Source: Blastocatellia bacterium (GTDB taxonomy: Bacteria; Acidobacteriota; Blastocatellia; HR10; J050). From it: DNA of 64,000 nucleotides. The stretch spans positions 1 to 64,000 of the forward strand of contig JALSQX010000004.1 in assembly GCA_026985075.1 (NCBI GenBank). Reading direction: 5' to 3'. Numbering within the stretch: position 1 is the first letter of the stretch; each line of letters starts with the position of its first letter. The position numbers were made by a program, and so were the translations under genes. Below, in pieces: positions 1 to 64,000 of this stretch. The notes under the pieces are model-generated. The model was not told where the DNA came from and ran no database searches. It saw only the letters and a list, made by a program, of their open reading frames with translations.

Positions 1-155
1 TCGCCGAAGCGAAGGCCACATACTCCTCGTCTCTCGATCAGGTGCGGGCCATTTTGGATGAGTTGGTGAACCTGGACATCGATTCCATGGCACCGGTGGA
101 AGCGCTCACCAAGCTCTATGAGTTGAAGAAGAAGGTCGTTGACGGAGAGGCGTGA
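1..155 (+). CDS. mutS: DNA mismatch repair protein MutS, C-terminal end (partial)
   Basis: The window opens inside a reading frame (first full codon at 3) that ends with TGA at 153-155. The 50 visible residues contain a leucine-rich segment ending in PVEALTKLYELKKKV, which matches the extreme C-terminal tail of MutS, where a conserved 'P-x-EAL-x-x-LY-x-L' stretch follows the ATPase domain. MutS recognises mismatches and recruits MutL. Only the tail is visible, so the ATPase motifs cannot be checked; the call rests on this tail pattern alone. Confidence 0.7.
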   Translation, partial: AEAKATYSSSLDQVRAILDELVNLDIDSMAPVEALTKLYELKKKVVDGEA

Positions 156-437
156 TCGCGCGACCGCGGAGCAGCGATCACCCGAGTTCCCTTAATCAGC
201 AAGAGGCCATCTGGCGTTCTGTCGCTTTCATCTGCTCTCGTCTGTGTTCATCCTCTCGGCGGGGCCTGCGGGATTGTGAGCAACTCCTTCGAAGGAATGT
301 GATGCGAGCCGGCACCTGGCGTGACTCGGGTTTCATCCTTGGCGGATGGCCCCTCAACCGATGCCGAAATGGTCCCGAGCCGAATCCGTGATCGGCGGGA
401 TGATTTTTTCTCCTAGCGGTTCGCTCAATTTATCGCT
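156..437. other. Non-coding stretch between mutS and the next gene
   Basis: Apart from the possible terminator at 374-409 I see no gene here. The short open frames have neither a ribosome binding site nor a recognisable protein pattern. Confidence 0.5.
374..409 (+). terminator. Possible rho-independent terminator after mutS
   Basis: A stem with arms GCCGA/TCGGC extended by CCC/GGG across a small bulge (374-383 with 392-399) is followed by six T at 404-409. It lies 220 bases after the mutS stop, so it could end that transcript. The stem is short and imperfect. Confidence 0.4.
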
Positions 438-465
438 TTGAATTTCTCGTCTCGGCGGGTAATAT
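438..465 (+). promoter_or_regulatory. Putative sigma70-type promoter
   Basis: TTGAAT at 438-443 and TAATAT at 460-465 are separated by 16 bases, in a locally AT-rich patch 32 bases before the start of the gene at 497. Confidence 0.5.
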
Positions 466-496
466 ATAGCACTTTACAAAAACGGTGGAGCCGTTC

Positions 497-1108
497 ATGT
501 CACACCAAATACTGTTAACGAGAATCCCTGTGTGGTTCGTTGGGGTAGTCGTTGTATTGGGCGCAGACTGTGCCCCAAAAGCGCCGTCGGAGGCGGATCG
601 TGTGCCGCCACCAATCATCCCGGCCCATACGGCCGCTTCGGGAAAGCTGACGTTCGAGGCCCCGTCAGGATGGATCGCTCAATCGCCACAGACCAGCATG
701 CGGGTGGCTCAGTATGAGCTCCCGCGTGCAGAAGGGGACAGCGAGAATGCCTCGCTGGTCGTCTACTACTTTGGTCAAGGGCAAGGGGGCTCGGTCGAAG
801 CCAATCTGGAACGCTGGATGCATCAGATGGAGCAGCCGGACGGGCGTCCTTCAAAGGAGCGAGCGCGCATCGAGACGATGACGGTCAATGGATTGAACGT
901 GACCCTTCTCGATCTCACCGGCACCTATCGGGCGGAGATCATGCCGGGGCAAGGTGCTCGATATCATAAGCCGGGATTTCGGATGCGGGCGGCGGTGATC
1001 GAAACGCCTCGCGGCCCTTACTTTGTGAAACTGGTTGGTCCGGAGAAGACGGTCCATCGCTGGGATGAGGCGTTCATGGCCTTCATCCGATCGATGAGAT
1101 TCCAGTAA
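497..1108 (+). CDS. Exported protein of unknown function
   Basis: This frame encodes 203 residues from ATG 497, chosen because GGTGGAG at 484-490 sits 6 bases upstream; an earlier GTG at 485 would overlap that site. The N-terminus has a hydrophobic stretch (about residues 10-23) ending at a cysteine near residue 25. The residues before that Cys (G-A-D) are not a standard lipobox, so lipidation is uncertain. The rest looks like a single alpha/beta domain with a 'APSGWIAQSP' opening, reminiscent of small PsbP-like or LpqN-like secreted domains, but I do not recognise the family firmly. A promoter at 438-465 suggests a single-gene transcript. Confidence 0.7.
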   Translation: MSHQILLTRIPVWFVGVVVVLGADCAPKAPSEADRVPPPIIPAHTAASGKLTFEAPSGWIAQSPQTSMRVAQYELPRAEGDSENASLVVYYFGQGQGGSVEANLERWMHQMEQPDGRPSKERARIETMTVNGLNVTLLDLTGTYRAEIMPGQGARYHKPGFRMRAAVIETPRGPYFVKLVGPEKTVHRWDEAFMAFIRSMRFQ

Positions 1109-1469
1109 CGCGAGCGGATCGCGCGGGGGAGCAGGCTCACGATGAGGCTCAGTGGGCGAGAGCATCGCAGGAATCCGATGCTGTTGGCAGCGTCATCCAT
1201 TGGTGAGGAAGGGCGACCGGCGACCTCACTGCCGCCAGTGGGTGCGGGATGGAGACCGTCACGATGGGCATTGCCCGCGTGCTTTTTGAGATTCATGAGT
1301 TCAGGGGAGGGGCGAGGACTTGCGCCTGGTCGAGGGGGAATCACATGGTCGTTGGTTGGAGGGGACCGTGTGGGAGGGAGGGGAAGCTCTCTCCCCGGGG
1401 TCAGCGCGGCCAGGGGATCGAGCGTTGGCCCGGTCGAGAGAGCGAGAGACCTTCGTGGAGGTGAGATGT
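1109..1469. other. Non-coding stretch upstream of the beta-barrel gene
   Basis: About 360 bases between two plus-strand genes. Open frames on both strands are short, lack ribosome binding sites and have random-looking translations. I see no tRNA, riboswitch or strong hairpin. Confidence 0.5.
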
Positions 1470-2267
1470 ATGAATTGGAGAGGGAGACAGTGGCAACGGA
1501 TCATGCGGGTGGGGCTCATACTGAGCTGCCTGACCGTGTTCACCCCCTCAGAGGCCTGGGGACAAGACATATTCGAAATTCAGGTCTATGAATACCTCAC
1601 GGTTCCCAAAGGGGAGTGGAATTTGGAGACGCACTTCAATTTCATTGCCAGTGGAACCAAAGAGTTCGACGGAACCGTCGCCCCGACAGATAATACGTTC
1701 CACCTCACTTTCGAGTTGACTCGGGGAATTACCGATCATTTCGAACTGGCTGGATATCTCATGCTGGCGCAGCGACCGGGAGGAGGATTCGAGTATGCCG
1801 GTACGCGCATTCGCCCTCGATTCCGACTGCCGAAGTCCTGGGGATTACCAGTGGATATCAGCGTGAGTACTGAGGTGGGATTTCCTCGACCGCAATATGA
1901 AGCCAACTCCGTGACGCTGGAGATTCGCCCGGTCATCGAAAAAACCTTCGAGCGGTGGCGCTTGTCGTTCAATCCCGTGGTCGGGCGCGCGCTCCGAGGG
2001 CCAGATTCCGATGAGGGCTTCGATTTCGAGCCGGGCGCCAAAGTCGCCTATTTCGTCAATCCCAAGCTCAACGTCGGTCTGGAGTATTATGGCAGTACTG
2101 GATCGATCACCGATCCCTTGCCCGCTGGCGAGCAGCAGCATCTGCTCTTCCCCTCGTTGGATATTTTCCTGTCCGAGAAGACGATGATTAATCTGGGCGT
2201 GGGCTTCAGCCTGACCGGTGTGAATGAGAAGCTCATTCCCAAGATGCGGGTGGGGTATCGATTTTAA
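1470..2267 (+). CDS. Probable outer-membrane beta-barrel protein
   Basis: The product has 265 residues. ATG 1470 was chosen because GGAGGTG lies at 1457-1463; ATG 1503 would also leave an intact signal sequence. A signal peptide with hydrophobic core IMRVGLILSCLTVF ends near AWG-Q. The mature part is built of alternating polar/hydrophobic strands (for example 'FELTRGITDHFELAGYLML', 'NVGLEYYG') and ends in the aromatic tail GYRF, the classic C-terminal signature of proteins inserted by the BAM complex. The pattern suggests a barrel of roughly 10-14 strands; no transport substrate can be read from the sequence. It stands before an exported Asp-box repeat protein, with 146 bases between. Confidence 0.7.
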   Translation: MNWRGRQWQRIMRVGLILSCLTVFTPSEAWGQDIFEIQVYEYLTVPKGEWNLETHFNFIASGTKEFDGTVAPTDNTFHLTFELTRGITDHFELAGYLMLAQRPGGGFEYAGTRIRPRFRLPKSWGLPVDISVSTEVGFPRPQYEANSVTLEIRPVIEKTFERWRLSFNPVVGRALRGPDSDEGFDFEPGAKVAYFVNPKLNVGLEYYGSTGSITDPLPAGEQQHLLFPSLDIFLSEKTMINLGVGFSLTGVNEKLIPKMRVGYRF

Positions 2268-2413
2268 TGGATGACAGCGAAGGTGGTGCCGGTTTTCGTC
2301 AGCGAGTTCGATCAGCAATCCTGAGGGTCAGTTCAGAGCGAAAAAGGCCCGCCTTCGCTTGACCCTTGAGAGCGAAGCGGCGAGAATACCGAAGGTCAAC
2401 GGGGAAGGGAAGG

Positions 2414-4465
2414 ATGACCCTCGGGTCGGCCAGGGAGGTCATGGGGACGATGACAGTACGATCGTCGAAGAAGCGATGTGGGGAACGAGTGACTTTTTGG
2501 CTCCCGTCAAGGGGGAGTTTGATATCGCTGATGATCATCGGTCTCATCGTCGCTGCTGGCGATGGTCCGCTGGGCGCTCGTGCTGAGCGCACCGCCTTCT
2601 CTCGTTGGTCGGTCGAGACCGAGGAGGGGCCGGCGGCCAGCTTGCCGCCCCTGGTCGTCGTCGCGCTTCGGTATACTGATGGCGGCGATCGGTTTTTCGT
2701 AGAGGCAGCCGGCCTGACGCGCGGGATAGTGCGGCATCCGGGGAGCGATCCTCGTCACCGGTATGCCTATCAGGTCATGTCGCGCTCGGGCGAGGTCCTG
2801 TGGGAGGGAACATTCGATCTCCCCACCGACCGTTCTCGCGAACGCCGGTGGCGCTCGGCGACGCCCGATGATGTGCTCCACATTCCTGCTGGACACCGGC
2901 TCTTGCTTCGAATCCCTTATCGCTCGGAGATCGGGTCGCTTCGATTGCTCAACAGACATCTTCATGATGAGCGGCGCGCCGAGCGAAGAGACGGCGTACC
3001 TCATGACGAGCCCGGGGCGATGGGGGCGACAGACGATCGAGGAATCGAACAGGAGCAGATCTTTCCGCTCGATGCGGCCGATCTCGCTCCCATGAGCGAG
3101 ATCGTTTGGCTCTCCGGTGGAGTGGTGTTTCGCCCGGGTCAGGGCGTTCAGCCCCAACCGCTGGCGTGGACTGCCACGCTGGGTCGGCGGGTGGAGTTCA
3201 ACTTCCGCGCCAACGGCGATCGCCCGCGCCGAGCGGCACAGAATGAGCCATTCATCGCCATCAATCCGCTGGATCCGGAGAACCTGGTCGTCGGAGCCAA
3301 CGAGGGCAGTCTGGGAGCAACGCGCGTAGCCTTTTATCGTTCGACCGATGGGGGACGAACCTGGCGGGCCGGTCAGATTCGGCAGCCCCGGGGATTCGTC
3401 AGTGGATCGGATCCTGGATTGGCGGTCGATGCCAATGGCTCCTTTTATTACAGTTTCATCGCGTTCACGCCGCGGCGCACTGGAGCGCCCATCAGCGGCG
3501 TGTTCGTCGCCCAATCGACCAACGGCGGACGCACCTTTCGGCGCCCGGTGGCCGTCATCGAGCATTTGAATGAATCCGATCCGGATTTCGAGGACAAACC
3601 GTTCATCGCCGCCGATGCCAATCCGTTGAGCCCGTTCGTCAATAATCTGTATGTGAGTTGGACGAGCTTCCTCTCTCGAGGAGGCGTGGAGATCAAGTTC
3701 GCGCGTTCGACCGATGGTGGGCAATCGTTCGAACCGCCCCTCCGTTTACGACGGGCGGGCAGCCAACAATTCTCTCTGCCCGTCGTCGGTCCGGATGGCG
3801 AGGTCTACGTCATCTGGCAACTCGGCTCGACGTTTCGCCTGGCTCGCTCTACCGATGGGGGACAGACGTTCGCCCGCGATCGCCGGGTGGCGAGTTTCAT
3901 TCCCATTGGCACGATCGATCCAGACACCGGCCGGCGGATGTTGAACGGAGGATTTCGAGTGGCGACCTACCCGGCCATGGCCGCCGATACGAGTCCCGGT
4001 CCCCACCGGGGAAACCTGTACGTCGTGTGGTCTGACGGGCGTCATGGAGATGCGGACATCCTTTTCACCCGATCCACCGATGGGGGCGAGACCTGGAGTT
4101 TCCCACCAATGCGGATCAATGATGATGAACAGGGAAACGGGCGGGATCAATTCTTCCCCTGGATCAGTGTCGATCCGATGAACGGGACCCTCGTCGTCAT
4201 GTTCTACGATCGGCGGAATGATCCAGAGAATCTCATTCTGGACGTTTTCGTCACCCGCTCCACCGATGGGGGTGAGACGTTCGAGCCGAACTTCCAAGTC
4301 AACACGGAGTCGTTCGATCCAACTGATGACGTCATCTTTCAGGGCTCGTTCATCGGCGATTACAACGGCTTGGTCACCTTCGGCGATCTCGCTTTTCCGG
4401 TATGGACCGACACCCGGCGCGGCGAACAGGATATCTTCGGAGCCCGTATCAATTTTGCTCCTTGA
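2414..4465 (+). CDS. Exported Asp-box (BNR/sialidase-fold) repeat protein
   Basis: This 683-residue protein carries at least six Asp-box motifs of the form S-T-D/N-G-G-x-T/S-W/F (STDGGRTW, STNGGRTF, STDGGQSF, STDGGQTF, STDGGETW, STDGGETF), which mark the blades of a sialidase-type beta-propeller. A hydrophobic segment (LISLMIIGLIVAAG) near the N-terminus followed by A-R-A indicates export. The N-terminal 200 residues before the propeller are not recognised. No sialidase FRIP motif or catalytic triad is evident, so an enzymatic role is not supported; binding or scaffolding is equally possible. The start is uncertain: ATG 2414 follows a purine-rich GGGAAGG run, while ATG 2441 and 2450 follow GGGAGG at 2433-2438. 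Confidence 0.75.
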   Translation: MTLGSAREVMGTMTVRSSKKRCGERVTFWLPSRGSLISLMIIGLIVAAGDGPLGARAERTAFSRWSVETEEGPAASLPPLVVVALRYTDGGDRFFVEAAGLTRGIVRHPGSDPRHRYAYQVMSRSGEVLWEGTFDLPTDRSRERRWRSATPDDVLHIPAGHRLLLRIPYRSEIGSLRLLNRHLHDERRAERRDGVPHDEPGAMGATDDRGIEQEQIFPLDAADLAPMSEIVWLSGGVVFRPGQGVQPQPLAWTATLGRRVEFNFRANGDRPRRAAQNEPFIAINPLDPENLVVGANEGSLGATRVAFYRSTDGGRTWRAGQIRQPRGFVSGSDPGLAVDANGSFYYSFIAFTPRRTGAPISGVFVAQSTNGGRTFRRPVAVIEHLNESDPDFEDKPFIAADANPLSPFVNNLYVSWTSFLSRGGVEIKFARSTDGGQSFEPPLRLRRAGSQQFSLPVVGPDGEVYVIWQLGSTFRLARSTDGGQTFARDRRVASFIPIGTIDPDTGRRMLNGGFRVATYPAMAADTSPGPHRGNLYVVWSDGRHGDADILFTRSTDGGETWSFPPMRINDDEQGNGRDQFFPWISVDPMNGTLVVMFYDRRNDPENLILDVFVTRSTDGGETFEPNFQVNTESFDPTDDVIFQGSFIGDYNGLVTFGDLAFPVWTDTRRGEQDIFGARINFAP

Positions 4466-4521
4466 CGTGGTGAGGAGATCGTGTTGGGCTCTCGGATTTC
4501 ACCCTCATAGGGAGTGAGCAT

Positions 4522-4992
4522 ATGACGTTGAACGTGGCTCTTGGCCATCGGGCTCCCGATTTCGAGGCCGTCGATGATCGCGGTCAACCCGTGCGATTGA
4601 GCGATTTCCGCGGTCGGAACGTCGTGCTGTATTTTTATCCCAAAGATCATACTCCGGGGTGTACGATCGAGGCTCGCTCATTCAATGCTCGACTGGAAGA
4701 GTTCCATCGGCGGAACACGGTCGTGCTCGGCGTGAGCACGGATGATGTGGCCTCTCACGGACGATTCCGCGATCGCTGTGGTCTCGGATTCCGATTGATT
4801 GCCGACCCCAGGAAGGAGATCTGTCGGACGTATGGGGCGCTCGGCGGAGTGATGGGCTTGCTGGGATGGAGTCGACGGGTCACCGTGCTCATCGATAGGG
4901 AGGGCGTCGTGCGCGCCATATGGGAGAAGGTGAACCCCCGTCAGCATCCCCAAGAGGTGCTGCAAAAGATCGATGAGTTGGGATTGAATTGA
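4522..4992 (+). CDS. bcp: Peroxiredoxin, Bcp/PrxQ type
   Basis: A 156-residue thiol peroxidase that reduces peroxides in the cytoplasm at the expense of thioredoxin. The core motif YPKDHTPGCTIEA places the peroxidatic Cys near residue 48, and the length equals the family norm. In many Bcp proteins a resolving Cys follows five residues later (C-x4-C); here that site is Arg, so the enzyme would act as a 1-Cys form or use a Cys further on (RDRCGLG or KEICRTYG). AGGGAGTGA lies upstream of the ATG. The next gene starts one base after its stop, so the two are probably co-transcribed and translationally coupled. Confidence 0.9.
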   Translation: MTLNVALGHRAPDFEAVDDRGQPVRLSDFRGRNVVLYFYPKDHTPGCTIEARSFNARLEEFHRRNTVVLGVSTDDVASHGRFRDRCGLGFRLIADPRKEICRTYGALGGVMGLLGWSRRVTVLIDREGVVRAIWEKVNPRQHPQEVLQKIDELGLN

Positions 4993-4993
4993 C

Positions 4994-5932
4994 ATGACCG
5001 AGTCACTTCGAATCGTCTCTTTGCTCTCTGCCGCCACCGAGATGGTGTGCGCGTTGGGGAAGGCCCATCAATTGGTGGGGATTTCCCACGAGTGCGACTA
5101 TCCACCGGAGATCCTGGATCGACCGGTGGTGACCGAAACCAAAGTCGATCCCCAGCGTCCCAGCGCAGACATCGATCGTCAGGTGAGGCAGTTGGTTCGC
5201 GCCGGGTTGAGCGTGTACGGCATTCGAACCGACGTGCTCAAGCGGCTCAACCCGGACGTGATCCTCACTCAGCAGCAATGTGAGGTGTGTGCCGTCTCCT
5301 ATGATGAGGTTGTCGCTGCCGTGACCTCGCTCCTGGAGAGAGCGCCCACCGTCGTCTCGCTTCAACCGACGCGGTTGGGGGACATTCTGGATGATATTCG
5401 GCGCGTTGGCGAGGCCATCGGCGCAGAAGCGGCGGCCGCGCGATTGATCGATCGCTTGCGCCAGCGCATCGCGCGCCTTGAAGGCGCCATCGCGTCAACG
5501 AGCGACCGGCCGCGCACGCTGTTTCTCGATTGGATTGATCCGCTGATGGTGGGCGGTCACTGGATTCCGGAGATGGTCCAGTTGGCCGGGGGGAGCGCCG
5601 TGTTCGGGCGGCCGGGTCTCCCCGCTCCGTCCGTCGCGTGGGAGGTTATTGTGGAGAGTCAACCGGAGGTCATCGTCATCGCTCCCTGCGGTTTTTCTCT
5701 CCAGCGAACCGAACAGGAGGTCGCGTCATTGACCGAGCGACCGGAATGGCCCCAACTTCCGGCGGTGCGAACCGGACGCGTCTATATCGCCGATGGCGTC
5801 GCTTACTTCAACCGATCCGGACCGCGTATTGTGGACAGTTTAGAGATGCTCGCCGCCATGATTCATCCCGAGGTCGGCCAGTCGCTGCTCAAGTCCGACG
5901 TGCGCGCCAGCTTCACGTCCTTGCTTCTTTGA
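4994..5932 (+). CDS. BtuF-like cobalamin/metal-chelate binding protein
   Basis: The 312-residue product belongs to the periplasmic-binding-protein fold used for vitamin B12 and siderophores: 'RIVSLLSAATEMVCALG' at the N-terminus, 'PDVILTQQQCEVCAV' near residue 95 and 'WEVIVESQPEVIVIAPCG' near residue 220 are typical of the cobalamin-binding BtuF-like group. It has no visible signal peptide, unlike transport BtuF, as is common for this subgroup in many phyla, so it may act in the cytoplasm or be exported by other means. No BtuC or BtuD permease genes are adjacent. The start overlaps the end of bcp (TGACATGA), which suggests one transcript. Confidence 0.8.
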   Translation: MTESLRIVSLLSAATEMVCALGKAHQLVGISHECDYPPEILDRPVVTETKVDPQRPSADIDRQVRQLVRAGLSVYGIRTDVLKRLNPDVILTQQQCEVCAVSYDEVVAAVTSLLERAPTVVSLQPTRLGDILDDIRRVGEAIGAEAAAARLIDRLRQRIARLEGAIASTSDRPRTLFLDWIDPLMVGGHWIPEMVQLAGGSAVFGRPGLPAPSVAWEVIVESQPEVIVIAPCGFSLQRTEQEVASLTERPEWPQLPAVRTGRVYIADGVAYFNRSGPRIVDSLEMLAAMIHPEVGQSLLKSDVRASFTSLLL

Positions 5933-6114
5933 AAACAGATGTCGCGCCGGTTATCAACTCGCACTCTCTCGCCTTCATTCGTTCGATGCGTCGCTGAGGG
6001 CTGGGACGATGCCGGTGAAAGGACGTGGCGCATGATCTCATCTTGCGCCCGTCGTGTTCGTCCTTCGTCTGCCCAAAGCCCGGGGTGATTCCGGCGATAT
6101 GATCGAGGGATCGG

Positions 6115-6144
6115 TTTCCACAGAGGATTCGCTCTTGCTACAAT
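6115..6144 (+). promoter_or_regulatory. Putative sigma70-type promoter with extended -10
   Basis: TTTCCA at 6115-6120 and TACAAT at 6139-6144 are 18 bases apart, and TG precedes the -10 by one base (TGCTACAAT). It lies about 50 bases before the start of the VWA gene. Confidence 0.55.
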
Positions 6145-6195
6145 AGAAATACCATGAGGCCATAGCGCGGATCGATATCGAGGAGGTGAGTTGAT

Positions 6196-7131
6196 ATGTG
6201 GACATGGCAATCACGATGGGCTGGATGGTGGGGAATCTTCTTGGTGCTCGCGCTCTCGTTGCCCGGTCCAGTTACCATGGCGCAGGAATCGGAAGCGATC
6301 AAGACGATCACGGTGACCGTCCTGCCTCGGAAAGAGGGCGTCAAAGTCCCTCTGTTGACCAAAGGCGATTTCTCCCTCCGGTTGGATGGCCAGCGGCAGG
6401 AGATCCTGTCGGTGAAAACGCCTCGGGATAGTGTGCCCTTGTATCTCGCGCTTCTCATTCAGGATGATGTGACGGCCAGGGTGAGTAACGATCTGGATGC
6501 CTTGCGCGCCTTCATCCGCCGGCTCCCATCGAACGCTCAGGTGATGGTGGCCTACGCGCGCGCTGGGACGAATGAGATCAGGCAACCTTTCACCACCGAT
6601 CTGGAGAGAGCGGCCAAGAGCCTTCGCGCCCCCAACAGCACGGAAGCGGCCGCCCCGGGGAGCCCCTATCAAGCGGTCATCGAGTTGTTGAAGAAATTCC
6701 CCGATGAATCCGATGTCCGGAAAGTGATGATCTTCGTTTCCGATGGACTCGATCTCTACTATGGACTTCGCGACTCGGACCCCACGCTGAATCTCAATTT
6801 GCAGCGGGCCATCAATAAGGCACAGCAGAAGAACGTCGTCATCTACGCCATCTATGCTCCCACCGTCGAACCGATGGCCGGAAACATACTGGCCGTGGGG
6901 AACGGCCAGAGTTCGCTGGTTCGACTCTCGGTGGAGACCGGTGGCGAGGCCTTCTTCAGTGGCCGGACGTTCGTCTCCTTTCAACCCTATTTGAGGGAGA
7001 TCGAGCGGCGATTGGCGCATCAATATCTGATCACCTATCGCGCGACCAGGACGGCGCCGGGATTCCATCGTCTTCGCGTAATGACCGAATTGCCCGATCT
7101 CCGCGTTTACGTGAAGGAAGGCGAGCGATGA
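6196..7131 (+). CDS. Secreted VWFA-related protein (acidobacterial type)
   Basis: This 311-residue protein starts at ATG 6196 behind a strong GAGGAGGTGA. A signal peptide (WWGIFLVLALSLPGPVTMA-Q) is followed by a domain that opens with 'VTVLPRKEGVKVPLLTKGDFSLRLDGQ' characteristics and continues into a VWA-like fold ('PLYLALLIQDDVTARV', 'KVMIFVSDGLDLYYG', ending 'HQYLITYRAT-R...FHRLRV'). This arrangement is the VWFA-related family expanded in Acidobacteriota. The metal site is degenerate: the usual D-x-S-x-S is replaced by D-D-V-T-A. The family's role is unknown; presumably extracellular or periplasmic protein interaction. Confidence 0.85.
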   Translation: MWTWQSRWAGWWGIFLVLALSLPGPVTMAQESEAIKTITVTVLPRKEGVKVPLLTKGDFSLRLDGQRQEILSVKTPRDSVPLYLALLIQDDVTARVSNDLDALRAFIRRLPSNAQVMVAYARAGTNEIRQPFTTDLERAAKSLRAPNSTEAAAPGSPYQAVIELLKKFPDESDVRKVMIFVSDGLDLYYGLRDSDPTLNLNLQRAINKAQQKNVVIYAIYAPTVEPMAGNILAVGNGQSSLVRLSVETGGEAFFSGRTFVSFQPYLREIERRLAHQYLITYRATRTAPGFHRLRVMTELPDLRVYVKEGER

Positions 7132-7303
7132 GAACGAGGATCACGATGATGGGCCAGTGACACCCGTGGCCGAGGGGGCAACGCGGGCGCCAAACACGAC
7201 GTCGAGGAAATCGGACCGGCGAAGGCTCTCACCCCCGGCGGCGTTCCTCTCGGCTGGTACACGGCGCTTGGCGCCTCGTTGCATTGGAGACGAGATGCGC
7301 CGC

Positions 7304-8380
7304 TCAGCTCTCGGGACAGACGGGGAGCGCTTCCGGTGGCGGAATGCTGCCGCCCCCCCTCTCATCGATGAACAGATTATCCTTCCAGCAATTCTCTTCA
7401 CCCGTGTTATCCCAAAACAGATTCGCGCCGCCGATATCGGGATCGGCCGTTCCATTGTCCAAGGCGATGTTGCCGATGATCCGGTTGTGATCGGGCCGGT
7501 GATCTCGCTCGGGATCGAACCGATCCAGCGATTCGGGCAACCGCATCACGGCAATCCCATAGGGATGATTGGCCAGTACGAGGTTATCGGAGACGGTCAC
7601 ATGGTCGGCGCCGATCACCAGGATGCCTCCCCAGGGAATCGCCCCTTCGGGTGAGTCGGACATCGGTGGATTCTCATGGACGAGATTCCCGGTCACCACG
7701 ACCCGTTCAGTGTTGACGATCGGCGTCAGATCGAGCGCGATGACGAGAATGCCCACCCGGTTCCTCGCCGCCTCGTTTCCCGCGACGGTGCAATCGATGC
7801 TGTTTTCCACCTCAATGCCCTTGAAGTTCTCCTGGACGAAATTATGCACGACGCGGGTATGAGACGATTGACCCACATAGAGACCGGAATCCGTATGACC
7901 AATGGCGATGTTGTCTGCGATGAGGCCGTCAGTACAGGCCAGTGGGAATATGCCGTACTCGCCGTTATGCTCGAATCGATTATGCGTCACCGTGTAATGC
8001 CGGACTTCGGTGAGTTGGACGCCATTCTGATGGAAGCCGCGAATGAGGAATCCCGTGAGCTGGAAATCGTCCGCTTCGGCGGTGACGGTGATGCCCGTAT
8101 CGGCATCCAGGCCTTCATTACTCAAAATCGTTCCTCGTTGGGAAGCCCCCATCCCGATGAGCCGAAGCCCGGGTTGGTGAATGACCAGTGACTCGCGGAA
8201 CTCGCCGGCCTCAACGATGATCGTCGTGCCGGGAGAGGCCCGATTAATAGCCGCTTGCAGCGATTCGTCCGGATGAACGTAAATGACTGTTGAGGAATCA
8301 TGACTCCAGATCCCGAACAAACTGCTACTGATGAGCGGGAGAAACATGAGCAGGCTTTTCCATCCTTCCAGGAAGTTCAC
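7304..8380 (-). CDS. Secreted right-handed beta-helix protein (NosD-like)
   Basis: The 358-residue product starts at GTG 8380, which has AAAGGAGGA 8 bases upstream. A signal sequence precedes 'VHPDESLQAAINRASPGTTIIVEAGEF', the standard entry strand of pectate-lyase/NosD-type beta-helices. Repeats of about 22 residues with N-x-I-x-x-N patterns follow ('GLIADNIAIGHTDSGLYVG', 'HNFVQENFKGIEVENS', 'VTGNLVHEN', 'VSDNLVLANHPYGIAVM'). Such proteins bind or cleave polysaccharides or assist metal-centre assembly; no catalytic residues can be named. It is convergent with the VWA gene. Confidence 0.85.
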   Translation of the reverse strand: MNFLEGWKSLLMFLPLISSSLFGIWSHDSSTVIYVHPDESLQAAINRASPGTTIIVEAGEFRESLVIHQPGLRLIGMGASQRGTILSNEGLDADTGITVTAEADDFQLTGFLIRGFHQNGVQLTEVRHYTVTHNRFEHNGEYGIFPLACTDGLIADNIAIGHTDSGLYVGQSSHTRVVHNFVQENFKGIEVENSIDCTVAGNEAARNRVGILVIALDLTPIVNTERVVVTGNLVHENPPMSDSPEGAIPWGGILVIGADHVTVSDNLVLANHPYGIAVMRLPESLDRFDPERDHRPDHNRIIGNIALDNGTADPDIGGANLFWDNTGEENCWKDNLFIDERGGGSIPPPEALPVCPES

Positions 8381-8628
8381 TCGTTTCGTCCTCCTTTATT
8401 AATGGAATTCGCTGAACCTGATCGTCGGAGACGGCCCAGGCGGATACAGCATCTCCTCGGGCTGCTTCGGTGGCCCGCATCGCTCGTCGGTGTCGGTCGC
8501 TCCGGGTGCGTCGTCGATTCCCTCCTCTGTGGGTGAGCGCGCTCTGAGCGGGATCACTCACTAGATGCCGGACCAATGTGCTCCCATTTGATCCCGCGCA
8601 TTCCGGCCAGGCGGGGATCGACCATCGT

Positions 8629-9627
8629 TCAGGGAATGTGCAGCACGGCCGCGCCGGTGATCTCGCTGTGCTTGAGTTTCTGGAGCGCTCGATTGGCCGT
8701 CTCCAGAGAGAACGTCTCTACGCGCGTGCGGATAGGAATCTCGTCGGCCAGTCGGAGGAGTTCGCGCACGTCCTCTCGCGTACTGTTGGTGGCGCTCCGA
8801 ATCGTTCGTTCATAGTAGAGCAAGTCGTACTCCAGCTCAGGAATGGGCGTCATATAAATGCCCGCCAGCGAGAGGGTCCCACCCTTTTCCAATCCGCGGA
8901 GGGCTTCTCGCACAATCCATCCGGCGGGAGCAAAGACGATGCCGCTGTGCATCTTCTTTGGTGGCGTCTCCTCGGCGCGCCCGACCCAAGCGGCGCCGAG
9001 TTCCCGTGCCAGCTGCTGATGTTCTTCCTGACGGGTGAACACGTAGACGTCGCATCCCCAGTAGCGGGCGATTTGAATCACGATGTGCGCCGAGCCGCCA
9101 AAGCCGTAAAGCCCCAGCCGTTCTCCCGGTCGGACTTCGCTCAATCGCAAGGCGCGATATCCGATGACGCCGGCGCAGAGAAGTGGGGCCACTTCCTCAT
9201 CGGTGAGGCGAGAGGGGAGGTGATAGGCGTAGTCTTCCGGGATGACGATGTACTGCGCATAGCCTCCATCGACGTGAAATCCGGTGAATTGCCCTGATGT
9301 GCAGAGGTTTTCCTTGCCTCGTCGACAGAATGTACACTGTCCGCACGTGGAGTAGAGCCAGGGCACGCCGACGCGATCTCCGAGACGGAACTGCGTGACG
9401 TCGTCACCGACCTGGTCGATCACGCCTACAATCTGATGTCCGGGGACGACGGGGAGCTTGGGCAACGAGAGGTCTCCTTCAATTTGGTGCAGATCGGTTC
9501 GACACACGCCGCAGACGCGGATGCGGAGGCGAATGTGCCGGGGACCAGGCATAGGCGTCGGGAGTTCGACGAGGCTCAGAGGAGCGGCGTCAACCGGCCG
9601 GGGCTGCCTCAAGAGCATGGCTTTCAT
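8629..9627 (-). CDS. Zinc-dependent alcohol dehydrogenase (MDR superfamily)
   Basis: A 332-residue medium-chain dehydrogenase/reductase. The catalytic zinc ligands lie in 'CGVCRTDLHQIEGD' and 'PGHQIVGVIDQVG', the structural zinc in 'CGQCTFCRRGKENLC', and the nucleotide-binding turn in 'LYGFGGSAHIVIQIA'. The enzyme should oxidise a primary or secondary alcohol with NAD(P) in the cytoplasm. Its Rossmann glycine motif G-F-G-G-S-A is typical of the zinc-binding alcohol dehydrogenases that follow AdhP in sequence. GGAGGTGATCAC precedes the ATG. It stands between unrelated genes, so the substrate cannot be inferred from context. Confidence 0.88.
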   Translation of the reverse strand: MKAMLLRQPRPVDAAPLSLVELPTPMPGPRHIRLRIRVCGVCRTDLHQIEGDLSLPKLPVVPGHQIVGVIDQVGDDVTQFRLGDRVGVPWLYSTCGQCTFCRRGKENLCTSGQFTGFHVDGGYAQYIVIPEDYAYHLPSRLTDEEVAPLLCAGVIGYRALRLSEVRPGERLGLYGFGGSAHIVIQIARYWGCDVYVFTRQEEHQQLARELGAAWVGRAEETPPKKMHSGIVFAPAGWIVREALRGLEKGGTLSLAGIYMTPIPELEYDLLYYERTIRSATNSTREDVRELLRLADEIPIRTRVETFSLETANRALQKLKHSEITGAAVLHIP

Positions 9628-9761
9628 GTGATCACCTCCACGATCAGATCAAAGGACGAGGCATTCGGTCACCGGCGGCGCATCCCGGTCGCGCTCGCTC
9701 CATCACCATCACGGGGTGTCGACTCGCCGCACACCGTCCCCCCTATCCACTCTCCTTCGCC

Positions 9762-11078
9762 TCAGGTCCATTCCCATACCATGGGCTCCTGGCGTTCATT
9801 CCTGATCTCCAGCCGCACGCGGTCGTAAGAGAGAGGGAAGTGAGTGGGATGATAGTTGAGCGGTGACGGTCCGTTCATCTGGTCGATGAATCGTCGAAGG
9901 AGTCGATCCACGTGACGGCGGGCCGTGACCAGACGGCGTCCCGTGCGACGATGAAAGATGGCGAACAGGAATGGTCCCCTCCGCGTGTAAGCCATTCCGC
10001 TCAGCGCCAAGGCCCCTCCATCGGTGCGGACGAGTTGGCCCGTTTTGGCCACTACCGAGCCGGCATAGATGGGGTCGGCGAATCGATCCTCCAGCGTGCC
10101 TTCATCCACACCGGCGACGGGGAGAACGTCGTGCAACTGAAAACCGTCCTCCTCGCCCAATGCGATCAACTTTCGCAGGATGCGGACGGTGGCGCGCGGC
10201 GAGAGCCGGTTTCGGCCCAATCCGGAGGTGGAACTGAAACGCATCCCCGGGGGCAGAGCATCGACATGGGCTCTGAGGAACTCTTCCAGCGCTCGCGGTC
10301 CCCCGAGCTGCGCGCCGATACGCTCGATGTCATTGTTCGAATAGCTATTGAAGCGCTTCAGCGTGCGCAACAACGGATTCGAGTAGTGGATGACGGCGCG
10401 CTCCGACGGAGGTGCGGGCGCGGCGGGCCGAACGCGCACCCCTCCTCTGATGATGAGCCCACGAAAGGAGGTCAGCAGGTCCATCAGTTCCTTGGACGAC
10501 CGTTGCAGTCGCGCCCAAGCCTGTCGGGTGGACCGGCTCCATCGGGCCGGATTCCAGGCGCGTCGCAAGAGCCAACCCTTCTGGATGAGATATCGCTGCC
10601 ACTGGGATTTGTTCAATGGGAGGCGTCCATCATCCCATCCCATGTGAAACCGCCCGTGAATGATGAGATCGCCGGCGATCCGATCGATGCCCAATCGATT
10701 CAGTGCGGCGGCCACCAGCAGGGCGTTCTCGTCGTGAAAGTCAGGATCGCCGCTGGCATAGAGATGCATATCACCGATCAGCGTCCGGGAGGCAAGGGAC
10801 ATCGAGCCGCGGGGAATGAACGTGGTGGCGTAGCGGAAGGAAGGTCCCTTCTCCTGCAAGGCCCAGAGCGATGTAGCCATTTTGGTGACCGAGGCGGGAT
10901 TGGCGAGCCCATCAGGATATTGCGCGAAGATGAGTGCTCCCTGCCAATCCTCGAAATACCAGAGGAAGCGAGTGGGGGCGGCAAGAACCTCATCCAGAGG
11001 GGCGATCCAGGAGGCCACAACGCCGGCGACGACGCTCTTCACGCTCTGTTTCAGAAAGTCCCGTCGCTCGATACCCAT
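9762..11078 (-). CDS. dacB: D-alanyl-D-alanine carboxypeptidase/endopeptidase, PBP4 (S13) family
   Basis: The product has 438 residues. Three penicillin-binding motifs are visible: SVTK (S-x-x-K with the acylated Ser) near residue 63, S-N-N within 'FNSYSNNDIERI' around residue 245, and KTG in 'VVAKTGQLVRTDGG' around residue 342. The order and spacing fit family S13, which trims or cleaves peptidoglycan cross-links in the periplasm. The N-terminus 'GIERRDFLKQSVKSVVAG' is a twin-arginine-type signal, unusual for this family, where Sec signals are the rule. The gene is followed closely upstream by rplS on the same strand (45 bases apart). Confidence 0.87.
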   Translation of the reverse strand: MGIERRDFLKQSVKSVVAGVVASWIAPLDEVLAAPTRFLWYFEDWQGALIFAQYPDGLANPASVTKMATSLWALQEKGPSFRYATTFIPRGSMSLASRTLIGDMHLYASGDPDFHDENALLVAAALNRLGIDRIAGDLIIHGRFHMGWDDGRLPLNKSQWQRYLIQKGWLLRRAWNPARWSRSTRQAWARLQRSSKELMDLLTSFRGLIIRGGVRVRPAAPAPPSERAVIHYSNPLLRTLKRFNSYSNNDIERIGAQLGGPRALEEFLRAHVDALPPGMRFSSTSGLGRNRLSPRATVRILRKLIALGEEDGFQLHDVLPVAGVDEGTLEDRFADPIYAGSVVAKTGQLVRTDGGALALSGMAYTRRGPFLFAIFHRRTGRRLVTARRHVDRLLRRFIDQMNGPSPLNYHPTHFPLSYDRVRLEIRNERQEPMVWEWT

Positions 11079-11123
11079 CGGTCGCCAGATTCATTCCCGT
11101 TGGAGCCTCGCTTCTTGATCGGG

Positions 11124-11558
11124 TTAGGCTTCGTCCGGAGTCGTTTCCTGGGATTCCGCAGTCGGGGCCACCTCCGGCTCCGCTTCTGTCGGTTTTTCCT
11201 TTCTCAACCGGAAGTACTCGCGCTCTTTGACCCGCGCTTTCTTGCCGCGGAGTTGACGGAGATAATAAAGTTTGGCCCGTCGGACGCGGCCCTGTCGGAC
11301 GACTTCGATGCGGTCGATGAGGGGGGAGTGTAACGGGAAAATGCGCTCCACCCCGATGCCAAAACTCACCTTTCGGACGGTGAACGTCTCTCGAAGCCCA
11401 CTATGTTTGCGCGCAATGACGATCCCTTCGAAGGCTTGCAATCGCTCTTTGTCACCCTCTTTGATTCGCACGTAGACGCGGACTGTATCTCCCGGAGCGA
11501 AATCGGGAATGTCATTGCGCATTTGAATCTTCTCGATATCCTGCAATATTGGATCCAT
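11124..11558 (-). CDS. rplS: 50S ribosomal protein L19
   Basis: The 144-residue product matches L19 over its first 115 residues: '[19 protein letters not shown]', '[16 protein letters not shown]', '[19 protein letters not shown]', '[25 protein letters not shown]' segments are all diagnostic. L19 sits at the 30S-50S interface. A C-terminal acidic extension of about 30 residues rich in Glu, Pro and Thr is not part of the standard protein. In many bacteria rplS follows trmD and rimM; those genes are not here, so the locus is detached from the usual operon. A promoter is visible at 11660-11688. Confidence 0.96.
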
Positions 11559-11659
11559 GGGTCACCTCACCACCGATACAAAGTGCCAGACCACGCCACA
11601 TCCGTCACCACCTGCGCCCATACTCTCCGTCTGGCTTTCATCTTCGTTCAAAACCACTT

Positions 11660-11688
11660 ATTTTACCGATTTCGAGTAGACTTGGGAA
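11660..11688 (-). promoter_or_regulatory. rplS: Putative promoter of rplS
   Basis: On the minus strand TTCCCA (11683-11688) and TAAAAT (11660-11665) are 17 bases apart, about 100 bases upstream of the rplS start. The -10 is good, the -35 moderate. The leader of about 95 bases shows no clear ribosomal-protein binding structure by eye. Confidence 0.4.
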
Positions 11689-12073
11689 GCCCTCCTTATG
11701 AAATTTTTGTGGCCGAACTCGGCGATGGGTCTCTCTTCTCAGGGAGGTCTTCGAGCCCGAAGGCTGGAAAGGTTGCTTCACTCATCAGGTGAAGCTGGAT
11801 ACGCCTGTTTCAGATATGAAAAGTAAGGATCAACCAATGTCCTCGAGCGACTACGCCTAACTTATTCGATATCATCCACTTAATCATCTCGGGGGCGAGA
11901 ATGGGACCGAGCGGCACGTCGTTTGCACTCCGAGATCAACGTTCGAGGAGAGCGAGGCCAGAACGTCTCCGGGGCTGGAGCGAGGCTTATCGGAACGGAC
12001 GGAGTCGGTGGAGAGAAGGGACGATAGTCGTTCTGGAGAGCGTAGACGGTCAACTGGAGATCAGGAGTCGGAC
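11689..12073. other. Non-coding stretch between divergent rplS and the metalloprotease gene
   Basis: About 385 bases without a supported gene. A short plus-strand frame ending at 11826 lacks a ribosome binding site and a recognisable product. Divergent promoters flank it at 11660-11688 and 12074-12103. Confidence 0.45.
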
Positions 12074-12103
12074 TTGATCCTCTCCAGAGCGCCTTGATAA
12101 TAT
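12074..12103 (+). promoter_or_regulatory. Putative promoter of the metalloprotease gene
   Basis: TTGATC at 12074-12079 and TAATAT at 12098-12103 are separated by 18 bases, about 70 bases before ATG 12174. Confidence 0.5.
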
Positions 12104-12173
12104 AGAGCCGCCCGGTGGTCCTGTTCCATCTCCCGAGTGAAGCGACTCACCAACAGTGAAGGAGGATAATGAT

Positions 12174-13823
12174 ATGATGCCGCGACGAACGATGATTGGG
12201 GGGCTGGTCTTATCGCTGCTCCTGATACTGAGCCCGGTATTCTCGCAAGGGCCGGTATGGCGCGCCCAGCGAGCGATCGTGGCCGTTCCGCGGGTTCCCG
12301 CGATCGCCATCCAGCAGCGGTTACGCCAAACGTTTTATGATTATCGCGTTTTTCAACTCGACTTATCGGAGGTTGCCGAGAGAGCGCGATCCACGGGACA
12401 TCTCACACTGGATTTCGGGACGCGGGTTTTTGATCTTCTCATCGAGCCCAACGATCTGCGCGCGCCGACGTTTCGGCGCACGTTGACCACTGCGCGTGGC
12501 GTGATCGATCAACCGTGGTCACCGGTTGCAACGTTCAAAGGGCAGGTGAGCGGAGACCCGGAGAGCGTTGTTCGGTTGCTCATCCTTCCCAATCTGCTTC
12601 AGGGTTACGTGCGAACGGCCGAGGAGTGGATGTTCATCGATCCCCTCGTGAAATACGCTCCGGGGAGCGATGCCACTGAAGTGGTGCTCTTCCGGGACGA
12701 AGATGTCCGTCCCGAGGCTCTCGGTCGGTGTGGAGCGGGAGAACTCATTCGTCTGGCTGAGAAATTCATGCCCGGACTTCATGACCAGACCGGGATGCCG
12801 ACTGCCCAGAGCACCAGTCTTCAGCGGGCTGAAGTGGCCACCGATGCCGATTACGAGTATTTCCAGATCTACGGCAACAATGCCAACGCTCAGATCGAGG
12901 GCGTCATTAACGCCGTGGATGGGATCTATCAGAATCAGCTCGGACTCACGCTGGAGATCACCTTCCAGAACGTGTTCACCACGTCGAGCCAGCCCTATAC
13001 GTCGACCGATCCCAGCACCCTCCTCGATCAGTTTCGGAACTACTGGAATGCCAATCAGCAAAATGTGAATCGCGATCTGGCTCACTTGTTCACCGGGAAG
13101 GACATGAACGGAGGCGTCATCGGGATCGCTTACGTCGGCGTGGTGTGCAGCAGTCCCAGTTTCTCATATGGTGTTTCCCAGGACTTCTCGTTGATGACCA
13201 AATTGGTGGCTCACGAAATGGGCCATAATTTTAATGCCGTGCATGATCCTCCTTCCATCTGCAACGGATCGGGACCGATCATGTGCGCCGCCATCCAGCC
13301 CAACGGACCCGAGGAGTTCTCGACCCAGTCGGTCAATGACATCACGGCCTTTGTCGATGCCCATGGCAATTGTCTGGACGCTGTGGGAGGGGGGCCGGGA
13401 CCGTCGCCGCCACCGAGCGGGTGTGCCGCCGAGACGGCGATGCAGGAATCATCCCAGCGCGAGTCAGCACTGACCGTATTGCGGCGAATCCGGGATGAGG
13501 TCTTGCCGCGCACGGCGCGAGGGCGACAGTATATCCAGTGGTTCAACGAGCACACCGTGGAGGTGAGCATGCTCATGATCGAAGATGAGCGCCTTCGCGA
13601 CGAGACGCGCTCCCTCATCGAACGGTTGTTGCCGCATTTTCGAGCACTGGCCAATGGACGATCGACGACCCTCACTCAGGCGGAAGTGGCCCGGATTGAC
13701 GACCTTCTTCTCCAGTTACGCCCACGGGCCAGCTTCCAACTGCGACGAGTGATCGATGCCATTCGGCGTGATCTCCACAATCGGCGAGTGCTCAGATCAT
13801 TTCGTGTTTCCGTGAGCCGATAG
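12174..13823 (+). CDS. Secreted zinc metalloprotease, reprolysin-like (metzincin)
   Basis: The start at ATG 12174 has GGAGG at 12161-12165; the product has 549 residues. A signal sequence (GLVLSLLLILSPVFSQG) leads into a prodomain-like region, then a catalytic domain with HEMGHNFNAVHD near residue 347. HExxHxxxxxHD is the extended zinc motif of metzincins, and the Asp that follows the third His is the one seen in reprolysins (M12B, ADAM-like). Downstream, 'SGPIMCAAIQPNG' could supply the Met-turn. The C-terminal 130 residues are a helical extension of unknown role. The protein probably degrades or processes extracellular protein. Members in bacteria are less common than in animals. Confidence 0.85.
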   Translation: MMPRRTMIGGLVLSLLLILSPVFSQGPVWRAQRAIVAVPRVPAIAIQQRLRQTFYDYRVFQLDLSEVAERARSTGHLTLDFGTRVFDLLIEPNDLRAPTFRRTLTTARGVIDQPWSPVATFKGQVSGDPESVVRLLILPNLLQGYVRTAEEWMFIDPLVKYAPGSDATEVVLFRDEDVRPEALGRCGAGELIRLAEKFMPGLHDQTGMPTAQSTSLQRAEVATDADYEYFQIYGNNANAQIEGVINAVDGIYQNQLGLTLEITFQNVFTTSSQPYTSTDPSTLLDQFRNYWNANQQNVNRDLAHLFTGKDMNGGVIGIAYVGVVCSSPSFSYGVSQDFSLMTKLVAHEMGHNFNAVHDPPSICNGSGPIMCAAIQPNGPEEFSTQSVNDITAFVDAHGNCLDAVGGGPGPSPPPSGCAAETAMQESSQRESALTVLRRIRDEVLPRTARGRQYIQWFNEHTVEVSMLMIEDERLRDETRSLIERLLPHFRALANGRSTTLTQAEVARIDDLLLQLRPRASFQLRRVIDAIRRDLHNRRVLRSFRVSVSR

Positions 13824-14166
13824 CCGGCTTCTTAATCTGGTGATAGATCGGTCGGCGCGTGTCGTGTCTCGAGTTCGGATGGACATGCGCCGACCGCCAC
13901 ATCATCCCGGCCGTCGGTGAGGTTAAAGCGGGAGGGGAGAGAATCAGGAGAAAGGCCTCGCTCGAACCGACGGCGTGTTCTTGCCCGCCGTGGCCTCACG
14001 GTGAGCGCGGAGATGATCGCAACTGGGAGAGCGCGCCGTCTCTCCCCGGCGAATCCAGGAGGCGATGGGGCACCGTCCTGCGTCTCTGGATATCCCGCGC
14101 TGAGAGCGGAAGGCCATGAGGTGACAACCCGTGGCCCCAGCCGATTAAATATTTCACCAGGAGGGA
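13824..14166. other. Non-coding stretch
   Basis: About 340 bases between two plus-strand genes. I see no convincing gene or hairpin terminator. The final AT-rich bases (TTAAATATTT near 14145) may belong to a promoter, but I cannot pair a -35 with them. Confidence 0.4.
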
Positions 14167-15114
14167 ATGATGAAAAAGATATTTCGCGTTCGACACCCCG
14201 AACCCATCGACGTCGTGGACGCCGAGGACGTGCCGATGACGGCTCCAGAACAGGACGAAATGATCCAGGAGCAGACCGACGTGACCGCCGAACCTGCCTC
14301 CAGCCCCGGGCAAGATGGGGATCAACGGTCACCTACGATGGAGGCCGAAGACGCCGAGGCCGCTCAACCGGTGGAACAACCGGTCGCTGAGAAGGGCGCT
14401 CAACCGGTTCGCTCCGATCGACCGACGCCGCCATCTGCGTCGCCCGATGAGGATGTGGCTCAAGTATGGGTCAACCAGTATGTGATTCCCGAGATGGAGA
14501 CCATTCTCGCTGAGATTCACGATCTGGAGGAGTCCATTCGCGAACTGGAGCGCCAGAAGGCCGAATTGGAAAAGAGGGCCAATCAGCGCGCCATATTGCG
14601 TAACATGCTGTTGACCGGGAGGGGCCTTCCTCTCAAGCGCGCCGTGCAGTATGTGTTCAGCGAGTTCGGCGTATCCGTCACCTCCGGCCCCAAGGATCGG
14701 AGCGACATCGTGCTCACCTATGGAGGACTGGACTTCGTCACTGACGTCGTGGCTTCGGAAGGCCCAATGACCTTGGCCGAAATTCGCCAGCTCAATCATC
14801 GGGTGGAAGAGTTCATCGAACAACACGGACGTCAACCCAAAGGCCTCCTCGTCGCCAATCCCTTCGCCCACCTGCCGCTGGCCGAGCGGATGGCCGAAGG
14901 GCGGATCGCTTTTCCTGACCAGCTTCGCCTGCTGGCCGAAGAACGATACAAATTTTGCCTGTTGACGACTCCTCAATTGTTCGTCGCCTACTGTAAGTTC
15001 AAGGAAGGACAACTCGATGTTGGCGAGTTCATGACCGAGCTGTTTGAAACCCTCTGGGTCTACGGCAACCATCGGGACATCGAGCGATTCAAGGTGACGA
15101 CGGAGGTCGCCTGA
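14167..15114 (+). CDS. Coiled-coil protein with a PD-(D/E)XK-like domain
   Basis: A 315-residue cytoplasmic protein behind a strong AGGAGGG. Residues 1-100 are acidic and proline-rich, apparently disordered. Residues about 105-140 form a coiled coil (METILAEIHDLEESIRELER). Residues 150-300 look like a restriction-endonuclease fold: 'GLPLKRAVQYVFSEFGV', then 'RSDIVLTYGGLDFVTDVVA', then 'IRQLNHRVEEFIEQHG' and 'PKGLLVANPF'. In active members the second strand reads (D/E)-x-K; here it reads D-V-V, so catalysis is doubtful. The closest theme is Mrr/NERD-like or reader-type domains that feed information on DNA damage, but this is inference. The neighbours give no operon context. Confidence 0.6.
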   Translation: MMKKIFRVRHPEPIDVVDAEDVPMTAPEQDEMIQEQTDVTAEPASSPGQDGDQRSPTMEAEDAEAAQPVEQPVAEKGAQPVRSDRPTPPSASPDEDVAQVWVNQYVIPEMETILAEIHDLEESIRELERQKAELEKRANQRAILRNMLLTGRGLPLKRAVQYVFSEFGVSVTSGPKDRSDIVLTYGGLDFVTDVVASEGPMTLAEIRQLNHRVEEFIEQHGRQPKGLLVANPFAHLPLAERMAEGRIAFPDQLRLLAEERYKFCLLTTPQLFVAYCKFKEGQLDVGEFMTELFETLWVYGNHRDIERFKVTTEVA

Positions 15115-15335
15115 AGAGAGTTCGTTTCTCCCTCCACCTTGGTGGGTGACGCTGGTTGGATGGATTGGGCGTCGCTCGTCGTGACCATCTCTCCTGATCA
15201 GCGTCACCTGCGCGCTCCCCGCTCTGTTGGATCGGTCTCGTTGTTGGATCGAGAGCTCCTTACTCCATCGTGACAGAGACGCTGTCGCTCTATTCAAATG
15301 CGCATCCCTGCAGTAAAATGGAAGTGGCCAAGGTC

Positions 15336-16652
15336 ATGATGGGGAAGTTACTCGGCGCATTCGCCTTCGCCATGCTCCTCGCCCATGGGAGCGGAGCACA
15401 AACCTCCCCTGAAGCCTATCGTGCCCAAATTGGGATTTACTACCGCAATGCGGCCAGTCTCCAACAACTCGGGGACTTCCGGGCGGCCATCCGGGAGTAC
15501 GAACAGGCGCTGCAGCTGCAACGTCATTGGCATGATCAAAAGGGGGAGAGCCTCACGTTGATGGCCATCGGGGACGTGTATTTGTTCCGTCTCCATCAGC
15601 CAGGACATGCATTGGAGTATTACCAGCAGTCGCTGGATCTGAAGCGCCTCATCAAGGATCGGAAAGGGGAGGCCGATGTGCTCAATCAAATGGCCTACGC
15701 TCACTACCTCTCCGGTCGATTCGCATTGGCACGGCAACTCTACGAGCAGGTGATGGAGCTGGTTCGGCGAAAGAAGAATCGATATGCTCGGGGGACGGCC
15801 CTCAACGGATTGGGGAATTGTGAACTGGCCGAAGGCCGACCTGACAAAGCGCTAGCCTACTATCAAAAAGCCCTGCCGGTGCGGAAAAAGGCCAAGCATC
15901 GACAAGGCGTGGCCAACACGATCTACAACATGGGGCGCGCCTCGGTGGCCCTGGGGCGCTTCGATGACGCTTATCGCTATTATCACCGTGCTCTGGAGAT
16001 GAGACGGACGCTGCTCGACCTGGAGGCGCAAGCGGTGACGCTCATCGCCCTGGGCCGGACGGCGGTGCAGCTTGGCCGATTGCGGGAGGCGCGATCCTGC
16101 TATGTTGAAGCGGCCACCCTCGGTCGTCGGATTAAGAACGATCGCGTGGAGATGGCGGGGCTGACCGGCGCCGGTTCGGTGTCGCTGAAATTGGACGAGC
16201 CGGAGATGGCGCGCCAGTTTCTCGCCCGAGCCTTACCGCTCTGTCAGAAGCTCTCCCGCCCTCGCATCGAAGAGGCCATCCGCGCTCAACTGGGTGCTGC
16301 CTATTACGCCCTGAAGCAATATGACCGGGCCATTGAGGAACATCGACGAGCTCTCCGTCTCGCCCGTCAGTTGAAGGATGCACGGGCTGTGGGAGAACTG
16401 CTCTTCAGTCTCGGGCAGATTCATTTCGTCCTCGGACGCCGACCCCAATCGCTCGCTTGTCTCCAACAAGCGACGAAGATCCTCGAGCCCATGGCCTCGC
16501 CGCTACTCGCCGATGTCGCCCAACTCCTCGATCGCTTCCAGCGGGAACTCGGTCCAGAGCGATTCCAGCAACTGAAACGAGACGTGGACGCCCATGGTCT
16601 CGCCTATCTCTATCAAGCCACCGGAATTCTCGACTGGGAGCCCGAGCGCTGA
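15336..16652 (+). CDS. Exported tetratricopeptide-repeat protein
   Basis: The frame gives 438 residues from ATG 15336 (ATG 15318 is equally possible; neither has a strong ribosome binding site). A short signal peptide (KLLGAFAFAMLLAHGSGA) precedes at least nine TPR units of 34-40 residues, such as 'GDFRAAIREYEQALQLQRHW', 'GHALEYYQQSLDLKRLIKD', 'PDKALAYYQKALPVRKKAK' and 'LGRFDDAYRYYHRALEMRR'. The 40-residue period and the conserved A-L-x-Y-Y-x-x-x-L pattern resemble the LGN/kinesin-light-chain type of TPR. Such arrays bind peptides or scaffold complexes. Partner and pathway cannot be told from the neighbourhood. Confidence 0.85.
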   Translation: MMGKLLGAFAFAMLLAHGSGAQTSPEAYRAQIGIYYRNAASLQQLGDFRAAIREYEQALQLQRHWHDQKGESLTLMAIGDVYLFRLHQPGHALEYYQQSLDLKRLIKDRKGEADVLNQMAYAHYLSGRFALARQLYEQVMELVRRKKNRYARGTALNGLGNCELAEGRPDKALAYYQKALPVRKKAKHRQGVANTIYNMGRASVALGRFDDAYRYYHRALEMRRTLLDLEAQAVTLIALGRTAVQLGRLREARSCYVEAATLGRRIKNDRVEMAGLTGAGSVSLKLDEPEMARQFLARALPLCQKLSRPRIEEAIRAQLGAAYYALKQYDRAIEEHRRALRLARQLKDARAVGELLFSLGQIHFVLGRRPQSLACLQQATKILEPMASPLLADVAQLLDRFQRELGPERFQQLKRDVDAHGLAYLYQATGILDWEPER

Positions 16653-16700
16653 CCGGAGCGCCAAGGCGAGCGAGGAGGGGACGACCCGTCGCTCGGGGAC

Positions 16701-17237
16701 TTAAGGGTGCTTTTCCGGGACCTTGATGATCTCAGCGCCGGAGAACCGATTCAAAGCGATGATGCGGAGTCGCTCGGCAGTGAACAGCGCCTCGTCGATC
16801 GTTTCGTTATTGACCGGGAACTCGCGCTTCAATTGTTGAAGCAGATAGAGCTGTTCGCGGACGCGCACATCGAATTCTTTATAGGCATTTCGCCGTTTCT
16901 TGCGGTGTTTGGACGGCAGGCCTTCGATGAAGGTGAGGCTGTAGGAGATGATGATCGTATACTGGGCGACCTTCGTGGTCGCCTGCGCGACCTCTTGTTG
17001 GGCGATGAGGAGTTGAGCCTGTTGCAGTCGCGTTTCCGCGATGCGGAGGAGCTTGCGCACGCGTTTGACCGGGCCCCGGTGCTTTTCCACCAGTCGCCAT
17101 TCCTCGGCCGTGAGGAGCGCTCTCACCTGCTCGGTCGTTGCCGACGGATGCGGGCGCTGTTGTCCTCTGTTGAGGGGCGACGAGGCGACCATGGCCCAGA
17201 TGATGAGAAGCGAAGCTGTGCAGCGTGTACTCCTCAT
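16701..17237 (-). CDS. Small secreted helical protein of unknown function
   Basis: The 178-residue product has a short hydrophobic N-terminus (TASLLIIWAMVASSPL) compatible with a signal peptide, and then long amphipathic helices rich in Gln, Arg and Leu ('RKLLRIAETRLQQAQLLIAQ', 'VREQLYLLQQLKREFP'). The helices may form a bundle or coiled coil. No family is recognised. It lies head to tail with a TPR gene, 64 bases downstream of it on the minus strand, so the two may share a transcript. Confidence 0.6.
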   Translation of the reverse strand: MRSTRCTASLLIIWAMVASSPLNRGQQRPHPSATTEQVRALLTAEEWRLVEKHRGPVKRVRKLLRIAETRLQQAQLLIAQQEVAQATTKVAQYTIIISYSLTFIEGLPSKHRKKRRNAYKEFDVRVREQLYLLQQLKREFPVNNETIDEALFTAERLRIIALNRFSGAEIIKVPEKHP

Positions 17238-17301
17238 GGGAATGTGAACGTTCCCCTTTCATGGACGAGGCCGCACGTTGCCTCATACGTTCAGAGGGGC
17301 G

Positions 17302-18879
17302 TCACTTTCGTCGTCGTCCTCGCCCTTTCTCTATCGCTCGACGCAGGCCGGGCAGGCGGAATCGAACGTTGTCCATCTCCATCTGATACTGGCGGGCATC
17401 GGCGCGTTCGAGGAACTGCTGGTATGCCTGGAGCGCCGATTCGTACTCCATCAGCCTGTCGTAGCAGATGCCCAGGAAGTAATAGGCCACGACCGCTGCG
17501 GGTCGATGGGCGGTGATCCATTGAAAATGCTCGGCCGCGTGAGCGAAATCCTGTAACTCGAAGTACGCCGTGGCCAGGTTCGAGTGCACGTAGTAGTTGT
17601 CCGGCGCCCGAGCGAGCGCATCCAGGGAGATGGTCACCGCGTCTTGGAATCGTTTCAGTTTGATCAAAGCGGCGCTGAGCCCGATCTGATAGTCCACGTT
17701 GTGGCGATCCAGCGCCAGAGCGCGGGCGTAGAGGCGAGCCGCCTGTGCCGGGTCTCGGTCCAGAAGGAGATGGCCGAGATCGGCCAGGATGTGGGCATCA
17801 TCGGGATACGCCTGGGCGAGCTGCCGAGCTTCCGTCAACGCTTCGTCGGATCGATCGACCGAGACCAGCAGGTCGATGAGCTTCACGCGGAGACGTTTGG
17901 TCTGCTCGGCATCGGCTGATGTTGCGATGGCTTTGCGATAAAAGGCGATGGCTTCATCCCATTGGTGCGCGCGCTCGTAGAGGGCGGCCAGTTCCCGCGC
18001 CCGGTCGGCCGATGGCTCCTGCTGGTAGAGCATCAGCAGGTCCTCGATCGCACCCTGGATGTTCTGCTCGGTGGCTCGCAGATGACCGCGTCGCTCTCGA
18101 GCCAAACGATGATGCGGCTCTAATTCGATGGCTCGGGAGTAGCTCTGCTCGGCCTCGTCGGGCCGATGCAGGTGCTCGTAAACGTATCCCAGCAGAGCAT
18201 AGAGATCGGCCGCCGTCGCTCCGGCGTCAATCGCCGCCCGCAGGAGTTCGGCGGCTTCTGAAAATGCCCGGCGCGCGATCAGCAGCGTGGCCAGACCCGT
18301 CGTCGCACGTCGCAAGTGCGGGTCCAGCTTGAGGGCTTCCCGGTAATGGCGTTCCGCTTTCGTTCGATCGCCCTGCTCGGAGAAGATATCGCCGAGTGCG
18401 CTGTGAACGCGGGCGAAGAATGAGCGCACTTGGGGATCATCGGCCGCTTCCCCCGAAGCGAACACTTCGCTCTCCAGTCGGGCGAGTCGGAGTAAATCGT
18501 CCCGGGCGGCCTCCCATTGCTTCAGCGCCAATCGCGCCATGCCGCGCTGATAGAGGGCTTCGGGAAAATCCGGGATGAGCTCCAGGGCGGCGTCATAATG
18601 CTCGATAGCCTCCTTCAATGCACCACGCTGATGCGCACGTTGACCGGCTTCAAAAGCGGCGATGGCCCGCTCTCGGGCTTTCTCGACAGCCTGCGATGGG
18701 GAGAGCGACTCATGCGAGGACGTCGATTTCTCCCGTTGCTCGACGACAGACGCAGTTGGGCCGGTGGACGTCAACAGGTGGAGGGGAACTGGGCCGACGA
18801 TTCCGGCCACACCGGTCAAGTAAAGCGCCAGGGCCATTGACCCGGTGGCTCGCCACCGCTGCCTCGCGCTCGGTGTCAT
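17302..18879 (-). CDS. Tetratricopeptide-repeat protein, exported or membrane-anchored
   Basis: The start at ATG 18879 was preferred over a longer open frame, which would run across the divergent shell-protein gene and has no family-like sequence. The 525-residue product begins with basic residues and a hydrophobic stretch ([20 protein letters not shown]), then contains about eleven classical 34-residue TPRs ('[20 protein letters not shown]', '[20 protein letters not shown]', '[19 protein letters not shown]'). TPR solenoids mediate protein contacts. A perfect TATAAT on the minus strand (18991-18996) lies about 112 bases upstream, though without a clear -35. Confidence 0.85.
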
Positions 18880-19032
18880 CCATCTGATGATGTCAACTGT
18901 GCGCTCCCTTTCCCGCCTGCTCACCTCGGGGCAATGGTAACACACTTTTCCATCAATTGCATCTTCTGCCCCGGTGGGTTTTGTGTTAGCATTATACTCT
19001 CCAAAACGAAGCTGAGGGAGGATCTGATCATT

Positions 19033-19437
19033 ATGCCACTGGAAGCGTTGGGTATGGTCGAGACGCGGGGGTTTGTTGGCGCTGTGGAGGCGGCTGATGC
19101 CATGGTCAAGGCGGCCAACGTGCGGCTCATCGGTAAAGAGTACATTGGCGCCGGCTACGTGACGGTGTTTGTGCGTGGAGACGTCGGCGCGGTCAAGGCG
19201 GCGACTGATGCCGGGGCTGCCGCCGCGCGCCGGGTCGGCGAACTGGTCAGCGTGCACGTCATCCCTCGCCCGCATATCGAAGTCGAGCGCATTCTCCCCA
19301 ACGGAGGCGGCGTCATCGAGGGCGAGGCGCGAGAAGTATCCGCTCTGGAGGGCGAAGACAAGCGGGCGTTGACGGGCAGAGAGCGAGCATTGGAAGCCGG
19401 CGTTCGGTCAGAAAAGCAAGCGACCAGGAAGAAATAG
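19033..19437 (+). CDS. Bacterial microcompartment shell protein (BMC-H)
   Basis: ATG 19033 starts a 134-residue protein whose residues 3-88 are a BMC domain: '[20 protein letters not shown]', '[20 protein letters not shown]' and '[14 protein letters not shown]' match the hexamer-forming PduA/EutM/CcmK family. The pore loop reads IGAG. A charged tail of about 45 residues ([12 protein letters not shown]...) follows and is longer than in PduA. Hexamers of such proteins tile a protein shell around enzymes that handle a volatile or toxic aldehyde. The next gene encodes an aldehyde dehydrogenase, 83 bases on, which supports one operon. GAGGGAGG at 19014-19021 is 11 bases from the start. No pentamer or trimer shell gene is present here. 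Confidence 0.93.
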
Positions 19438-19520
19438 TCGAGGCGCCCTATCGCCGATGAGGGAACCGGCCAATATTTGGTGACCGGTTATCAATCGGAG
19501 TGATGGAAAGGGAAGGCACT

Positions 19521-21275
19521 GTGCTCACCGATAAAGATCTCCGCTCCATTCAGCAAGCGCGCCACCTCGTCAGCCGAGCGGCCGAAGCGCAGAGAGCGCT
19601 GATCGGATTCAGTCAGGAACACATCGATCGCATTACCGCCGCTATGTCTCAAGCGGCGCTCAGAGAGATTCACCGTCTCGGTGAGATGGCTGCGGCGGAG
19701 ACGGGATTCGGGATTCCCGCCGATAAAGCGGAGAAGAATCGCTTCGCCGCCGTCAATGTCTATCACGCGTTCAAGGATATGAAGACGGTGGGCATCATCC
19801 GCGAGACGGAGACGATCATCGAGATGGCCGATCCCCGTGGCGTCGTCGCCGCTATCATTCCATCGACGAATCCCACGTCCACGGCGATCTATAAGATTCT
19901 CATCGCGCTCAAAGCACGCAATGCCATTGTCCTCAGCCCCCATCCGGCGGCGGTCAACTGCGTGGCCGAGACGGCGCGTCTCATGCGCGAGGCCGCCGTC
20001 GCCGAAGGATTGCCGCCCGAGGCCATCAGCTGGATGACCGAACCCACCATCGAGGGAACGCAGGAATTGATGAAACATCCACAGACGGCGGTGATTCTGG
20101 CTACCGGAGGCATGGGACTCGTTCGCGCTGCCTATAGCAGCGGAAAGCCCGCTTTCGGTGTCGGTCCGGGCAATGTCCCCGCTTTCATCGAGCGCACCGC
20201 CGATGTGCCCAAGGCGGTCGCCGATATTCTCACCGGGAAGTGCTTCGATAATGGGACGATCTGTTCGTCGGAACAGTCGATCATCGCTGACGCCCCCATC
20301 GATGGGCAGGTGCGCGAACTGCTCAAAGCCCAGGGAGCCTACTTCTTGAGCAAGGATGAGATCAAGGCGTTGGAACCGTTGGTCATTCTGCCCACCTGGC
20401 GAGTGAATCCTCAAGTGGTCGGTCGCTATGCCACGCACATCGCCGAGATGGCCGGTTTCTCCGTCCCTCCTCATACCCGCGTGCTGGTCGCCGAACTGGA
20501 GGGAGTGGGTAAAGAATATCCGCTCTCGTTAGAAAAGCTCTCGCCCATCCTGGCCTATTACACGGTGCCCGATTGGCGGGCCGCCGCCGAATTATGTCAG
20601 CAAATCTTGCGGTTGGGCGGCACCGGTCACACCTTGGCCATTCACTCGCGCGATCGCCACGTGATTCGAGAATTCGCTCTCAGGCAGCCAGCTTCCCGCA
20701 TCGTGGTGAATACGCCGGCGCCTCACGGCTCCATCGGATTCTCGACCGATTTGCCGCCGAGCATGACGCTCGGCTGTGGTTCCTGGGGCGGGAATATCAC
20801 TTCCGATAACATCTCCCCCTGGCATCTCCTGGATATCAAGCGCGTCGCTTTCGAGACGCGCCCGGTAGTGAGGAAACCCGTCTCTCCGCCTACCGGCGTG
20901 GAAATTCCCATCCCCTCCACCCCACCGCCCCCCGAGCGTCCCAGCATCCGTATCGATCGGGCGATGATCGAAGCCCTCGTCGAACAGGTCCTCGCTACGC
21001 GGTTAGGAACGGCTCCATCCCCGCCTCCCTCGCCTAACCCGAGTCCCGCCGCTCAACACAACTCGCCTCCATCGAATGCCCCGACTTCGGAATCGGCGCA
21101 AAAAAAAACGCCCCCGGCTGAGAACGAGACGCCGCGAGCCGTTGAGTTCGTCTGTGAAGAAGATGTGAAACGGGCGCTGGCGGAAAAGAGGAAGATCTAC
21201 ATCAACAGCCGGACGATCATTACCCCGGCGGCGCGCGATCTGGGCGAAGAGCACGACGTGTTCGCTCAGACGTGA
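19521..21275 (+). CDS. Acylating-type aldehyde dehydrogenase, microcompartment-associated
   Basis: The frame from GTG 19521 (AAGGGAAGG at 19508-19516; GTG 19500 and ATG 19503 are alternatives) encodes 584 residues. The start gives the family-like opening '[16 protein letters not shown]'. The catalytic Cys is Cys248 in '[12 protein letters not shown]', the arrangement of CoA-acylating aldehyde dehydrogenases such as PduP, EutE and AdhE. They convert an aldehyde to acyl-CoA with NAD and CoA. The body ends near residue 440. A Pro/Ser-rich linker of about 80 residues then joins a short C-terminal module, '[17 protein letters not shown]' and '[15 protein letters not shown]', whose 'ITP-x-AR-x-L' core recalls peptides shared by microcompartment proteins and may direct encapsulation. 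It pairs with the shell gene upstream. Confidence 0.9.
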
Positions 21276-21701
21276 GAGCGGCCGTTTGTGAATTCCCGTT
21301 TCAGGAATCGAAGGATGCCGGCGGTGGTAGAGGAGGCGACAATTGGCCGTCTATGAGTTTCCGTTTCAGGAATCATCGATGATGTCCGGGCCAGCGCCTT
21401 CGCGAGGGAGCGCATCTTCATGATGCCCGGACGATCGCTCCCCGAAGCCGGGAATGACGGTGGTCATCTCCGACGCAATTCCCATCAGGGGAGGGACAGG
21501 GATGCCGGAGTCCATTGACGGTGCTTTTCGTCCGGAGTCGTTCCTCTCTTCAGCACCTCGCTCCCCGGGTCATGAGTTCGCCGCGAGGAATGGACGTCGA
21601 TGACACGGCGGTGCCCTCTGACAGGGAGCGATGACGAGGCATCGCCTCACAATCGATCCATGTTCGCCGGCGCAGCAGCGCCCTCCCGGTTCACCCGGCC
21701 T
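21276..21701. other. Non-coding stretch with a direct repeat pair
   Basis: About 425 bases between convergent genes. Apart from the repeat pair at 21281-21375 there are several loose GATGCCGG/ATGTCCGG/ATGCCCGG variants. I see no gene with a ribosome binding site, and no clear terminator. Confidence 0.45.
21281..21375. repeat. Pair of 30-base direct repeats, 35 bases apart
   Basis: The repeats lie at 21281-21310 and 21346-21375. They agree at 26 of 30 positions and share an identical 14-base end, CCGTTTCAGGAATC. The intervening 35 bases are unique. The dimensions match one repeat-spacer-repeat unit of a CRISPR array, but four mismatches and only two copies make a relic or chance duplication at least as likely. 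Confidence 0.4.
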
Positions 21702-22697
21702 TCATCTTTTGGGGAGATACTTCTTGGGGAACTTGGCGACCACCGTGTAATAAGGATCGACGGCATTGGCCACGCGCATCACCGTGACCTGAGAGACGAG
21801 TTGATAGGCTTCCCATCTGTCGAATCCGTATTCATCGATCAACCACTTGATGAGTTCCACGTAAGCGATCCGCAGAGCGTCGATGAGCGGGCGTCCGCTC
21901 CCGGCGACCATGATGAACGTCTCATTCTCGATGCGCGGCCAGGCGATGGTCTTCCCCTTGATGAGATCGAACTGGAAAGTGACGTCCGCCGTCGTCTCCA
22001 AGCCGGTGCCAGCGATCTCGCCATCGCCTTGAAGCGCATGGACATCGCCGAAGTAGAAGAGCGCGCCCTCGTGAAACACGGGCAGGTAGACAGTGGCTCC
22101 TTCGCGCACATCGGCGGCGTCCATGTTCCCTCCGAAGGGGCCGGGCCAGAGACCGCTCCAGGATTCTTCGCCTGGAGGTGCCGTGGCTACGCGGCCGAGC
22201 ATGGGCGAGAGCGGGACTTCGATGCGACCGAGGCGGCTTTGAGGAAGTTCCAGCGTGGCGGTATTCTTTTGGCGATCGATCTTCCAGGTGAATCGTCGCG
22301 CTGGAATGGGATCGGTGAGCATGGGAGTGAATCGATCGGCGACCAGCGTGCCGAACGTCGGATTGTGCCGGGAGACGGCGACATCCCGGTTGAGTCGAAG
22401 TCTGAGGATCTTCACCACCAGCGTATCGCCGGGAGCAGCCCCTTCAATATAAATGGGACCGACCTCACCCGGCCAGGCTCCGCCGGGCCGCTCGTACCAC
22501 CCGCCCCAGAGCGTCTCCGTTTCGACGATATCCCCGGGCTTGACGCGCAATACGGGTTCTCGCACCGCGAATGTGGGAACACCGGCGGTGGGCGTGAACT
22601 TATGGTGCGTTTGTGCCGCTGCTGATGGCATTGCGACGACGACCCCGAGCATCCCCCACAACGCGGTGAGGGCCCATATCCGTTGCCTCTGGCTCAT
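21702..22697 (-). CDS. Exported acetamidase/formamidase family protein
   Basis: The 331-residue product belongs to the FmdA/AmdA amidase family: 'VREPVLRVKPGDIVETET', 'GPIYIEGAAPGDTLVVKILRL', 'PFGGNMDAADVREGATVYLP' and 'FYFGDVHALQGDGEIAGTG' are its standard blocks, the last two holding residues of the metal site and active centre. The enzyme hydrolyses small amides such as formamide or acetamide to acid and ammonia. It carries a signal peptide (LWGMLGVVVAMPSAAA-Q), unlike the cytoplasmic FmdA. GGAGGGATC stands directly before the ATG. Confidence 0.88.
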   Translation of the reverse strand: MSQRQRIWALTALWGMLGVVVAMPSAAAQTHHKFTPTAGVPTFAVREPVLRVKPGDIVETETLWGGWYERPGGAWPGEVGPIYIEGAAPGDTLVVKILRLRLNRDVAVSRHNPTFGTLVADRFTPMLTDPIPARRFTWKIDRQKNTATLELPQSRLGRIEVPLSPMLGRVATAPPGEESWSGLWPGPFGGNMDAADVREGATVYLPVFHEGALFYFGDVHALQGDGEIAGTGLETTADVTFQFDLIKGKTIAWPRIENETFIMVAGSGRPLIDALRIAYVELIKWLIDEYGFDRWEAYQLVSQVTVMRVANAVDPYYTVVAKFPKKYLPKR

Positions 22698-22868
22698 GAT
22701 CCCTCCTGCGAAAAGATGTCGTTTTCATCCTTCCGGTGTGGCTCGAACGCGCCATGGGCGATTCCCATAGGTGGGTATGACGCAAACGGCGAACTCGCGC
22801 GACGAACGTTCATCCGCCGTGGGACTCCATCCCTGAACGAACTCTGAGAGAGAGGCCCTCTCTGGTCT

Positions 22869-24314
22869 TCAGTATCTCGGCACCGTGGGATCGACCTGCG
22901 CCGCCCAGCCGAGGATGCCCCCTCTCAGGTTCTTGATCTTCCGGAATCCCGCTCCTTGCAGGAACTGAACGGCGCGCGCGCTTCGTTGCCCCGATCGGCA
23001 GTAGGCGACGATCTCGTCGGCGCTGTTCAGTTCATGGACGCGATGAGGCAGTTGCCCGAGAGGAATCAATGTGGCGCCGGGGAGATGGCAGATCTGCCAC
23101 TCCTGTGGTTCGCGCACATCGAGCAGCACGATCTCCTCACCGCGATCCAGTCGCTCTTTGAGTTCCACCGGCGTGATCTCCCACAGACGACCCTCTTCGG
23201 CTTCGGGTTCCGGTTCGATGCCACAGAATTCTTCGTAGTCGATGAGCTCCGTGATGGTCGGATTCTCGCCGCAGACCGGGCATTCCGGATTCTTGCGCAG
23301 CTTCAGTTCGCGGATCTTCATCTTCAGAGCATCGACGAGCAACAAGCGTCCGATCAAGGGCTCGCCTTTCCCCAAAATGAGCTTGATGGTCTCCGTGGCT
23401 TGAATCACGCCCACCAGGCCCGGCAAGATCCCCAGGACGCCGCCCTCGGCACAACTGGGCACTAAGCCCGGCGGCGGTGGCTCTGGATAGAGGCAGCGAT
23501 AGCAGGGACCTTCAGGGGCATAAAACACCGACGCCTGACCTTCGAATCGGAAGATGCTGCCGTACACATTCGGCTTGCCCAGCAGGACGCAGGCATCGTT
23601 GACCAGGTAACGGGTTGGGAAGTTGTCGGTGCCATCGACGATGATGTCATAGTCGGCGAACAACTCCAGGGCATTGGCCGAGGTCAGGCGCGTCTCATAG
23701 GTCTCGACCTGGATGTGAGGATTGATGGCCAGCAAGCGCTCTTTTGCCGACTCCAGTTTGGGACGACCGACGTCGTGCGTGGAGTGGATGATTTGTCGTT
23801 GCAGGTTGCTCTCATCGACGACATCAAAATCGACGAGACCCAGGTGACCGACGCCGGCCGCTGCCAGATACAATCCCAGTGGCGAACCCAAACCGCCCGC
23901 TCCGATCATCAAAACGCGAGCCGCCTTCAACTTCTTTTGGCCGTCCATGGCCACTTCCGGCATGATGAGATGGCGACTGTACCGCCGGATCTCCTCGTGA
24001 CTCAATTCGACCTGTTCGGCCGGTACCTCGATGAGGGCACTTCCACCGGCCACTGAGGGCACGATGCTGATCTCGTCACCGTCTTTGAGCGGGGTTCGAC
24101 CCTGCTCCAGGTAGCGAATGTCTTCGTCGTTGAGATACACATTGACGAAGCTGCGAAGCCGCCCCTCCTCATTGAAAAGATGCTTCTTCAGTTCGGGAAA
24201 TTGCGACGTCAACTCGGCTAATGCCTCGTCGATGGTATGGCCTTGGACGGTGACGGCATCGCGATGACCGGCGTATGGTCGCAGCGGTGTGGGAATAAGA
24301 ACTTTGACGCCCAT
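22869..24314 (-). CDS. Fusion of ubiquitin-like sulfur carrier, E1-like adenylyltransferase and rhodanese
   Basis: Three domains lie in one 481-residue chain. Residues 1-91 are a MoaD/ThiS/CysO beta-grasp carrier ending in the diglycine 'VAGG' (Gly90-Gly91). Residues about 100-345 are a MoeB/ThiF-type E1: ATP loop 'VLMIGAGGLGSPLG' near 125, 'VDGTDNFPTRYL' near 207, and zinc pairs in 'CYRC' and 'CPVC'. Residues about 368-481 are a rhodanese with active loop 'AYCRSGQRSA'. The E1 adenylates a carrier's C-terminal Gly, and the rhodanese supplies sulfur to make the thiocarboxylate. Since the diglycine is internal, cleavage after Gly91 would be needed to free the carrier; the JAMM peptidase gene 20 bases upstream is the obvious candidate. 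The third gene of the cysteine operon, it resembles CysO-MoeZ merged into one protein. Confidence 0.9.
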   Translation of the reverse strand: MGVKVLIPTPLRPYAGHRDAVTVQGHTIDEALAELTSQFPELKKHLFNEEGRLRSFVNVYLNDEDIRYLEQGRTPLKDGDEISIVPSVAGGSALIEVPAEQVELSHEEIRRYSRHLIMPEVAMDGQKKLKAARVLMIGAGGLGSPLGLYLAAAGVGHLGLVDFDVVDESNLQRQIIHSTHDVGRPKLESAKERLLAINPHIQVETYETRLTSANALELFADYDIIVDGTDNFPTRYLVNDACVLLGKPNVYGSIFRFEGQASVFYAPEGPCYRCLYPEPPPPGLVPSCAEGGVLGILPGLVGVIQATETIKLILGKGEPLIGRLLLVDALKMKIRELKLRKNPECPVCGENPTITELIDYEEFCGIEPEPEAEEGRLWEITPVELKERLDRGEEIVLLDVREPQEWQICHLPGATLIPLGQLPHRVHELNSADEIVAYCRSGQRSARAVQFLQGAGFRKIKNLRGGILGWAAQVDPTVPRY

Positions 24315-24334
24315 AGACTCTTTTCCTCCTCTCT

Positions 24335-24760
24335 CTAAGACTCCAGGATCAACTCTTCCGGATCGAATTGCGAGCGATCATCCCGTAAAATCCAGGAACG
24401 CATCTCGGCCGCCCGACCCTCCCGGATCGAGACGATGATGTAGGAATACCAGGGCCAGGCATGCTCCAGATCGTATGAGGATGGGCGGGCGGCGACGTCC
24501 GGGTGCGAGTGGTAAAATCCAAGAATATCCAGCCCGCGCTGCCGCGCATAACGATCGCCCTGAACGACTTCATCGGGCGGGATCAAATAGCGATTGCGCG
24601 GCGAGTCGAGCCGAGCATTGTCCACGGGTTTGATCTCTTGGACCACTTTCACCCCATCTCGCATCCGCCCCAAAAGGAGCCCGCAACATTCGTAGGGATA
24701 GGCCCGCTCTCCATGAGCCTGGATCGCTTGGCGATGTGCTGCGGTCAATCGAATACCCAT
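24335..24760 (-). CDS. mec: JAMM/MPN metallopeptidase, Mec-like
   Basis: This 141-residue enzyme has the full JAMM zinc motif: an upstream Glu in 'YECCGLLLG' and H-x-H-P-x6-S-x-x-D in 'YHSHPDVAARPSSYDLEH'. In mycobacteria Mec removes cysteine from the C-terminus of the carrier CysO after CysM has joined them. The gene sits between cysM and the carrier-E1-rhodanese fusion with gaps of 58 and 20 bases, so the same role is likely here. It may also cut the fusion after the internal diglycine to create the free carrier. Both activities are inferred from motif and context. GAGGGACGAAG precedes the ATG. Confidence 0.9.
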   Translation of the reverse strand: MGIRLTAAHRQAIQAHGERAYPYECCGLLLGRMRDGVKVVQEIKPVDNARLDSPRNRYLIPPDEVVQGDRYARQRGLDILGFYHSHPDVAARPSSYDLEHAWPWYSYIIVSIREGRAAEMRSWILRDDRSQFDPEELILES

Positions 24761-24818
24761 CTTCGTCCCTCGCTCCGGTTTCGCTCAATGGACTTCCCGG
24801 CAGAGTTCGGCTCTTGCC

Positions 24819-25748
24819 TCATTCGTCCCAGAAACGATCGCTCAAGTATCGATCCCCCCCATCGGGGAAGATGACGACGATGACGCCGGCGGTGAGCTGA
24901 CGAGCCACGCGAAGCGCTGCGGCCATCGCCGCGCCCGACGAAATGCCCACCAACAATCCCTCTTCGCGAGCCAATCGTCTCACCATCTGATGAGCCTCTT
25001 CAGTGCTGATACCCAGATTGGCATCGGCGAGTGTGGGATCGTAAATGCCCGGGACGATGGCCGTGGCCATGTGTTTCAATCCCTCCAGGCCGTGAAAGGG
25101 CGAATCCGGCTGTACCGAGATGAGTTGGATTCGAGGATCGAATTCTTTGAGTCGTCGTCCCGTCCCCACGAACGTGCCGCTCGTCCCCAAGCCAGCCACA
25201 AAATGAGTGATCCGTCCGCCCGTCTGCTGATAAATCTCCACCGCCGTCGTCTCATAATGCGCTCGCCAGTTCGCCGGGTTGTTATACTGATCGGGGTAAA
25301 AATATCGCTCGGGATGTTCTCGATACAGGCGCCTCACCTCCCGGATGGCTCCGTCAGAGCCCTCCAGCGGATCGGTGAGGATCAACTCCGCTCCCAGGGC
25401 TTTGAGAATCCGCTTGCGTTCCAGGCTGGCATTTTCCGGCAGGCATAGCTTGACGGCGTACCCCTTGGCCGCGCCGATCATGGCATAGGCGATCCCCGTA
25501 TTCCCCGAGGTCGCATCGATGATCGTTTTGTCCGGCGTCAACTCGCCCGAGCGTTCGCCCTCCAGGATCATGCTGAGCGCCGCTCGATCCTTGACCGAGC
25601 CGCCGGGATTGAACCATTCGGCTTTGGCGTAGATTTCCACCTCGCCGAGCCCTCGCGTGATACGCGAGAGCTTCAGCAGCGGCGTCCGACCGATGCGGTC
25701 GAGCACGCTCTCGGGTCGTTGGGTGATCACATCTTCTTTGAGCATCAT
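24819..25748 (-). CDS. cysM: PLP-dependent cysteine synthase, CysM-like
   Basis: A 309-residue beta-family PLP enzyme: the Schiff-base Lys lies in 'WFNPGGSVKDRAAL' near residue 48, the substrate loop in 'TSGNTGIAYAM' and the phosphate-binding glycine loop in 'GLGTSGTFVGTGRRL'. The adjacent JAMM peptidase and sulfur-carrier genes point to the mycobacterial-type CysM, which uses O-phosphoserine and a carrier thiocarboxylate instead of free sulfide. It is the first gene of the operon. Its start (ATG 25748 or 25745) lies just 7-10 bases after a terminator T-run, so read-through of that terminator decides expression. A poor ribosome binding site (GGTGGG inside the terminator stem) also couples translation to the RNA structure. 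Confidence 0.92.
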   Translation of the reverse strand: MMLKEDVITQRPESVLDRIGRTPLLKLSRITRGLGEVEIYAKAEWFNPGGSVKDRAALSMILEGERSGELTPDKTIIDATSGNTGIAYAMIGAAKGYAVKLCLPENASLERKRILKALGAELILTDPLEGSDGAIREVRRLYREHPERYFYPDQYNNPANWRAHYETTAVEIYQQTGGRITHFVAGLGTSGTFVGTGRRLKEFDPRIQLISVQPDSPFHGLEGLKHMATAIVPGIYDPTLADANLGISTEEAHQMVRRLAREEGLLVGISSGAAMAAALRVARQLTAGVIVVIFPDGGDRYLSDRFWDE

Positions 25749-25754
25749 TCAATG

Positions 25755-25789
25755 AAAAAACCCACCATCGGCTGTCGCCGGATAGTGGG
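25755..25789 (-). terminator. Intrinsic terminator in the cysM leader
   Basis: On the minus strand arms CCCACTATCCGGC (25777-25789) and GCCGATGGTGGG (25761-25772) form a 12-bp stem with a small loop, followed by six T (25755-25760). It ends immediately before the cysM start, so it is an attenuator rather than the end of an upstream gene. Confidence 0.85.
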
Positions 25790-25944
25790 TTTCGCCGCCT
25801 CCTTACTGAAGCCCGCCCAACTACGCTCCATCCCGAGCCTTCGGCCCCACTACCGGCGGATCAGCGCCAGCACGACATCGACACCGCGTCACGCCGACGC
25901 CCCTACACGTACACATACACTCCTGATTGATGGGCCGGCAGTGG
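25761..25944 (-). promoter_or_regulatory. Trp-type attenuator controlling the cysteine operon
   Basis: Four RNA segments can pair in alternative ways. Segment 1 (25935-25944, CCACTGCCGG) lies inside the leader-peptide frame. Segment 2 (25847-25856, CCGGTAGTGG) lies near its end. Segment 3 (25777-25789) is the 5' arm and segment 4 (25761-25772) the 3' arm of the terminator. 1 pairs with 2 (one G-U), 2 pairs with 3, and 3 pairs with 4. A ribosome stalled at the first Cys codon would mask segment 1 and allow the 2:3 antiterminator. A ribosome running to the stop codon would mask segment 2 and allow the terminator. The complementarity is read directly; the regulatory logic is inferred. Confidence 0.7.
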
Positions 25945-25964
25945 TTCACCGTCCTCTGCAACAT
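25821..25964 (-). CDS. Cysteine-rich leader peptide of the cysM operon
   Basis: A 47-codon frame from ATG 25964 to TAG 25821, with GGTGAGG placed 6 bases before the start. It holds six Cys codons, at residues 9, 16, 18, 20, 28 and 30 (HCRP, ECMCTC and RCRC), a very high density for such a short peptide. A shorter version from ATG 25916 (31 residues, four Cys, AGGAG 3 bases upstream) is possible. It starts about 40 bases after the predicted transcription start and ends before the terminator. The peptide itself probably has no function; translation of its UGU/UGC codons would sense charged tRNA-Cys. Poly-Cys leader peptides with this role are known from mycobacteria. Confidence 0.65.
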   Translation of the reverse strand: MLQRTVNHCRPINQECMCTCRGVGVTRCRCRAGADPPVVGPKARDGA

Positions 25965-26010
25965 CTCTCGCCTCACCCGTCGATTAATCTGACTCATTAG
26001 TAAGGTTACA

Positions 26011-26039
26011 ATCTTACCGAGACGAACGGGTCTTGTCAA
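26011..26039 (-). promoter_or_regulatory. Promoter of the cysteine operon
   Basis: On the minus strand a perfect TTGACA (26034-26039) and TAAGAT (26011-26016) are separated by 17 bases. Transcription would start near 26004-26007, giving a leader of about 255 bases before cysM. Confidence 0.75.
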
Positions 26040-26208
26040 CGGGGAGGCCGCTTTCGTTGAGATCTCTCCTGACCGCCAAGGTGGCCGGCAAAGTATCTGG
26101 CGTCCTGGGCGTTCCCCGGGATGTCGCTCGATCCACGCCTTCACCGTTCGGAAATGGGAGTGGAGGGCGGCCGGGCGCGGGTTAGGCATTCGCTTTGACC
26201 GATGTCGC

Positions 26209-26700
26209 TCAGGAGATCCAGAGGAGCTTATCCTGTTTGACGATCCAGCGGCCGTGTTGGCGCACGACGCGATAGAGATTGCCCGAGGCGCTGGTTCCCG
26301 CTTCGTAATACCCGCCCTCAACTTCGACCTCATCGTCGCTCACCCAGCGGATGGTGGTGATCCAGAAGATGAGCCCCTTTTCGCCGGTCGCTTTGTCGGT
26401 CACGCCCTGGTGGGGGGAGACCTCGCATTGGGAGACCTTTTTCACCGGCGGGATGTGATCCCGGAACCGTTTCATGAACCCGTCGGGAGGATCTCGATAG
26501 GCTCCCGGCCGACCGAATGAGAGGCAGTACACATCCGCTTGTTGCTGTAAGCCGGAGTGATTGTGTTGGAATTGGTAGCGAAAGACGGCTTCTCTGATGT
26601 CATTTTCTGCATCGGACCGAGAGATCCGGGTGGCCGTCGAGTTTTGACAACCGGCCGGAGTGAACATCCACAACGTGCAGAGGATCAGGATCATCTTCAT
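26209..26700 (-). CDS. Lipoprotein of unknown function
   Basis: The 163-residue product has a clear lipoprotein signal: MKMILILCTLWMFTPAGC, with lipobox P-A-G-C and acylated Cys18. The mature part starts with a helix ('RSDAENDIREAVFRYQFQHN') and ends in a small beta-rich domain ('GNLYRVVRQHGRWIVKQ') resembling the NTF2-like/DUF4440 style of secreted domains with a 'R-x-G-R-W-x-V' strand. Function is unknown. GAGGAGGTTT precedes the ATG. Sua5 lies 25 bases away in the same direction upstream, so it may be the last gene of a purE-sua5 transcript. Confidence 0.75.
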   Translation of the reverse strand: MKMILILCTLWMFTPAGCQNSTATRISRSDAENDIREAVFRYQFQHNHSGLQQQADVYCLSFGRPGAYRDPPDGFMKRFRDHIPPVKKVSQCEVSPHQGVTDKATGEKGLIFWITTIRWVSDDEVEVEGGYYEAGTSASGNLYRVVRQHGRWIVKQDKLLWIS

Positions 26701-26725
26701 AAACCTCCTCGCGGGAGAGCATTGA

Positions 26726-27712
26726 TCATCGCCGTCCTTCCGGTCGGGCGTGACGTCCTGCCGCCTTGGAGAGCCGGTTCATGATGGCTCGACCCAATCC
26801 CACTTCGGGCACCGGTTCAGCGACGATCAAGTCCAAGCCGGCTTTATCCAAACGATGGAGGCAGGAGAAGAATCTGGCCGCCGCTTCCCGGAGATCTCCT
26901 TTTTCGGAGAGCACCTCCACCAGAGTGAAGGGCCCGGTTCGATCCGGTCTCCTGAAAGCGAGGAGCCCGATTTTCTTACCGGTCTCGACGGGCCACTCGT
27001 TTGCCGTGAGAATATGAATCGGCGTTCGCGGAGCGTAGTGGTGGGGGAGTTGTCCCGGAGATTGCGGCTCGTCGACGTCACCGGTGACCATGCGGACCTC
27101 CCCGATGGCGCGTTCGATCTCCTCGACCGGCAATCCTCCCGGCCTCAGCACGGTGGCCTCCGGCTGCGTCACATCGAGGACCGTCGATTCCACGCCGATG
27201 GGACAGGGGCCGCCATCGAGGATGAGATCGACCTTGTCGCCCAGATACTCGGCCACGTGTTCGGCGCTGGTGGGGCTGAGATACCCGAAGGGATTGGCGC
27301 TGGGAGCGGCGATGGGCGTGCGCGATTGTTCGATGAGCATCAAGGCGACGGGATGAGCGGGCATGCGGACGGCGACCGTCGGCAAGCCCGCCGTGACGAT
27401 ATCGGGTACGACGTCTCTCTTGGGCAAAACGAGCGTCAGCGGCCCGGGCCAGAATCGGTCGATGAGTGTTTGCGCGCGATCGCTCACCGCGGTGCACAAT
27501 GCATCCACCATCTTTTTCTCGGCGACGTGCACGATGAGAGGGTCGAATTGCGGCCGATCTTTCACTTCAAAAATGCGGGCCACCGCCAGAGCATTGAAGG
27601 CGTCGGCGCCGAGACCGTATACCGTCTCGGTAGGGAAGGCCACCAGTCCACCCGAACGAATGATCTCCGCACCGCGGGCGATGGCTTCGCTTGTGGCTGT
27701 GACCAGATTCAT
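26726..27712 (-). CDS. sua5: Threonylcarbamoyl-AMP synthase, long Sua5 type
   Basis: The product has 328 residues from ATG 27712 (GTG 27736 is an alternative). The YrdC domain is clear: 'GGLVAFPTETVYGLGADAFN', 'KDRPQFDPLIVHV', 'FWPGPLTLVLPK' and 'AAPSANPFGYLSPTSAEHV' with the basic residues that bind ATP and tRNA-modification intermediates. A C-terminal Sua5 domain begins with 'PGQLPHHYAPRTPIHIL', where the short TsaC form ends earlier. The enzyme makes threonylcarbamoyl-adenylate from Thr, bicarbonate and ATP for the t6A37 modification of ANN-decoding tRNAs. It follows purE on the same strand at 91 bases. Confidence 0.93.
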   Translation of the reverse strand: MNLVTATSEAIARGAEIIRSGGLVAFPTETVYGLGADAFNALAVARIFEVKDRPQFDPLIVHVAEKKMVDALCTAVSDRAQTLIDRFWPGPLTLVLPKRDVVPDIVTAGLPTVAVRMPAHPVALMLIEQSRTPIAAPSANPFGYLSPTSAEHVAEYLGDKVDLILDGGPCPIGVESTVLDVTQPEATVLRPGGLPVEEIERAIGEVRMVTGDVDEPQSPGQLPHHYAPRTPIHILTANEWPVETGKKIGLLAFRRPDRTGPFTLVEVLSEKGDLREAAARFFSCLHRLDKAGLDLIVAEPVPEVGLGRAIMNRLSKAAGRHARPEGRR

Positions 27713-27803
27713 GATGCGTCGGATACCGGTCCTCACCTATGGGCGTTACGTCGTGCTCATCCCTCCGGTGGGCGGCGCTCATACCCGTCGAGTGATTCGC
27801 CCA

Positions 27804-28289
27804 TCAGGCGCTCTCCTGCTGGCGTTGCACCTCGCGATCGTCGCGATCGATCTCCTCACGCTTTTGGGCCTGGTAGCTTCTGATCCGTTGATCGAGCGCC
27901 CGATCGGAGAGGGCGAGAATCTTGGCTGCCGCCAATGCGGCCTGTTCTGGCTCGAGGACGACCAGTGGAGCGACCCCCGAAGGCATTCTCAAGTTCGAGA
28001 AGATATCGGCGCCACCGAACTTATTGCTGTAGGGAGGACAAGCCAGGACCGGCTTGCTCGTCTGCGCATCGACGAATCCGCTCAAGGCATTACTTCGACC
28101 AGCCGCCGTGATGAAGACGACATCCGCTCGATCATACTCTTTGACGATCTCCAGAACCTTGAGCGGCGACTTGTGGGCCGACGCCACTCTCAACACGTGC
28201 TCGACGCCCAGGCGATCGAGCGCGCGTGAAATCTTTTGACAGTGTTCCAGGTCGCTCTTCGAACCCATGATGATCACGACTGTTGCCAT
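27804..28289 (-). CDS. purE: Phosphoribosylaminoimidazole carboxylase PurE, class II type
   Basis: ATG 28289 with GGAGAGG upstream starts a 161-residue protein. 'VVIIMGSKSDLEHCQKI' and 'VASAHKSP' are the shared PurE motifs. The active loop reads 'AAGRSNALSGFVDA' followed by 'KPVLACPPYSNKFGGADIF' and 'RMPSGVAPLVVLEP', which match the class II (animal PAICS-like) form. Class I has G-G-A-A-H-L-P-G at that loop. Class II enzymes carboxylate AIR directly with CO2 and need no PurK. No purK or purC is adjacent. The extended charged tail (QKREEIDRDDREVQR) is not part of the core fold. Confidence 0.9.
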   Translation of the reverse strand: MATVVIIMGSKSDLEHCQKISRALDRLGVEHVLRVASAHKSPLKVLEIVKEYDRADVVFITAAGRSNALSGFVDAQTSKPVLACPPYSNKFGGADIFSNLRMPSGVAPLVVLEPEQAALAAAKILALSDRALDQRIRSYQAQKREEIDRDDREVQRQQESA

Positions 28290-28415
28290 GCTGTCCTCTC
28301 CGACATCGACGGCGAATCCCGGCATCGAGATCGCCTGAGAACATCAAAGTCTCGACCCTGACCGAGGGCGCTTCGAGGCGCTGTGGCCGGGATGGCGTGA
28401 TGAGAGGGTGGTTCC

Positions 28416-30176
28416 TCAATCGCCCATCGTTCCCGACGCTCCTGTGGCTTCGGCGGCCAGCGTCGCCCTCAGATGGAAAAAGTATCGCGCCGTCATGATC
28501 ACCACGCCCACCGCCAGAAAGAGGAGCAGAGCATCGGTGAAAGAGAGCACCCAGTTTCGCCCGGTGAGGTTGCGCCACAGAAGGCTGCTCAGCGACGTCA
28601 CCGTCGTGACGACCATGAATCCCGCCGGGAGAGCAGCGAACCAGGCCTTGCGCGCCTTCTGGACCAACCACGCCGTGACGGCGATGAGCGCGAGCGCGGC
28701 CATCAACTGATTGGCCGAACCGAACACGGGCCAGATCGCTTGATAGCCGTTAGTGAAACTCAAGAAGGCGATCAGGCCAATGACCAGGCCGGTGTTGAAG
28801 AATCGATTTCTCAACCAGGCTGGTCCACCTGGCAACAGCGCTGCCCACAACTCTTCGAACAGATAGCGCGTCAACCGCACGATGGTATCCACAGTGGTGA
28901 GCAAGAATCCTCCCAGCATGAGGATGCCAAAGATCGTGCCATAGACGGTAGGAAGACCCACGTGATCGAGCGTCTTGCCGACGCCCAGCGCGAAGGCCAG
29001 GGGGGCGTTCCCTTCCTCCCACACGATGGTCTTGTACTGGCTGAATCCCAGGCCGCCGACGATGACCAGCGTGACGCAAATGCCGAGCAGCGCTTCCATC
29101 AACATACCGCCGTAGCCGATGAGCGGCGCGTGCTTTTCCGAGGCGATCTGCTTGGACGTCGTCCCACTGGCAATGAGCGAATGGGCGCCCGAGCAGGCAC
29201 CGCAGGCGATGGTGATGAACAGGAAAGGCCACACCCATCCCAAAGCGCCGATGCTCTCAGCATTCACATAGAAGGCGGGAGCGTCAATGTGCACCCCTTT
29301 CAATCCGCTGCCGATGATCCCCAGCACCATGGCCAGCAGACCGAGATAGAGAAGATGCACGTTGACGAAATCGCGCGGCTGCAGGATGATCCACACCGGC
29401 ACCCATGAGGCGAAGAAGGCGTAAACGCAAACGATGCCCATCCAGGCGTTGGCGCTCAGCGAGAGGGGATAGGCGAACCCCAAAGCCACCGATCCACCGC
29501 ACAATCCCAGGGCGAGCAGGCTCATCATCCAGACTTTCAGGTTGCGCTTGTAGAGCAAATAGCCGAACAGCGGAGCCAGTAACGTCACCAGGACCACCGA
29601 CGTGGCCGCTACGCCGCCAATATGAACGTGAAGTCGCTCGTCTTTGACCACCGTCTTGAGGATCGTCTGCTCGGGAGACAACCCCAATTCCTTCAGCGGG
29701 TACGTCGAGGTCAGCGCTTGAGCAGCCATGAGGTCCAAGAAGGCGGCCGAGACGAGCAGACAGAGCAGGATGGCGAACGAGACGAAGAAAATGAACCCCG
29801 TCTTCCCCAGCGTTCGCCGCGCCACTTCGGCGATGGAGCGGCCTCCCTCGCGGACGCTCACAAACAGAGCCATGAAATCGTGAACGGCACCGATGAAGAT
29901 GACGCCCAGAATGATCCATAACCAGGTCGGCACGTATCCATAAAACACGGCCAGCGTCGGCCCCACGATGGGACCGGCGGCGGCGATCGATGCGAAGTGA
30001 TGTCCGAACAGGACCGGGGCTTTCGCCGGAACGTAATCGACGCCATCGTTGATTCTCATCGCTGGCGTTGGCCGTGCGGGATCGACGCCGGCCAGCTTGG
30101 CGACATACCGGCCATAAAATCGGTATCCTCCCAGGAGCGCTAAGACTGAGAGTGCCATGAGCCATCCGATGTTCAT
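28416..30176 (-). CDS. cstA: Carbon starvation protein A (peptide/pyruvate transporter)
   Basis: A 586-residue inner-membrane protein with about 15-17 hydrophobic segments. 'YRFYGRYVAKLAGVDPARPTP' near residue 20 and 'VLFGHHFASIAAAGPIVGPT' near residue 60 are hallmark motifs of CstA. 'ACGACSGAHSLIASGTTSKQ' in the middle is also conserved. CstA-family proteins take up peptides or pyruvate and are induced on carbon limitation. ATG 30176 was chosen because GAGGTGG lies 7 bases upstream; GTG 30185 would overlap it. The usual small partner YjiX is not seen next to it. Confidence 0.93.
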   Translation of the reverse strand: MNIGWLMALSVLALLGGYRFYGRYVAKLAGVDPARPTPAMRINDGVDYVPAKAPVLFGHHFASIAAAGPIVGPTLAVFYGYVPTWLWIILGVIFIGAVHDFMALFVSVREGGRSIAEVARRTLGKTGFIFFVSFAILLCLLVSAAFLDLMAAQALTSTYPLKELGLSPEQTILKTVVKDERLHVHIGGVAATSVVLVTLLAPLFGYLLYKRNLKVWMMSLLALGLCGGSVALGFAYPLSLSANAWMGIVCVYAFFASWVPVWIILQPRDFVNVHLLYLGLLAMVLGIIGSGLKGVHIDAPAFYVNAESIGALGWVWPFLFITIACGACSGAHSLIASGTTSKQIASEKHAPLIGYGGMLMEALLGICVTLVIVGGLGFSQYKTIVWEEGNAPLAFALGVGKTLDHVGLPTVYGTIFGILMLGGFLLTTVDTIVRLTRYLFEELWAALLPGGPAWLRNRFFNTGLVIGLIAFLSFTNGYQAIWPVFGSANQLMAALALIAVTAWLVQKARKAWFAALPAGFMVVTTVTSLSSLLWRNLTGRNWVLSFTDALLLFLAVGVVIMTARYFFHLRATLAAEATGASGTMGD

Positions 30177-30313
30177 AAGACCCACCTCATCTCGCCATCA
30201 ATGTTGACAGACAATGATAAATCCAGCCCACGAGATGCACAACTGCGACCGGGCGGCGCCTTCTCCTGACGCGATGGGGAGATTCCGGGCCGATGGCCAC
30301 ATCGAGCGACAGC

Positions 30314-30727
30314 TCAGAACTCCCGCTTCAGAATCGTCTTTTCGATGGAAATCTTGCCCGATCCTAAAAGCATGAGCGCCAGGGCTCCCACCAGCAAGGA
30401 CAGGGGGAACTCATATCCACCACGCCCGGTGAGCCCATGCGGGAGGTGAACCTTCAAGATGGCTACGGCCATATCGATGAAGATCAGCGCGGCGGCATAG
30501 CGCGTGAACAGGCCGATGAGAATCAACACGCCGCCGAAAAACTCCACGACAGCGAGCACGACGGCGAAGAAGCCGGGCCAGGGGAAACCCAGACCAGTCA
30601 GCATCTTCTCGACATTATCGAGCCCCCCGAAGAGCTTCGGCTGACCATGGGCGATGAAAATCAGTCCGATGACCAGCCGGAGAAAGACCGGAGCCCAGTC
30701 GCTGTATCTGCTCAGATGCTTCAACAT
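30314..30727 (-). CDS. DoxX family membrane protein
   Basis: The 137-residue product has four predicted transmembrane helices. The opening 'APVFLRLVIGLIFIAHGQPKLFGG' and 'GGVLILIGLFTRYAAALIFIDM' are typical of DoxX/YphA proteins, whose name comes from an archaeal quinol oxidase subunit. In bacteria related proteins are linked to oxidative-stress membrane complexes. AAGGGAGG precedes the ATG. It lies 128 bases downstream-side of cstA in the same direction, but no shared function is apparent. Confidence 0.88.
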   Translation of the reverse strand: MLKHLSRYSDWAPVFLRLVIGLIFIAHGQPKLFGGLDNVEKMLTGLGFPWPGFFAVVLAVVEFFGGVLILIGLFTRYAAALIFIDMAVAILKVHLPHGLTGRGGYEFPLSLLVGALALMLLGSGKISIEKTILKREF

Positions 30728-30796
30728 CGTCAGTTGCCTCCCTTGGAGTTCGGGCCGTTTCGGCCACCTCCACCGTAGCGGTTTTCGAGCGCGCTG

Positions 30797-33475
30797 TCAA
30801 TGGGATTTTGAGCGACCCGAAGTCGACTGGGTGAAGCGGAGCACGATGGTCTTCCGCGCGTACTCGTCAGATGGGGTGCCGGTGAAGCGCACGCGGAGAT
30901 GGAGGCGATGGCCGTCGCGGGCGATGATCTCGGCACCGACCACTTCGCGGAGCGAACGCGGCGTGGAGACCATCAGGTGATACGTGGCGCCCATTCGTCC
31001 TTCCACCACGACCCCCATCGTTGATGGTTCCCAGCTCGTGCGCAGAATCTTCAATCGTCGCGTCCGTTCGCCCAGTTGAGCTGGGGTGAATGGAACGATG
31101 AGTTCCGTGCCCGGCGCAAACTCGATGTCAATGTGGGTTGTTTGGACGAACTGGACGCGCAGGCGTCCGATTTGATCTTCCCGCCCCCGATCGATCTCCA
31201 GGGGCACCGGACGGCCATTGACGCGGGCTCCTTTCACTCGGGCATCGAGGGGGAAAGAAGGGCGAAAGTCGAGCGTGAGAGGAATGCGGTCTCCCCGCCG
31301 GGTGACGTCTAATGTCACGTGATGAGAGCGCCGCCGCCACTGGAGATCCAGCCGAGCCTCGCCGAGACGAAGGTTCCGCACGACGACCTCATCCCAATCG
31401 GCGGGCCATTGCGGGGCGAAGACGAGCCGTCGGTCCGGGGCATTCCACTCTACCCCCAATAGTCCGCGGATCACAGGCGCGATGATCATCGCCGAGGACC
31501 ACACCTGATCGAAGCTGCTGAAATCGAACGAACGATACCGGTCCCCGGAGAGCAACTCGGTGTGGGCCCCCAGCGCCTCGTCGTAGGTGAGCTGAGCATT
31601 CGACATGAGCAGCTCGTATCCGGCCAGCGGGCGCCGATAACGGTAGCAGGCCATAGCCGCCCAGCCGGTGAACAGCGGCCAGACGCTCCCATGGTGATAG
31701 CTGAGGGGATCATAGAGAGCGCTTCGGTTACTCAACAGGCGCGCTCCCCAGTCGGTGGCCAGGGCAGCAGAAGCGATGTGCTCCAGCATACGTGCGGCCC
31801 GCTGCTGGTCAAGCCATCCCCACCACATGGGTACGGCGGGCATGATGGTGACTTCTGAGATCATGGATTCCTTGGCGAGCGCGATCGTCTGGCCACCATT
31901 GAAGTTCGGGCCTTTCTGGCGTCGCCCGAAGGCATAGAATCCCCCATCCTCGTTCCAGAACAGGTGCTCGACGACGTCTCGGGCGCGCTCAGCCCGCCGA
32001 CGACAGGTGATCGCCAGTTGCCTCTCTCCCATGGCTTCGGCCAGACGCGCCATGGCTCGACCCGCTTGCATCCAGAGGCCTTGGAGGTAGATCTCTTCGT
32101 GAACGGGCAGCAGCCGCCCTCCTTCCACCCAGCCGTGACCCACGGCCGTGTTCTCGATCAATCCATTGCCATCGCTATCGGTCGAGGCGATGAACTGATA
32201 CGCTCTCCGGGCCGAAGGCCACATCTCCTTCAGGAATTCCAGATCGCCGCTCGCCCGGTAATACTCGTCGAGTGCGATGAGGTAGAGCGGAGTGGCATCG
32301 GCGGCCGCATAATAATAAGGAAAGGCCCCGGCCCAGTCGACGAAGCGGGCTGCTTGCGACAACTCGTGCATGATCTTCCCATCGGCGCGCTGGTGGGTCT
32401 TGAGGAACCGGAGCACCGTGCGAGCGAGATCCCAATCACCATAACTGGTGATGGCCAGCGTCGTCCACAGGGCGTCGCGGCCAAAAAACCAGGCGAAGCC
32501 CGGACGCAGCGTCTCGCCCGAATGGCGAAATCCGGCCACCAATCCCGCGCCGAGGAAGGGATTCTCGACATAGCCCTTATCAACGCGGACCTTAGCCCAT
32601 TCGAACGCGCGATCGAGCCGGTCATCGCCCGTGGTGATCTGTACCGTCTCTTCCCTCAACCGGCGATAGTGGGCCAGCGTCGCCTGATACGCCTGGGACA
32701 GGGAAGCGCGGAGCTCCGCATATGTGCGGCGGGCCGCGTCCAGGCCGCCGGTCGGGGCCCCGACGATGAGGATGGGGACGAACTCGTCCCGCCGGGCGAT
32801 CGCTGAGACGTCCAAAGTGAACCGCGCCCGGCGCGATTGACCTCCCTGCTCATCGGTGAGGGCGACCGCATCGGCTTGGGGAATGCCGATGAGGGCCGCA
32901 AACTGTTCCTCGGCATCGGTGAGCAGAAAAGAGGAGGTGCGGGCGTCGAACCTCATGCGGCTCGGTGCCGTCTCAGCCGGCCACATCAACTTCAGCTCGC
33001 GGCGGAATGAACCGATCAGTCGCAGCGGTTGCTGCGTGTCCACATCCAGGAGAATGACCACCGCCGGTCGGTCCAGAGGAGCGAACATGATCTCTCGCAC
33101 AGTGAACGCCGCGTGCGAGAAGGTTAAGATCGTGCATTCGGGTCTCACTGTGACGGTCGTCACAAGCTTTCGGGCTGGGATGCGCTGCCGCTCCCGGCCA
33201 TCGCCGCCGAGTTCGAAGGTCCATTGAAAATCGCTGAGGATCTTGAGCGGATACACCCACACCTCGCCAGTGCCGTCCTCCCGGCCGAGGAACGCGGCCC
33301 GCCGACCGATCACGTCCAGCGGCGCGAACGGCTGCGCCGGGCGGCTCAATTGAAGCCCGCCGCTCTCGAGGGGAAACCGCTTGACGCCTCGAGGCGATGA
33401 AGCGAGTACCTCCGCTGTGAATCCTGTCATGCCTGCCAACGTCAAAAATATCAGGAAGCATCGCGCTCGGTCCAT
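30797..33475 (-). CDS. Exported amylo-alpha-1,6-glucosidase-like (alpha/alpha6 barrel) glycosidase
   Basis: The start at ATG 33475 has GAGGTGG 6 bases upstream; the product has 892 residues with a signal peptide (CFLIFLTLAGMTGFTAEVLA). An N-terminal beta-sandwich domain (to about residue 270) is followed by an (alpha/alpha)6 barrel: 'FAWFFGRDALWTTLAITSYG', 'DWAGAFPYYYAAADATPLYL', 'DSDGNGLIENTAVGHGWVEG', 'EIYLQGLWMQAGRAMARL' and 'YHHGSVWPLFTGWAAMACYR'. These match the GDE/GH133- and GH15-like glucosidases; acidic residues in 'FGRDA' and 'EIYLQG' are candidate catalysts. A C-terminal beta domain follows. Export suggests action on external alpha-glucans, yet the substrate is uncertain. Confidence 0.85.
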   Translation of the reverse strand: MDRARCFLIFLTLAGMTGFTAEVLASSPRGVKRFPLESGGLQLSRPAQPFAPLDVIGRRAAFLGREDGTGEVWVYPLKILSDFQWTFELGGDGRERQRIPARKLVTTVTVRPECTILTFSHAAFTVREIMFAPLDRPAVVILLDVDTQQPLRLIGSFRRELKLMWPAETAPSRMRFDARTSSFLLTDAEEQFAALIGIPQADAVALTDEQGGQSRRARFTLDVSAIARRDEFVPILIVGAPTGGLDAARRTYAELRASLSQAYQATLAHYRRLREETVQITTGDDRLDRAFEWAKVRVDKGYVENPFLGAGLVAGFRHSGETLRPGFAWFFGRDALWTTLAITSYGDWDLARTVLRFLKTHQRADGKIMHELSQAARFVDWAGAFPYYYAAADATPLYLIALDEYYRASGDLEFLKEMWPSARRAYQFIASTDSDGNGLIENTAVGHGWVEGGRLLPVHEEIYLQGLWMQAGRAMARLAEAMGERQLAITCRRRAERARDVVEHLFWNEDGGFYAFGRRQKGPNFNGGQTIALAKESMISEVTIMPAVPMWWGWLDQQRAARMLEHIASAALATDWGARLLSNRSALYDPLSYHHGSVWPLFTGWAAMACYRYRRPLAGYELLMSNAQLTYDEALGAHTELLSGDRYRSFDFSSFDQVWSSAMIIAPVIRGLLGVEWNAPDRRLVFAPQWPADWDEVVVRNLRLGEARLDLQWRRRSHHVTLDVTRRGDRIPLTLDFRPSFPLDARVKGARVNGRPVPLEIDRGREDQIGRLRVQFVQTTHIDIEFAPGTELIVPFTPAQLGERTRRLKILRTSWEPSTMGVVVEGRMGATYHLMVSTPRSLREVVGAEIIARDGHRLHLRVRFTGTPSDEYARKTIVLRFTQSTSGRSKSH

Positions 33476-33758
33476 GAATCCCACCTCATCCTGTGCTCAG
33501 ACCTCCGTCACGAACAGAACCGTTTGACTTTTCAAAGGGTTAGCAACGAGGGAGGATCATATCACAGGTCGATTCGGAGGTCAAAGTGCCCCTCAGCTCC
33601 CCTCTCTCCGTCAGCCAGATCCGGGGGCGTGGGACCCGATGAGCTTGGACCTGAAGAGAGGGTGGGGAGTCATCGGTTATCATTCTAAGGGTAGCATAAT
33701 CAACAACTTATTCTCATGCCCCGGAGACGACCCGAATCTCCCCCGGACCTTCCCGCTC
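33476..33758. other. Intergenic region between divergent glycosidase and rpsO genes
   Basis: About 280 bases (360 counting the rpsO leader). It should hold promoters for both directions; only the rpsO one (33759-33787) is clear. I see no gene or structured leader element. Confidence 0.4.
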
Positions 33759-33787
33759 TTTACAATGGGGTCGCAATGTGCTATTTT
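33759..33787 (+). promoter_or_regulatory. rpsO: Promoter of rpsO
   Basis: TTTACA at 33759-33764 and TATTTT at 33782-33787 are 17 bases apart. Transcription would begin near 33794, leaving a leader of about 40 bases before GTG 33834. Confidence 0.65.
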
Positions 33788-33833
33788 TGTTGTGTTAATT
33801 AAGGAGCGAACGAAGCTGACGGAGAGAGAGTTT

Positions 33834-34103
33834 GTGGGGTTAAGCAAAGAGCTAAAGCAGCAAGTGATCGATCAGTACAAATTACATGAGACAGACACCG
33901 GTTCACCAGAGGTTCAGATTGCCCTGTTGACCTATCGCATTGCTCAGTTGACTGAGCATTTCAAGACGCACAAGAAAGACAACCATTCTCGGCGCGGGTT
34001 ATTGAAACTGGTCAGCCAGCGCCGACGGCTGTTGGATTACCTGAAGCGTCGCGATAGCGTACGGTATTACCAGTTGATCAGCCGGTTAGGATTGAGAAAA
34101 TAG
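33834..34103 (+). CDS. rpsO: 30S ribosomal protein S15
   Basis: The GTG start at 33834 follows GGAGAGAGAG and gives exactly 89 residues, the normal S15 length; a longer in-frame extension exists but is not S15-like. '[20 protein letters not shown]', '[19 protein letters not shown]' and '[17 protein letters not shown]' are diagnostic. S15 binds 16S rRNA helices h20-h22 early in 30S assembly and organises an intersubunit bridge. It precedes pnp, the almost universal rpsO-pnp arrangement, with two hairpins between. Confidence 0.97.
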
Positions 34104-34191
34104 CTCGCGGAGCAATATCAACCCGGAGCGACGGTGGAGAGCGGTTCCGGGGACAAACGAGCGTGAGTGGGCAGGTGAGCCCAGCAGACTC

Positions 34192-34215
34192 GTCCGCAGG
34201 AGGCGGACCTCTTTT
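34192..34215 (+). terminator. Hairpin after rpsO (terminator-like)
   Basis: GTCCGC (34192-34197) and GCGGAC (34203-34208) pair across a 5-base loop, followed by CTCTTTT. It may end part of the rpsO transcripts or act as a processing hairpin before pnp. Confidence 0.5.
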
Positions 34216-34236
34216 GAAAAATCGAGTGACTTGGGG

Positions 34237-34275
34237 AGCCACGACCGCCGCCAGAGGGTGTCGTGGCTTTCTTGT
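34237..34275 (+). terminator. Second hairpin before pnp (terminator-like)
   Basis: AGCCACGAC (34237-34245) pairs perfectly with GTCGTGGCT (34260-34268), followed by TTCTTGTT. In enteric bacteria a hairpin at the same place before pnp is an RNase III site used in PNPase autoregulation; either role fits here. Confidence 0.6.
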
Positions 34276-34298
34276 TATGACGCATGGAGGACATGAAG

Positions 34299-36470
34299 AT
34301 GTATGTGAAAGAATCAATTGAAGTTGGTGGACATCCGCTGACCCTGGAGTTGGGGAAAGTCGCCAAACAGGCGGATGGCGCCGTCATCGTGCGCTATGGG
34401 GATACGATGGTTCTGGTGACGGCGGTAGCGGCCAAGGAACCGCGCGAGGGCATTGACTTTTTCCCCTTGACGGTCGATTACCGGGAGAATAACTACGCGG
34501 CGGGGCGCATTCCGGGTAATTATTTCCGACGCGAAGGCCGACCGACGGAGAAGGAAGTCTTGACCAGTCGGCTCATTGATCGGCCGTTGCGCCCCTTGTT
34601 CCCCGAAGGATTCCAGTGTGAGACGCAGATCATCGCCAATGTGATTTCGGCCGATACGGAGTACGATCCCGATATCCTGGGCATTACGGGAGCTTCGGTG
34701 GCGCTGTATCTCTCCGATATTCCGTTCTACACGCCAGTTGGCGGCGTTCGCGTGGGCCTCATCGATGGGCGATACATCGTCAATCCCACCTACGAGCAGA
34801 TTCGGCAATCGCAGTTGAACCTGACCGTCGCTGGGACGGAAGAGGCTATCGTGATGGTGGAAGCGGGGGCCAAGGAGGTTCCCGAACGGGTGATCATCGA
34901 AGCCATGGTCGTGGCTCATCAGGAGATCAAGCGGCTGTGTGCCTGGCAGAAAGAGCTGGGCGAGCGGTTGCCGATCGCCAAGCGAGCGGTTGAGGCTCCC
35001 GTATTGGATGACGACCTGGTCCAGCACATCGAGCGCGCTTATGGCGATCGGCTTCGTGAAGCGCTCGATGTTCGAGATAAAACCAAGCGCCAGAGTTCCG
35101 AGGCGATCCGTCTGCTGAAGCAGGAAGTCGTGGAGTCGTATCCCGAGGAAGAACCGGAAAAGCGTCTGATGGCTGCCCGCGCCTTCGATCACTTGAAGGA
35201 GCGCTACTTCCGCGAGGACGTGTTGAATCACCGACGACGGCCCGACGGACGGCGGTTCACCGAGATTCGACCCGTCACCTGCGAGGTGGGATTGTTACCG
35301 CGCGTCCATGGGAGCGCATTGTTCACTCGTGGTGAGACGCAGGCCCTGGTGACCACGACCTTAGGAACCTCCGAGGACATCCAGTATCTGGACGACCTGG
35401 AGATGGGCGAGATCCGGCGGCGATTCATGCTGAACTACAACTTCCCGCCATTCTCGGTCGGTGAGGTCTCCCGCCTGGGAGCGCCGGGGCGCCGCGAGAT
35501 CGGGCATGGGGCGTTGGCGCGCCGCGCGTTGGAGCCCATGTTGCCCTCGGAAGACGTCTGGCCATATATCATCCGCGTGGTGTCTGATATCACCGAATCG
35601 AACGGATCATCGTCGATGGCCACCGTCTGTGGAGGGAGCCTCTCGTTGATGGACGCCGGCGTTCCCATCAAAGCCCATGTCGGTGGCATCGCCATGGGAT
35701 TGGTCAAGGAGGGCAACAAATACGCCATCCTCACCGATATTGCCGGCGCCGAGGATCACTATGGCGATATGGACTTCAAAGTGGCGGGAACGCGGGAAGG
35801 CATCACGGCGCTGCAGATGGATATCAAGATCAGCGGCATCACGGCGCAGATTCTCGCCGAGGCTCTGGAGCAGGCCCGAGCGGCGCGACTGGAGATCATC
35901 CAGAAGATGGAAGAGACGATCGCCCAGCCGCGGCCCGACATCAGCCCCTATGCGCCGCGCATCTTCACCGTTCACATTCCCGTCGAGAAGATCCGCGACG
36001 TCATCGGTCCTGGTGGAAAGGTCATTCGCAACATCGTCGATCAAACGGGTTGCAAGATTGACGTTCACGACGACGGGACGATTCATGTGGCGTCCACCAG
36101 CAAAGACTCGGCCGATCGCGCCATCCAGATGATCAAGGACCTCACTGCCGAGGTGGAAGTTGGAAAAGTCTACACGGGACGGGTTTCCCGGCTGACCGAT
36201 TTCGGGGCCTTCGTGGAAGTCCTCCCGGGAACGGAAGCGCTGTTGCATATTTCTGAGGTCGCCGATCATCGCATTCGCGATATCCGTGACTACCTGGAAG
36301 AAGGGCAGGAGATTCAGGTCAAGTGCATTTCTAATGATGGACAGGGTCGCATCCGGCTCAGCCGGCGCGCCCTGCTCAAGGATGAACAAGAGCGGTCCTC
36401 GGGCAGCGGCCGTCGCCGTCGCGGGAGCCCGCGACCCCGTTCTCCTCGCCGCACCGGCGGACGACGATGA
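34299..36470 (+). CDS. pnp: Polyribonucleotide nucleotidyltransferase (PNPase)
   Basis: ATG 34299 is 8 bases after GGAGG (34286-34290); upstream ATGs at 34284 and 34293 overlap or crowd that site. The 723-residue product has two RNase PH domains (about 10-210 and 310-540, with 'NYNFPPFSVGEV' and 'SNGSSSMATVCGGSLSLMDA'), a KH domain ('VIGPGGKVIRNIVDQTGC', near residue 568) and an S1 domain ('VYTGRVSRLTDFGAFVEV', near residue 630). PNPase degrades RNA 3' to 5' with phosphate and joins the degradosome. A short basic tail rich in Arg and Pro ends the protein. Confidence 0.97.
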   Translation: MYVKESIEVGGHPLTLELGKVAKQADGAVIVRYGDTMVLVTAVAAKEPREGIDFFPLTVDYRENNYAAGRIPGNYFRREGRPTEKEVLTSRLIDRPLRPLFPEGFQCETQIIANVISADTEYDPDILGITGASVALYLSDIPFYTPVGGVRVGLIDGRYIVNPTYEQIRQSQLNLTVAGTEEAIVMVEAGAKEVPERVIIEAMVVAHQEIKRLCAWQKELGERLPIAKRAVEAPVLDDDLVQHIERAYGDRLREALDVRDKTKRQSSEAIRLLKQEVVESYPEEEPEKRLMAARAFDHLKERYFREDVLNHRRRPDGRRFTEIRPVTCEVGLLPRVHGSALFTRGETQALVTTTLGTSEDIQYLDDLEMGEIRRRFMLNYNFPPFSVGEVSRLGAPGRREIGHGALARRALEPMLPSEDVWPYIIRVVSDITESNGSSSMATVCGGSLSLMDAGVPIKAHVGGIAMGLVKEGNKYAILTDIAGAEDHYGDMDFKVAGTREGITALQMDIKISGITAQILAEALEQARAARLEIIQKMEETIAQPRPDISPYAPRIFTVHIPVEKIRDVIGPGGKVIRNIVDQTGCKIDVHDDGTIHVASTSKDSADRAIQMIKDLTAEVEVGKVYTGRVSRLTDFGAFVEVLPGTEALLHISEVADHRIRDIRDYLEEGQEIQVKCISNDGQGRIRLSRRALLKDEQERSSGSGRRRRGSPRPRSPRRTGGRR

Positions 36471-36532
36471 GAGAGTGTGGCCGGGCGCGCGCCGACCGTC
36501 GGTGAGGGCCCTCGATCAACGGTGAGATCTCG

Positions 36533-37348
36533 ATGAAACAGATGCGGCTCATTCTCTGGGTGCTCCTGATGAGCAGCGTGGTGGCGCCGGGGATGAGATC
36601 CCAAGCCTCGGCAGGGCTCGGTCAGCACCCGGCGGCCCACGTCGCTCCCTCATCCTGGGTCTCGCCGCCTCCGCTTCAACTGACCACCGTCATCGGCGAG
36701 CGCCTGGAATATCTCGTCTCCTGGTCGGATTATCTGGTCGCCGCCCAGTTGGAATTGACGGTCACCAAAGGAGCGGCTTCGCCCGAGAGCTTGCAGCTAC
36801 AAGCCACTGTGCAGACGGTGGGTCTCGTTCGTTCGTTGTTCATCGCCATTGATGATCGGTTCGTCTCCTACGTTCAACCCCAGTCGCTCCTGCCACTCCG
36901 TTTCGAGACGTATCTGCGAGAAGGTCGGCGGCATCACCAGGCGGTCATGATCTTCGATTGGAAGGCGGGCCGCATCCGCCTGGACGGGGGCGAGAGCCTG
37001 CCCATGCATTCGGACACGCGAGATGTGGTGGCCCTCTTCTATTACATTCGGCGACTGGATCTGAGTTCCGGCAAGCAGTATCGGCTGACGGGTATTTACA
37101 AGCGCGAACCCTTCACGCTCGTCGTGCGTCCCGAACAGAAGAGGATCATCGATACGCCATTGGGAGCGGTGGAAGCCATCGAAGTTGCTCTTGGCACCGA
37201 ACGGGTTGATGGCGGGAGGACCCGCATCGATGATGAACATCGCGTGCGCGTCTGGGTGACCAATGATGAGCGACGAATACCCGTCTTGATCACCGCCCGT
37301 CCGGCATTCGGTCAGATTCGAGCTCAACTGCGGCGGCGGCAGGTATAG
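36533..37348 (+). CDS. Exported DUF3108 family protein
   Basis: The 271-residue protein has a signal peptide (LILWVLLMSSVVAPGMRSQA) and then a beta-rich DUF3108 pattern: 'IGERLEYLVSWSDYLVAAQL', 'LPLRFETYLREGRRHHQAVM', 'DVVALFYYIRRLDLSSGKQY' and 'RRIPVLITARPAFGQIRAQL' segments. DUF3108 proteins form a large beta-barrel-like fold in the periplasm or outer membrane and resemble LolA/LolB-type lipid binders; the role is unknown. It stands 56 bases before pyrR in the same direction, but no functional tie is evident. Confidence 0.8.
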   Translation: MKQMRLILWVLLMSSVVAPGMRSQASAGLGQHPAAHVAPSSWVSPPPLQLTTVIGERLEYLVSWSDYLVAAQLELTVTKGAASPESLQLQATVQTVGLVRSLFIAIDDRFVSYVQPQSLLPLRFETYLREGRRHHQAVMIFDWKAGRIRLDGGESLPMHSDTRDVVALFYYIRRLDLSSGKQYRLTGIYKREPFTLVVRPEQKRIIDTPLGAVEAIEVALGTERVDGGRTRIDDEHRVRVWVTNDERRIPVLITARPAFGQIRAQLRRRQV

Positions 37349-37356
37349 GCTGGTGA

Positions 37357-37956
<600 letters not shown>

Positions 37957-37981
37957 ATTCCCATCCCATACCGGATAACCC

Positions 37982-38989
37982 ATGAACGGCGAAGCACGAG
38001 CCACCAGCCAAGATACGCAGAAGCTGACAACACTGAAGCGGAAAGATCTTCTCGGCATCAGGGAGTTGGATGTCGATGAGATCAATCTCATTTTGGACAC
38101 CGCCGAGGTGTTCAAGGAAATTTCCACTCGCGAGATCAAGAAGGTTCCCACGCTGCGCGGGAAGACGATCGTCAATCTCTTCTTCGAACCATCGACGCGC
38201 ACGCGCACCAGTTTCGAAATCGCCGGGAAGCGGCTCTCGGCCGACACGATCAACATCTCCGTCTCCACCAGCAGCGTGGTCAAGGGGGAAACGCTCATCG
38301 ACACGGCGCGGAATTTGGAGGCCATGGTTCCTGACGCCATCATCATTCGTCATGCCGTGGCGGGGGTTCCTCATCAGTTGGCTCGCCTGGTGAAGACGCC
38401 GGTCATTAATGCCGGCGACGGCGCCCACGAACATCCGACGCAAGCGCTGCTCGATGCCTTGACCATCCGGGAACATAAAGGTCGCCTGGCGGGATTGAAA
38501 GTCGCCATTCTCGGGGACATCGCCCACAGTCGCGTGGCGCGCTCCAACACATTCCTCCTCACGAAAATGGGGGCCTTGGTCGCCGTGAGCGGACCCCAGA
38601 CGTTGCTCCCCCCCGGATACGATCAGCTCGTGGACGATGGATTGATCGTCACTCCTCGCATTGAAGAAGCGCTCGAAGATGCCGACGTGATCATGATGTT
38701 GCGCATTCAGCTCGAGCGACAGAGAGAGAGTTTCTTCCCCTCCTTGAAAGAATATGCCGTTCGCTTCGGCCTCACCAGAGAACGACTGCGTCTGGCCAAG
38801 GACGACGTCATCGTGATGCATCCGGGCCCCATGAATCGAGGCGTGGAGATCGCTTCCGAGGTCGCCGACGGCCCCTATTCGCTCATTCTCGATCAGGTGA
38901 CCAACGGCGTGGCCGTCCGCATGGCCGTCCTCTACCTCTTGGCCGGCGGCAGCGCCGCAAAACTCACCCCCGGCGAATCAATCCAGTGA
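37982..38989 (+). CDS. pyrB: Aspartate carbamoyltransferase catalytic subunit
   Basis: A 335-residue transcarbamylase that joins carbamoyl phosphate and aspartate in pyrimidine synthesis. The carbamoyl-phosphate site '[19 protein letters not shown]' (near residue 65), the 80s loop '[17 protein letters not shown]', the '[18 protein letters not shown]' block and '[11 protein letters not shown]' are all intact. About 25 extra N-terminal residues precede the standard start of the family. In many genomes pyrC follows pyrB; here the next gene is a NYN-domain protein, so the operon is short. Confidence 0.96.
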
Positions 38990-39025
38990 ACTGAGGTCTG
39001 GCATGGGACAAGGAGGTTGCGTCTC

Positions 39026-39517
39026 ATGTACTTGATTGACGGGAACAATCTCATGGGGCGGACGCCAGGAATAGGCGTGATGGCTCCTGATGCCCGCCGA
39101 CGGTTATTGCATCGATTGGCCGCCTTCCGAAATCTGTCTGGACATCGACGGCGGCGAATCATCGTCGTCTTTGATGGAGCTCCAGAACCCCAGTTTCCTC
39201 ACGGAAGCAGCTTTCAAGGCGTGCGTATCCTCTACGCCCAACCTCATTCCAGTGCCGACGACGTCATCAGAAATATCATCACCCAGCAACGGGATCGGCG
39301 AGCGCTGACGGTGGTGACGTCGGACCGCGAGTTGTATGGCTACGTCCGCGCCTGTGGTATTCGCGCGCTCACTTGCGAGCAATTCAACGATCACCTGGAT
39401 GCTGTGCTGGAGTCCGCGGGAGCCGAAGAGAAAGAGGATAGAGAACTCAGTCGCCAGGAGATCGATGAGTGGATGCGCTACTTCGGCATTACGGGAGAAC
39501 CGAACTCCCAACCCTAA
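39026..39517 (+). CDS. NYN-domain (YacP-like) ribonuclease or RNA-binding protein
   Basis: ATG 39026 lies 9 bases after AGGAGG; the product has 163 residues. 'MYLIDGNNLMGRTPG', 'RRIIVVFDGAPEPQFP', 'SADDVIRNIITQQRDRRALT' and 'VVTSDRELYGYVRACGI' show the acidic residues (D-G-N-N, F-D-G, S-A-D-D, T-S-D-R) of the PIN-like NYN fold. YacP/Rae1 relatives are metal-dependent ribonucleases; Rae1 cleaves mRNA on the ribosome. Its place after pyrB suggests co-transcription only. The last bases of the gene are duplicated 66 bases further on. Confidence 0.88.
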   Translation: MYLIDGNNLMGRTPGIGVMAPDARRRLLHRLAAFRNLSGHRRRRIIVVFDGAPEPQFPHGSSFQGVRILYAQPHSSADDVIRNIITQQRDRRALTVVTSDRELYGYVRACGIRALTCEQFNDHLDAVLESAGAEEKEDRELSRQEIDEWMRYFGITGEPNSQP

Positions 39518-39580
39518 TCATCGGTTTGGCGAATAAGGGCAGAAGCGAGCCAGGTCACGGGAGAACCGAACTCTCAGCCC
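39491..39580. repeat. Direct repeat pair at the end of the NYN gene
   Basis: Bases 39491-39514 (inside the gene end) and 39557-39580 share 22 of 24 positions, opening with ACGGGAGAACCGAACTC. The offset is 66 bases. It looks like a small local duplication. Confidence 0.6.
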
Positions 39581-40600
39581 CAACACCGCGGATCGCGCTG
39601 GTGGTCGTCAAGCACACGGCTTGAGTCGGGGGACGGATCGAGCGCTTCGCTCCGAGATGGGATCTGGTGACGAGGCAGGCGCGAAGAGAAGCGCCTCGTT
39701 CGTTTCCCGAGCCTCCATGGCCTCCACGCGCCTGCATGATGTGGGACGCATCCCGAACCCCGATCATGTCGTGTTAATCTTTGCTCTCGGAAATGAGCGA
39801 ATGGACCATGGGCTCTCGGAACCAGCGATCGGGCAGAGGCTTGGAGACCTCCACTGGCGCGCCGTCATCAACCGGTGGCGGGAAGGTGACGACAGCGGCG
39901 AGGTCGTCCGTCTGGGCAGCGCATCATCCCGGCCGTCCGCGGGGGGGCAACTGGCCCTGACCACCAGCGATGGTGGTGGGCTCGGATGCTCGGCGCCAGG
40001 AGGCATTCAATGGTCTCGCTCGGGTGGGGAGGCGGGAGCCCACAGAAGGGCTCTCCTCCAGACGGTCTGCGTTGATCCGGGTGGGCGCTCCCAGTCCATG
40101 CCAGGTGCATGTTCGGCATGCATCTGGCACGCCCGACGCGTCGGCGGGCGACAAGTACTGGATCCCTCAACGGGGGATGGGGTTCGTCCCGTCGGATTGC
40201 TCCCCTTGAAAATAGTTCGCCGATTGTGCTACTACTCTACGGCGCTGGATGAAGCGATGTCATATCGAGACGTGACAGAGAGGGAACGAGAGACCTCTTC
40301 CTGCCTCTTCACCGAGGAGCTTCATCGTCGAGAGCGAGGGGAGAGCATCGCTGCCGTCCGCGTTCAGCTAAAAAGGGAGGCGCGCAGAGTGGCGGAGAGA
40401 ACCAGAAATTCCGCTCTCTTTGAGACTGTTCTCACTCCTCACTCTGCGGCTCACTATTGGTTGAACATCTCAGGCGGCATCGAGCCCCCTTCAAGACGAC
40501 GGTTCGGCGAGGGCCCGATGGAGACCGATCAGCGCGAGGCGATGTGCACAGTGCAGATGAGTTCCACCATCTGAATGGTGATTGACGAGGAGGGACGTTT
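39581..40600. other. Gene-poor region of about 1 kb
   Basis: Open frames occur on both strands, the longest being 39621-40574 (+), but none has a ribosome binding site, a coherent hydrophobic/secondary-structure pattern or a known motif. GC-rich hairpins lie at 40100-40150. TTGAAA near 40205 followed after 18 bases by TACTAC could be a promoter for a leader of the gene at 40601. The region may be a decayed gene or hold a non-coding RNA. Confidence 0.45.
40100..40150. repeat. Two adjacent strong inverted repeats
   Basis: The first has 12-bp arms (40100-40111 and 40117-40128, one G-T pair) around a TTCGG loop. Two bases later a GC-rich imperfect palindrome covers 40130-40150 with CCGACGCGTCGG at its core. 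No T-run follows on either strand, so these are not ordinary terminators. Confidence 0.6.
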
Positions 40601-41137
40601 ATGCCGTGGTTAATCCTCAAACCGACTGAAGGACCGGTGGGTACGGAAGTTCTCGCTCGAGGAACGGGCTTTCGCCCCAATGTGAGTCTCCGGCTCCAAT
40701 TTGAAGATCGGCGCCTGAAATCGATCACTACAGACAACCGAGGATCATTCGTCCTTCGATTCGAGGTGCCGGCGATGCCCTATGGGGAGCGAGATGTGGT
40801 TGCCATCTCTCAAACGGCGCACATGGAAGCTCGGACGACGTTTACAATTCAACCCCGCATCACCCGGGTGGATCCTGCCGAGGCATCTCCTGGAGATACC
40901 ATCACCATCTGTGGGACTGGCTTCGGGGCGGAAGAACCGATCGAAGTGCGCGTCAACGGGGAAACAATAGATGGTGGTTCAGGCGCTCGGACTCATCCCG
41001 ATGGAACGTTCACCGTCACGTTGACGGCGACGGAGAACCTGTTTCCCCCTACGCCCGTGGTCGTGACCGTCGTGGGGAAGACGACGGGCGCATCGGCTCA
41101 AAGCGAGCAGAAGATCGAGGTGAAACCTTCGCCGTGA
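40601..41137 (+). CDS. IPT/TIG-domain protein
   Basis: GAGGAGGGACGTTT precedes the ATG. The 178-residue product consists of two Ig-like units: residues 1-85 open with 'PTEGPVGTEVLARGTGFRPN' and residues 88-175 with 'VDPAEASPGDTITICGTGFG'. Both have the P-x-x-G-T/D-x-(V/I)-x-(I/V)-x-G-T-G-F signature of IPT/TIG domains, which act as binding or spacer modules, mostly in extracellular proteins. No signal peptide is visible, so it may be cytoplasmic or the first part of a larger system. Function unknown. Confidence 0.75.
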   Translation: MPWLILKPTEGPVGTEVLARGTGFRPNVSLRLQFEDRRLKSITTDNRGSFVLRFEVPAMPYGERDVVAISQTAHMEARTTFTIQPRITRVDPAEASPGDTITICGTGFGAEEPIEVRVNGETIDGGSGARTHPDGTFTVTLTATENLFPPTPVVVTVVGKTTGASAQSEQKIEVKPSP

Positions 41138-41207
41138 TACTGCTCGCCAGTTGATCGGGCGCCGCTCTCGTTCAGCAGAAGATCTCAGGAGGGATCGATC
41201 GGAAGCG

Positions 41208-41283
<76 letters not shown>

Positions 41284-41400
41284 TCCCATTTCAGCCAAAT
41301 GATAAGCGAGTTCTTCGAGACTGTCAACCAGCCTGGACCGAGTGATCCGGGCTGCCTTGAAGGGGCTTCGGATCATCGGGTACAATGAACTGTGGAGACA

Positions 41401-41856
41401 ATGGGCGAGGAAGACACGGCGCCTGTGGTGAACGTATCTATCGAGGGGCGGATCGAAGCGACCATACCCAGTCAATTGAAATATATCCCATCGCTCGTCG
41501 CTCGGCTCCTTGAGAAACTCCGCCCGTGGGGAGATCCCTCAGCGGAAGCCGATATCGAGATTGCGCTCACCGAGGCGCTCACCAATGCAATGTGTCATGG
41601 GAATCGGATGGATGAGCAGAAGAAGGTCACCGTCATCGCCACTATAGATGAGCATCAGGCGACGTTCACCATCGCTGATGAAGGAGATGGGTTCGATCCC
41701 ACCCGAGTCGACGATCCCACCCGAAGCGAAAATGTGCTGCGTCAAGGGGGACGCGGCTTATGGCTGATTCGTCATCTCATGGATGAGGTGAGGTATAACG
41801 AAGCGGCCAATGAGATCACCATGATCAGGACATTCCATCGCGTGGAGAGATCTTGA
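41401..41856 (+). CDS. GHKL ATPase, anti-sigma-factor kinase type (RsbW-like)
   Basis: The 151-residue product (GTG 41392 is an alternative start) is a single HATPase domain: N-box 'ALTEALTNAMCHGNRMD', G1 box 'ADEGDGFDP' and the late 'GGRGLWLIRHLMDEV'. This is the RsbW/SpoIIAB pattern, where the kinase binds a sigma factor and phosphorylates an anti-anti-sigma STAS protein. No STAS protein or sigma factor gene is adjacent, so its partners lie elsewhere. The stop overlaps the TTG start of the next gene (TTGA), which couples the two. Confidence 0.88.
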   Translation: MGEEDTAPVVNVSIEGRIEATIPSQLKYIPSLVARLLEKLRPWGDPSAEADIEIALTEALTNAMCHGNRMDEQKKVTVIATIDEHQATFTIADEGDGFDPTRVDDPTRSENVLRQGGRGLWLIRHLMDEVRYNEAANEITMIRTFHRVERS

Positions 41857-43271
41857 ATCGGAAGCACACCATCGCCCATAGCCTCGTCGCCCTGTTGATC
41901 GGTTCGATGGTTGCTCTCGGGCTCGACACCGCTCGCCTGGAGCGGCAGTCGGTCGATCTCTTGATCGAAGGGGGGATCACGCTGACCATGAACGCCGCCG
42001 GTCAGGTGTTCTCTGATGGTCTGGTGGCCATCCGGGGCGATCGCATCGTGGCCGTCGGCGATCGGCGCGAACTGGCCTCGCGATTTTCGGCCGCTCGCGT
42101 CATCGACGCGCGCGGCGCCGCCGTCATGCCCGGGCTCATTAATGGGCACACCCATGCCGCCATGTCGCTCTTCCGGGGCATCGCCGATGACCTCGTCCTT
42201 CAGGAATGGCTCACGCGCTATATCTTTCCAGCGGAAGCCAAGAACGTGACGCGGGAGTTCGTCTATTGGGGCACGCTGTTGGCGTGCTGGGAGATGATTC
42301 GAGGCGGGACGACGACGTTCGTGGACATGTATTATTACGAAAGCTCGGTGGCCAAGGCGGTCGCCCAGGCGGGTTTGCGCGCCATCCTGGCCGAAACCAT
42401 TTTGGATCTGCCCAGTCCCGATAGTCGCACGCCTCAACTCGCCCTCCAATATACGGAGCGGTTTGTCGCCCAGTGGCGAGGTCATCCGCTCATCATTCCG
42501 GCTATCGGGCCACACGCTCCCTATACCAATTCGACCGTGACGCTTCGGCGCGTGAACAGGCTGGCCGAGCGATTGCGCATCCCCATCGTCATGCACGTCG
42601 CCGAGACGGAGACCGAAGTGCGCGACATCACCAGGCGATATGGGGCGCGCCCGATTCGCTATCTCGATGAGATAGGACTGCTCAGTCCGCGATTGATCGC
42701 CGCTCACGTCGTTCATGTGGACGAGCGGGAGATTGCGCTCCTCGGTCGTCATCATGTGGGCGTCATCCATAATCCGCAAAGCAACATGAAACTGGCATCG
42801 GGAATTGCTCCCGTGCCCCGGATGATACGCGCTGGTGTCGCCGTTGGATTGGGGACTGATGGGGCGGCCAGCAATAATACGCTCGATATGTTCGAAGCGA
42901 TGAAGACGACGGCCTTGCTCCATAAAGTGGCCACCGGCGATCCCCGTGTGCTCAACGCTCATCAGGCGTTAGCGCTGGCCACCATCGGCGGCGCGCGGGC
43001 CCTTCATCTCGAAAAGGAAATCGGCAGCTTGGAACCCGGTAAACGAGCCGATGTGATCGTCGTCGGTCTGGATGCTCCTCATCAAATCCCCCTCTATGAT
43101 GTTGAGTCCCAATTGGTCTACGCCAGCCGGGCCTCGGATGTGAGGACGGTGATCATTAACGGACGCGTGGTGATGCGCGACGGGAACCTGTTGACGCTCG
43201 ACACAGCAGCCATTCGGATCAAGGCCAACGAGTTTCGCGACAAAGTCGTGAAATCGCTCAAGGCGAAGTGA
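41853..43271 (+). CDS. Amidohydrolase of the deaminase/TrzN type, with an N-terminal hydrophobic segment
   Basis: The 472-residue product starts at TTG 41853, overlapping the previous stop and preceded by GGAGAG. It belongs to the metal-dependent hydrolases that deaminate adenosine derivatives or guanine-like rings: 'VMPGLINGHTHAAMSLFRG' with the first two metal-binding His, 'HVAETETEVRDI', 'LIAAHVVHVDE' and 'VGLGTDGAASNNTLDMFEAM' with the catalytic Asp. These fit S-adenosylhomocysteine/5'-methylthioadenosine deaminases. Residues 8-24 (HSLVALLIGSMVALGL) form a hydrophobic stretch, so the protein may be exported, unusual for this family. Confidence 0.87.
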   Translation: MNRKHTIAHSLVALLIGSMVALGLDTARLERQSVDLLIEGGITLTMNAAGQVFSDGLVAIRGDRIVAVGDRRELASRFSAARVIDARGAAVMPGLINGHTHAAMSLFRGIADDLVLQEWLTRYIFPAEAKNVTREFVYWGTLLACWEMIRGGTTTFVDMYYYESSVAKAVAQAGLRAILAETILDLPSPDSRTPQLALQYTERFVAQWRGHPLIIPAIGPHAPYTNSTVTLRRVNRLAERLRIPIVMHVAETETEVRDITRRYGARPIRYLDEIGLLSPRLIAAHVVHVDEREIALLGRHHVGVIHNPQSNMKLASGIAPVPRMIRAGVAVGLGTDGAASNNTLDMFEAMKTTALLHKVATGDPRVLNAHQALALATIGGARALHLEKEIGSLEPGKRADVIVVGLDAPHQIPLYDVESQLVYASRASDVRTVIINGRVVMRDGNLLTLDTAAIRIKANEFRDKVVKSLKAK

Positions 43272-43338
43272 GCGACGGCCCTCCCGCTCATCTCCCCAGG
43301 CCTGAAGAGACAGTCCAGCATCCGGACCAGCAGGGAGG

Positions 43339-44235
43339 TCATCCGGTCTGTTCATCTCTCTCATGAATGAATGCAGCGAACGCTTCGGACCAGGGGCGTA
43401 AGGGCGTCCATCCCAATCGTTCGGAGACCAGGCAGCGAAGAGCCGTATAGTGCGGTCGTCGCGCCGGTCGGTTCAAATCGGCGCTGTTCACTTTTTCGAT
43501 GACCACGCCGCGTAATCCCGCCAGTCGCAGAGCGGTCAGGGCGAACTCATACCAGGAGCATGCCCCTTCGTTGGTCACGTGATAGGTTCCGTAAGGTCCC
43601 CAGCGAATGATCTCGTCCAGGCGCTCGATCAGATCCATGACGTAAGTCGGGGACCCGATCTCATCCACGATGGCCAGCAGACGGCCTTGGCGCCGGGCGA
43701 GATCCAGGAGAGCGCTGGCGAAGTTTCGCCCCCCGCGCCCGAAGAGTCGAGCGATGCGCACAATGTAATGGCGCGAGAGCGCGCCACGGACGAACTTCTC
43801 TCCCTCAAGTTTCGATTGACCGTATACGTTGATCGGACGAGGGTCGTCCTCGATGGTGTACGGCGTTCGTTTCCTCCCGTCGAACACGTAATCGGTGCTG
43901 AAGTGAACGAGTTCAGCGCCCACCCGGTGAGCCGCCAGAGCCAGGTTGTACGCTCCCTCGGCATTGACGGCGAACGCGCGGGCCGGCTCTCTCTCGCAGG
44001 CATCGACGTTCGAGAAGGCAGCGCAATTGATGATGAGGTCCGGTCGGTGTTCGGTGATCCATTGACCAACGGTGCGGGCATCGGTGATATCCACATCCTC
44101 ATGTCGGGCGGCGATGACGTCATACCGGTCGGCGAACCAACGAGTGGCGTGACGGCCGAGTAACCCGCCAGCCCCTGTGATGAGGATCTTTCGTCGATGA
44201 TCAACCGGAGTGCTTGAGGATTTTTCGATGGCCAT
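43339..44235 (-). CDS. rfbD: dTDP-4-dehydrorhamnose reductase
   Basis: A 298-residue extended SDR enzyme: Rossmann motif 'ILITGAGGLLGRHATRWF' near residue 17, 'DLIINCAAFSNVDACE' and 'VHFSTDYVFDGRK' with the Ser/Thr and Tyr-x3-Lys in 'INVYGQSKLEGEKFV'. It reduces dTDP-4-keto-L-rhamnose with NAD(P)H, the last step to dTDP-L-rhamnose for surface polysaccharides. It overlaps the end of rfbB by 35 bases, so the two are one operon. rfbA and rfbC are not in the window. Confidence 0.93.
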   Translation of the reverse strand: MAIEKSSSTPVDHRRKILITGAGGLLGRHATRWFADRYDVIAARHEDVDITDARTVGQWITEHRPDLIINCAAFSNVDACEREPARAFAVNAEGAYNLALAAHRVGAELVHFSTDYVFDGRKRTPYTIEDDPRPINVYGQSKLEGEKFVRGALSRHYIVRIARLFGRGGRNFASALLDLARRQGRLLAIVDEIGSPTYVMDLIERLDEIIRWGPYGTYHVTNEGACSWYEFALTALRLAGLRGVVIEKVNSADLNRPARRPHYTALRCLVSERLGWTPLRPWSEAFAAFIHERDEQTG

Positions 44236-45229
44236 ACATGCGCTGATAGTATTCCCGATATGCGCCGCTGCGCACGGCCTCCACCCATGGACGATGGGTC
44301 TGATACCAGCGGACGGTTTTCGCTATGCCGCTCTCGAACGTCTCTTGCGGTCGCCAATCGAATTCACGTTCCACCTTGGAAGGATCGATGGCGTAGCGGC
44401 GGTCGTGTCCGGGGCGATCTTCGACAAACTGAATCAGCGAGCGTGGCTTATTGAGGAGGCGAAGGAGCGTTTCCACCACCTCCAGATTGGTCTTCTCCGA
44501 TCGCGCGCCGACGCAATAGACCTCTCCGGGACGGCCGCGCCTGACGATGGCGTCTACGGCGCGACAATAATCCTCCACGTAAATCCAGTCGCGTACGTTC
44601 AACCCGTCACCGTAGACGGGCAGCGGCTGATCATCCATGGCGTTGGTGATCATCAGGGGAATGAGCTTCTCCGGGAATTGGTAGGGCCCGTAGCAGTTGC
44701 CCGATCGAATGATGATGGTGTCTAATCCGAAAGTATGATGGGTGGCGCGAACGAGCATCTCGGCGGCCGCTTTGGACGCCGCATAGGGGCTGTTCGGTCG
44801 CAGAGGACTTTCTTCGGTGAAGTATCCCTCGGGTCCTAAACTCCCCATGACCTCATCGGTCGAGATCTGCACGAATCGATGAACGCCCCGAGCGCGCGCG
44901 GCATCCAGCAGCACCTGAACGCCCGTGATATTGGTGCGAATGAACGCGGCGGGATTCTCGATACTGCGATCGACGTGCGATTCGGCGGCGAAATTGATGA
45001 TGAGATCAACGTCGGCATCCAACGCGGACAGAACGTCCTCCGGCCGGCTGATGTCTCCTCGAACGAATCGATAATTGGGTCGCTCGGCTACGTCGGCGAG
45101 ATTGGCCGGGTTGCCGGCATAGGTGAGCTTATCGAAGTTGATGATCTCGCATTGGGGATGCGCGCGCATCCAGTACCGAATGAAATTCGAGCCGATGAAT
45201 CCGGCGCCTCCGGTGATGAAGACTTTCAC
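44201..45229 (-). CDS. rfbB: dTDP-glucose 4,6-dehydratase
   Basis: The GTG start at 45229 has AGGAGG 6 bases upstream; an ATG at 45244 would put that site inside the gene. The 342-residue product opens with 'VFITGGAGFIGSNFIRYW' (NAD loop). 'FVQISTDEVMGSLG' carries the Thr-Asp-Glu of the dehydratase centre and 'SPYAASKAAAEML' the Tyr-x3-Lys. It converts dTDP-glucose to dTDP-4-keto-6-deoxyglucose. rfbD follows with an overlap. Confidence 0.95.
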   Translation of the reverse strand: MKVFITGGAGFIGSNFIRYWMRAHPQCEIINFDKLTYAGNPANLADVAERPNYRFVRGDISRPEDVLSALDADVDLIINFAAESHVDRSIENPAAFIRTNITGVQVLLDAARARGVHRFVQISTDEVMGSLGPEGYFTEESPLRPNSPYAASKAAAEMLVRATHHTFGLDTIIIRSGNCYGPYQFPEKLIPLMITNAMDDQPLPVYGDGLNVRDWIYVEDYCRAVDAIVRRGRPGEVYCVGARSEKTNLEVVETLLRLLNKPRSLIQFVEDRPGHDRRYAIDPSKVEREFDWRPQETFESGIAKTVRWYQTHRPWVEAVRSGAYREYYQRMYGHRKILKHSG

Positions 45230-45341
45230 GGGCGACCTCCTCATGCCTGCTCAGAAACGATGCGTGTTCTTGACCGGAGCATTGTACTTCATCGCTGGCG
45301 CGATTGGCAAAGAGCGAGATCTCTTCATCGAGGAGACAAAG

Positions 45342-45367
45342 AAAAAAGGGATGGCCACCCATCCCTT
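45342..45367 (-). terminator. Rho-independent terminator of the histone-like gene
   Basis: On the minus strand AAGGGATGG (45359-45367) and CCATCCCTT (45346-45354) pair across a 4-base loop and run into six T (45342-45347). It lies between the lysine-rich protein gene and rfbB and separates their transcripts. Confidence 0.8.
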
Positions 45368-45515
45368 GGCAAAACCACTTGGCAGAACCACTCGGTTGAT
45401 CGAGGTGTCTCGAACTCCCGGCGCTGAGAGGTCAGCGCGGGTGGTCCATCGCGTACCAAGCCGGTTCTTCAGCACTCGCAGACCATACGACCTCCGAGCG
45501 CCGATGAACTCGGAT

Positions 45516-45734
45516 TCACTTCTTCTTCTTCGCCGCTTTCTTCTTGGCTTTTTTCTTTGTTGCCTTCTTCTTGGCGGCCTTCTTCTTGGCCGTCTTCTTG
45601 GCGGCTTTCTTGGCCGCCTTCTTCTTGGCGGCTTTCTTCTTGGTCGCCTTCTTGGCCGCGACGGCCTTCTTCGAGGTCACCTTCGATGCTCGCTTTCTGG
45701 TTGCCTTCTTCTTGGATGTTCTCTTGGTTGCCAT
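45516..45734 (-). CDS. Lysine/alanine-rich histone H1-like DNA-binding protein
   Basis: ATG 45734 follows AAGGAGAGG; the product has 72 residues, about half of them Lys, in repeats of KKAAKK, KKATKK and KKAAKKT. This composition is that of bacterial H1-like proteins (HctB, AlgP C-terminus, the Lys-rich tails of some HU proteins). Such chains bind DNA through charge and compact it. The repeats are imperfect at the DNA level (runs of CTTCTTGGCGGC on the plus strand). An unusual 10-bp inverted repeat lies in the leader. An upstream in-frame start at 45770 would cover that repeat and is less likely. Confidence 0.85.
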   Translation of the reverse strand: MATKRTSKKKATRKRASKVTSKKAVAAKKATKKKAAKKKAAKKAAKKTAKKKAAKKKATKKKAKKKAAKKKK

Positions 45735-45761
45735 ACGCTTTCCTCTCCTTCGATAGAGATC

Positions 45762-45787
45762 ATCAACCACAATATGCTGTGGTTGAT
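45762..45787 (-). promoter_or_regulatory. Perfect inverted repeat in the histone-like gene leader
   Basis: ATCAACCACA (45762-45771) and TGTGGTTGAT (45778-45787) form perfect 10-bp arms around ATATGC, 28-53 bases upstream of the ATG. It could be an operator or a leader hairpin. The flank is AT-rich, as expected of a promoter. Confidence 0.6.
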
Positions 45788-45968
45788 TTTAAATTGTGTA
45801 CAATCAAACTCCACATACAATATCTTGTTAGTTTATAAAACTTTTCTCCGTGAATGTCAATAAGTTTTTTTGTTCACCATGGCTGAAGAGAACACATAGA
45901 GAATCGTCGAGGCCAAAGACGCTGGGTGTGTTCCCCTGAAACGCCCATCTGGAGCCGCTTCCAGAGGA

Positions 45969-48900
45969 TCATTCGGTGAGCCGACGATAGATGCCGGGGA
46001 GTCGTTCGGGGAGACTGAGGATATCATCGATGATCGTGTAGCGGACATCGCCATACATATCGCGCAGGTGCGGTTCCGATTCGCGATCGATGGTGATGCA
46101 GAACGGCGTGATCCCTTCCATGCGAGCTTGTCGCAACGCCATCTTGGTATCTTCGCGCGCGTAGCGCGAATCGCCATAGTCCTGATCGTAGGGCCGACCA
46201 TCGCTCAGTACGATGAGCAATTTCGTTTGTGCCGGTTGGTGCATTAATCGGGCGGTGGCATGTCGAATGGCGGCGCCGAGGCGCGTGTTGTTCTGATAGG
46301 TGATGCCGCCGATGCGCGATTCGACATCCGGACCGTAGGGCTCGTCGAAATCTTTCACGATATAAAATTTCACCCGATGTCGCCCTTCGCTGGTGAAGCC
46401 CTGGATAGAGTAAAGATCGCCGACGGCTTCCAAGGCCTCGCTCATGAGGACGAGACCTTCTTTCTCGATGTCGATGATGCGCTTGGCCAGCCGACCTTTC
46501 ATGCCCCGTCGTCCCACTGTGCGTGCCGTTGAACTGGACATGTCCAGCAGGAAAGAGACGGCCACATCGCGTCGCTTGCGCAAGCGCCGAACGTACAATC
46601 GTTCTGACACGCGACCGGACGTTCGTCGATCGAGGGCATAATCGATGACGGCTTGCAGGTCGAAGTCCTCCCCATCGATCTCGCCGCGAATTTTCTTCAA
46701 GGCTTCGGGGCGCAGCAATTGAAACTGATAGCGGATCGAGGAAATGAGAGGTCCATAGAAGGAACGCACATATTCGACGAATTGCCGTCCACCCTGCCGC
46801 GCCGATTTCTCGATGATTCGGCACCAATGGGGGCGGAAGTCGGCCAGCTCCCGATCCCATTCCTCGTAATAGTAGACCTCATCCTGGGGATCGAGATCAT
46901 CGGCGGTGACGGCACCGCGGTGAGCGAAGTCCTGATGAGGATCAGCCTGCGCGGGCGGACGCCGGGTGATGACCCGAACCCAGTGATCGAAATGATCGGA
47001 TGGGCGCTCGCCAGCCTGTTGATCGACGGACTCGGCGCTCCGCTCCTGGAGCATCGATGGGACATCGGCCATCGGCTCCGGTTCACCCTGTCCTTCACCA
47101 TGATCGGTCGACGAGCTCGGCAATTGGGCTTCGCGGAGTTGCTCGGAGGCATTGACCATCAGACGATATATCCGATGAGTGGCCATGAGGCTATCGGCCA
47201 CGGTGGCCGTGAGGAGCTGAATGTGCTCCTGCAAAATGATCTCCAGTTGTTGCACCAGGTGGGGGTACAACGCTCGCGCCAGATCGGGCGCTCCACCGCC
47301 GATGGTCATGTCCGCGAGCAGTTGCATGAAGGCGCGATCGGGGGGCAAGGTGTCAATCGACGGAGCCTGTTCTCGCCATCGGGCGCGAAAGAAATCGAGG
47401 TCTCGCTTCAGGCCACGATAGGCGTGACGTAACTGGTGATCGATGCGCCCGCTCTCGATGAGAGCGAATAGCTGCGTGGCGAATTCGCGATAGGGAAACC
47501 GCGAGAGTACGGTCGTGTAGTTGACGGCCTCGGGAGGAGTGGACGATGGAGAGGCATCGGCGCTGGCGAAATCGGCTTCCACGCGCTCCAAAATCGATTG
47601 GAGCTCGGTCGTGCCACTCTCATAGGTGCCGAATTCGATTTGCCCCGCGCCATAGGCTGCGAGGACTTTGTATAAACGAAAATTGGACGAAAAGTCGTCG
47701 AACTCGGAGATCGCCGCGGGAAGATACACCGTGCGGCCATCGCCGAGGCGCATCTGTTCGGCGAAGCGCGACAGTTGAAAAGTGGGAAGCGGCTGGATCG
47801 AGAGCTCTCGACCGGTCAGAGCTTCAACATAGAGTCGTAGCGTATGGATGACGGTATCCAGCGTCACGCCGCCCGTCGATTCTTTCAAGAGCCGCTGACT
47901 GGTTTGCGTCTCCAACGTGTAATAGGCGTAGGCGCGCCGCGCGTCTTGATGGTGGAGCTTGAGTCCGGCGCGCGCCCAATGGGCGAATTGCTCGAACGAA
48001 CCGAGCCGAAGTGCTGTGGGACTCGATTTGAAACATTCGATGGCCAGAAAGATATTGTGTTGACCGATCTCCTCGATCAGGGCGAGAACCTTATCGCCCA
48101 GGACGTCGGCGCGATGCTGGCCGAGGGCGGAGAGGCGAGAGATGACCTCGGGCGTCGCTTTCAGAAAATTGTACACCGTGGCATTGCCTTGCGCCGCGAT
48201 GCTCTGCGTCAATTCCGTCCACCGTTGAAGGGTGCGGGGGCCCATCTCGGCGAGGATATGGGCGGCTACGATGAAGTATTGCAGAGCGACGCCCCCGCTG
48301 CGCTCCAGGAAGGCGCGCGTGTGCATCATGAGATCTCTCTGCAATTCCGGGTTCACCTCCGGCAACGTGTGCGGGAGCTGGGAGAAGAACTCCGTCGCCA
48401 GTCCGCCGGCGCGATGGGCAAACAGTGCGGTCACCCGCAGCACCTCTTCGATGAGCGCTCGTCGCTCTTCGGGCGACGAGGTGGAGAGCGTATCGTCCCC
48501 CGGTCGTCGAATCGGCCCGCGATGTTCCTGTCGCATGAAGGCGAGCGTGCGCGGGGCGGTCGCGAGGAGTTCGGCGCTCTGCGTCGCGCTGCGACGGCTG
48601 ACTTCGTAGGCGATCTCATAGAGCTGCTCAGCAATGCGTTCATCGGCGATGCGCTCGATGAGCCGCGGGGCCGCCTGGAAGCACTCCATGGCCACGCTGG
48701 TGGAGATCATCGCTTGACGATCACAAACGGTGAGCGCCAATCCGCGTAATCGCTTGGGCAACGTTCTCAGAACCCGAGCGCTCGACTGGAAGAAACTCAT
48801 AGCCACATCAGGATTCACTGTGACCAATCGGCGGCAGAGCTTCCCCCACAATCGCAACTCATCGATATCCAGATGATGAGCGATGTCCGGTCCTACGCGA

Positions 48901-49097
48901 AAGAACTCGAGCGCGGCGCGCAGCGACGATCCCGCCAGCCCGACGCCCACATCCAACATGACCAGCGCGCGCTCGGCGGGCACGCGATGCAGCTTCTCGG
49001 CGAGACTCTCGATCTTGGAGGGAGGAATTCCCTTGAGATGCTGAGTGAGGATGTCTTCGATCTTCTCGCTCATGGCTTTCAACAACGGACGCGCCAT
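45969..49097 (-). CDS. NorD/CbbO-type VWA protein with helical repeats
   Basis: A 1042-residue cytoplasmic protein. Residues about 60-410 hold eight or nine helical repeats of 35-40 residues with the pattern A-x-(E/S)-(F/C)-F-x-x-(A/S)-P-x-x-(I/L), for example '[15 protein letters not shown]', '[15 protein letters not shown]', '[15 protein letters not shown]' and '[15 protein letters not shown]'. The C-terminal 240 residues are a VWA domain with the MIDAS motif '[13 protein letters not shown]' and '[17 protein letters not shown]'. NorD and CbbO have this tail and work with an AAA+ ATPase of the NorQ/CbbQ type to insert metals or activate enzymes. The ATPase gene lies 156 bases upstream on the same strand. 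NorD is usually near 600 residues, so this is a large form. No nor, cbb or cox enzyme genes are nearby. Confidence 0.85.
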
Positions 49098-49253
49098 TGT
49101 GGATCGTGAACGCCACGTTCACCAATCGAACGGCTCGATCTCCCTGCGCTCATCGCCCACCCGATCGTCAGCACATGAGCGATCGATGAAGGGGAGCTCC
49201 GCCCGCTGGATAGGTTGTCGATATCCCGGTGTGGACGGTGGCGCTCACCGACC

Positions 49254-50060
49254 TTAAATGATCGTCGTGATGATCTCATGAATGCTCCGTTGAATCTCCG
49301 GATCATCGGTGATGGTATTGGTGATGGCCACCCGGCAGGCTTCGATGGGCGAAATCCCATTGGTCATCAATTGAGCGGCGTAGACGAGCAATCGGGTGGA
49401 GACGCCTTCTTCCAGACCGTGACCTTTCAAGTTGCGAACCTTCTCTCCGATTTTGACCAGATCGCGCGCCAACGACTCATCTACTCCCCCTTCGTGCATC
49501 AGGATCTGGGTTTCGATCTCCGGCGAAGGATAGTTGAATTCCAGGCTCACGAAGCGCTGTCGAGTGGAATGCTTGAGGTCTTTGAGCACACTTTGATACC
49601 CGGGATTGTAGGAGACGACGAGCATGAATTCGTCCGGCGCTTTGATGAGCGTTCCCAACTTCTCCACCGGAAGGATGCGTCGATCATCGGTCAGGGGATG
49701 AATGAGCACGATCGTGTCTTTGCGCGCTTCGACCACCTCGTCCAGGTAACAGATGCCGCCGATTTTGACCGCCGTGGTCAGTGGGCCATCGTGCCAGACG
49801 GTCTCTTCGCCCTCCAGCAGGAAGCGTCCCACCAGATCGGTGGCCGACAAATCTTCGTGACAGGCGACGGTGATCAGTGGTCGCTGGAGTCGCCAGGCCA
49901 TGTGTTCGATGAATCGCGTCTTCCCGCATCCGGTGGGGCCTTTGAGCATGACCGGCAATCGAGCGTGATAGGCCGCGGCGAAGAGCTCGATCTCGTTGTT
50001 GACCGGAATGTAAAACGGTTCCGTGTCGATTCGGTATTTCTCGGCTACCGTTTCGATCAT
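49254..50060 (-). CDS. MoxR-family AAA+ ATPase, CbbQ/NorQ type
   Basis: The 268-residue product has Walker A '[18 protein letters not shown]', Walker B '[15 protein letters not shown]' and sensor '[19 protein letters not shown]', as in CbbQ/NorQ. These hexameric ATPases remodel a client enzyme together with a VWA partner. The partner is the gene downstream (45969-49097). The promoter at 50069-50097 would start transcription only one to three bases before the ATG, and no Shine-Dalgarno sequence is visible, so the mRNA is probably leaderless. Confidence 0.92.
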
Positions 50061-50068
50061 AAGTTGCT

Positions 50069-50097
50069 ATAATATCACTTCAGGTCGAGGGCGACAA
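50069..50097 (-). promoter_or_regulatory. Promoter of the norQ-like gene
   Basis: On the minus strand TTGTCG (50092-50097) and TATTAT (50069-50074) are 17 bases apart, and TG stands at the extended -10 position (TGATATTAT). The distance to ATG 50060 predicts an almost leaderless message. Confidence 0.65.
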
Positions 50098-50321
50098 TCG
50101 ACGGAGCAGAGATTGCCGGTGACGAGGGCCGGAGGGCGGAGTAGGACCGGTCGAGAGAGCGCACTGGAACTTCAGATGGCGAACGAGGGTGCACTTTCCC
50201 AATCCTGTTTCTCTATGGGCGTGAGTCGTCAACCATAGACGTGATGCGGACCCGCGTCGAGCGCGGCGCGTTCGCACCGATGAAGGAAGAATTCGACGCA
50301 TTAGTGGGAGCCAAAACGAGC

Positions 50322-51479
50322 ATGAGAATCGCGGTGGCTATGAGCGGCGGCGTCGATAGTTCGACGGCGGCGGCGCTCCTCAAACGGCAAGGTCACGACG
50401 TCGTGGGCTTCATGTTGAAGATGTGGAATGAGCGGCGCAACGTGGGACCCAAGGGAGAGCTTCTGCCCGCTCGCTGTTGCTCGATCGAAGATGTCATGGA
50501 TGCGCGAAGGGTGGCCGCGCATCTGGGGTTCCCGTTCTATGTGCTCAATATGGAGGAGGAATTCGAGCGCCGCGTCATTCTGCCTTACGTCCGGGAGTAC
50601 CTGAGAGGACGCACGCCCATTCCCTGTGTGGCGTGCAATACGCATGTGAAGTTCCGGTCGCTTCTGGAGTATGCCGCCCGGCTCGGGTTCGAGCGCGTGG
50701 CGACGGGACATTATGCTCGGATCGAATGGGATGAGGTGACCGGACGATGGTTGCTGAAGCGAGGCATGGATGCCCGTCGCGATCAATCCTATTTCCTGTT
50801 CGAGTTGCAGCAGGATCAACTCGCCCGGATGCTCTTCCCATTGGGAAACCTGACCAAGCAGGAGGTGCGGCGCATCGCCGCCACGTTGCACATCCCGGTG
50901 GCCGAAAAGGATGAGAGTCGCGAAGTCTGCTTCGTGCCCGACGGCCATTACGCCGAGTTCGTCGAGGAGTATCGGCGCACGGGCAAGCGCGCCGAGCCGG
51001 AACCGGACGTCTGGCGGGCGCAGCGCGAGGCACTGCCATCGTTACCATCGGAAGGCGAGATTGTGACCACGACCGGGGAAGTGGTGGGGCGCCATCGCGG
51101 CATCCACCGATATACGGTCGGTCAGCGCCGCGGGTTGAATCTGGCCGTCGGTCGTCCCCTCTATGTCATTCGCATCGATGGCGAGCGCAATCGGCTGGTC
51201 GTAGGGAGCCGTCAGCAGCTCTACTCCCGCGTGCTTCGCGCCGAGCGAACCAATTGGATTGCCATTCCCGCATTGACCGGTCCGCTGCGGGTGAGCGCCA
51301 AGGTGCGGTATCGCCATCCAGCGGCGATGGCCACGGTGGAACCGATTGGAGAAGATCAGGTGCAGGTCACCTTCGATCAACCGCAGCCCGCCATCACGCC
51401 CGGGCAGGCCGTAGTGTTCTATGAGGGCGACGTGGTCGTGGGCGGAGGATGGATCTGTGAGGCACAGCCAGAGTCGTGA
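50322..51479 (+). CDS. mnmA: tRNA-specific 2-thiouridylase MnmA
   Basis: The product has 385 residues from ATG 50322; ATG 50280 and GTG 50241 would add a non-homologous extension. The PP-loop 'IAVAMSGGVDSSTAA' starts at residue 3, and the catalytic Cys pair lies in 'PIPCVACNTHVKF' and 'DESREVCFVPDG'. 'ATGHYARIEW', 'GMDARRDQSYFLF' and 'YTVGQRRGLNLAVG' complete the family. The enzyme activates U34 of tRNA-Lys/Glu/Gln with ATP and puts in sulfur. Sulfur could come from rhodanese or IscS-type donors. The next gene overlaps its 3' end by 23 bases. Confidence 0.96.
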   Translation: MRIAVAMSGGVDSSTAAALLKRQGHDVVGFMLKMWNERRNVGPKGELLPARCCSIEDVMDARRVAAHLGFPFYVLNMEEEFERRVILPYVREYLRGRTPIPCVACNTHVKFRSLLEYAARLGFERVATGHYARIEWDEVTGRWLLKRGMDARRDQSYFLFELQQDQLARMLFPLGNLTKQEVRRIAATLHIPVAEKDESREVCFVPDGHYAEFVEEYRRTGKRAEPEPDVWRAQREALPSLPSEGEIVTTTGEVVGRHRGIHRYTVGQRRGLNLAVGRPLYVIRIDGERNRLVVGSRQQLYSRVLRAERTNWIAIPALTGPLRVSAKVRYRHPAAMATVEPIGEDQVQVTFDQPQPAITPGQAVVFYEGDVVVGGGWICEAQPES

Positions 51480-52131
51480 TCGAACGGCTTTCCGGAGAAA
51501 GGGAGGTCGAGATGAGTGGACGCTCGTCTTCCTCTCGCTCGTCGTCTTCTCGGTCGCTCTGGCGGTGATCGGCTGTGGACGCCCTTTCCGCGCGCCGGCG
51601 CGCATTCCGCTGTTACCCGGTAATCTCGCGGCTCACACCACCGCCCACCATCTCGTCATCGAAGCCACGGCCATCCTCGATGAGGACGAGTTGCTGCGAT
51701 TGTTCAACGCCAATTTGCGGTTGGCCCGGCTGTTGGTCGTCGAGGTGAGCCTGATCAACCGGGGTCCCGAGCCGATGGATCTCCGCGGAGTCCGTTTCGC
51801 TCTGGAGGATGCCGGCGGCCACAGATTCCGGCCCTTGAAGCCGCGAAAGGCGGTGAAGAAGCTCTACAAGTATTACCGGATCAAAAACTACATCATCTAT
51901 TTTCGAAAAGAGTTGGAAGCCGATTTTGAGCGGCGTCGTCTCTCCCTCAGCGAGCCGCTGAATGCCGGTGAGCGGCGGCAGGGATTTCTCTACTTCGAGT
52001 TCCCCAGGGAGGTCGATCCTCTCCATCGTATCGACAGTCTGACGCTCCGGCTCGAGGGCTTATCGAGAGCGGAGGAAGATGCGGTGTTGGAATTGCGGCT
52101 CAGTCGAAGGGAATCGACCATTGGTCAGTGA
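51457..52131 (+). CDS. Lipoprotein of unknown function
   Basis: The 224-residue product starts at GTG 51457 with GGCGGAGGAT 8 bases upstream, inside the end of mnmA. An ATG at 51512 is in another frame. A basic N-region is followed by a hydrophobic core and lipobox (LVVFSVALAVIGC, Cys40). The mature part contains a beta-sandwich-like segment, 'LLVVEVSLINRGPEPMDLRG' and 'FLYFEFPREVDPLHRIDSLT', similar to secreted DUF4352/DUF4139-like 'telokin' Ig folds that support cell-surface interactions. Function is unknown. Confidence 0.7.
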   Translation: MRHSQSRDRTAFRRKGGRDEWTLVFLSLVVFSVALAVIGCGRPFRAPARIPLLPGNLAAHTTAHHLVIEATAILDEDELLRLFNANLRLARLLVVEVSLINRGPEPMDLRGVRFALEDAGGHRFRPLKPRKAVKKLYKYYRIKNYIIYFRKELEADFERRRLSLSEPLNAGERRQGFLYFEFPREVDPLHRIDSLTLRLEGLSRAEEDAVLELRLSRRESTIGQ

Positions 52132-52344
52132 GACCCGGGCGGCGAAAGCGGGAGAAGCGATTGTGACGACGCGCGCGGGATTGACTGTGAAGACCCGAAT
52201 TGTTGATTCTCTCTCACCCTCGATGAATCACAATCGCCGATCGTGGGCGAGCGCCGGATGTCGATGATCGGTCTCGTCTCGATCTCTTGGGAGTGCTCTC
52301 CAATCCTGAGGTTCTGACCGGGAGCGCTGATCGTCGGTCGTCGA

Positions 52345-52941
52345 TCAAACTTTCGGCGTGACCAGTCCCTTTTGATCTTGATACTTGCCCTGACGATCCT
52401 CGTAGGCGATTTCGCACACTTCGTCGCTCTCGATGAAGATGACCTGAGCGATGCCCTCTTCGGCGTAGATGCGGACTGGTAAATCGGCGGAGTTCGAAAT
52501 CTCCAGCACCAGTCGCCCGCGCCAGGTCGGTTCCAGAGGCGTAGCATTGACGATGAGACCGGAGCGGGCGTAGGTACTCTTGCCGAAGCACAATCCGATG
52601 ACGTTGCGGGGGATGTTGAACGTTTCCACGGTGACGCCCAGCGCGTAGGAGAGGGGTGGGAGCAGCCAGTATTGGGAGCCGTCTTCGGCGGTGCGAAGCG
52701 GGGATTCGATGAGGCTGGAGTTGTCGAAATTCTTGGGATCGATCTCGCGACCCTTGATGGGCGAGAAGACGTGAAAGCCGTCTTTGGCCAGACGGATGTC
52801 GTAGCCGTAACTGGAGAGTCCGGCGCTGATGATGCGACGATTATTGACCTGGCGAATGAGGCGCTCTTCAAATGGTTGAATCATTCCGTGTTCGAGCGCC
52901 ATCTTACGAATCCACTTATCGGATTTCACCGGCATGGCCAT
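52345..52941 (-). CDS. dcd: dCTP deaminase
   Basis: A 198-residue trimeric enzyme of the dUTPase fold: 'SAGLSSYGYDIRLAKDG' near residue 40, 'GLCFGKSTYARSGLIVNAT' (substrate loop with the Ser and Arg) near residue 117 and 'TWRGRLVLEISNSADLPVR' with the catalytic Glu. It deaminates dCTP to dUTP, providing the precursor for dTMP. Some relatives are bifunctional and also hydrolyse dUTP; the sequence does not settle this. The gene is convergent with the lipoprotein gene. Confidence 0.94.
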   Translation of the reverse strand: MAMPVKSDKWIRKMALEHGMIQPFEERLIRQVNNRRIISAGLSSYGYDIRLAKDGFHVFSPIKGREIDPKNFDNSSLIESPLRTAEDGSQYWLLPPLSYALGVTVETFNIPRNVIGLCFGKSTYARSGLIVNATPLEPTWRGRLVLEISNSADLPVRIYAEEGIAQVIFIESDEVCEIAYEDRQGKYQDQKGLVTPKV

Positions 52942-53139
52942 GCGCCTCTTCGATCATGGTATTGAAGGAGGGCGAAGTCTAACACTCGATGCCCGAGACT
53001 TCAAGCGCTGGTCAGCATGGCGGTGGGCTCATCGCGAGGTGAGGCGTGCAGCGCCTATGAGGTCCGCGCCAGGGCTCTCGCTCCGGAGTCGAGAAGGACG
53101 GTGAGGAGGCCGCACTCGGCCGCGCTCATCTGTGGGTTA

Positions 53140-53631
53140 TCAGGATGGCGAATGCTGAGCTGGCCAGGCTCCGAGCGCTTTACGCACATCCACGATCTGT
53201 CCGAGATGGTAAGCGTTGTGGTCGGCGACGAGCAGGATTTCGCGCAGGTAGGTGCGTCCTTCGCCGTGAGGGATCTCGGCGGTCAGGTCCACCTCGGGGT
53301 TGCGAACCAGGGCGATGATCTCATCGAGATCGGACTGGAACTGGGCGAGTGATCTTTCCCAGGCGTCATCGGGAAGGGAGTCCGGGTTCGCCGGCCAGTA
53401 CCCGTCCGGGAAGGGTGGCGAGACCCACGAAGGATCGAGCGTGTAGCGCAGGATGTCTTCTTGCGCGATGCGCATATGTTCGAGGAGTTCCCATATGGAA
53501 TGGAGGCCACCCGGTGGACGCCGGGTGCGCAACTCGGGTGGCAGGTGAGCGAACGCCTGTTCCGGCGTGAGGTGAGCGCTCCCACCGCGCAGTAACTCGA
53601 CGAGGTTCTCTCTCAGAGCAGCGTCGTTCAT
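53140..53631 (-). CDS. DinB-fold (four-helix bundle) metal-binding protein
   Basis: The 163-residue product has the DinB/YfiT pattern: 'SIWELLEHMRIAQEDIL' with the first His and 'LLVADHNAYHLGQIVDVRKA' with the D-H-N-x-Y-H-x-G-Q block carrying two more His. These three His bind a divalent metal, often zinc or nickel. DinB-fold proteins include thiol-dependent transferases for bacillithiol or mycothiol; most are uncharacterised, so the activity here is open. Confidence 0.88.
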   Translation of the reverse strand: MNDAALRENLVELLRGGSAHLTPEQAFAHLPPELRTRRPPGGLHSIWELLEHMRIAQEDILRYTLDPSWVSPPFPDGYWPANPDSLPDDAWERSLAQFQSDLDEIIALVRNPEVDLTAEIPHGEGRTYLREILLVADHNAYHLGQIVDVRKALGAWPAQHSPS

Positions 53632-53961
53632 CGTGATCCTCCTCTGTTGTTTTGATCCGGACGATTATAGTGAGTCTGGCCGGGTGTAGCCAGAGAGCCT
53701 CGGGTGAATTTCTGGATGATTTGTATGTGAATTTGATTTATAATGGGAGCGATGTGGAGTGTGACAGGGGGAATTTCAAGCGTGAGCGGTCTACCGGATC
53801 ACCGGTTGATGTGAGGCGAACAGCAGTAGTGTGAGGTCTGTGGTGAGTTGTTACCGGCGGAGGTGCATTGTCTCACGCGGTGGGAAGGAGGCTACTGGAA
53901 TGAGCGGGGGGAGGAGCATCGGGGTGGGCTCAGGGGATAGCGGTACGTGGCCGACTCGAGA

Positions 53962-54043
53962 CTGAGAGTAAGTTGAAAGAGAGACGCTGGGGAGAGACTC
54001 TACATCGTGCGCATCGGGGGTCAGGAGCTGAGAGTAGGTTGAA
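53962..54043. repeat. Pair of short direct repeats, 66 bases apart
   Basis: CTGAGAGTAAGTTGAA (53962-53977) and CTGAGAGTAGGTTGAA (54028-54043) differ at one position. The 66-base offset is that of a CRISPR unit, yet the shared core is only 16 bases. A relic is possible but not shown. Confidence 0.4.
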
Positions 54044-54105
54044 GAAGTCACCCATAGCCTGGGGGCCACACGGCAAGGATGAGCCGGGATTCGTTGGGGG
54101 ACGTA

Positions 54106-54126
54106 GCGCAAGCTGACAGCTTGCGC
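54106..54126. repeat. Palindromic repeat element
   Basis: GCGCAAGCT (54106-54114) and AGCTTGCGC (54118-54126) form perfect 9-bp arms around GAC. The unit GTAGCGCAAGCTGACAGC resembles dispersed palindromes found many times in some genomes; only one copy is in this window. Confidence 0.55.
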
Positions 54127-54287
54127 CACATTTTCAAAGGGGGTCTCGCGAAGGCGGTCTCCAGAGACGGCGGCATAAGGGCAGGCTTGGAGTTAAGGGT
54201 GTAGAGAACATTGAGGTTAGATGGAGAATGCGAGTCGGGATCGGCGAGGCGCGACCCGGTCGAAAAAATTTTGTCAGGTTGAATGGT

Positions 54288-54316
54288 TTTGCCAAAAAAA
54301 TACGTCTATTTATATG
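54288..54316 (+). promoter_or_regulatory. Weak putative promoter of the DUF488-RecQ cassette
   Basis: TTTGCC at 54288-54293 and TATATG at 54311-54316 are 17 bases apart in a strikingly AT-rich patch (54262-54316) in otherwise GC-rich DNA. Both boxes are poor matches; the AT-rich setting is the main support. Confidence 0.3.
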
Positions 54317-54326
54317 TGGAGACAAT

Positions 54327-54467
54327 ATGCCAGTGAGCCGGGAGGAGAAGGAGATCTCCTCGACGGCGGCAGCTTGCCTGGATGTTCTCCAGCAGGGGGC
54401 GCGGAACCACGTGGATGCCAGGGATGGACAAAGTGGAATTCTCCGTGTCCGAATTTCTCTCTGGTGA
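54327..54467 (+). CDS. Possible small or broken gene ahead of the DUF488 pair
   Basis: A 46-codon frame from ATG 54327 with GGAG 5 bases upstream. The translation (PVSREEKEISSTAAACL at its start) matches no family I know. From about 54470 an overlapping frame continues with '[15 protein letters not shown]' to a stop at 54530-54532, so the two may be parts of one frameshifted gene of about 70 codons. It lies between the AT-rich promoter patch and the first DUF488 gene. Confidence 0.3.
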   Translation: MPVSREEKEISSTAAACLDVLQQGARNHVDARDGQSGILRVRISLW

Positions 54468-54536
54468 CACCGGATGAACCCCGAACGACCTATGAGCTGT
54501 GGACCGGAACCAGAGGGGGAGCTAAGGAGTGACCCG

Positions 54537-55094
54537 ATGACCATGACAAAGGAGCCTATTTTCACCATCGGCTATGGTGCCCGTACACTTGATGAGTTCA
54601 TCGCCATACTCAAGCACTATCAGATCGCTCTCCTCATCGATATCCGCTCGGCTCCCTATTCCCGCTACAAACCGGAATTCTCCAAGCTACCTTTAGAGAA
54701 AGCCTTACAACGCCAGGGTATCCGCTACATCTACATGGGGGATACCCTGGGCGGACAGCCCGACGATCAGGACTGCTATGTGAATGGCAAGGTGAGCTAC
54801 GACCGAGTCAGGGAGAAGCCATTCTTTCAGCAAGGCATTAGCCGTATTCGCGTGGCCTTCGAGCGTCGAGAGCGCGCGGTGTTGATGTGCAGCGAAAGTA
54901 AGCCGGAAAACTGCCATCGCAGTAAGCTCATTGGTGTGGTTCTGGACGAACGGGGCATCCCGGTGGCTCATATTGATGAGAATGACGAGCTCGCAACGCA
55001 GGAGGAGATCATCCGCCGCCTGACGAGAGGGCAGTTGGAACTCTTTGGAGACTCACCCACCTTCACCTCCCGTAAGCGGTATGAGAAAGGGTAG
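54537..55094 (+). CDS. DUF488 family protein (first copy)
   Basis: ATG 54537 has AAGGAG 7 bases upstream; the product has 185 residues. '[20 protein letters not shown]', '[18 protein letters not shown]', '[16 protein letters not shown]' and '[18 protein letters not shown]' are the DUF488 signature (G-Y-x...D-x-R-x-x-P-x-S-R, and C-x-E-x-x-P-x-x-C-H-R). The conserved Cys/His/Arg residues suggest a nucleic-acid or metal-linked active site, but no biochemical function is established. A second DUF488 gene and recQ follow in the same direction. Confidence 0.9.
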
Positions 55095-55189
55095 GGAGTG
55101 ACGGATTAGCGGATGGGTCATCGATGGGGACCGGGCCACTCCCAAGATCATCCGCGGATCGATTGGCATACGTGACCTCAGGTGAGGCG

Positions 55190-55690
55190 ATGACGCGGAA
55201 AGTCACGACCATTGGAGTCTATGGCTTCGACGGAGATTCTTTCTACCGCGCCCTACAAGACGCTGGAGTCGATGTATTGATTGACATTCGGCAGCGCCGC
55301 GGCGTGCGGGGCGTTCGCCATGCCTTTGCCAACAGCCGGCGTCTTCAGACTCGCCTCGCCGAGCTAGGGATTCGCTATCTCTATCGCCGGGATCTGGCTC
55401 CCCCACCGTCTGTGCGGCAGCATCAAAAGCTAGCCGATAGAGCTAGCAAAACGATCAAGCGTCAACGGGCGGAGCTGGCGCCGGCCTTCATTGAGGCCTT
55501 TGAAAATGAGGTATTGGCGCACTTCGAGCCACAGACCCTGTTGGACGATCTGGGGCCTGGTGAGCAGGTGATCGCACTTCTCTGTGTCGAACGTGAGCCG
55601 GCCGCCTGCCATCGTTCGTTAGTTGCCGAGCGGTTGGCGCAGGCATTGAGCCTGGAAGTGGAGCATATCCTGCCCGATCCTGAAAGATGA
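55190..55690 (+). CDS. DUF488 family protein (second, divergent copy)
   Basis: ATG 55190 follows AGGTGAGG; the product has 166 residues. It shares the outline of the first copy: 'TTIGVYGFDGDSFYRALQDA', 'VLIDIRQRRGVRG', 'AELGIRYLYRRDLAPPPS' and 'IALLCVEREPAACHRSLVAE'. The C-x-E-x-x-x-x-x-C-H-R block is kept, while the D-x-R-x-x-P block has changed to D-I-R-Q-R-R-G. The pair may act as a heterodimer or on two steps of one reaction. It lies 95 bases after the first copy and 73 bases before recQ. Confidence 0.88.
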   Translation: MTRKVTTIGVYGFDGDSFYRALQDAGVDVLIDIRQRRGVRGVRHAFANSRRLQTRLAELGIRYLYRRDLAPPPSVRQHQKLADRASKTIKRQRAELAPAFIEAFENEVLAHFEPQTLLDDLGPGEQVIALLCVEREPAACHRSLVAERLAQALSLEVEHILPDPER

Positions 55691-55763
55691 GACCGGATCG
55701 GTCGCGGCAGGCCGCTTTTCACCAACTGTGATGCCCTTTCGAGCATGAAGAGCTGACACGACC

Positions 55764-58373
55764 ATGCGGGTGCTGATTGTAGCCAAGACGAGGCAAGGCC
55801 GAGGGGCCTGTGTGGGAGGCATCACCTCGACTGGCCGCAGCGTGCGGTTGGTGGCCGCCGACAGGTTGACCAACGAGACGGCCGGCATGGAGTACCAGGT
55901 GGGCGAGGTCTGGGAGGTCGTTGGCGAGCCCGATCCGGCGGTGATTCCGCCCCACACGGAGAACATCATCGTTCGCCGCAAGCGCAAGCTCAAGATCGTG
56001 GACGACCCGGTGCCGATCATCGAGCGCCTGATGCCACCTCAACGAGGTGGCCCTGAAGTGCTCTACGACGGATTGGCTCAGATCGCGTCGAGCGGCGCGT
56101 TGTACATCGCCAAGCGAACTGGTGTCCCATCCTACAGTACCATGTTCTGGGTACCCGATCGCCCTTTGCGGCGTCTGACCAGCGGCAAGCGCATTCGCTA
56201 TGCCTATCCTGGAGATCAGGGAGAGTGCTCCCTGGTTTTCGTGGGTTTTCAGGAGCCACTGGACTTCATCCCCGCAGGCACCCTGCTGCGGGTATCGTTG
56301 GCCCATTGGTGGCGACCCGAGGGCAAGCCGGAGATGGAGCAACGTTGCTATGTACAGCTTTCGGGCTGGTTCCGGCCTACGGACCAGCCGCCTGTATATC
56401 CTCGGGTAGAGACAATCGCCGTCGCCACCACGTCTGCTCCTGCTCCGCCGTCGATGGCTGAGGCAGTACTGCGCTCCGTGTTCGGCTACGATCGATTTCG
56501 GCCGCTACAAGGCCAGATCATCGAGAATGTGCTTCGAAGACGAGATACCCTGGTGGTGATGCCCACCGGGGGTGGCAAGTCCCTCTGCTATCAGATTCCG
56601 GCTTTGCTCTTTCCTGGGGTGACGGTGGTCGTCTCGCCGCTGATTTCCTTGATGCAGGATCAGGTCGCTCAGTTGCGTGAGTTGGGTGTATCGGCGGCAT
56701 TTCTGAACAGCACGTTGGCCCACAATGAATATGTGCAGACGATGCATCAGGTCCGCCGGGAAGAGGTCAAGTTGCTGTATATGGCGCCGGAGACTCTGCT
56801 ACGGCCGGAGATCCTCCTGATGCTGGAAGAGTGCCGGGTTGACTGCCTGGCCATCGATGAGGCTCACTGCATCTCCCAATGGGGGCATGACTTCCGTCCC
56901 GAATACCGGCGGCTGATGCCTGTGCGCAAGCGTTTCCCCGCCGCGGTGTGCATTGCGCTGACGGCCACTGCCACTCCCCGGGTGCGGGCTGATATCCAGC
57001 AGACTCTGGGCCTTAGCGAGGAAAACGAATTCGTCACCAGCTTCGACCGGCCCAACCTGTTCATCGAGGTGATGCCCAAAGAGAACGTGCTGGCTCAGAC
57101 GCGGGAATTTGTGCTGGATCATCCCACCCAGTCAGGCATTGTCTACTGCGCCACTCGAGACCGGGTGGACGAACTGGCGGCCGATCTGCGCGCGCACGGC
57201 GTCAACGCGCTGCCCTACCACGCTGGCCTGGAGGCTGAGGCTCGCCAGCGCCATCAAGACCTGTTTATTAATGACGACGTGCCGGTGATGGTGGCCACGA
57301 TCGCCTTCGGTATGGGCATTGACAAGCCGGACGTGCGCTTTGTGCTGCACGTGGATTTGCCCAAGAACATCGAGCATTACTATCAGCAGATCGGCCGGGC
57401 CGGGCGTGACGGTCTGCGGGCCGATTGCCTGCTCCTGTTCAGCCATGCTGATGTCCACACCATCCGTTACTTCATCCGTCAGGGCGCTGCGTCACAACGG
57501 CTGGGTCGGGAGCAGCGGCTACAGGCATTGGTGCGCTGGGCCGAGTCCCGAGAGTGTCGCCGCAAGGGCTTGTTGGCCTACTTCGGCGAGACCTACCAGG
57601 CCGATGCCTGCCAGATGTGCGATAACTGCACCGAGGGACAGGAGCAGACCCGGATGGATATCACTATCCCGGCCCAGAAGTTTCTCTCCTGTGTGATCCG
57701 CACCGGCCAGCGGTTCGGAGCCAGTCATATCATCGAGGTGCTGCGCGGCTCACGGACCAAGGGCGTGCTCAGCCGAGGTCATGACCAGCTCTCCTGTTAC
57801 GGCATTGGTCGCGATTTGTTGCGAGAACAGTGGAAGCGCCTGGCCCGCCAGCTGGTTCAGCAGGGCCTGCTGGCGGAAGACGAGCATGGCGGCCTGCGCG
57901 TGACCGGAGAGGGTCGATCTGTGCTGCGCGGCCGAAAGGTGATGGGCACCTTGGCGCCGGACCGACGCCGGGCTGGCGCTTATCGGTCGGTCGAGGTCGA
58001 TCCGGAGTATGACCAGGAGCTCTTTCAGCAACTGCGGACCAAACGTCGTGAGCTGGCAGAAGCAACCATGGTCCCGCCCTATGTGATCTTCTCCGACCGC
58101 TCGCTCCAGGAGATGGCGACCTACTTTCCGCAAAGCAGGGAGGCCTTCGGTCGCATTTATGGCGTGGGGCGGCGCAAGCTGGAACGCTACGCCGACGAGT
58201 TCCTGACCGTCATCCGTGGCTATTGTGTGCCTCGTCAGCTTGCCGAGCGACCCAAGGCCATCGTCCATATCGGCAGGAGTGACAGTCAAACTTGCTCACT
58301 CGCCGCGCAGCGTCCAGATCGGCGAGGCTTTTCGAGCCGGAGCGACGCTCAGCGAACTGGCTGCGGCCCATGA
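55764..58373 (+). CDS. recQ: RecQ-family helicase with an extra N-terminal domain
   Basis: The frame encodes 869 residues. Residues 1-210 form a beta-rich domain ('VLIVAKTRQGRGACVGGITS', 'LLRVSLAHWWRPEGKPEMEQ') that looks like a dual OB-fold and is absent from ordinary RecQ. Residues about 230-600 are the helicase core: 'MPTGGGKSLCYQIPALLFP' (Walker A), 'IDEAHCISQWGHDFRPEYRR' (DEAH and aromatic loop) and 'YQQIGRAGRDGLRADC' (motif VI). The zinc module ('CRRKGLLAYFG', 'CQMCDNC'), winged helix and an HRDC-like segment (to about residue 815) follow. After 'LAERPKAIVHIG' the frame loses similarity, while the missing C-terminal HTH domain continues in frame +1 (58279-58635). Either a real frameshift or a sequencing error is present. 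Confidence 0.9.
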   Translation: MRVLIVAKTRQGRGACVGGITSTGRSVRLVAADRLTNETAGMEYQVGEVWEVVGEPDPAVIPPHTENIIVRRKRKLKIVDDPVPIIERLMPPQRGGPEVLYDGLAQIASSGALYIAKRTGVPSYSTMFWVPDRPLRRLTSGKRIRYAYPGDQGECSLVFVGFQEPLDFIPAGTLLRVSLAHWWRPEGKPEMEQRCYVQLSGWFRPTDQPPVYPRVETIAVATTSAPAPPSMAEAVLRSVFGYDRFRPLQGQIIENVLRRRDTLVVMPTGGGKSLCYQIPALLFPGVTVVVSPLISLMQDQVAQLRELGVSAAFLNSTLAHNEYVQTMHQVRREEVKLLYMAPETLLRPEILLMLEECRVDCLAIDEAHCISQWGHDFRPEYRRLMPVRKRFPAAVCIALTATATPRVRADIQQTLGLSEENEFVTSFDRPNLFIEVMPKENVLAQTREFVLDHPTQSGIVYCATRDRVDELAADLRAHGVNALPYHAGLEAEARQRHQDLFINDDVPVMVATIAFGMGIDKPDVRFVLHVDLPKNIEHYYQQIGRAGRDGLRADCLLLFSHADVHTIRYFIRQGAASQRLGREQRLQALVRWAESRECRRKGLLAYFGETYQADACQMCDNCTEGQEQTRMDITIPAQKFLSCVIRTGQRFGASHIIEVLRGSRTKGVLSRGHDQLSCYGIGRDLLREQWKRLARQLVQQGLLAEDEHGGLRVTGEGRSVLRGRKVMGTLAPDRRRAGAYRSVEVDPEYDQELFQQLRTKRRELAEATMVPPYVIFSDRSLQEMATYFPQSREAFGRIYGVGRRKLERYADEFLTVIRGYCVPRQLAERPKAIVHIGRSDSQTCSLAAQRPDRRGFSSRSDAQRTGCGP

Positions 58374-58635
58374 CATCAAGCGCCAGACGGTGATCGCGCA
58401 TTTGGCTCGGTTCGTCCAGAACAGCGACAGCCTGCCGGAGAAGCGGCTGCTGGCCGAGTCGTCGCTGGTGGCCGAGGTTCAGGAGCAGGTACTGGCTGCT
58501 TTTCAGAAGCACGGTGCCGAGCGGTTACGTCCTATCTTCGAGTTGTTTGAAGGCGAGATCAGCTATGAAGAGCTGCATTTGATGCGCGTCGTTCATTGGA
58601 ATCGTCACAGACGGAGCCCAAGAGACATTCCGTAA
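58279..58635 (+). pseudogene. C-terminal HTH domain of RecQ in a shifted frame
   Basis: The 118-codon frame from GTG 58279 reads 'PRSVQIGEAFRAGATLSELA', 'AAHDIKRQTVIAHLARFVQN', 'SLPEKRLLAESS' and 'YEELHLMRVVHWNR', which is the helix-turn-helix region that closes many RecQ and RecQ-like proteins. It overlaps the recQ stop (58373) in the +1 frame. If the sequence is right, it is either made by frameshifting around the CGACCCAAGG run (about 58248-58257), as a separate small protein from the GTG (poorly spaced GGCAGGA), or it is a dead fragment. Confidence 0.65.
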
Positions 58636-58751
58636 CGCGCTCGATGCCGGAATTCGTAAGCGCGGATACCCCCTGTGGGGGCCTGGGCGCTCTGCAGGAA
58701 GGAGGATCGATCACCGGGAGGAGCGCGCGAGTTCCATCGGGATTCTGGATC

Positions 58752-59501
58752 ATGCGGATTGAGGTTACATTCTTTTCTGAGAGACCGATCATTTTGCCTT
58801 GGGACTACCTCGATTGGTTGCAGGGGATTTTCTATCGAGCGATGGAGCGAGGCATCCCTCAGTTGGCTCATCGGGTACATGATGAGGGATTCACGGGGGG
58901 CGGCAAGCGGTACAAGCTGTCTACCTTTTCGTTACTTTATCCGGAGCGATATCAGGTGGTATCTGGGGGATTGAGGGTTGAAGGAATCTTGCGCTGGTGG
59001 ATCTCTTCGCCGCTCGGACGAGTGATTGAGGCCGTGGCTTTGGGGTTACTTAGTGAGCCGGAGATATGGCTTGGTCAGTATCGCGTGCAGGTGGGCGAAG
59101 TACGGGTGGTGCCGATACCACAGTTCACCAGTCCGATGACGCTAATAACCCTCTCGCCGATCTTCGTCTCTACGGGTGAGCGCGATGCAGCGGGTCGATT
59201 CCAGAAACGATTTCTTTCACCCGGGGAGCCGGATTTTGTTCGCGTGTTGAACGAGAATGCGCGACGTAAAGCGGAGGCCGTATGGGGGAGGGTTCCAGAA
59301 GGTGAGCTCCGGTTTGAATGGCTCGGTCGTCCGGAGTCGAAACTGATCACGGTGAATCACTTTCGGGTACGAGGGTGGATGATGTCGTTTCGCGTGAGCG
59401 GACCGAGGGAGTTGATTGAGATTGGGTATGAAGCGGGCTTCGGCGAGCGTAATGCCCAGGGATTCGGGATGGTGCGGATGGAGGGTGTCGACGGTGAATA
59501 A
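58752..59501 (+). CDS. cas6: CRISPR-associated endoribonuclease Cas6 (first copy)
   Basis: The start ATG 58752 gives 249 residues. The RAMP-fold pattern is clear: 'MRIEVTFFSERPIILPWDYL' with the first beta strand, 'LAHRVHDEGF' with candidate catalytic His, and the C-terminal glycine-rich loop 'GYEAGFGERNAQGFGMVRM'. Cas6 cuts pre-crRNA at the foot of the repeat hairpin and stays on the product. It has no strong ribosome binding site and lies 116 bases after the RecQ HTH frame. It is separated from the remaining cas genes by 289 bases and a promoter, so it may be regulated apart from them or belong to another array. Confidence 0.88.
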   Translation: MRIEVTFFSERPIILPWDYLDWLQGIFYRAMERGIPQLAHRVHDEGFTGGGKRYKLSTFSLLYPERYQVVSGGLRVEGILRWWISSPLGRVIEAVALGLLSEPEIWLGQYRVQVGEVRVVPIPQFTSPMTLITLSPIFVSTGERDAAGRFQKRFLSPGEPDFVRVLNENARRKAEAVWGRVPEGELRFEWLGRPESKLITVNHFRVRGWMMSFRVSGPRELIEIGYEAGFGERNAQGFGMVRMEGVDGE

Positions 59502-59672
59502 CCCGGTAGTCCTCCGGATGGGTTGAGTGGTGCGACGGAGCGGGGATAGCTGGCTCGGCAAAAGTGAATGACAACAAGATCGGATGGATATTGGGTGTGC
59601 TTCTGCCTGGAGAATGGGGTGATGGAAGCGTGCTTACCTGACCAGATTGGGTACTTTTCAAGAGGTCGTGGA

Positions 59673-59701
59673 TTGACACAACGCTGCTGGGTCAATTATC
59701 T
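59673..59701 (+). promoter_or_regulatory. Promoter of the type I-B cas operon
   Basis: A perfect TTGACA (59673-59678) is followed after 17 bases by TTATCT (59696-59701). It lies about 90 bases before GTG 59791, in an AT-richer intergenic region of 289 bases with no gene. Confidence 0.65.
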
Positions 59702-59790
59702 GTAGAAGAGAAATTGAGCGAGTGGAGAGTTGCTTTGACTCAGGTTGCTGAGTTAGAGCTTAATTGATTTTGTTTGTAGGAGGAGCACTC

Positions 59791-60531
59791 GTGCGACTAA
59801 GACTCGTGCTGGAGAATAAAGCTGCTATTACTATTCCCTGGGATTATCGAACGGCGCTCACCGCGGCTGTTTATGAGACACTAGCAGCAGCAGATCCTGA
59901 GTATAGTCATTGGTTACATCGACAAGGATTCCAGCAACGCCAAGGCCATCGTACATTTCGCCTGTTCGTTTATTCAGATTTCATGCCAGTGCATTATGAG
60001 GTTGTTCCTAAGGGTTTAGCGAATGTCCAATGGCTTGGGTGGCACCTCAGCAGTCCGGACAAGCGGTTCGTAGAGAAGTTCATCGATGGGTTAAAACGAA
60101 AAGGGATGATGCTGAGTTTGTTCGGCAATTTCCTAGAGGTTCTAGATGTCGCAGTTGTAGATGTGCCGAGCATCTCAGGTAACTCTGGATTTCACACGAT
60201 TTCACCTATTGTAGTCGCCAAGGGGAGCATGTCAAACAGCCGACATCCAGTTTATCTACGCCCAGATGATCCCGAATTTGTAGATGCACTGGAGAGAAAC
60301 CTCATTGCCAAGTGGGAAGCCTTTCATCAAAAAGTCTGGAATGGGGGCGAATTCGGCATTCGAGTTTGGGCACCGAAATCTAAACTGGTGCCAGTTTTCA
60401 ACATCTGTGTACGGGCTTGGCATCTAAGACTGCAAATGTGGGGATCTGACGAACTCATCTGCTTCGCGTACGATGCCGGGCTGGGCATCAAAAACAGCCA
60501 AGGATTTGGTATGATCGAACCGGGAGGATGA
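59791..60531 (+). CDS. cas6: CRISPR-associated endoribonuclease Cas6 (second copy)
   Basis: GTG 59791 was chosen because GGAGGAG lies 5 bases upstream; a TTG at 59764 would cover it. The 246-residue product parallels the first copy along its length: 'RLRLVLENKAAITIPWDYRT', 'YSHWLHRQGFQQRQGHRTF' with candidate His, 'FHTISPIVVAKG' and the terminal loop 'FAYDAGLGIKNSQGFGMIE'. It processes pre-crRNA. By eye its GC content is clearly lower than that of the first copy. It overlaps no gene but ends 3 bases before cas8, so it leads the operon. Confidence 0.9.
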   Translation: MRLRLVLENKAAITIPWDYRTALTAAVYETLAAADPEYSHWLHRQGFQQRQGHRTFRLFVYSDFMPVHYEVVPKGLANVQWLGWHLSSPDKRFVEKFIDGLKRKGMMLSLFGNFLEVLDVAVVDVPSISGNSGFHTISPIVVAKGSMSNSRHPVYLRPDDPEFVDALERNLIAKWEAFHQKVWNGGEFGIRVWAPKSKLVPVFNICVRAWHLRLQMWGSDELICFAYDAGLGIKNSQGFGMIEPGG

Positions 60532-60534
60532 GCC

Positions 60535-62469
60535 ATGATTGCGACGCTCATTCAAGTTGCCAAGGAGATGGCCCGTTATGAAGGGAAAAAGCGCAGTTGG
60601 GACCAGGAACGAGTTATCTTGCACCGCCTTTGCGAGAGCGCCATCAAGGGGAAAAACGTCCCAAAAGTGGCAGTGCTTGATGTGACGAATCGGAAGGTTC
60701 ATCTTGAAGATTACAAGGATGATGAGAGATACAAGTATCTCTATGCCTTGTCCACCGGGAAGCATGCCATAGGTCCCTCGTGGTTCCTGGATTTTCGTAA
60801 AGCCGAAGATGGGAAACGGCACACGGGCGGTGCTAGGAGGCCGAAAAAAAGTCGCAAGGAGCTTATCCAAACGGGAATCAGAGAAATACGCGCTTCCGTG
60901 ACAATCCAGGAAGAACGAGTGTGGGAGGACCTCGCCCTGCAATTGACTGAATTAACGAAAAATGAACTTTTTGTCCTCATGACCATTATGCAGGATGGGA
61001 AGATGCCAGGTGAGCGGGACAACTTCCGTGAAAGATTCATTCGCAAAAAGATCCTGGGTGAACGAAGAGCAGCATCAAAAGGCAATGGCCGCTGTGCAGC
61101 TTGCAGCAAGGAGACGAGCGTTAGCTCCATCATTCCTTTTCGCTTCTTCACTGTGGAAAAACTCGGCTTTAGTCCAATGGGGCATGAGGAACAGGTTTGG
61201 AAGTATGCTCCTCTTTGCGAAGAGTGTGCCAAATGGCTCTATGTAGCTGAGAGCTATCTTCAGGAAAATCTCAGCACCCGAGTCGCTGGCAAACCCACCT
61301 ATCTTGTGCCTGATTTGGAACCAGAGGCAGCCAAGATCGAGGGGTCCTTCGTTCACTTCCTGTGGGAATGGCGCGAGCGCACAAAAGGTAAGACCGCGCC
61401 GGAGGGAGGATTTCCTAATGTCGAAGGCGAGCAACCTGATGCTTTGACCAATCTCTTTAAGGGACTCGTTGAAGAGTCAGAAGGGCAATTCAAGGCTCCA
61501 TTTCGCTCGGCTTCGCTCATCTTCTACCAGCCGGGCCAGAAGTTCATGCTCCTGTACGCGATCTCTGAGATACTTCCCATCAACCTGAGAAAGGCAAAAC
61601 AACGGTTAGCAGGATTGCGCAAGCTCTTGCGAGAAAACGTCCTCGGCGAGGGCGGGGCTATGCTCGCGCCGCGATTGCAAGCGGATTTCGAGTTTGTAGG
61701 ACGGGCATGGAAGTGGCCGCGCCGGGGACAGAGCGACTCACAGGGCACATTGAAATTCACCCCAATGCATCTTGTCGAAACCATCTTGACAGATCAACGC
61801 CTGCCGCAGCGAGAGTTCTGGCAGGATACTGATAGCCTCTTGCGAGCTACATATCAGGAAACTATTGGCAGCAAAGATCAAAAGCAGTCCGTGCAAAGCG
61901 CCCTCGCCGACCGTGCGAGACTCATTTGGGCAATATGGGCGCTGGCTTATCGTTCTAAAGAAATTGAAGGAGGTGCGAATATGACGACACAAACAATGGC
62001 GCAAGCCACCAGTCCTGGCGTGGACGAGGAATTCTGGGAGAGCTTCTTCCAGCCGAGGATGCTGCTCGATTCGGCCTCGAAACGCGCGGTATTTCTCGTC
62101 GGCGTCCTCTTCGGCAGGGTGGAAAGCAGGCAGCGAAGCGAGCGACAAAGCAAAGCGGGCGAGATGCCGATCATCAGCCGCTTGCGAGGACTCGCGTTGT
62201 CGCAGACTGAGATGATGATGAAACTCCTGCCGGAATTGATGCTGAAACTTCGTCAGTTGGACAGCAATACGCGAGTGATCCAGGCGATTCAACAGGCCGC
62301 AGCCCATTATGCTTCTCAAAATGGGAAGCTTTCAGACGAAGAGGCGCGATTCTGTTTTTGTCTGGGTTGGGCGCTTTCGTGGACGACGGTAGAAGCGGTC
62401 CGTGAGGCATTAGGAGTACCGCCGAGCGAGGAGGAAGTTCAAGGAGGACTCTCCGGGGAAGAGAGGTGA
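60535..62469 (+). CDS. cas8b: Type I-B Cascade large subunit Cas8b (TM1802/Csh1 type)
   Basis: The 644-residue product starts 3 bases after cas6. A zinc-finger pair, 'GRCAACSKETSVSS' and 'YAPLCEECAKWLYVAE', near residues 188 and 233 is typical of the TM1802 group of Cas8b proteins; the arrangement 'ALSTGKHAIGPSWFLD' in the first hundred residues fits as well. Cas8b recognises the PAM and holds the crRNA 5' end in Cascade. Residues 483-644 appear to be produced also as a separate small subunit from an internal start (see 61981-62469). The stop overlaps the region upstream of cas7. Confidence 0.88.
   Translation: MIATLIQVAKEMARYEGKKRSWDQERVILHRLCESAIKGKNVPKVAVLDVTNRKVHLEDYKDDERYKYLYALSTGKHAIGPSWFLDFRKAEDGKRHTGGARRPKKSRKELIQTGIREIRASVTIQEERVWEDLALQLTELTKNELFVLMTIMQDGKMPGERDNFRERFIRKKILGERRAASKGNGRCAACSKETSVSSIIPFRFFTVEKLGFSPMGHEEQVWKYAPLCEECAKWLYVAESYLQENLSTRVAGKPTYLVPDLEPEAAKIEGSFVHFLWEWRERTKGKTAPEGGFPNVEGEQPDALTNLFKGLVEESEGQFKAPFRSASLIFYQPGQKFMLLYAISEILPINLRKAKQRLAGLRKLLRENVLGEGGAMLAPRLQADFEFVGRAWKWPRRGQSDSQGTLKFTPMHLVETILTDQRLPQREFWQDTDSLLRATYQETIGSKDQKQSVQSALADRARLIWAIWALAYRSKEIEGGANMTTQTMAQATSPGVDEEFWESFFQPRMLLDSASKRAVFLVGVLFGRVESRQRSERQSKAGEMPIISRLRGLALSQTEMMMKLLPELMLKLRQLDSNTRVIQAIQQAAAHYASQNGKLSDEEARFCFCLGWALSWTTVEAVREALGVPPSEEEVQGGLSGEER
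61981..62469 (+). CDS. cas11b: Putative internal start for the small subunit Cas11b
   Basis: Inside cas8b and in its frame, ATG 61981 is preceded by the full Shine-Dalgarno match AAGGAGGTG (61967-61975) with 5 bases of spacing. It would give 162 residues, almost wholly helical ('FWESFFQPRMLLDSASKRAV', 'LGWALSWTTVEAVREALGVP'), the size and type of Cas11. Internal translation of Cas11 from cas8 is established for several type I systems including I-B. Here the site is unusually strong, stronger than that of the cas8 start itself. The site is seen; production of the protein is inferred. Confidence 0.75.
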   Translation: MTTQTMAQATSPGVDEEFWESFFQPRMLLDSASKRAVFLVGVLFGRVESRQRSERQSKAGEMPIISRLRGLALSQTEMMMKLLPELMLKLRQLDSNTRVIQAIQQAAAHYASQNGKLSDEEARFCFCLGWALSWTTVEAVREALGVPPSEEEVQGGLSGEER

Positions 62470-62501
62470 GGAGAAATTCTAAACAAATTTGGAGGTGCGC
62501 T

Positions 62502-63548
62502 ATGGAACAGGCAACAACCCAATCAATGAGCGAGAGAATTTATCCATATCGATCGGAGATCCTTTTCCTTTATGATGTCTTTCGTTGTAACCCCAACGGC
62601 GATCCATTCGAGAACCGCCCAAGACAGGATCCCGAAACGGGGCGAATTGATGTCACGGACGTGCGCCTGAAGCGCACTATCCGTGATTACATATCGCGCT
62701 ACAGACATCGCCATCCGGATGATGGTTTGGAGGTCTTCGTTCGCGTCGCTGACGAGAGGGCCTTGACTGCCGAGCGACGATATGAGGAGATCTTTGGACA
62801 GCTGCCCGAAACGGGAGACGAAATGGAGACGCGTAACCGGCTCATTCAGAGATGTATAGATGTGCGGATGTTCGGTGGACTCGTGCCCATCACGAAGAAG
62901 AAGCTTGCAAGGAGCAAGAAAGAAAAGTCAGAGGCCCAGCCAAAGGGCGATAAGGAGACTGAAGGTGGAGGCGTACAATTGACAGGAGCAGTACAGTTTA
63001 ATCCTGGACAAAGTCTACACGCTACCGAAGTGCTCGAAATCGCAGGCACGGGTGGGTTCGCCTCCTCAGAGAGAGCTCGCCAAAAAACGTTCCGCCGGGA
63101 GTTCATCGTTCCTTATGCCCTCATCGGCTTCTACGGCGTGATCAACGAGAACCTGGCGGGAGAGACCGGACTGACTGAAAAGGATGTGGAGCTCCTTATG
63201 GAGGCACTGTGGCATGGCACGATGGCGCTACATTCTCGCTCTAAGGCGTTTCATCATCCACGGCTACTCTTGCGTTTTGACTTCCAAAACGAAACTCAGT
63301 GTGGTTACTTCTTGGATCGGGTGGAGTTAGATCATAAGGTGGGAGACGAACGTCGCATCCGTTCGCCGAGAGATTATACGGTGAAACTGGACGGAGTGCT
63401 CCAGGTTGTTGAGCCGCGCAAAGCGGACTTGGCGAGAGTGGAATGCTGGATAGACGCTGGGTTGAACTTGTCGCCGGAAGATCTGAAGGGGAAATTAGCC
63501 GATCTCCTCGGTAGTAAAAGAGAAGCGTTGACCATTAAAGCATTCTGA
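62502..63548 (+). CDS. cas7: Type I-B Cascade backbone Cas7 (Csh2 type)
   Basis: ATG 62502 lies 5-6 bases after GGAGGTG; GTG 62466 would overlap cas8. The 348-residue product has the Csh2/Cst2-like RAMP opening 'FLYDVFRCNPNGDPFEN', 'TGRIDVTDVRLKRTIRDYIS' and 'IDVRMFGGLVPIT', and the later 'LTGAVQFNPGQSLHATEV'. Cas7 forms the helical filament along the crRNA spacer. A Lys/Glu-rich insert (KKLARSKKEKSEAQPKGDKE, about residues 140-160) interrupts the fold and may be a disordered loop. cas5 starts 14 bases after the stop. Confidence 0.93.
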   Translation: MEQATTQSMSERIYPYRSEILFLYDVFRCNPNGDPFENRPRQDPETGRIDVTDVRLKRTIRDYISRYRHRHPDDGLEVFVRVADERALTAERRYEEIFGQLPETGDEMETRNRLIQRCIDVRMFGGLVPITKKKLARSKKEKSEAQPKGDKETEGGGVQLTGAVQFNPGQSLHATEVLEIAGTGGFASSERARQKTFRREFIVPYALIGFYGVINENLAGETGLTEKDVELLMEALWHGTMALHSRSKAFHHPRLLLRFDFQNETQCGYFLDRVELDHKVGDERRIRSPRDYTVKLDGVLQVVEPRKADLARVECWIDAGLNLSPEDLKGKLADLLGSKREALTIKAF

Positions 63549-63562
63549 CAAGGAGGGACATC

Positions 63563-64000
63563 TTGGCTAACGAGATACCGGTGTGCCTCTTCGAGATTCG
63601 GGGTCAATTCGCTCACTGGCGTAAGTGGTTCACGACCACCTCAGCCCTCACCTATAGCTTCCCTCCGCGGACGGCGGTTATTGGGATGATCGGTGCTATT
63701 CTAGGCATTCCGCGAGGAGATGTGGCTGAGGCTTTCAAAATAAGTACCACACGCATTGCTGTGTGTCCACTGAATCCGATTGTGAAAGATCGCTTGCCTG
63801 AGAAGTGGCGTCAGAGTCCTCCACGGATCGCCAGAGGGAAATTCGACGCGGCCAAGATGGGCGAATCTTTCCAGGAGAACCTGGAGGTCATTCGCCGACC
63901 TCGATATCGAATCGTCTTCTGGCACAGCAATCAAAAGTTGATGAGGAAGTTGGCAGAGCGGTTGAAGGAAAAGCGCTGGGTCTATCCGCCGTGTATGGGG
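63563..64000 (+). CDS. cas5: Type I-B Cas5 (partial, cut by window end)
   Basis: A TTG at 63563 with AGGAGGG 5-6 bases upstream opens a frame that runs without stop to the window end (146 codons). 'CLFEIRGQFAHWRKWFTTTS', 'LTYSFPPRTAVIGMIGAILG' and the following 'RIAVCPLNPIVKDRLPEKW' identify the Cas5h family, which caps the 5' handle of the crRNA next to Cas8. The C-terminus and the rest of the operon (cas3, cas4, cas1, cas2) would lie beyond 64000. Confidence 0.92.
   Translation, partial: MANEIPVCLFEIRGQFAHWRKWFTTTSALTYSFPPRTAVIGMIGAILGIPRGDVAEAFKISTTRIAVCPLNPIVKDRLPEKWRQSPPRIARGKFDAAKMGESFQENLEVIRRPRYRIVFWHSNQKLMRKLAERLKEKRWVYPPCMG

Follow-up and report, generated by a model that had tools for sequence, protein, structure and literature searches.

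Does the leader of a cysteine biosynthesis operon in Blastocatellia sense the supply of cysteine, and by what mechanism? The question is raised by a locus in a 64,000-nucleotide stretch of DNA (hereafter the window) from a genome of this class, which includes Pyrinomonas methylaliphatogenes. Trp-type attenuators, represented by those of E. coli trp, his, leu and others, combine a leader peptide in which the regulated amino acid is abundant, three alternative RNA pairings and an intrinsic terminator before the biosynthetic operon, and each of these parts is found in the structured leader of about 250 nt upstream of a cysM-like gene in the window. The differences are that the amino acid is cysteine, that the frame crosses segment 2 and has its stop codon after it, and that the start is nearly leaderless in the window's family. 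Based on its sequence and predicted folding, we consider it highly likely that the leader is a trp-type, ribosome-mediated transcription attenuator sensing charged tRNA-Cys.

The features of the locus are listed in Table 1. As judged from their domain content, the three genes behind the leader form a carrier-dependent cysteine pathway, and the first of them is 97% identical to cysM of Acidobacteria isolate J050 (RFHM01000213.1). The mycobacterial CysO-Mec-CysM-MoeZ cysteine pathway likewise includes a cysteine synthase, a JAMM protease, a carrier and a MoeB-rhodanese activator, whereas here the carrier and the activator are fused and all parts are encoded in a single operon. The weight that a previous sequence-only reading of this DNA had placed on the fused carrier operon needs revision, as many Acidobacteriota, Ignavibacteria and other bacteria have such an operon, usually without a leader. 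In 10 genomes of the order, no serine acetyltransferase scored above the cysE cut-off, a result shared by 6 of 14 control genomes; it fits O-phosphoserine, and not O-acetylserine, as the substrate, without being proof of it. Elsewhere in the window, a 163-residue ORF without a Pfam match lies upstream of the leader on the same strand (26209-26700), and a tRNA gene on the minus strand (41211-41283) is the sole Rfam match at the gathering cut-off.

Table 1. Features of the leader and of the downstream operon, in window coordinates
Feature	Position	Strand	Basis and remarks
Promoter	26011..26039	-	-35 TTGACA 26039-26034, 17-nt spacer, -10 TAAGAT 26016-26011; read directly and scanned
Leader peptide gene, probable full length of 58 codons (MSQINRRVRREMLQRTVNHCRPINQECMCTCRGVGVTRCRCRAGADPPVVGPKARDGA, then stop)	25821..25997	-	MSQI start and 16-mer ACTAATGAGTCAGATT in three genomes
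47-codon version in the same frame (sequence-only reading)	25821..25964	-	Cys codons 25940, 25919, 25913, 25907, 25883, 25877
Segment 1 (CCACTGCCGG)	25935..25944	-	Overlaps the first Cys codon; partner is segment 2; 10 bp
Segment 2 (CGCCGGTAGTGGG)	25846..25858	-	Antiterminator arm within the uORF, 3' of the Cys codons
Segment 3 (CCCACTATCCGGCG)	25776..25789	-	Common to antiterminator and terminator
Segment 4 (GCCGATGGTGGG)	25761..25772	-	Terminator 3' arm
Intrinsic terminator hairpin, then T6	25755..25791	-	Hairpin folding; T6 is 25760-25755
cysM-like cysteine synthase (PALP family)	24819..25748	-	PF00291; subfamily cysKM above cut-off, TIGR01138 just below its cut-off
JAMM/Mec-type metalloprotease	24335..24760	-	PF14464 Prok-JAB
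ThiS-MoeB/ThiF-rhodanese fusion, sulfur carrier and activating enzyme	22869..24314	-	PF02597, PF00899, PF00581

Both direct reading and a scan confirmed the TTGACA-N17-TAAGAT promoter that had been proposed, and the 4.5 kb around it contain no other sigma-70-like promoter, compared with an expectation of 1.4 sites from shuffling. The six-Cys frame was also found as described, with Cys read directly at codons 9, 16, 18, 20, 28 and 30 of the 47-codon version (25964-25821); these codons are scattered and do not form a run. At the other end of the leader, the reported stem and T6 are indeed present just ahead of cysM, whose ATG at 25748 begins six bases (CATTGA) beyond T6. The hairpin was detected by hairpin folding; a simple terminator scan did not flag it because the scan pattern is strict.

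The same reading had the frame start at the ATG at 25964, behind a Shine-Dalgarno sequence. The frame itself stands, but its start is probably the in-frame ATG at 25997, which would give 58 codons near the 5' end of the transcript. This start is better supported because three genomes of the window's family (L001, L009 and L010) share the sequence that follows it (MSQI...) without change, and the inner ATG lacks a Shine-Dalgarno sequence in the relative L010. The 16-mer ACTAATGAGTCAGATT, which lies directly 3' of the -10 hexamer and carries the MSQI start, is identical in the same three genomes. It was considered as a genome-wide operator and rejected, since genome searches revealed no second perfect copy in any of these genomes (n = 3) and the single copy is the start of the uORF frame. 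With its ATG 13 nt past the -10 hexamer, the uORF is nearly leaderless, and the mRNA 5' end probably lies just a few bases upstream of this first ATG. Measured on sequence, with start sites predicted, the distance from the -10 hexamer to the ATG is 12-13 nt in family f1 and 21-43 nt in most other leaders.

The four segments were confirmed to pair in the three proposed combinations, with energies over the originally proposed boundaries of -18.1 (1:2), -15.0 (2:3) and -18.7 kcal/mol (3:4). The 1:2 helix of 10 bp occurs in the minimum-energy fold, and the leader as a whole is more stable than its shuffles (z -2.35). When extended, 2:3 becomes a 13-bp duplex with one bulge (-26.5 kcal/mol) and 3:4 reaches -24.3 kcal/mol. 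The energies of these two alternatives are thus close in the window, as an attenuator reading would have it, but when the RNA is folded at equilibrium in its full length, 3:4 wins in nearly all states. The switch must therefore be kinetic and decided during transcription, which the folding does not show. When a ribosome on the Cys codons was simulated by masking them, 2:3 pairing increased in RNA that stops short of segment 4 (p = 0.0055 compared with no ribosome). Relative to a ribosome at the stop codon, the folding again gave more 2:3 (p = 1e-4) and a drop in 1:2. Besides the scattered Cys codons, two further features of the window speak against the attenuator reading: 2:3 pairing is substantial even without a ribosome, and the uORF stop is located about 22 nt beyond segment 2, so that a ribosome paused at the stop would leave segment 2 uncovered.

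Taken alone, the window sequence proves little. The probability of at least six Cys in 47 codons is 0.023 in dinucleotide shuffles, or 0.005 with an open frame as well, which is only modestly unlikely, and the stop-free frame that spans the locus extends over 170 codons, so its openness by itself means little. It is conservation that decides, and once the relatives are considered, sequence comparison appears to exclude a chance origin. We analyzed the regions upstream of cysM orthologues in about 145 genomes, counting frames with at least three Cys within eight codons and deriving the expectation from shuffles. Such a frame was identified in 9 of 9 genomes of the window's order with a cysM orthologue (1.2 expected), and all nine have the complete set of Cys uORF, antiterminator and terminator ahead of cysM. 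In the Pyrinomonadaceae-like family f5, the frame is present in 23 of 37 genomes (3.1 expected), and several further genomes have sparser Cys codons before the same terminator; the full layout recurs in about 22 Pyrinomonadaceae-like relatives, as well as in two Ignavibacteria-type genomes (L053 and L113). In those f5 genomes without the leader that were inspected, what precedes cysM is, to judge from the available upstream sequence, another coding sequence and not a promoter. No genome of families f4 and f6 meets the Cys-frame threshold upstream of cysM, and the remaining Acidobacteriota and other phyla sampled have little or no excess of such frames, apart from the Ignavibacteria-type genomes.

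In 33 parsed leaders, the order of parts is a TTGACA promoter (perfect in most), the uORF, its stop, the hairpin and the T-run, with usually 20-34 nt between the stop and the hairpin. The encoded peptides diverge between leaders while the Cys codons stay, as illustrated by MAMCCCRRTWDGSPAVAFVS, ..SCCCCCMCSSAVSGGGG.., MHNLCHCCCCHCACCACCLGRDRESICSVKGYLT and MQRTRTKKQICCCCCDEHRPGFGARET, and segments 2, 3 and 4 are kept as pairings despite changes of their letters. Because few positions vary homologously within the order, base-by-base covariation is too thin to count, and a swap test was used instead: each leader's own segment 2-segment 3 duplex was compared with swapped duplexes, and the own duplexes were better (P = 5e-5 for 33 leaders, and again in 17 representatives). 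This test could gain from shared base composition, for which a comparison with dinucleotide shuffles controls; in the latter, own 2:3 pairing has a mean z of -2.7, with p < 0.05 in 22 of 33 leaders, including 9 of 9 in the order. On this comparative evidence, the own-pairing of segments 2 and 3 is a signature of selection on a predicted antiterminator. The conservation expected of an attenuator thus extends to the Cys frame and the 2-3-4 pairings, but 1:2 is clear in the window's genus (again 10 bp in L009) and, by eye, in family f3, and less so elsewhere, with mixed outcomes for it in equilibrium folding.

Several other arrangements were noted upstream of cysM. A conserved box, GAATATAGACTTTTTTGTAAAGATTCA, lies between the promoter and the uORF in many f5 leaders (L123, L124, L134, L140, L144, L145 and others), and a similar box precedes the non-cysM leaders L274 and L275. 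Poly-Cys uORFs are found in the Ignavibacteria-type L053, L113, L118 and L119, with clear terminators in the first two only. The leaders of family f8 (L019, L024, L025 and L032) lack an evident terminator, and their Cys-rich frame runs across the cysM start in a different reading frame, as if control acted on translation.

The sequence-only reading treated the window leader as unusual and solitary; several such leaders exist, including a second in the same genome. Class-wide, we searched for TTGACA followed by Cys codons; since the pattern scan (85-115 nt spacing) gives many chance matches, a match was retained only if its layout was conserved, a terminator was present or its gene context was clear. 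A genome-wide search for TGYTGYTGYTGY in five genomes did no better than a reversed control and is uninformative alone. The second leader of the window's genome, L272 (G000:C73:50900-55500, from about 375), has a counterpart in a congener (L273). It contains a frame with ...SAGCMCCCMPVGGAREAAGF..., followed by an antiterminator (-30.8 kcal/mol) and a terminator (-29.0 kcal/mol), and precedes a sulfite/nitrite-reductase-type (NIR_SIR) gene and cysH. Cys leaders are also found before a similar reductase in G155, G130/G120, G151 and G052, whereas others precede a gene pair with a luciferase-like monooxygenase related to SfnG/SsuD, a carbonic-anhydrase-like gene, or metY-metX. In L275, L281, L289 and L280, the leader precedes a gene without a Pfam or NCBIfam match that has IYYEHPDWFRPLF near its start and is perhaps ATP-grasp-like; an SfnG/SsuD-like monooxygenase gene or a D-cysteine desulfhydrase-like gene lies downstream of it. 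L284 has a Cys frame at the head of a peroxiredoxin-cysM operon. Among the extra leaders, those of the window's genus, L274 and L289 show significant 2:3 pairing but several others do not, which makes the attenuator reading firmer for the former than for the rest.

In front of metY or metX, the Cys uORF of L276, L277, L286 and L329 is followed by a SAM-II-like element and, where checked, by a terminator. The elements score 22-27 bits, under the gathering score of 36, and L276, L277 and L286 have sub-threshold matches to Rfam SAM_alpha/SAM-II. By this order of parts, the four leaders could be tandem cysteine-SAM switches. The highly conserved SAM-II-like core CGTGGCGATTTAAGGCAACTTGCTCCACG was also observed in L320 (G000:C83:101140) of the window's genome, before a gene resembling threonine synthase, and at about 65 other places in the class, before met genes; the Rfam model scores three tested copies of the core below its gathering score. 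A broader proposal, to which we give roughly an even chance, is that sulfur assimilation in Blastocatellia is largely under cis-acting cysteine attenuators before the cysM, sulfite reductase-cysH, sulfonate-use and metY/metX operons. Their mechanism would depend on the lineage, being mostly of the terminator type with gene-start overlap in f8, and in a few f5 genomes they would be stacked on a SAM-II-like riboswitch, reading cysteine supply and SAM in series.

For the window leader, the parts, their conservation and their competing pairings, as read from sequence and folding, suggest the following mechanism. RNA polymerase would initiate just upstream of the 58-codon leader frame, which a ribosome would enter immediately. 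At ample Cys-tRNA, the ribosome would pass the Cys codons, 1:2 would pair behind it or segment 2 would stay occupied, and the 3:4 hairpin would form and end transcription at T6 before cysM. At scarce Cys-tRNA, the ribosome would stall at the Cys codons and cover segment 1, so that segment 2 could capture segment 3 before segment 4 is made. With the terminator blocked, cysM, the JAMM protease gene and the carrier-activator fusion would be transcribed and cysteine made. The stall and the response to cysteine are expected from this arrangement of parts, and the choice between the pairings would be made during transcription by analogy with known attenuators.

Could the same observations arise otherwise? 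The terminator adjoins the cysM ATG, with only CATTGA between them, and the sole G-rich stretch able to act as a Shine-Dalgarno sequence sits in segment 4. Control might then be cysteine-responsive but mainly translational, with the hairpin or a stalled ribosome governing access to the cysM start, as in mycobacterial poly-Cys leaders, and with the T-run secondary; the f8 frames that overlap the cysM start without a terminator would agree with this. Outside the window's genus, however, a distance of 38-187 nt separates the hairpin from the cysM match start further downstream, each time with a T-run, so that masking of the start is not the shared feature, and we regard a mainly translational switch as unlikely.

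Less probable still, the frame may merely lie within an element of another kind, be it a T-box, a metabolite-binding riboswitch or a leader bound by a protein. The length and structure of the leader would suit such an element, as would the unexplained conserved 5' boxes in f1 and f5, but Rfam covariance-model scans, which covered the window, the leader and the additional loci, left the leader without a match even when E values up to 5 were allowed, and the conservation between genera that an aptamer would show is missing from the leader's middle part. The least probable explanation is that a constitutive terminator and an unrelated, chance Cys-rich frame happen to lie together, with no cysteine sensing. 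The window-only Cys count, which is not extreme (P 0.02, or 0.005 with the open frame), and the 170 open codons could be so explained; the conservation of Cys codons while the remaining peptide changes, the own-pairing of segments, their constant spacing and the recurrence before other sulfur genes could hardly be. A ribosome-mediated transcription attenuator remains the preferred reading.

Cysteine attenuators are already known. The uORFC-8-2 motif, found before cysS in Rhodobacterales, has Cys codons in a uORF and a U-run terminator, and a stall at low Cys-tRNA has been proposed for it (PMC8632094). It resembles the window leader in these three respects, but its Cys codons are two in tandem, at positions 14-15, and it is confined to cysS in Alphaproteobacteria, whereas the leaders described here occur in Acidobacteriota before cysM and other sulfur operons, and 0 of 9 cysS genes examined in the order are preceded by one. 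In Actinobacteria, the Cys codons of poly-Cys leaders form runs close to the stop codon, and a conserved terminator hairpin is lacking (PMC1262725); those of mycobacteria are reported to be cysteine-responsive (Canestrari et al. 2020). The two types share short Cys-rich frames before cysteine or sulfur operons, several such operons per genome and perhaps a nearly leaderless start; here, by contrast, the Cys codons are mid-frame, and an intrinsic terminator with a matching antiterminator is conserved. We found no description of such an attenuator in Acidobacteriota in the open-access literature, in agreement with the original view that one is not commonly described in this phylum; the Acidobacteriota instance is apparently undescribed.

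The leader would provide a large and mostly uncultured group of bacteria with a concrete mechanism for sensing cysteine, in which the carrier-dependent cysteine pathway would be linked to its own product. Since the leaders of relatives vary in their letters and not in their layout, they lend themselves as a class to studying the evolution of attenuators and their movement between operons. The recurrence of such leaders suggests that a whole regulon may be controlled without a protein regulator.
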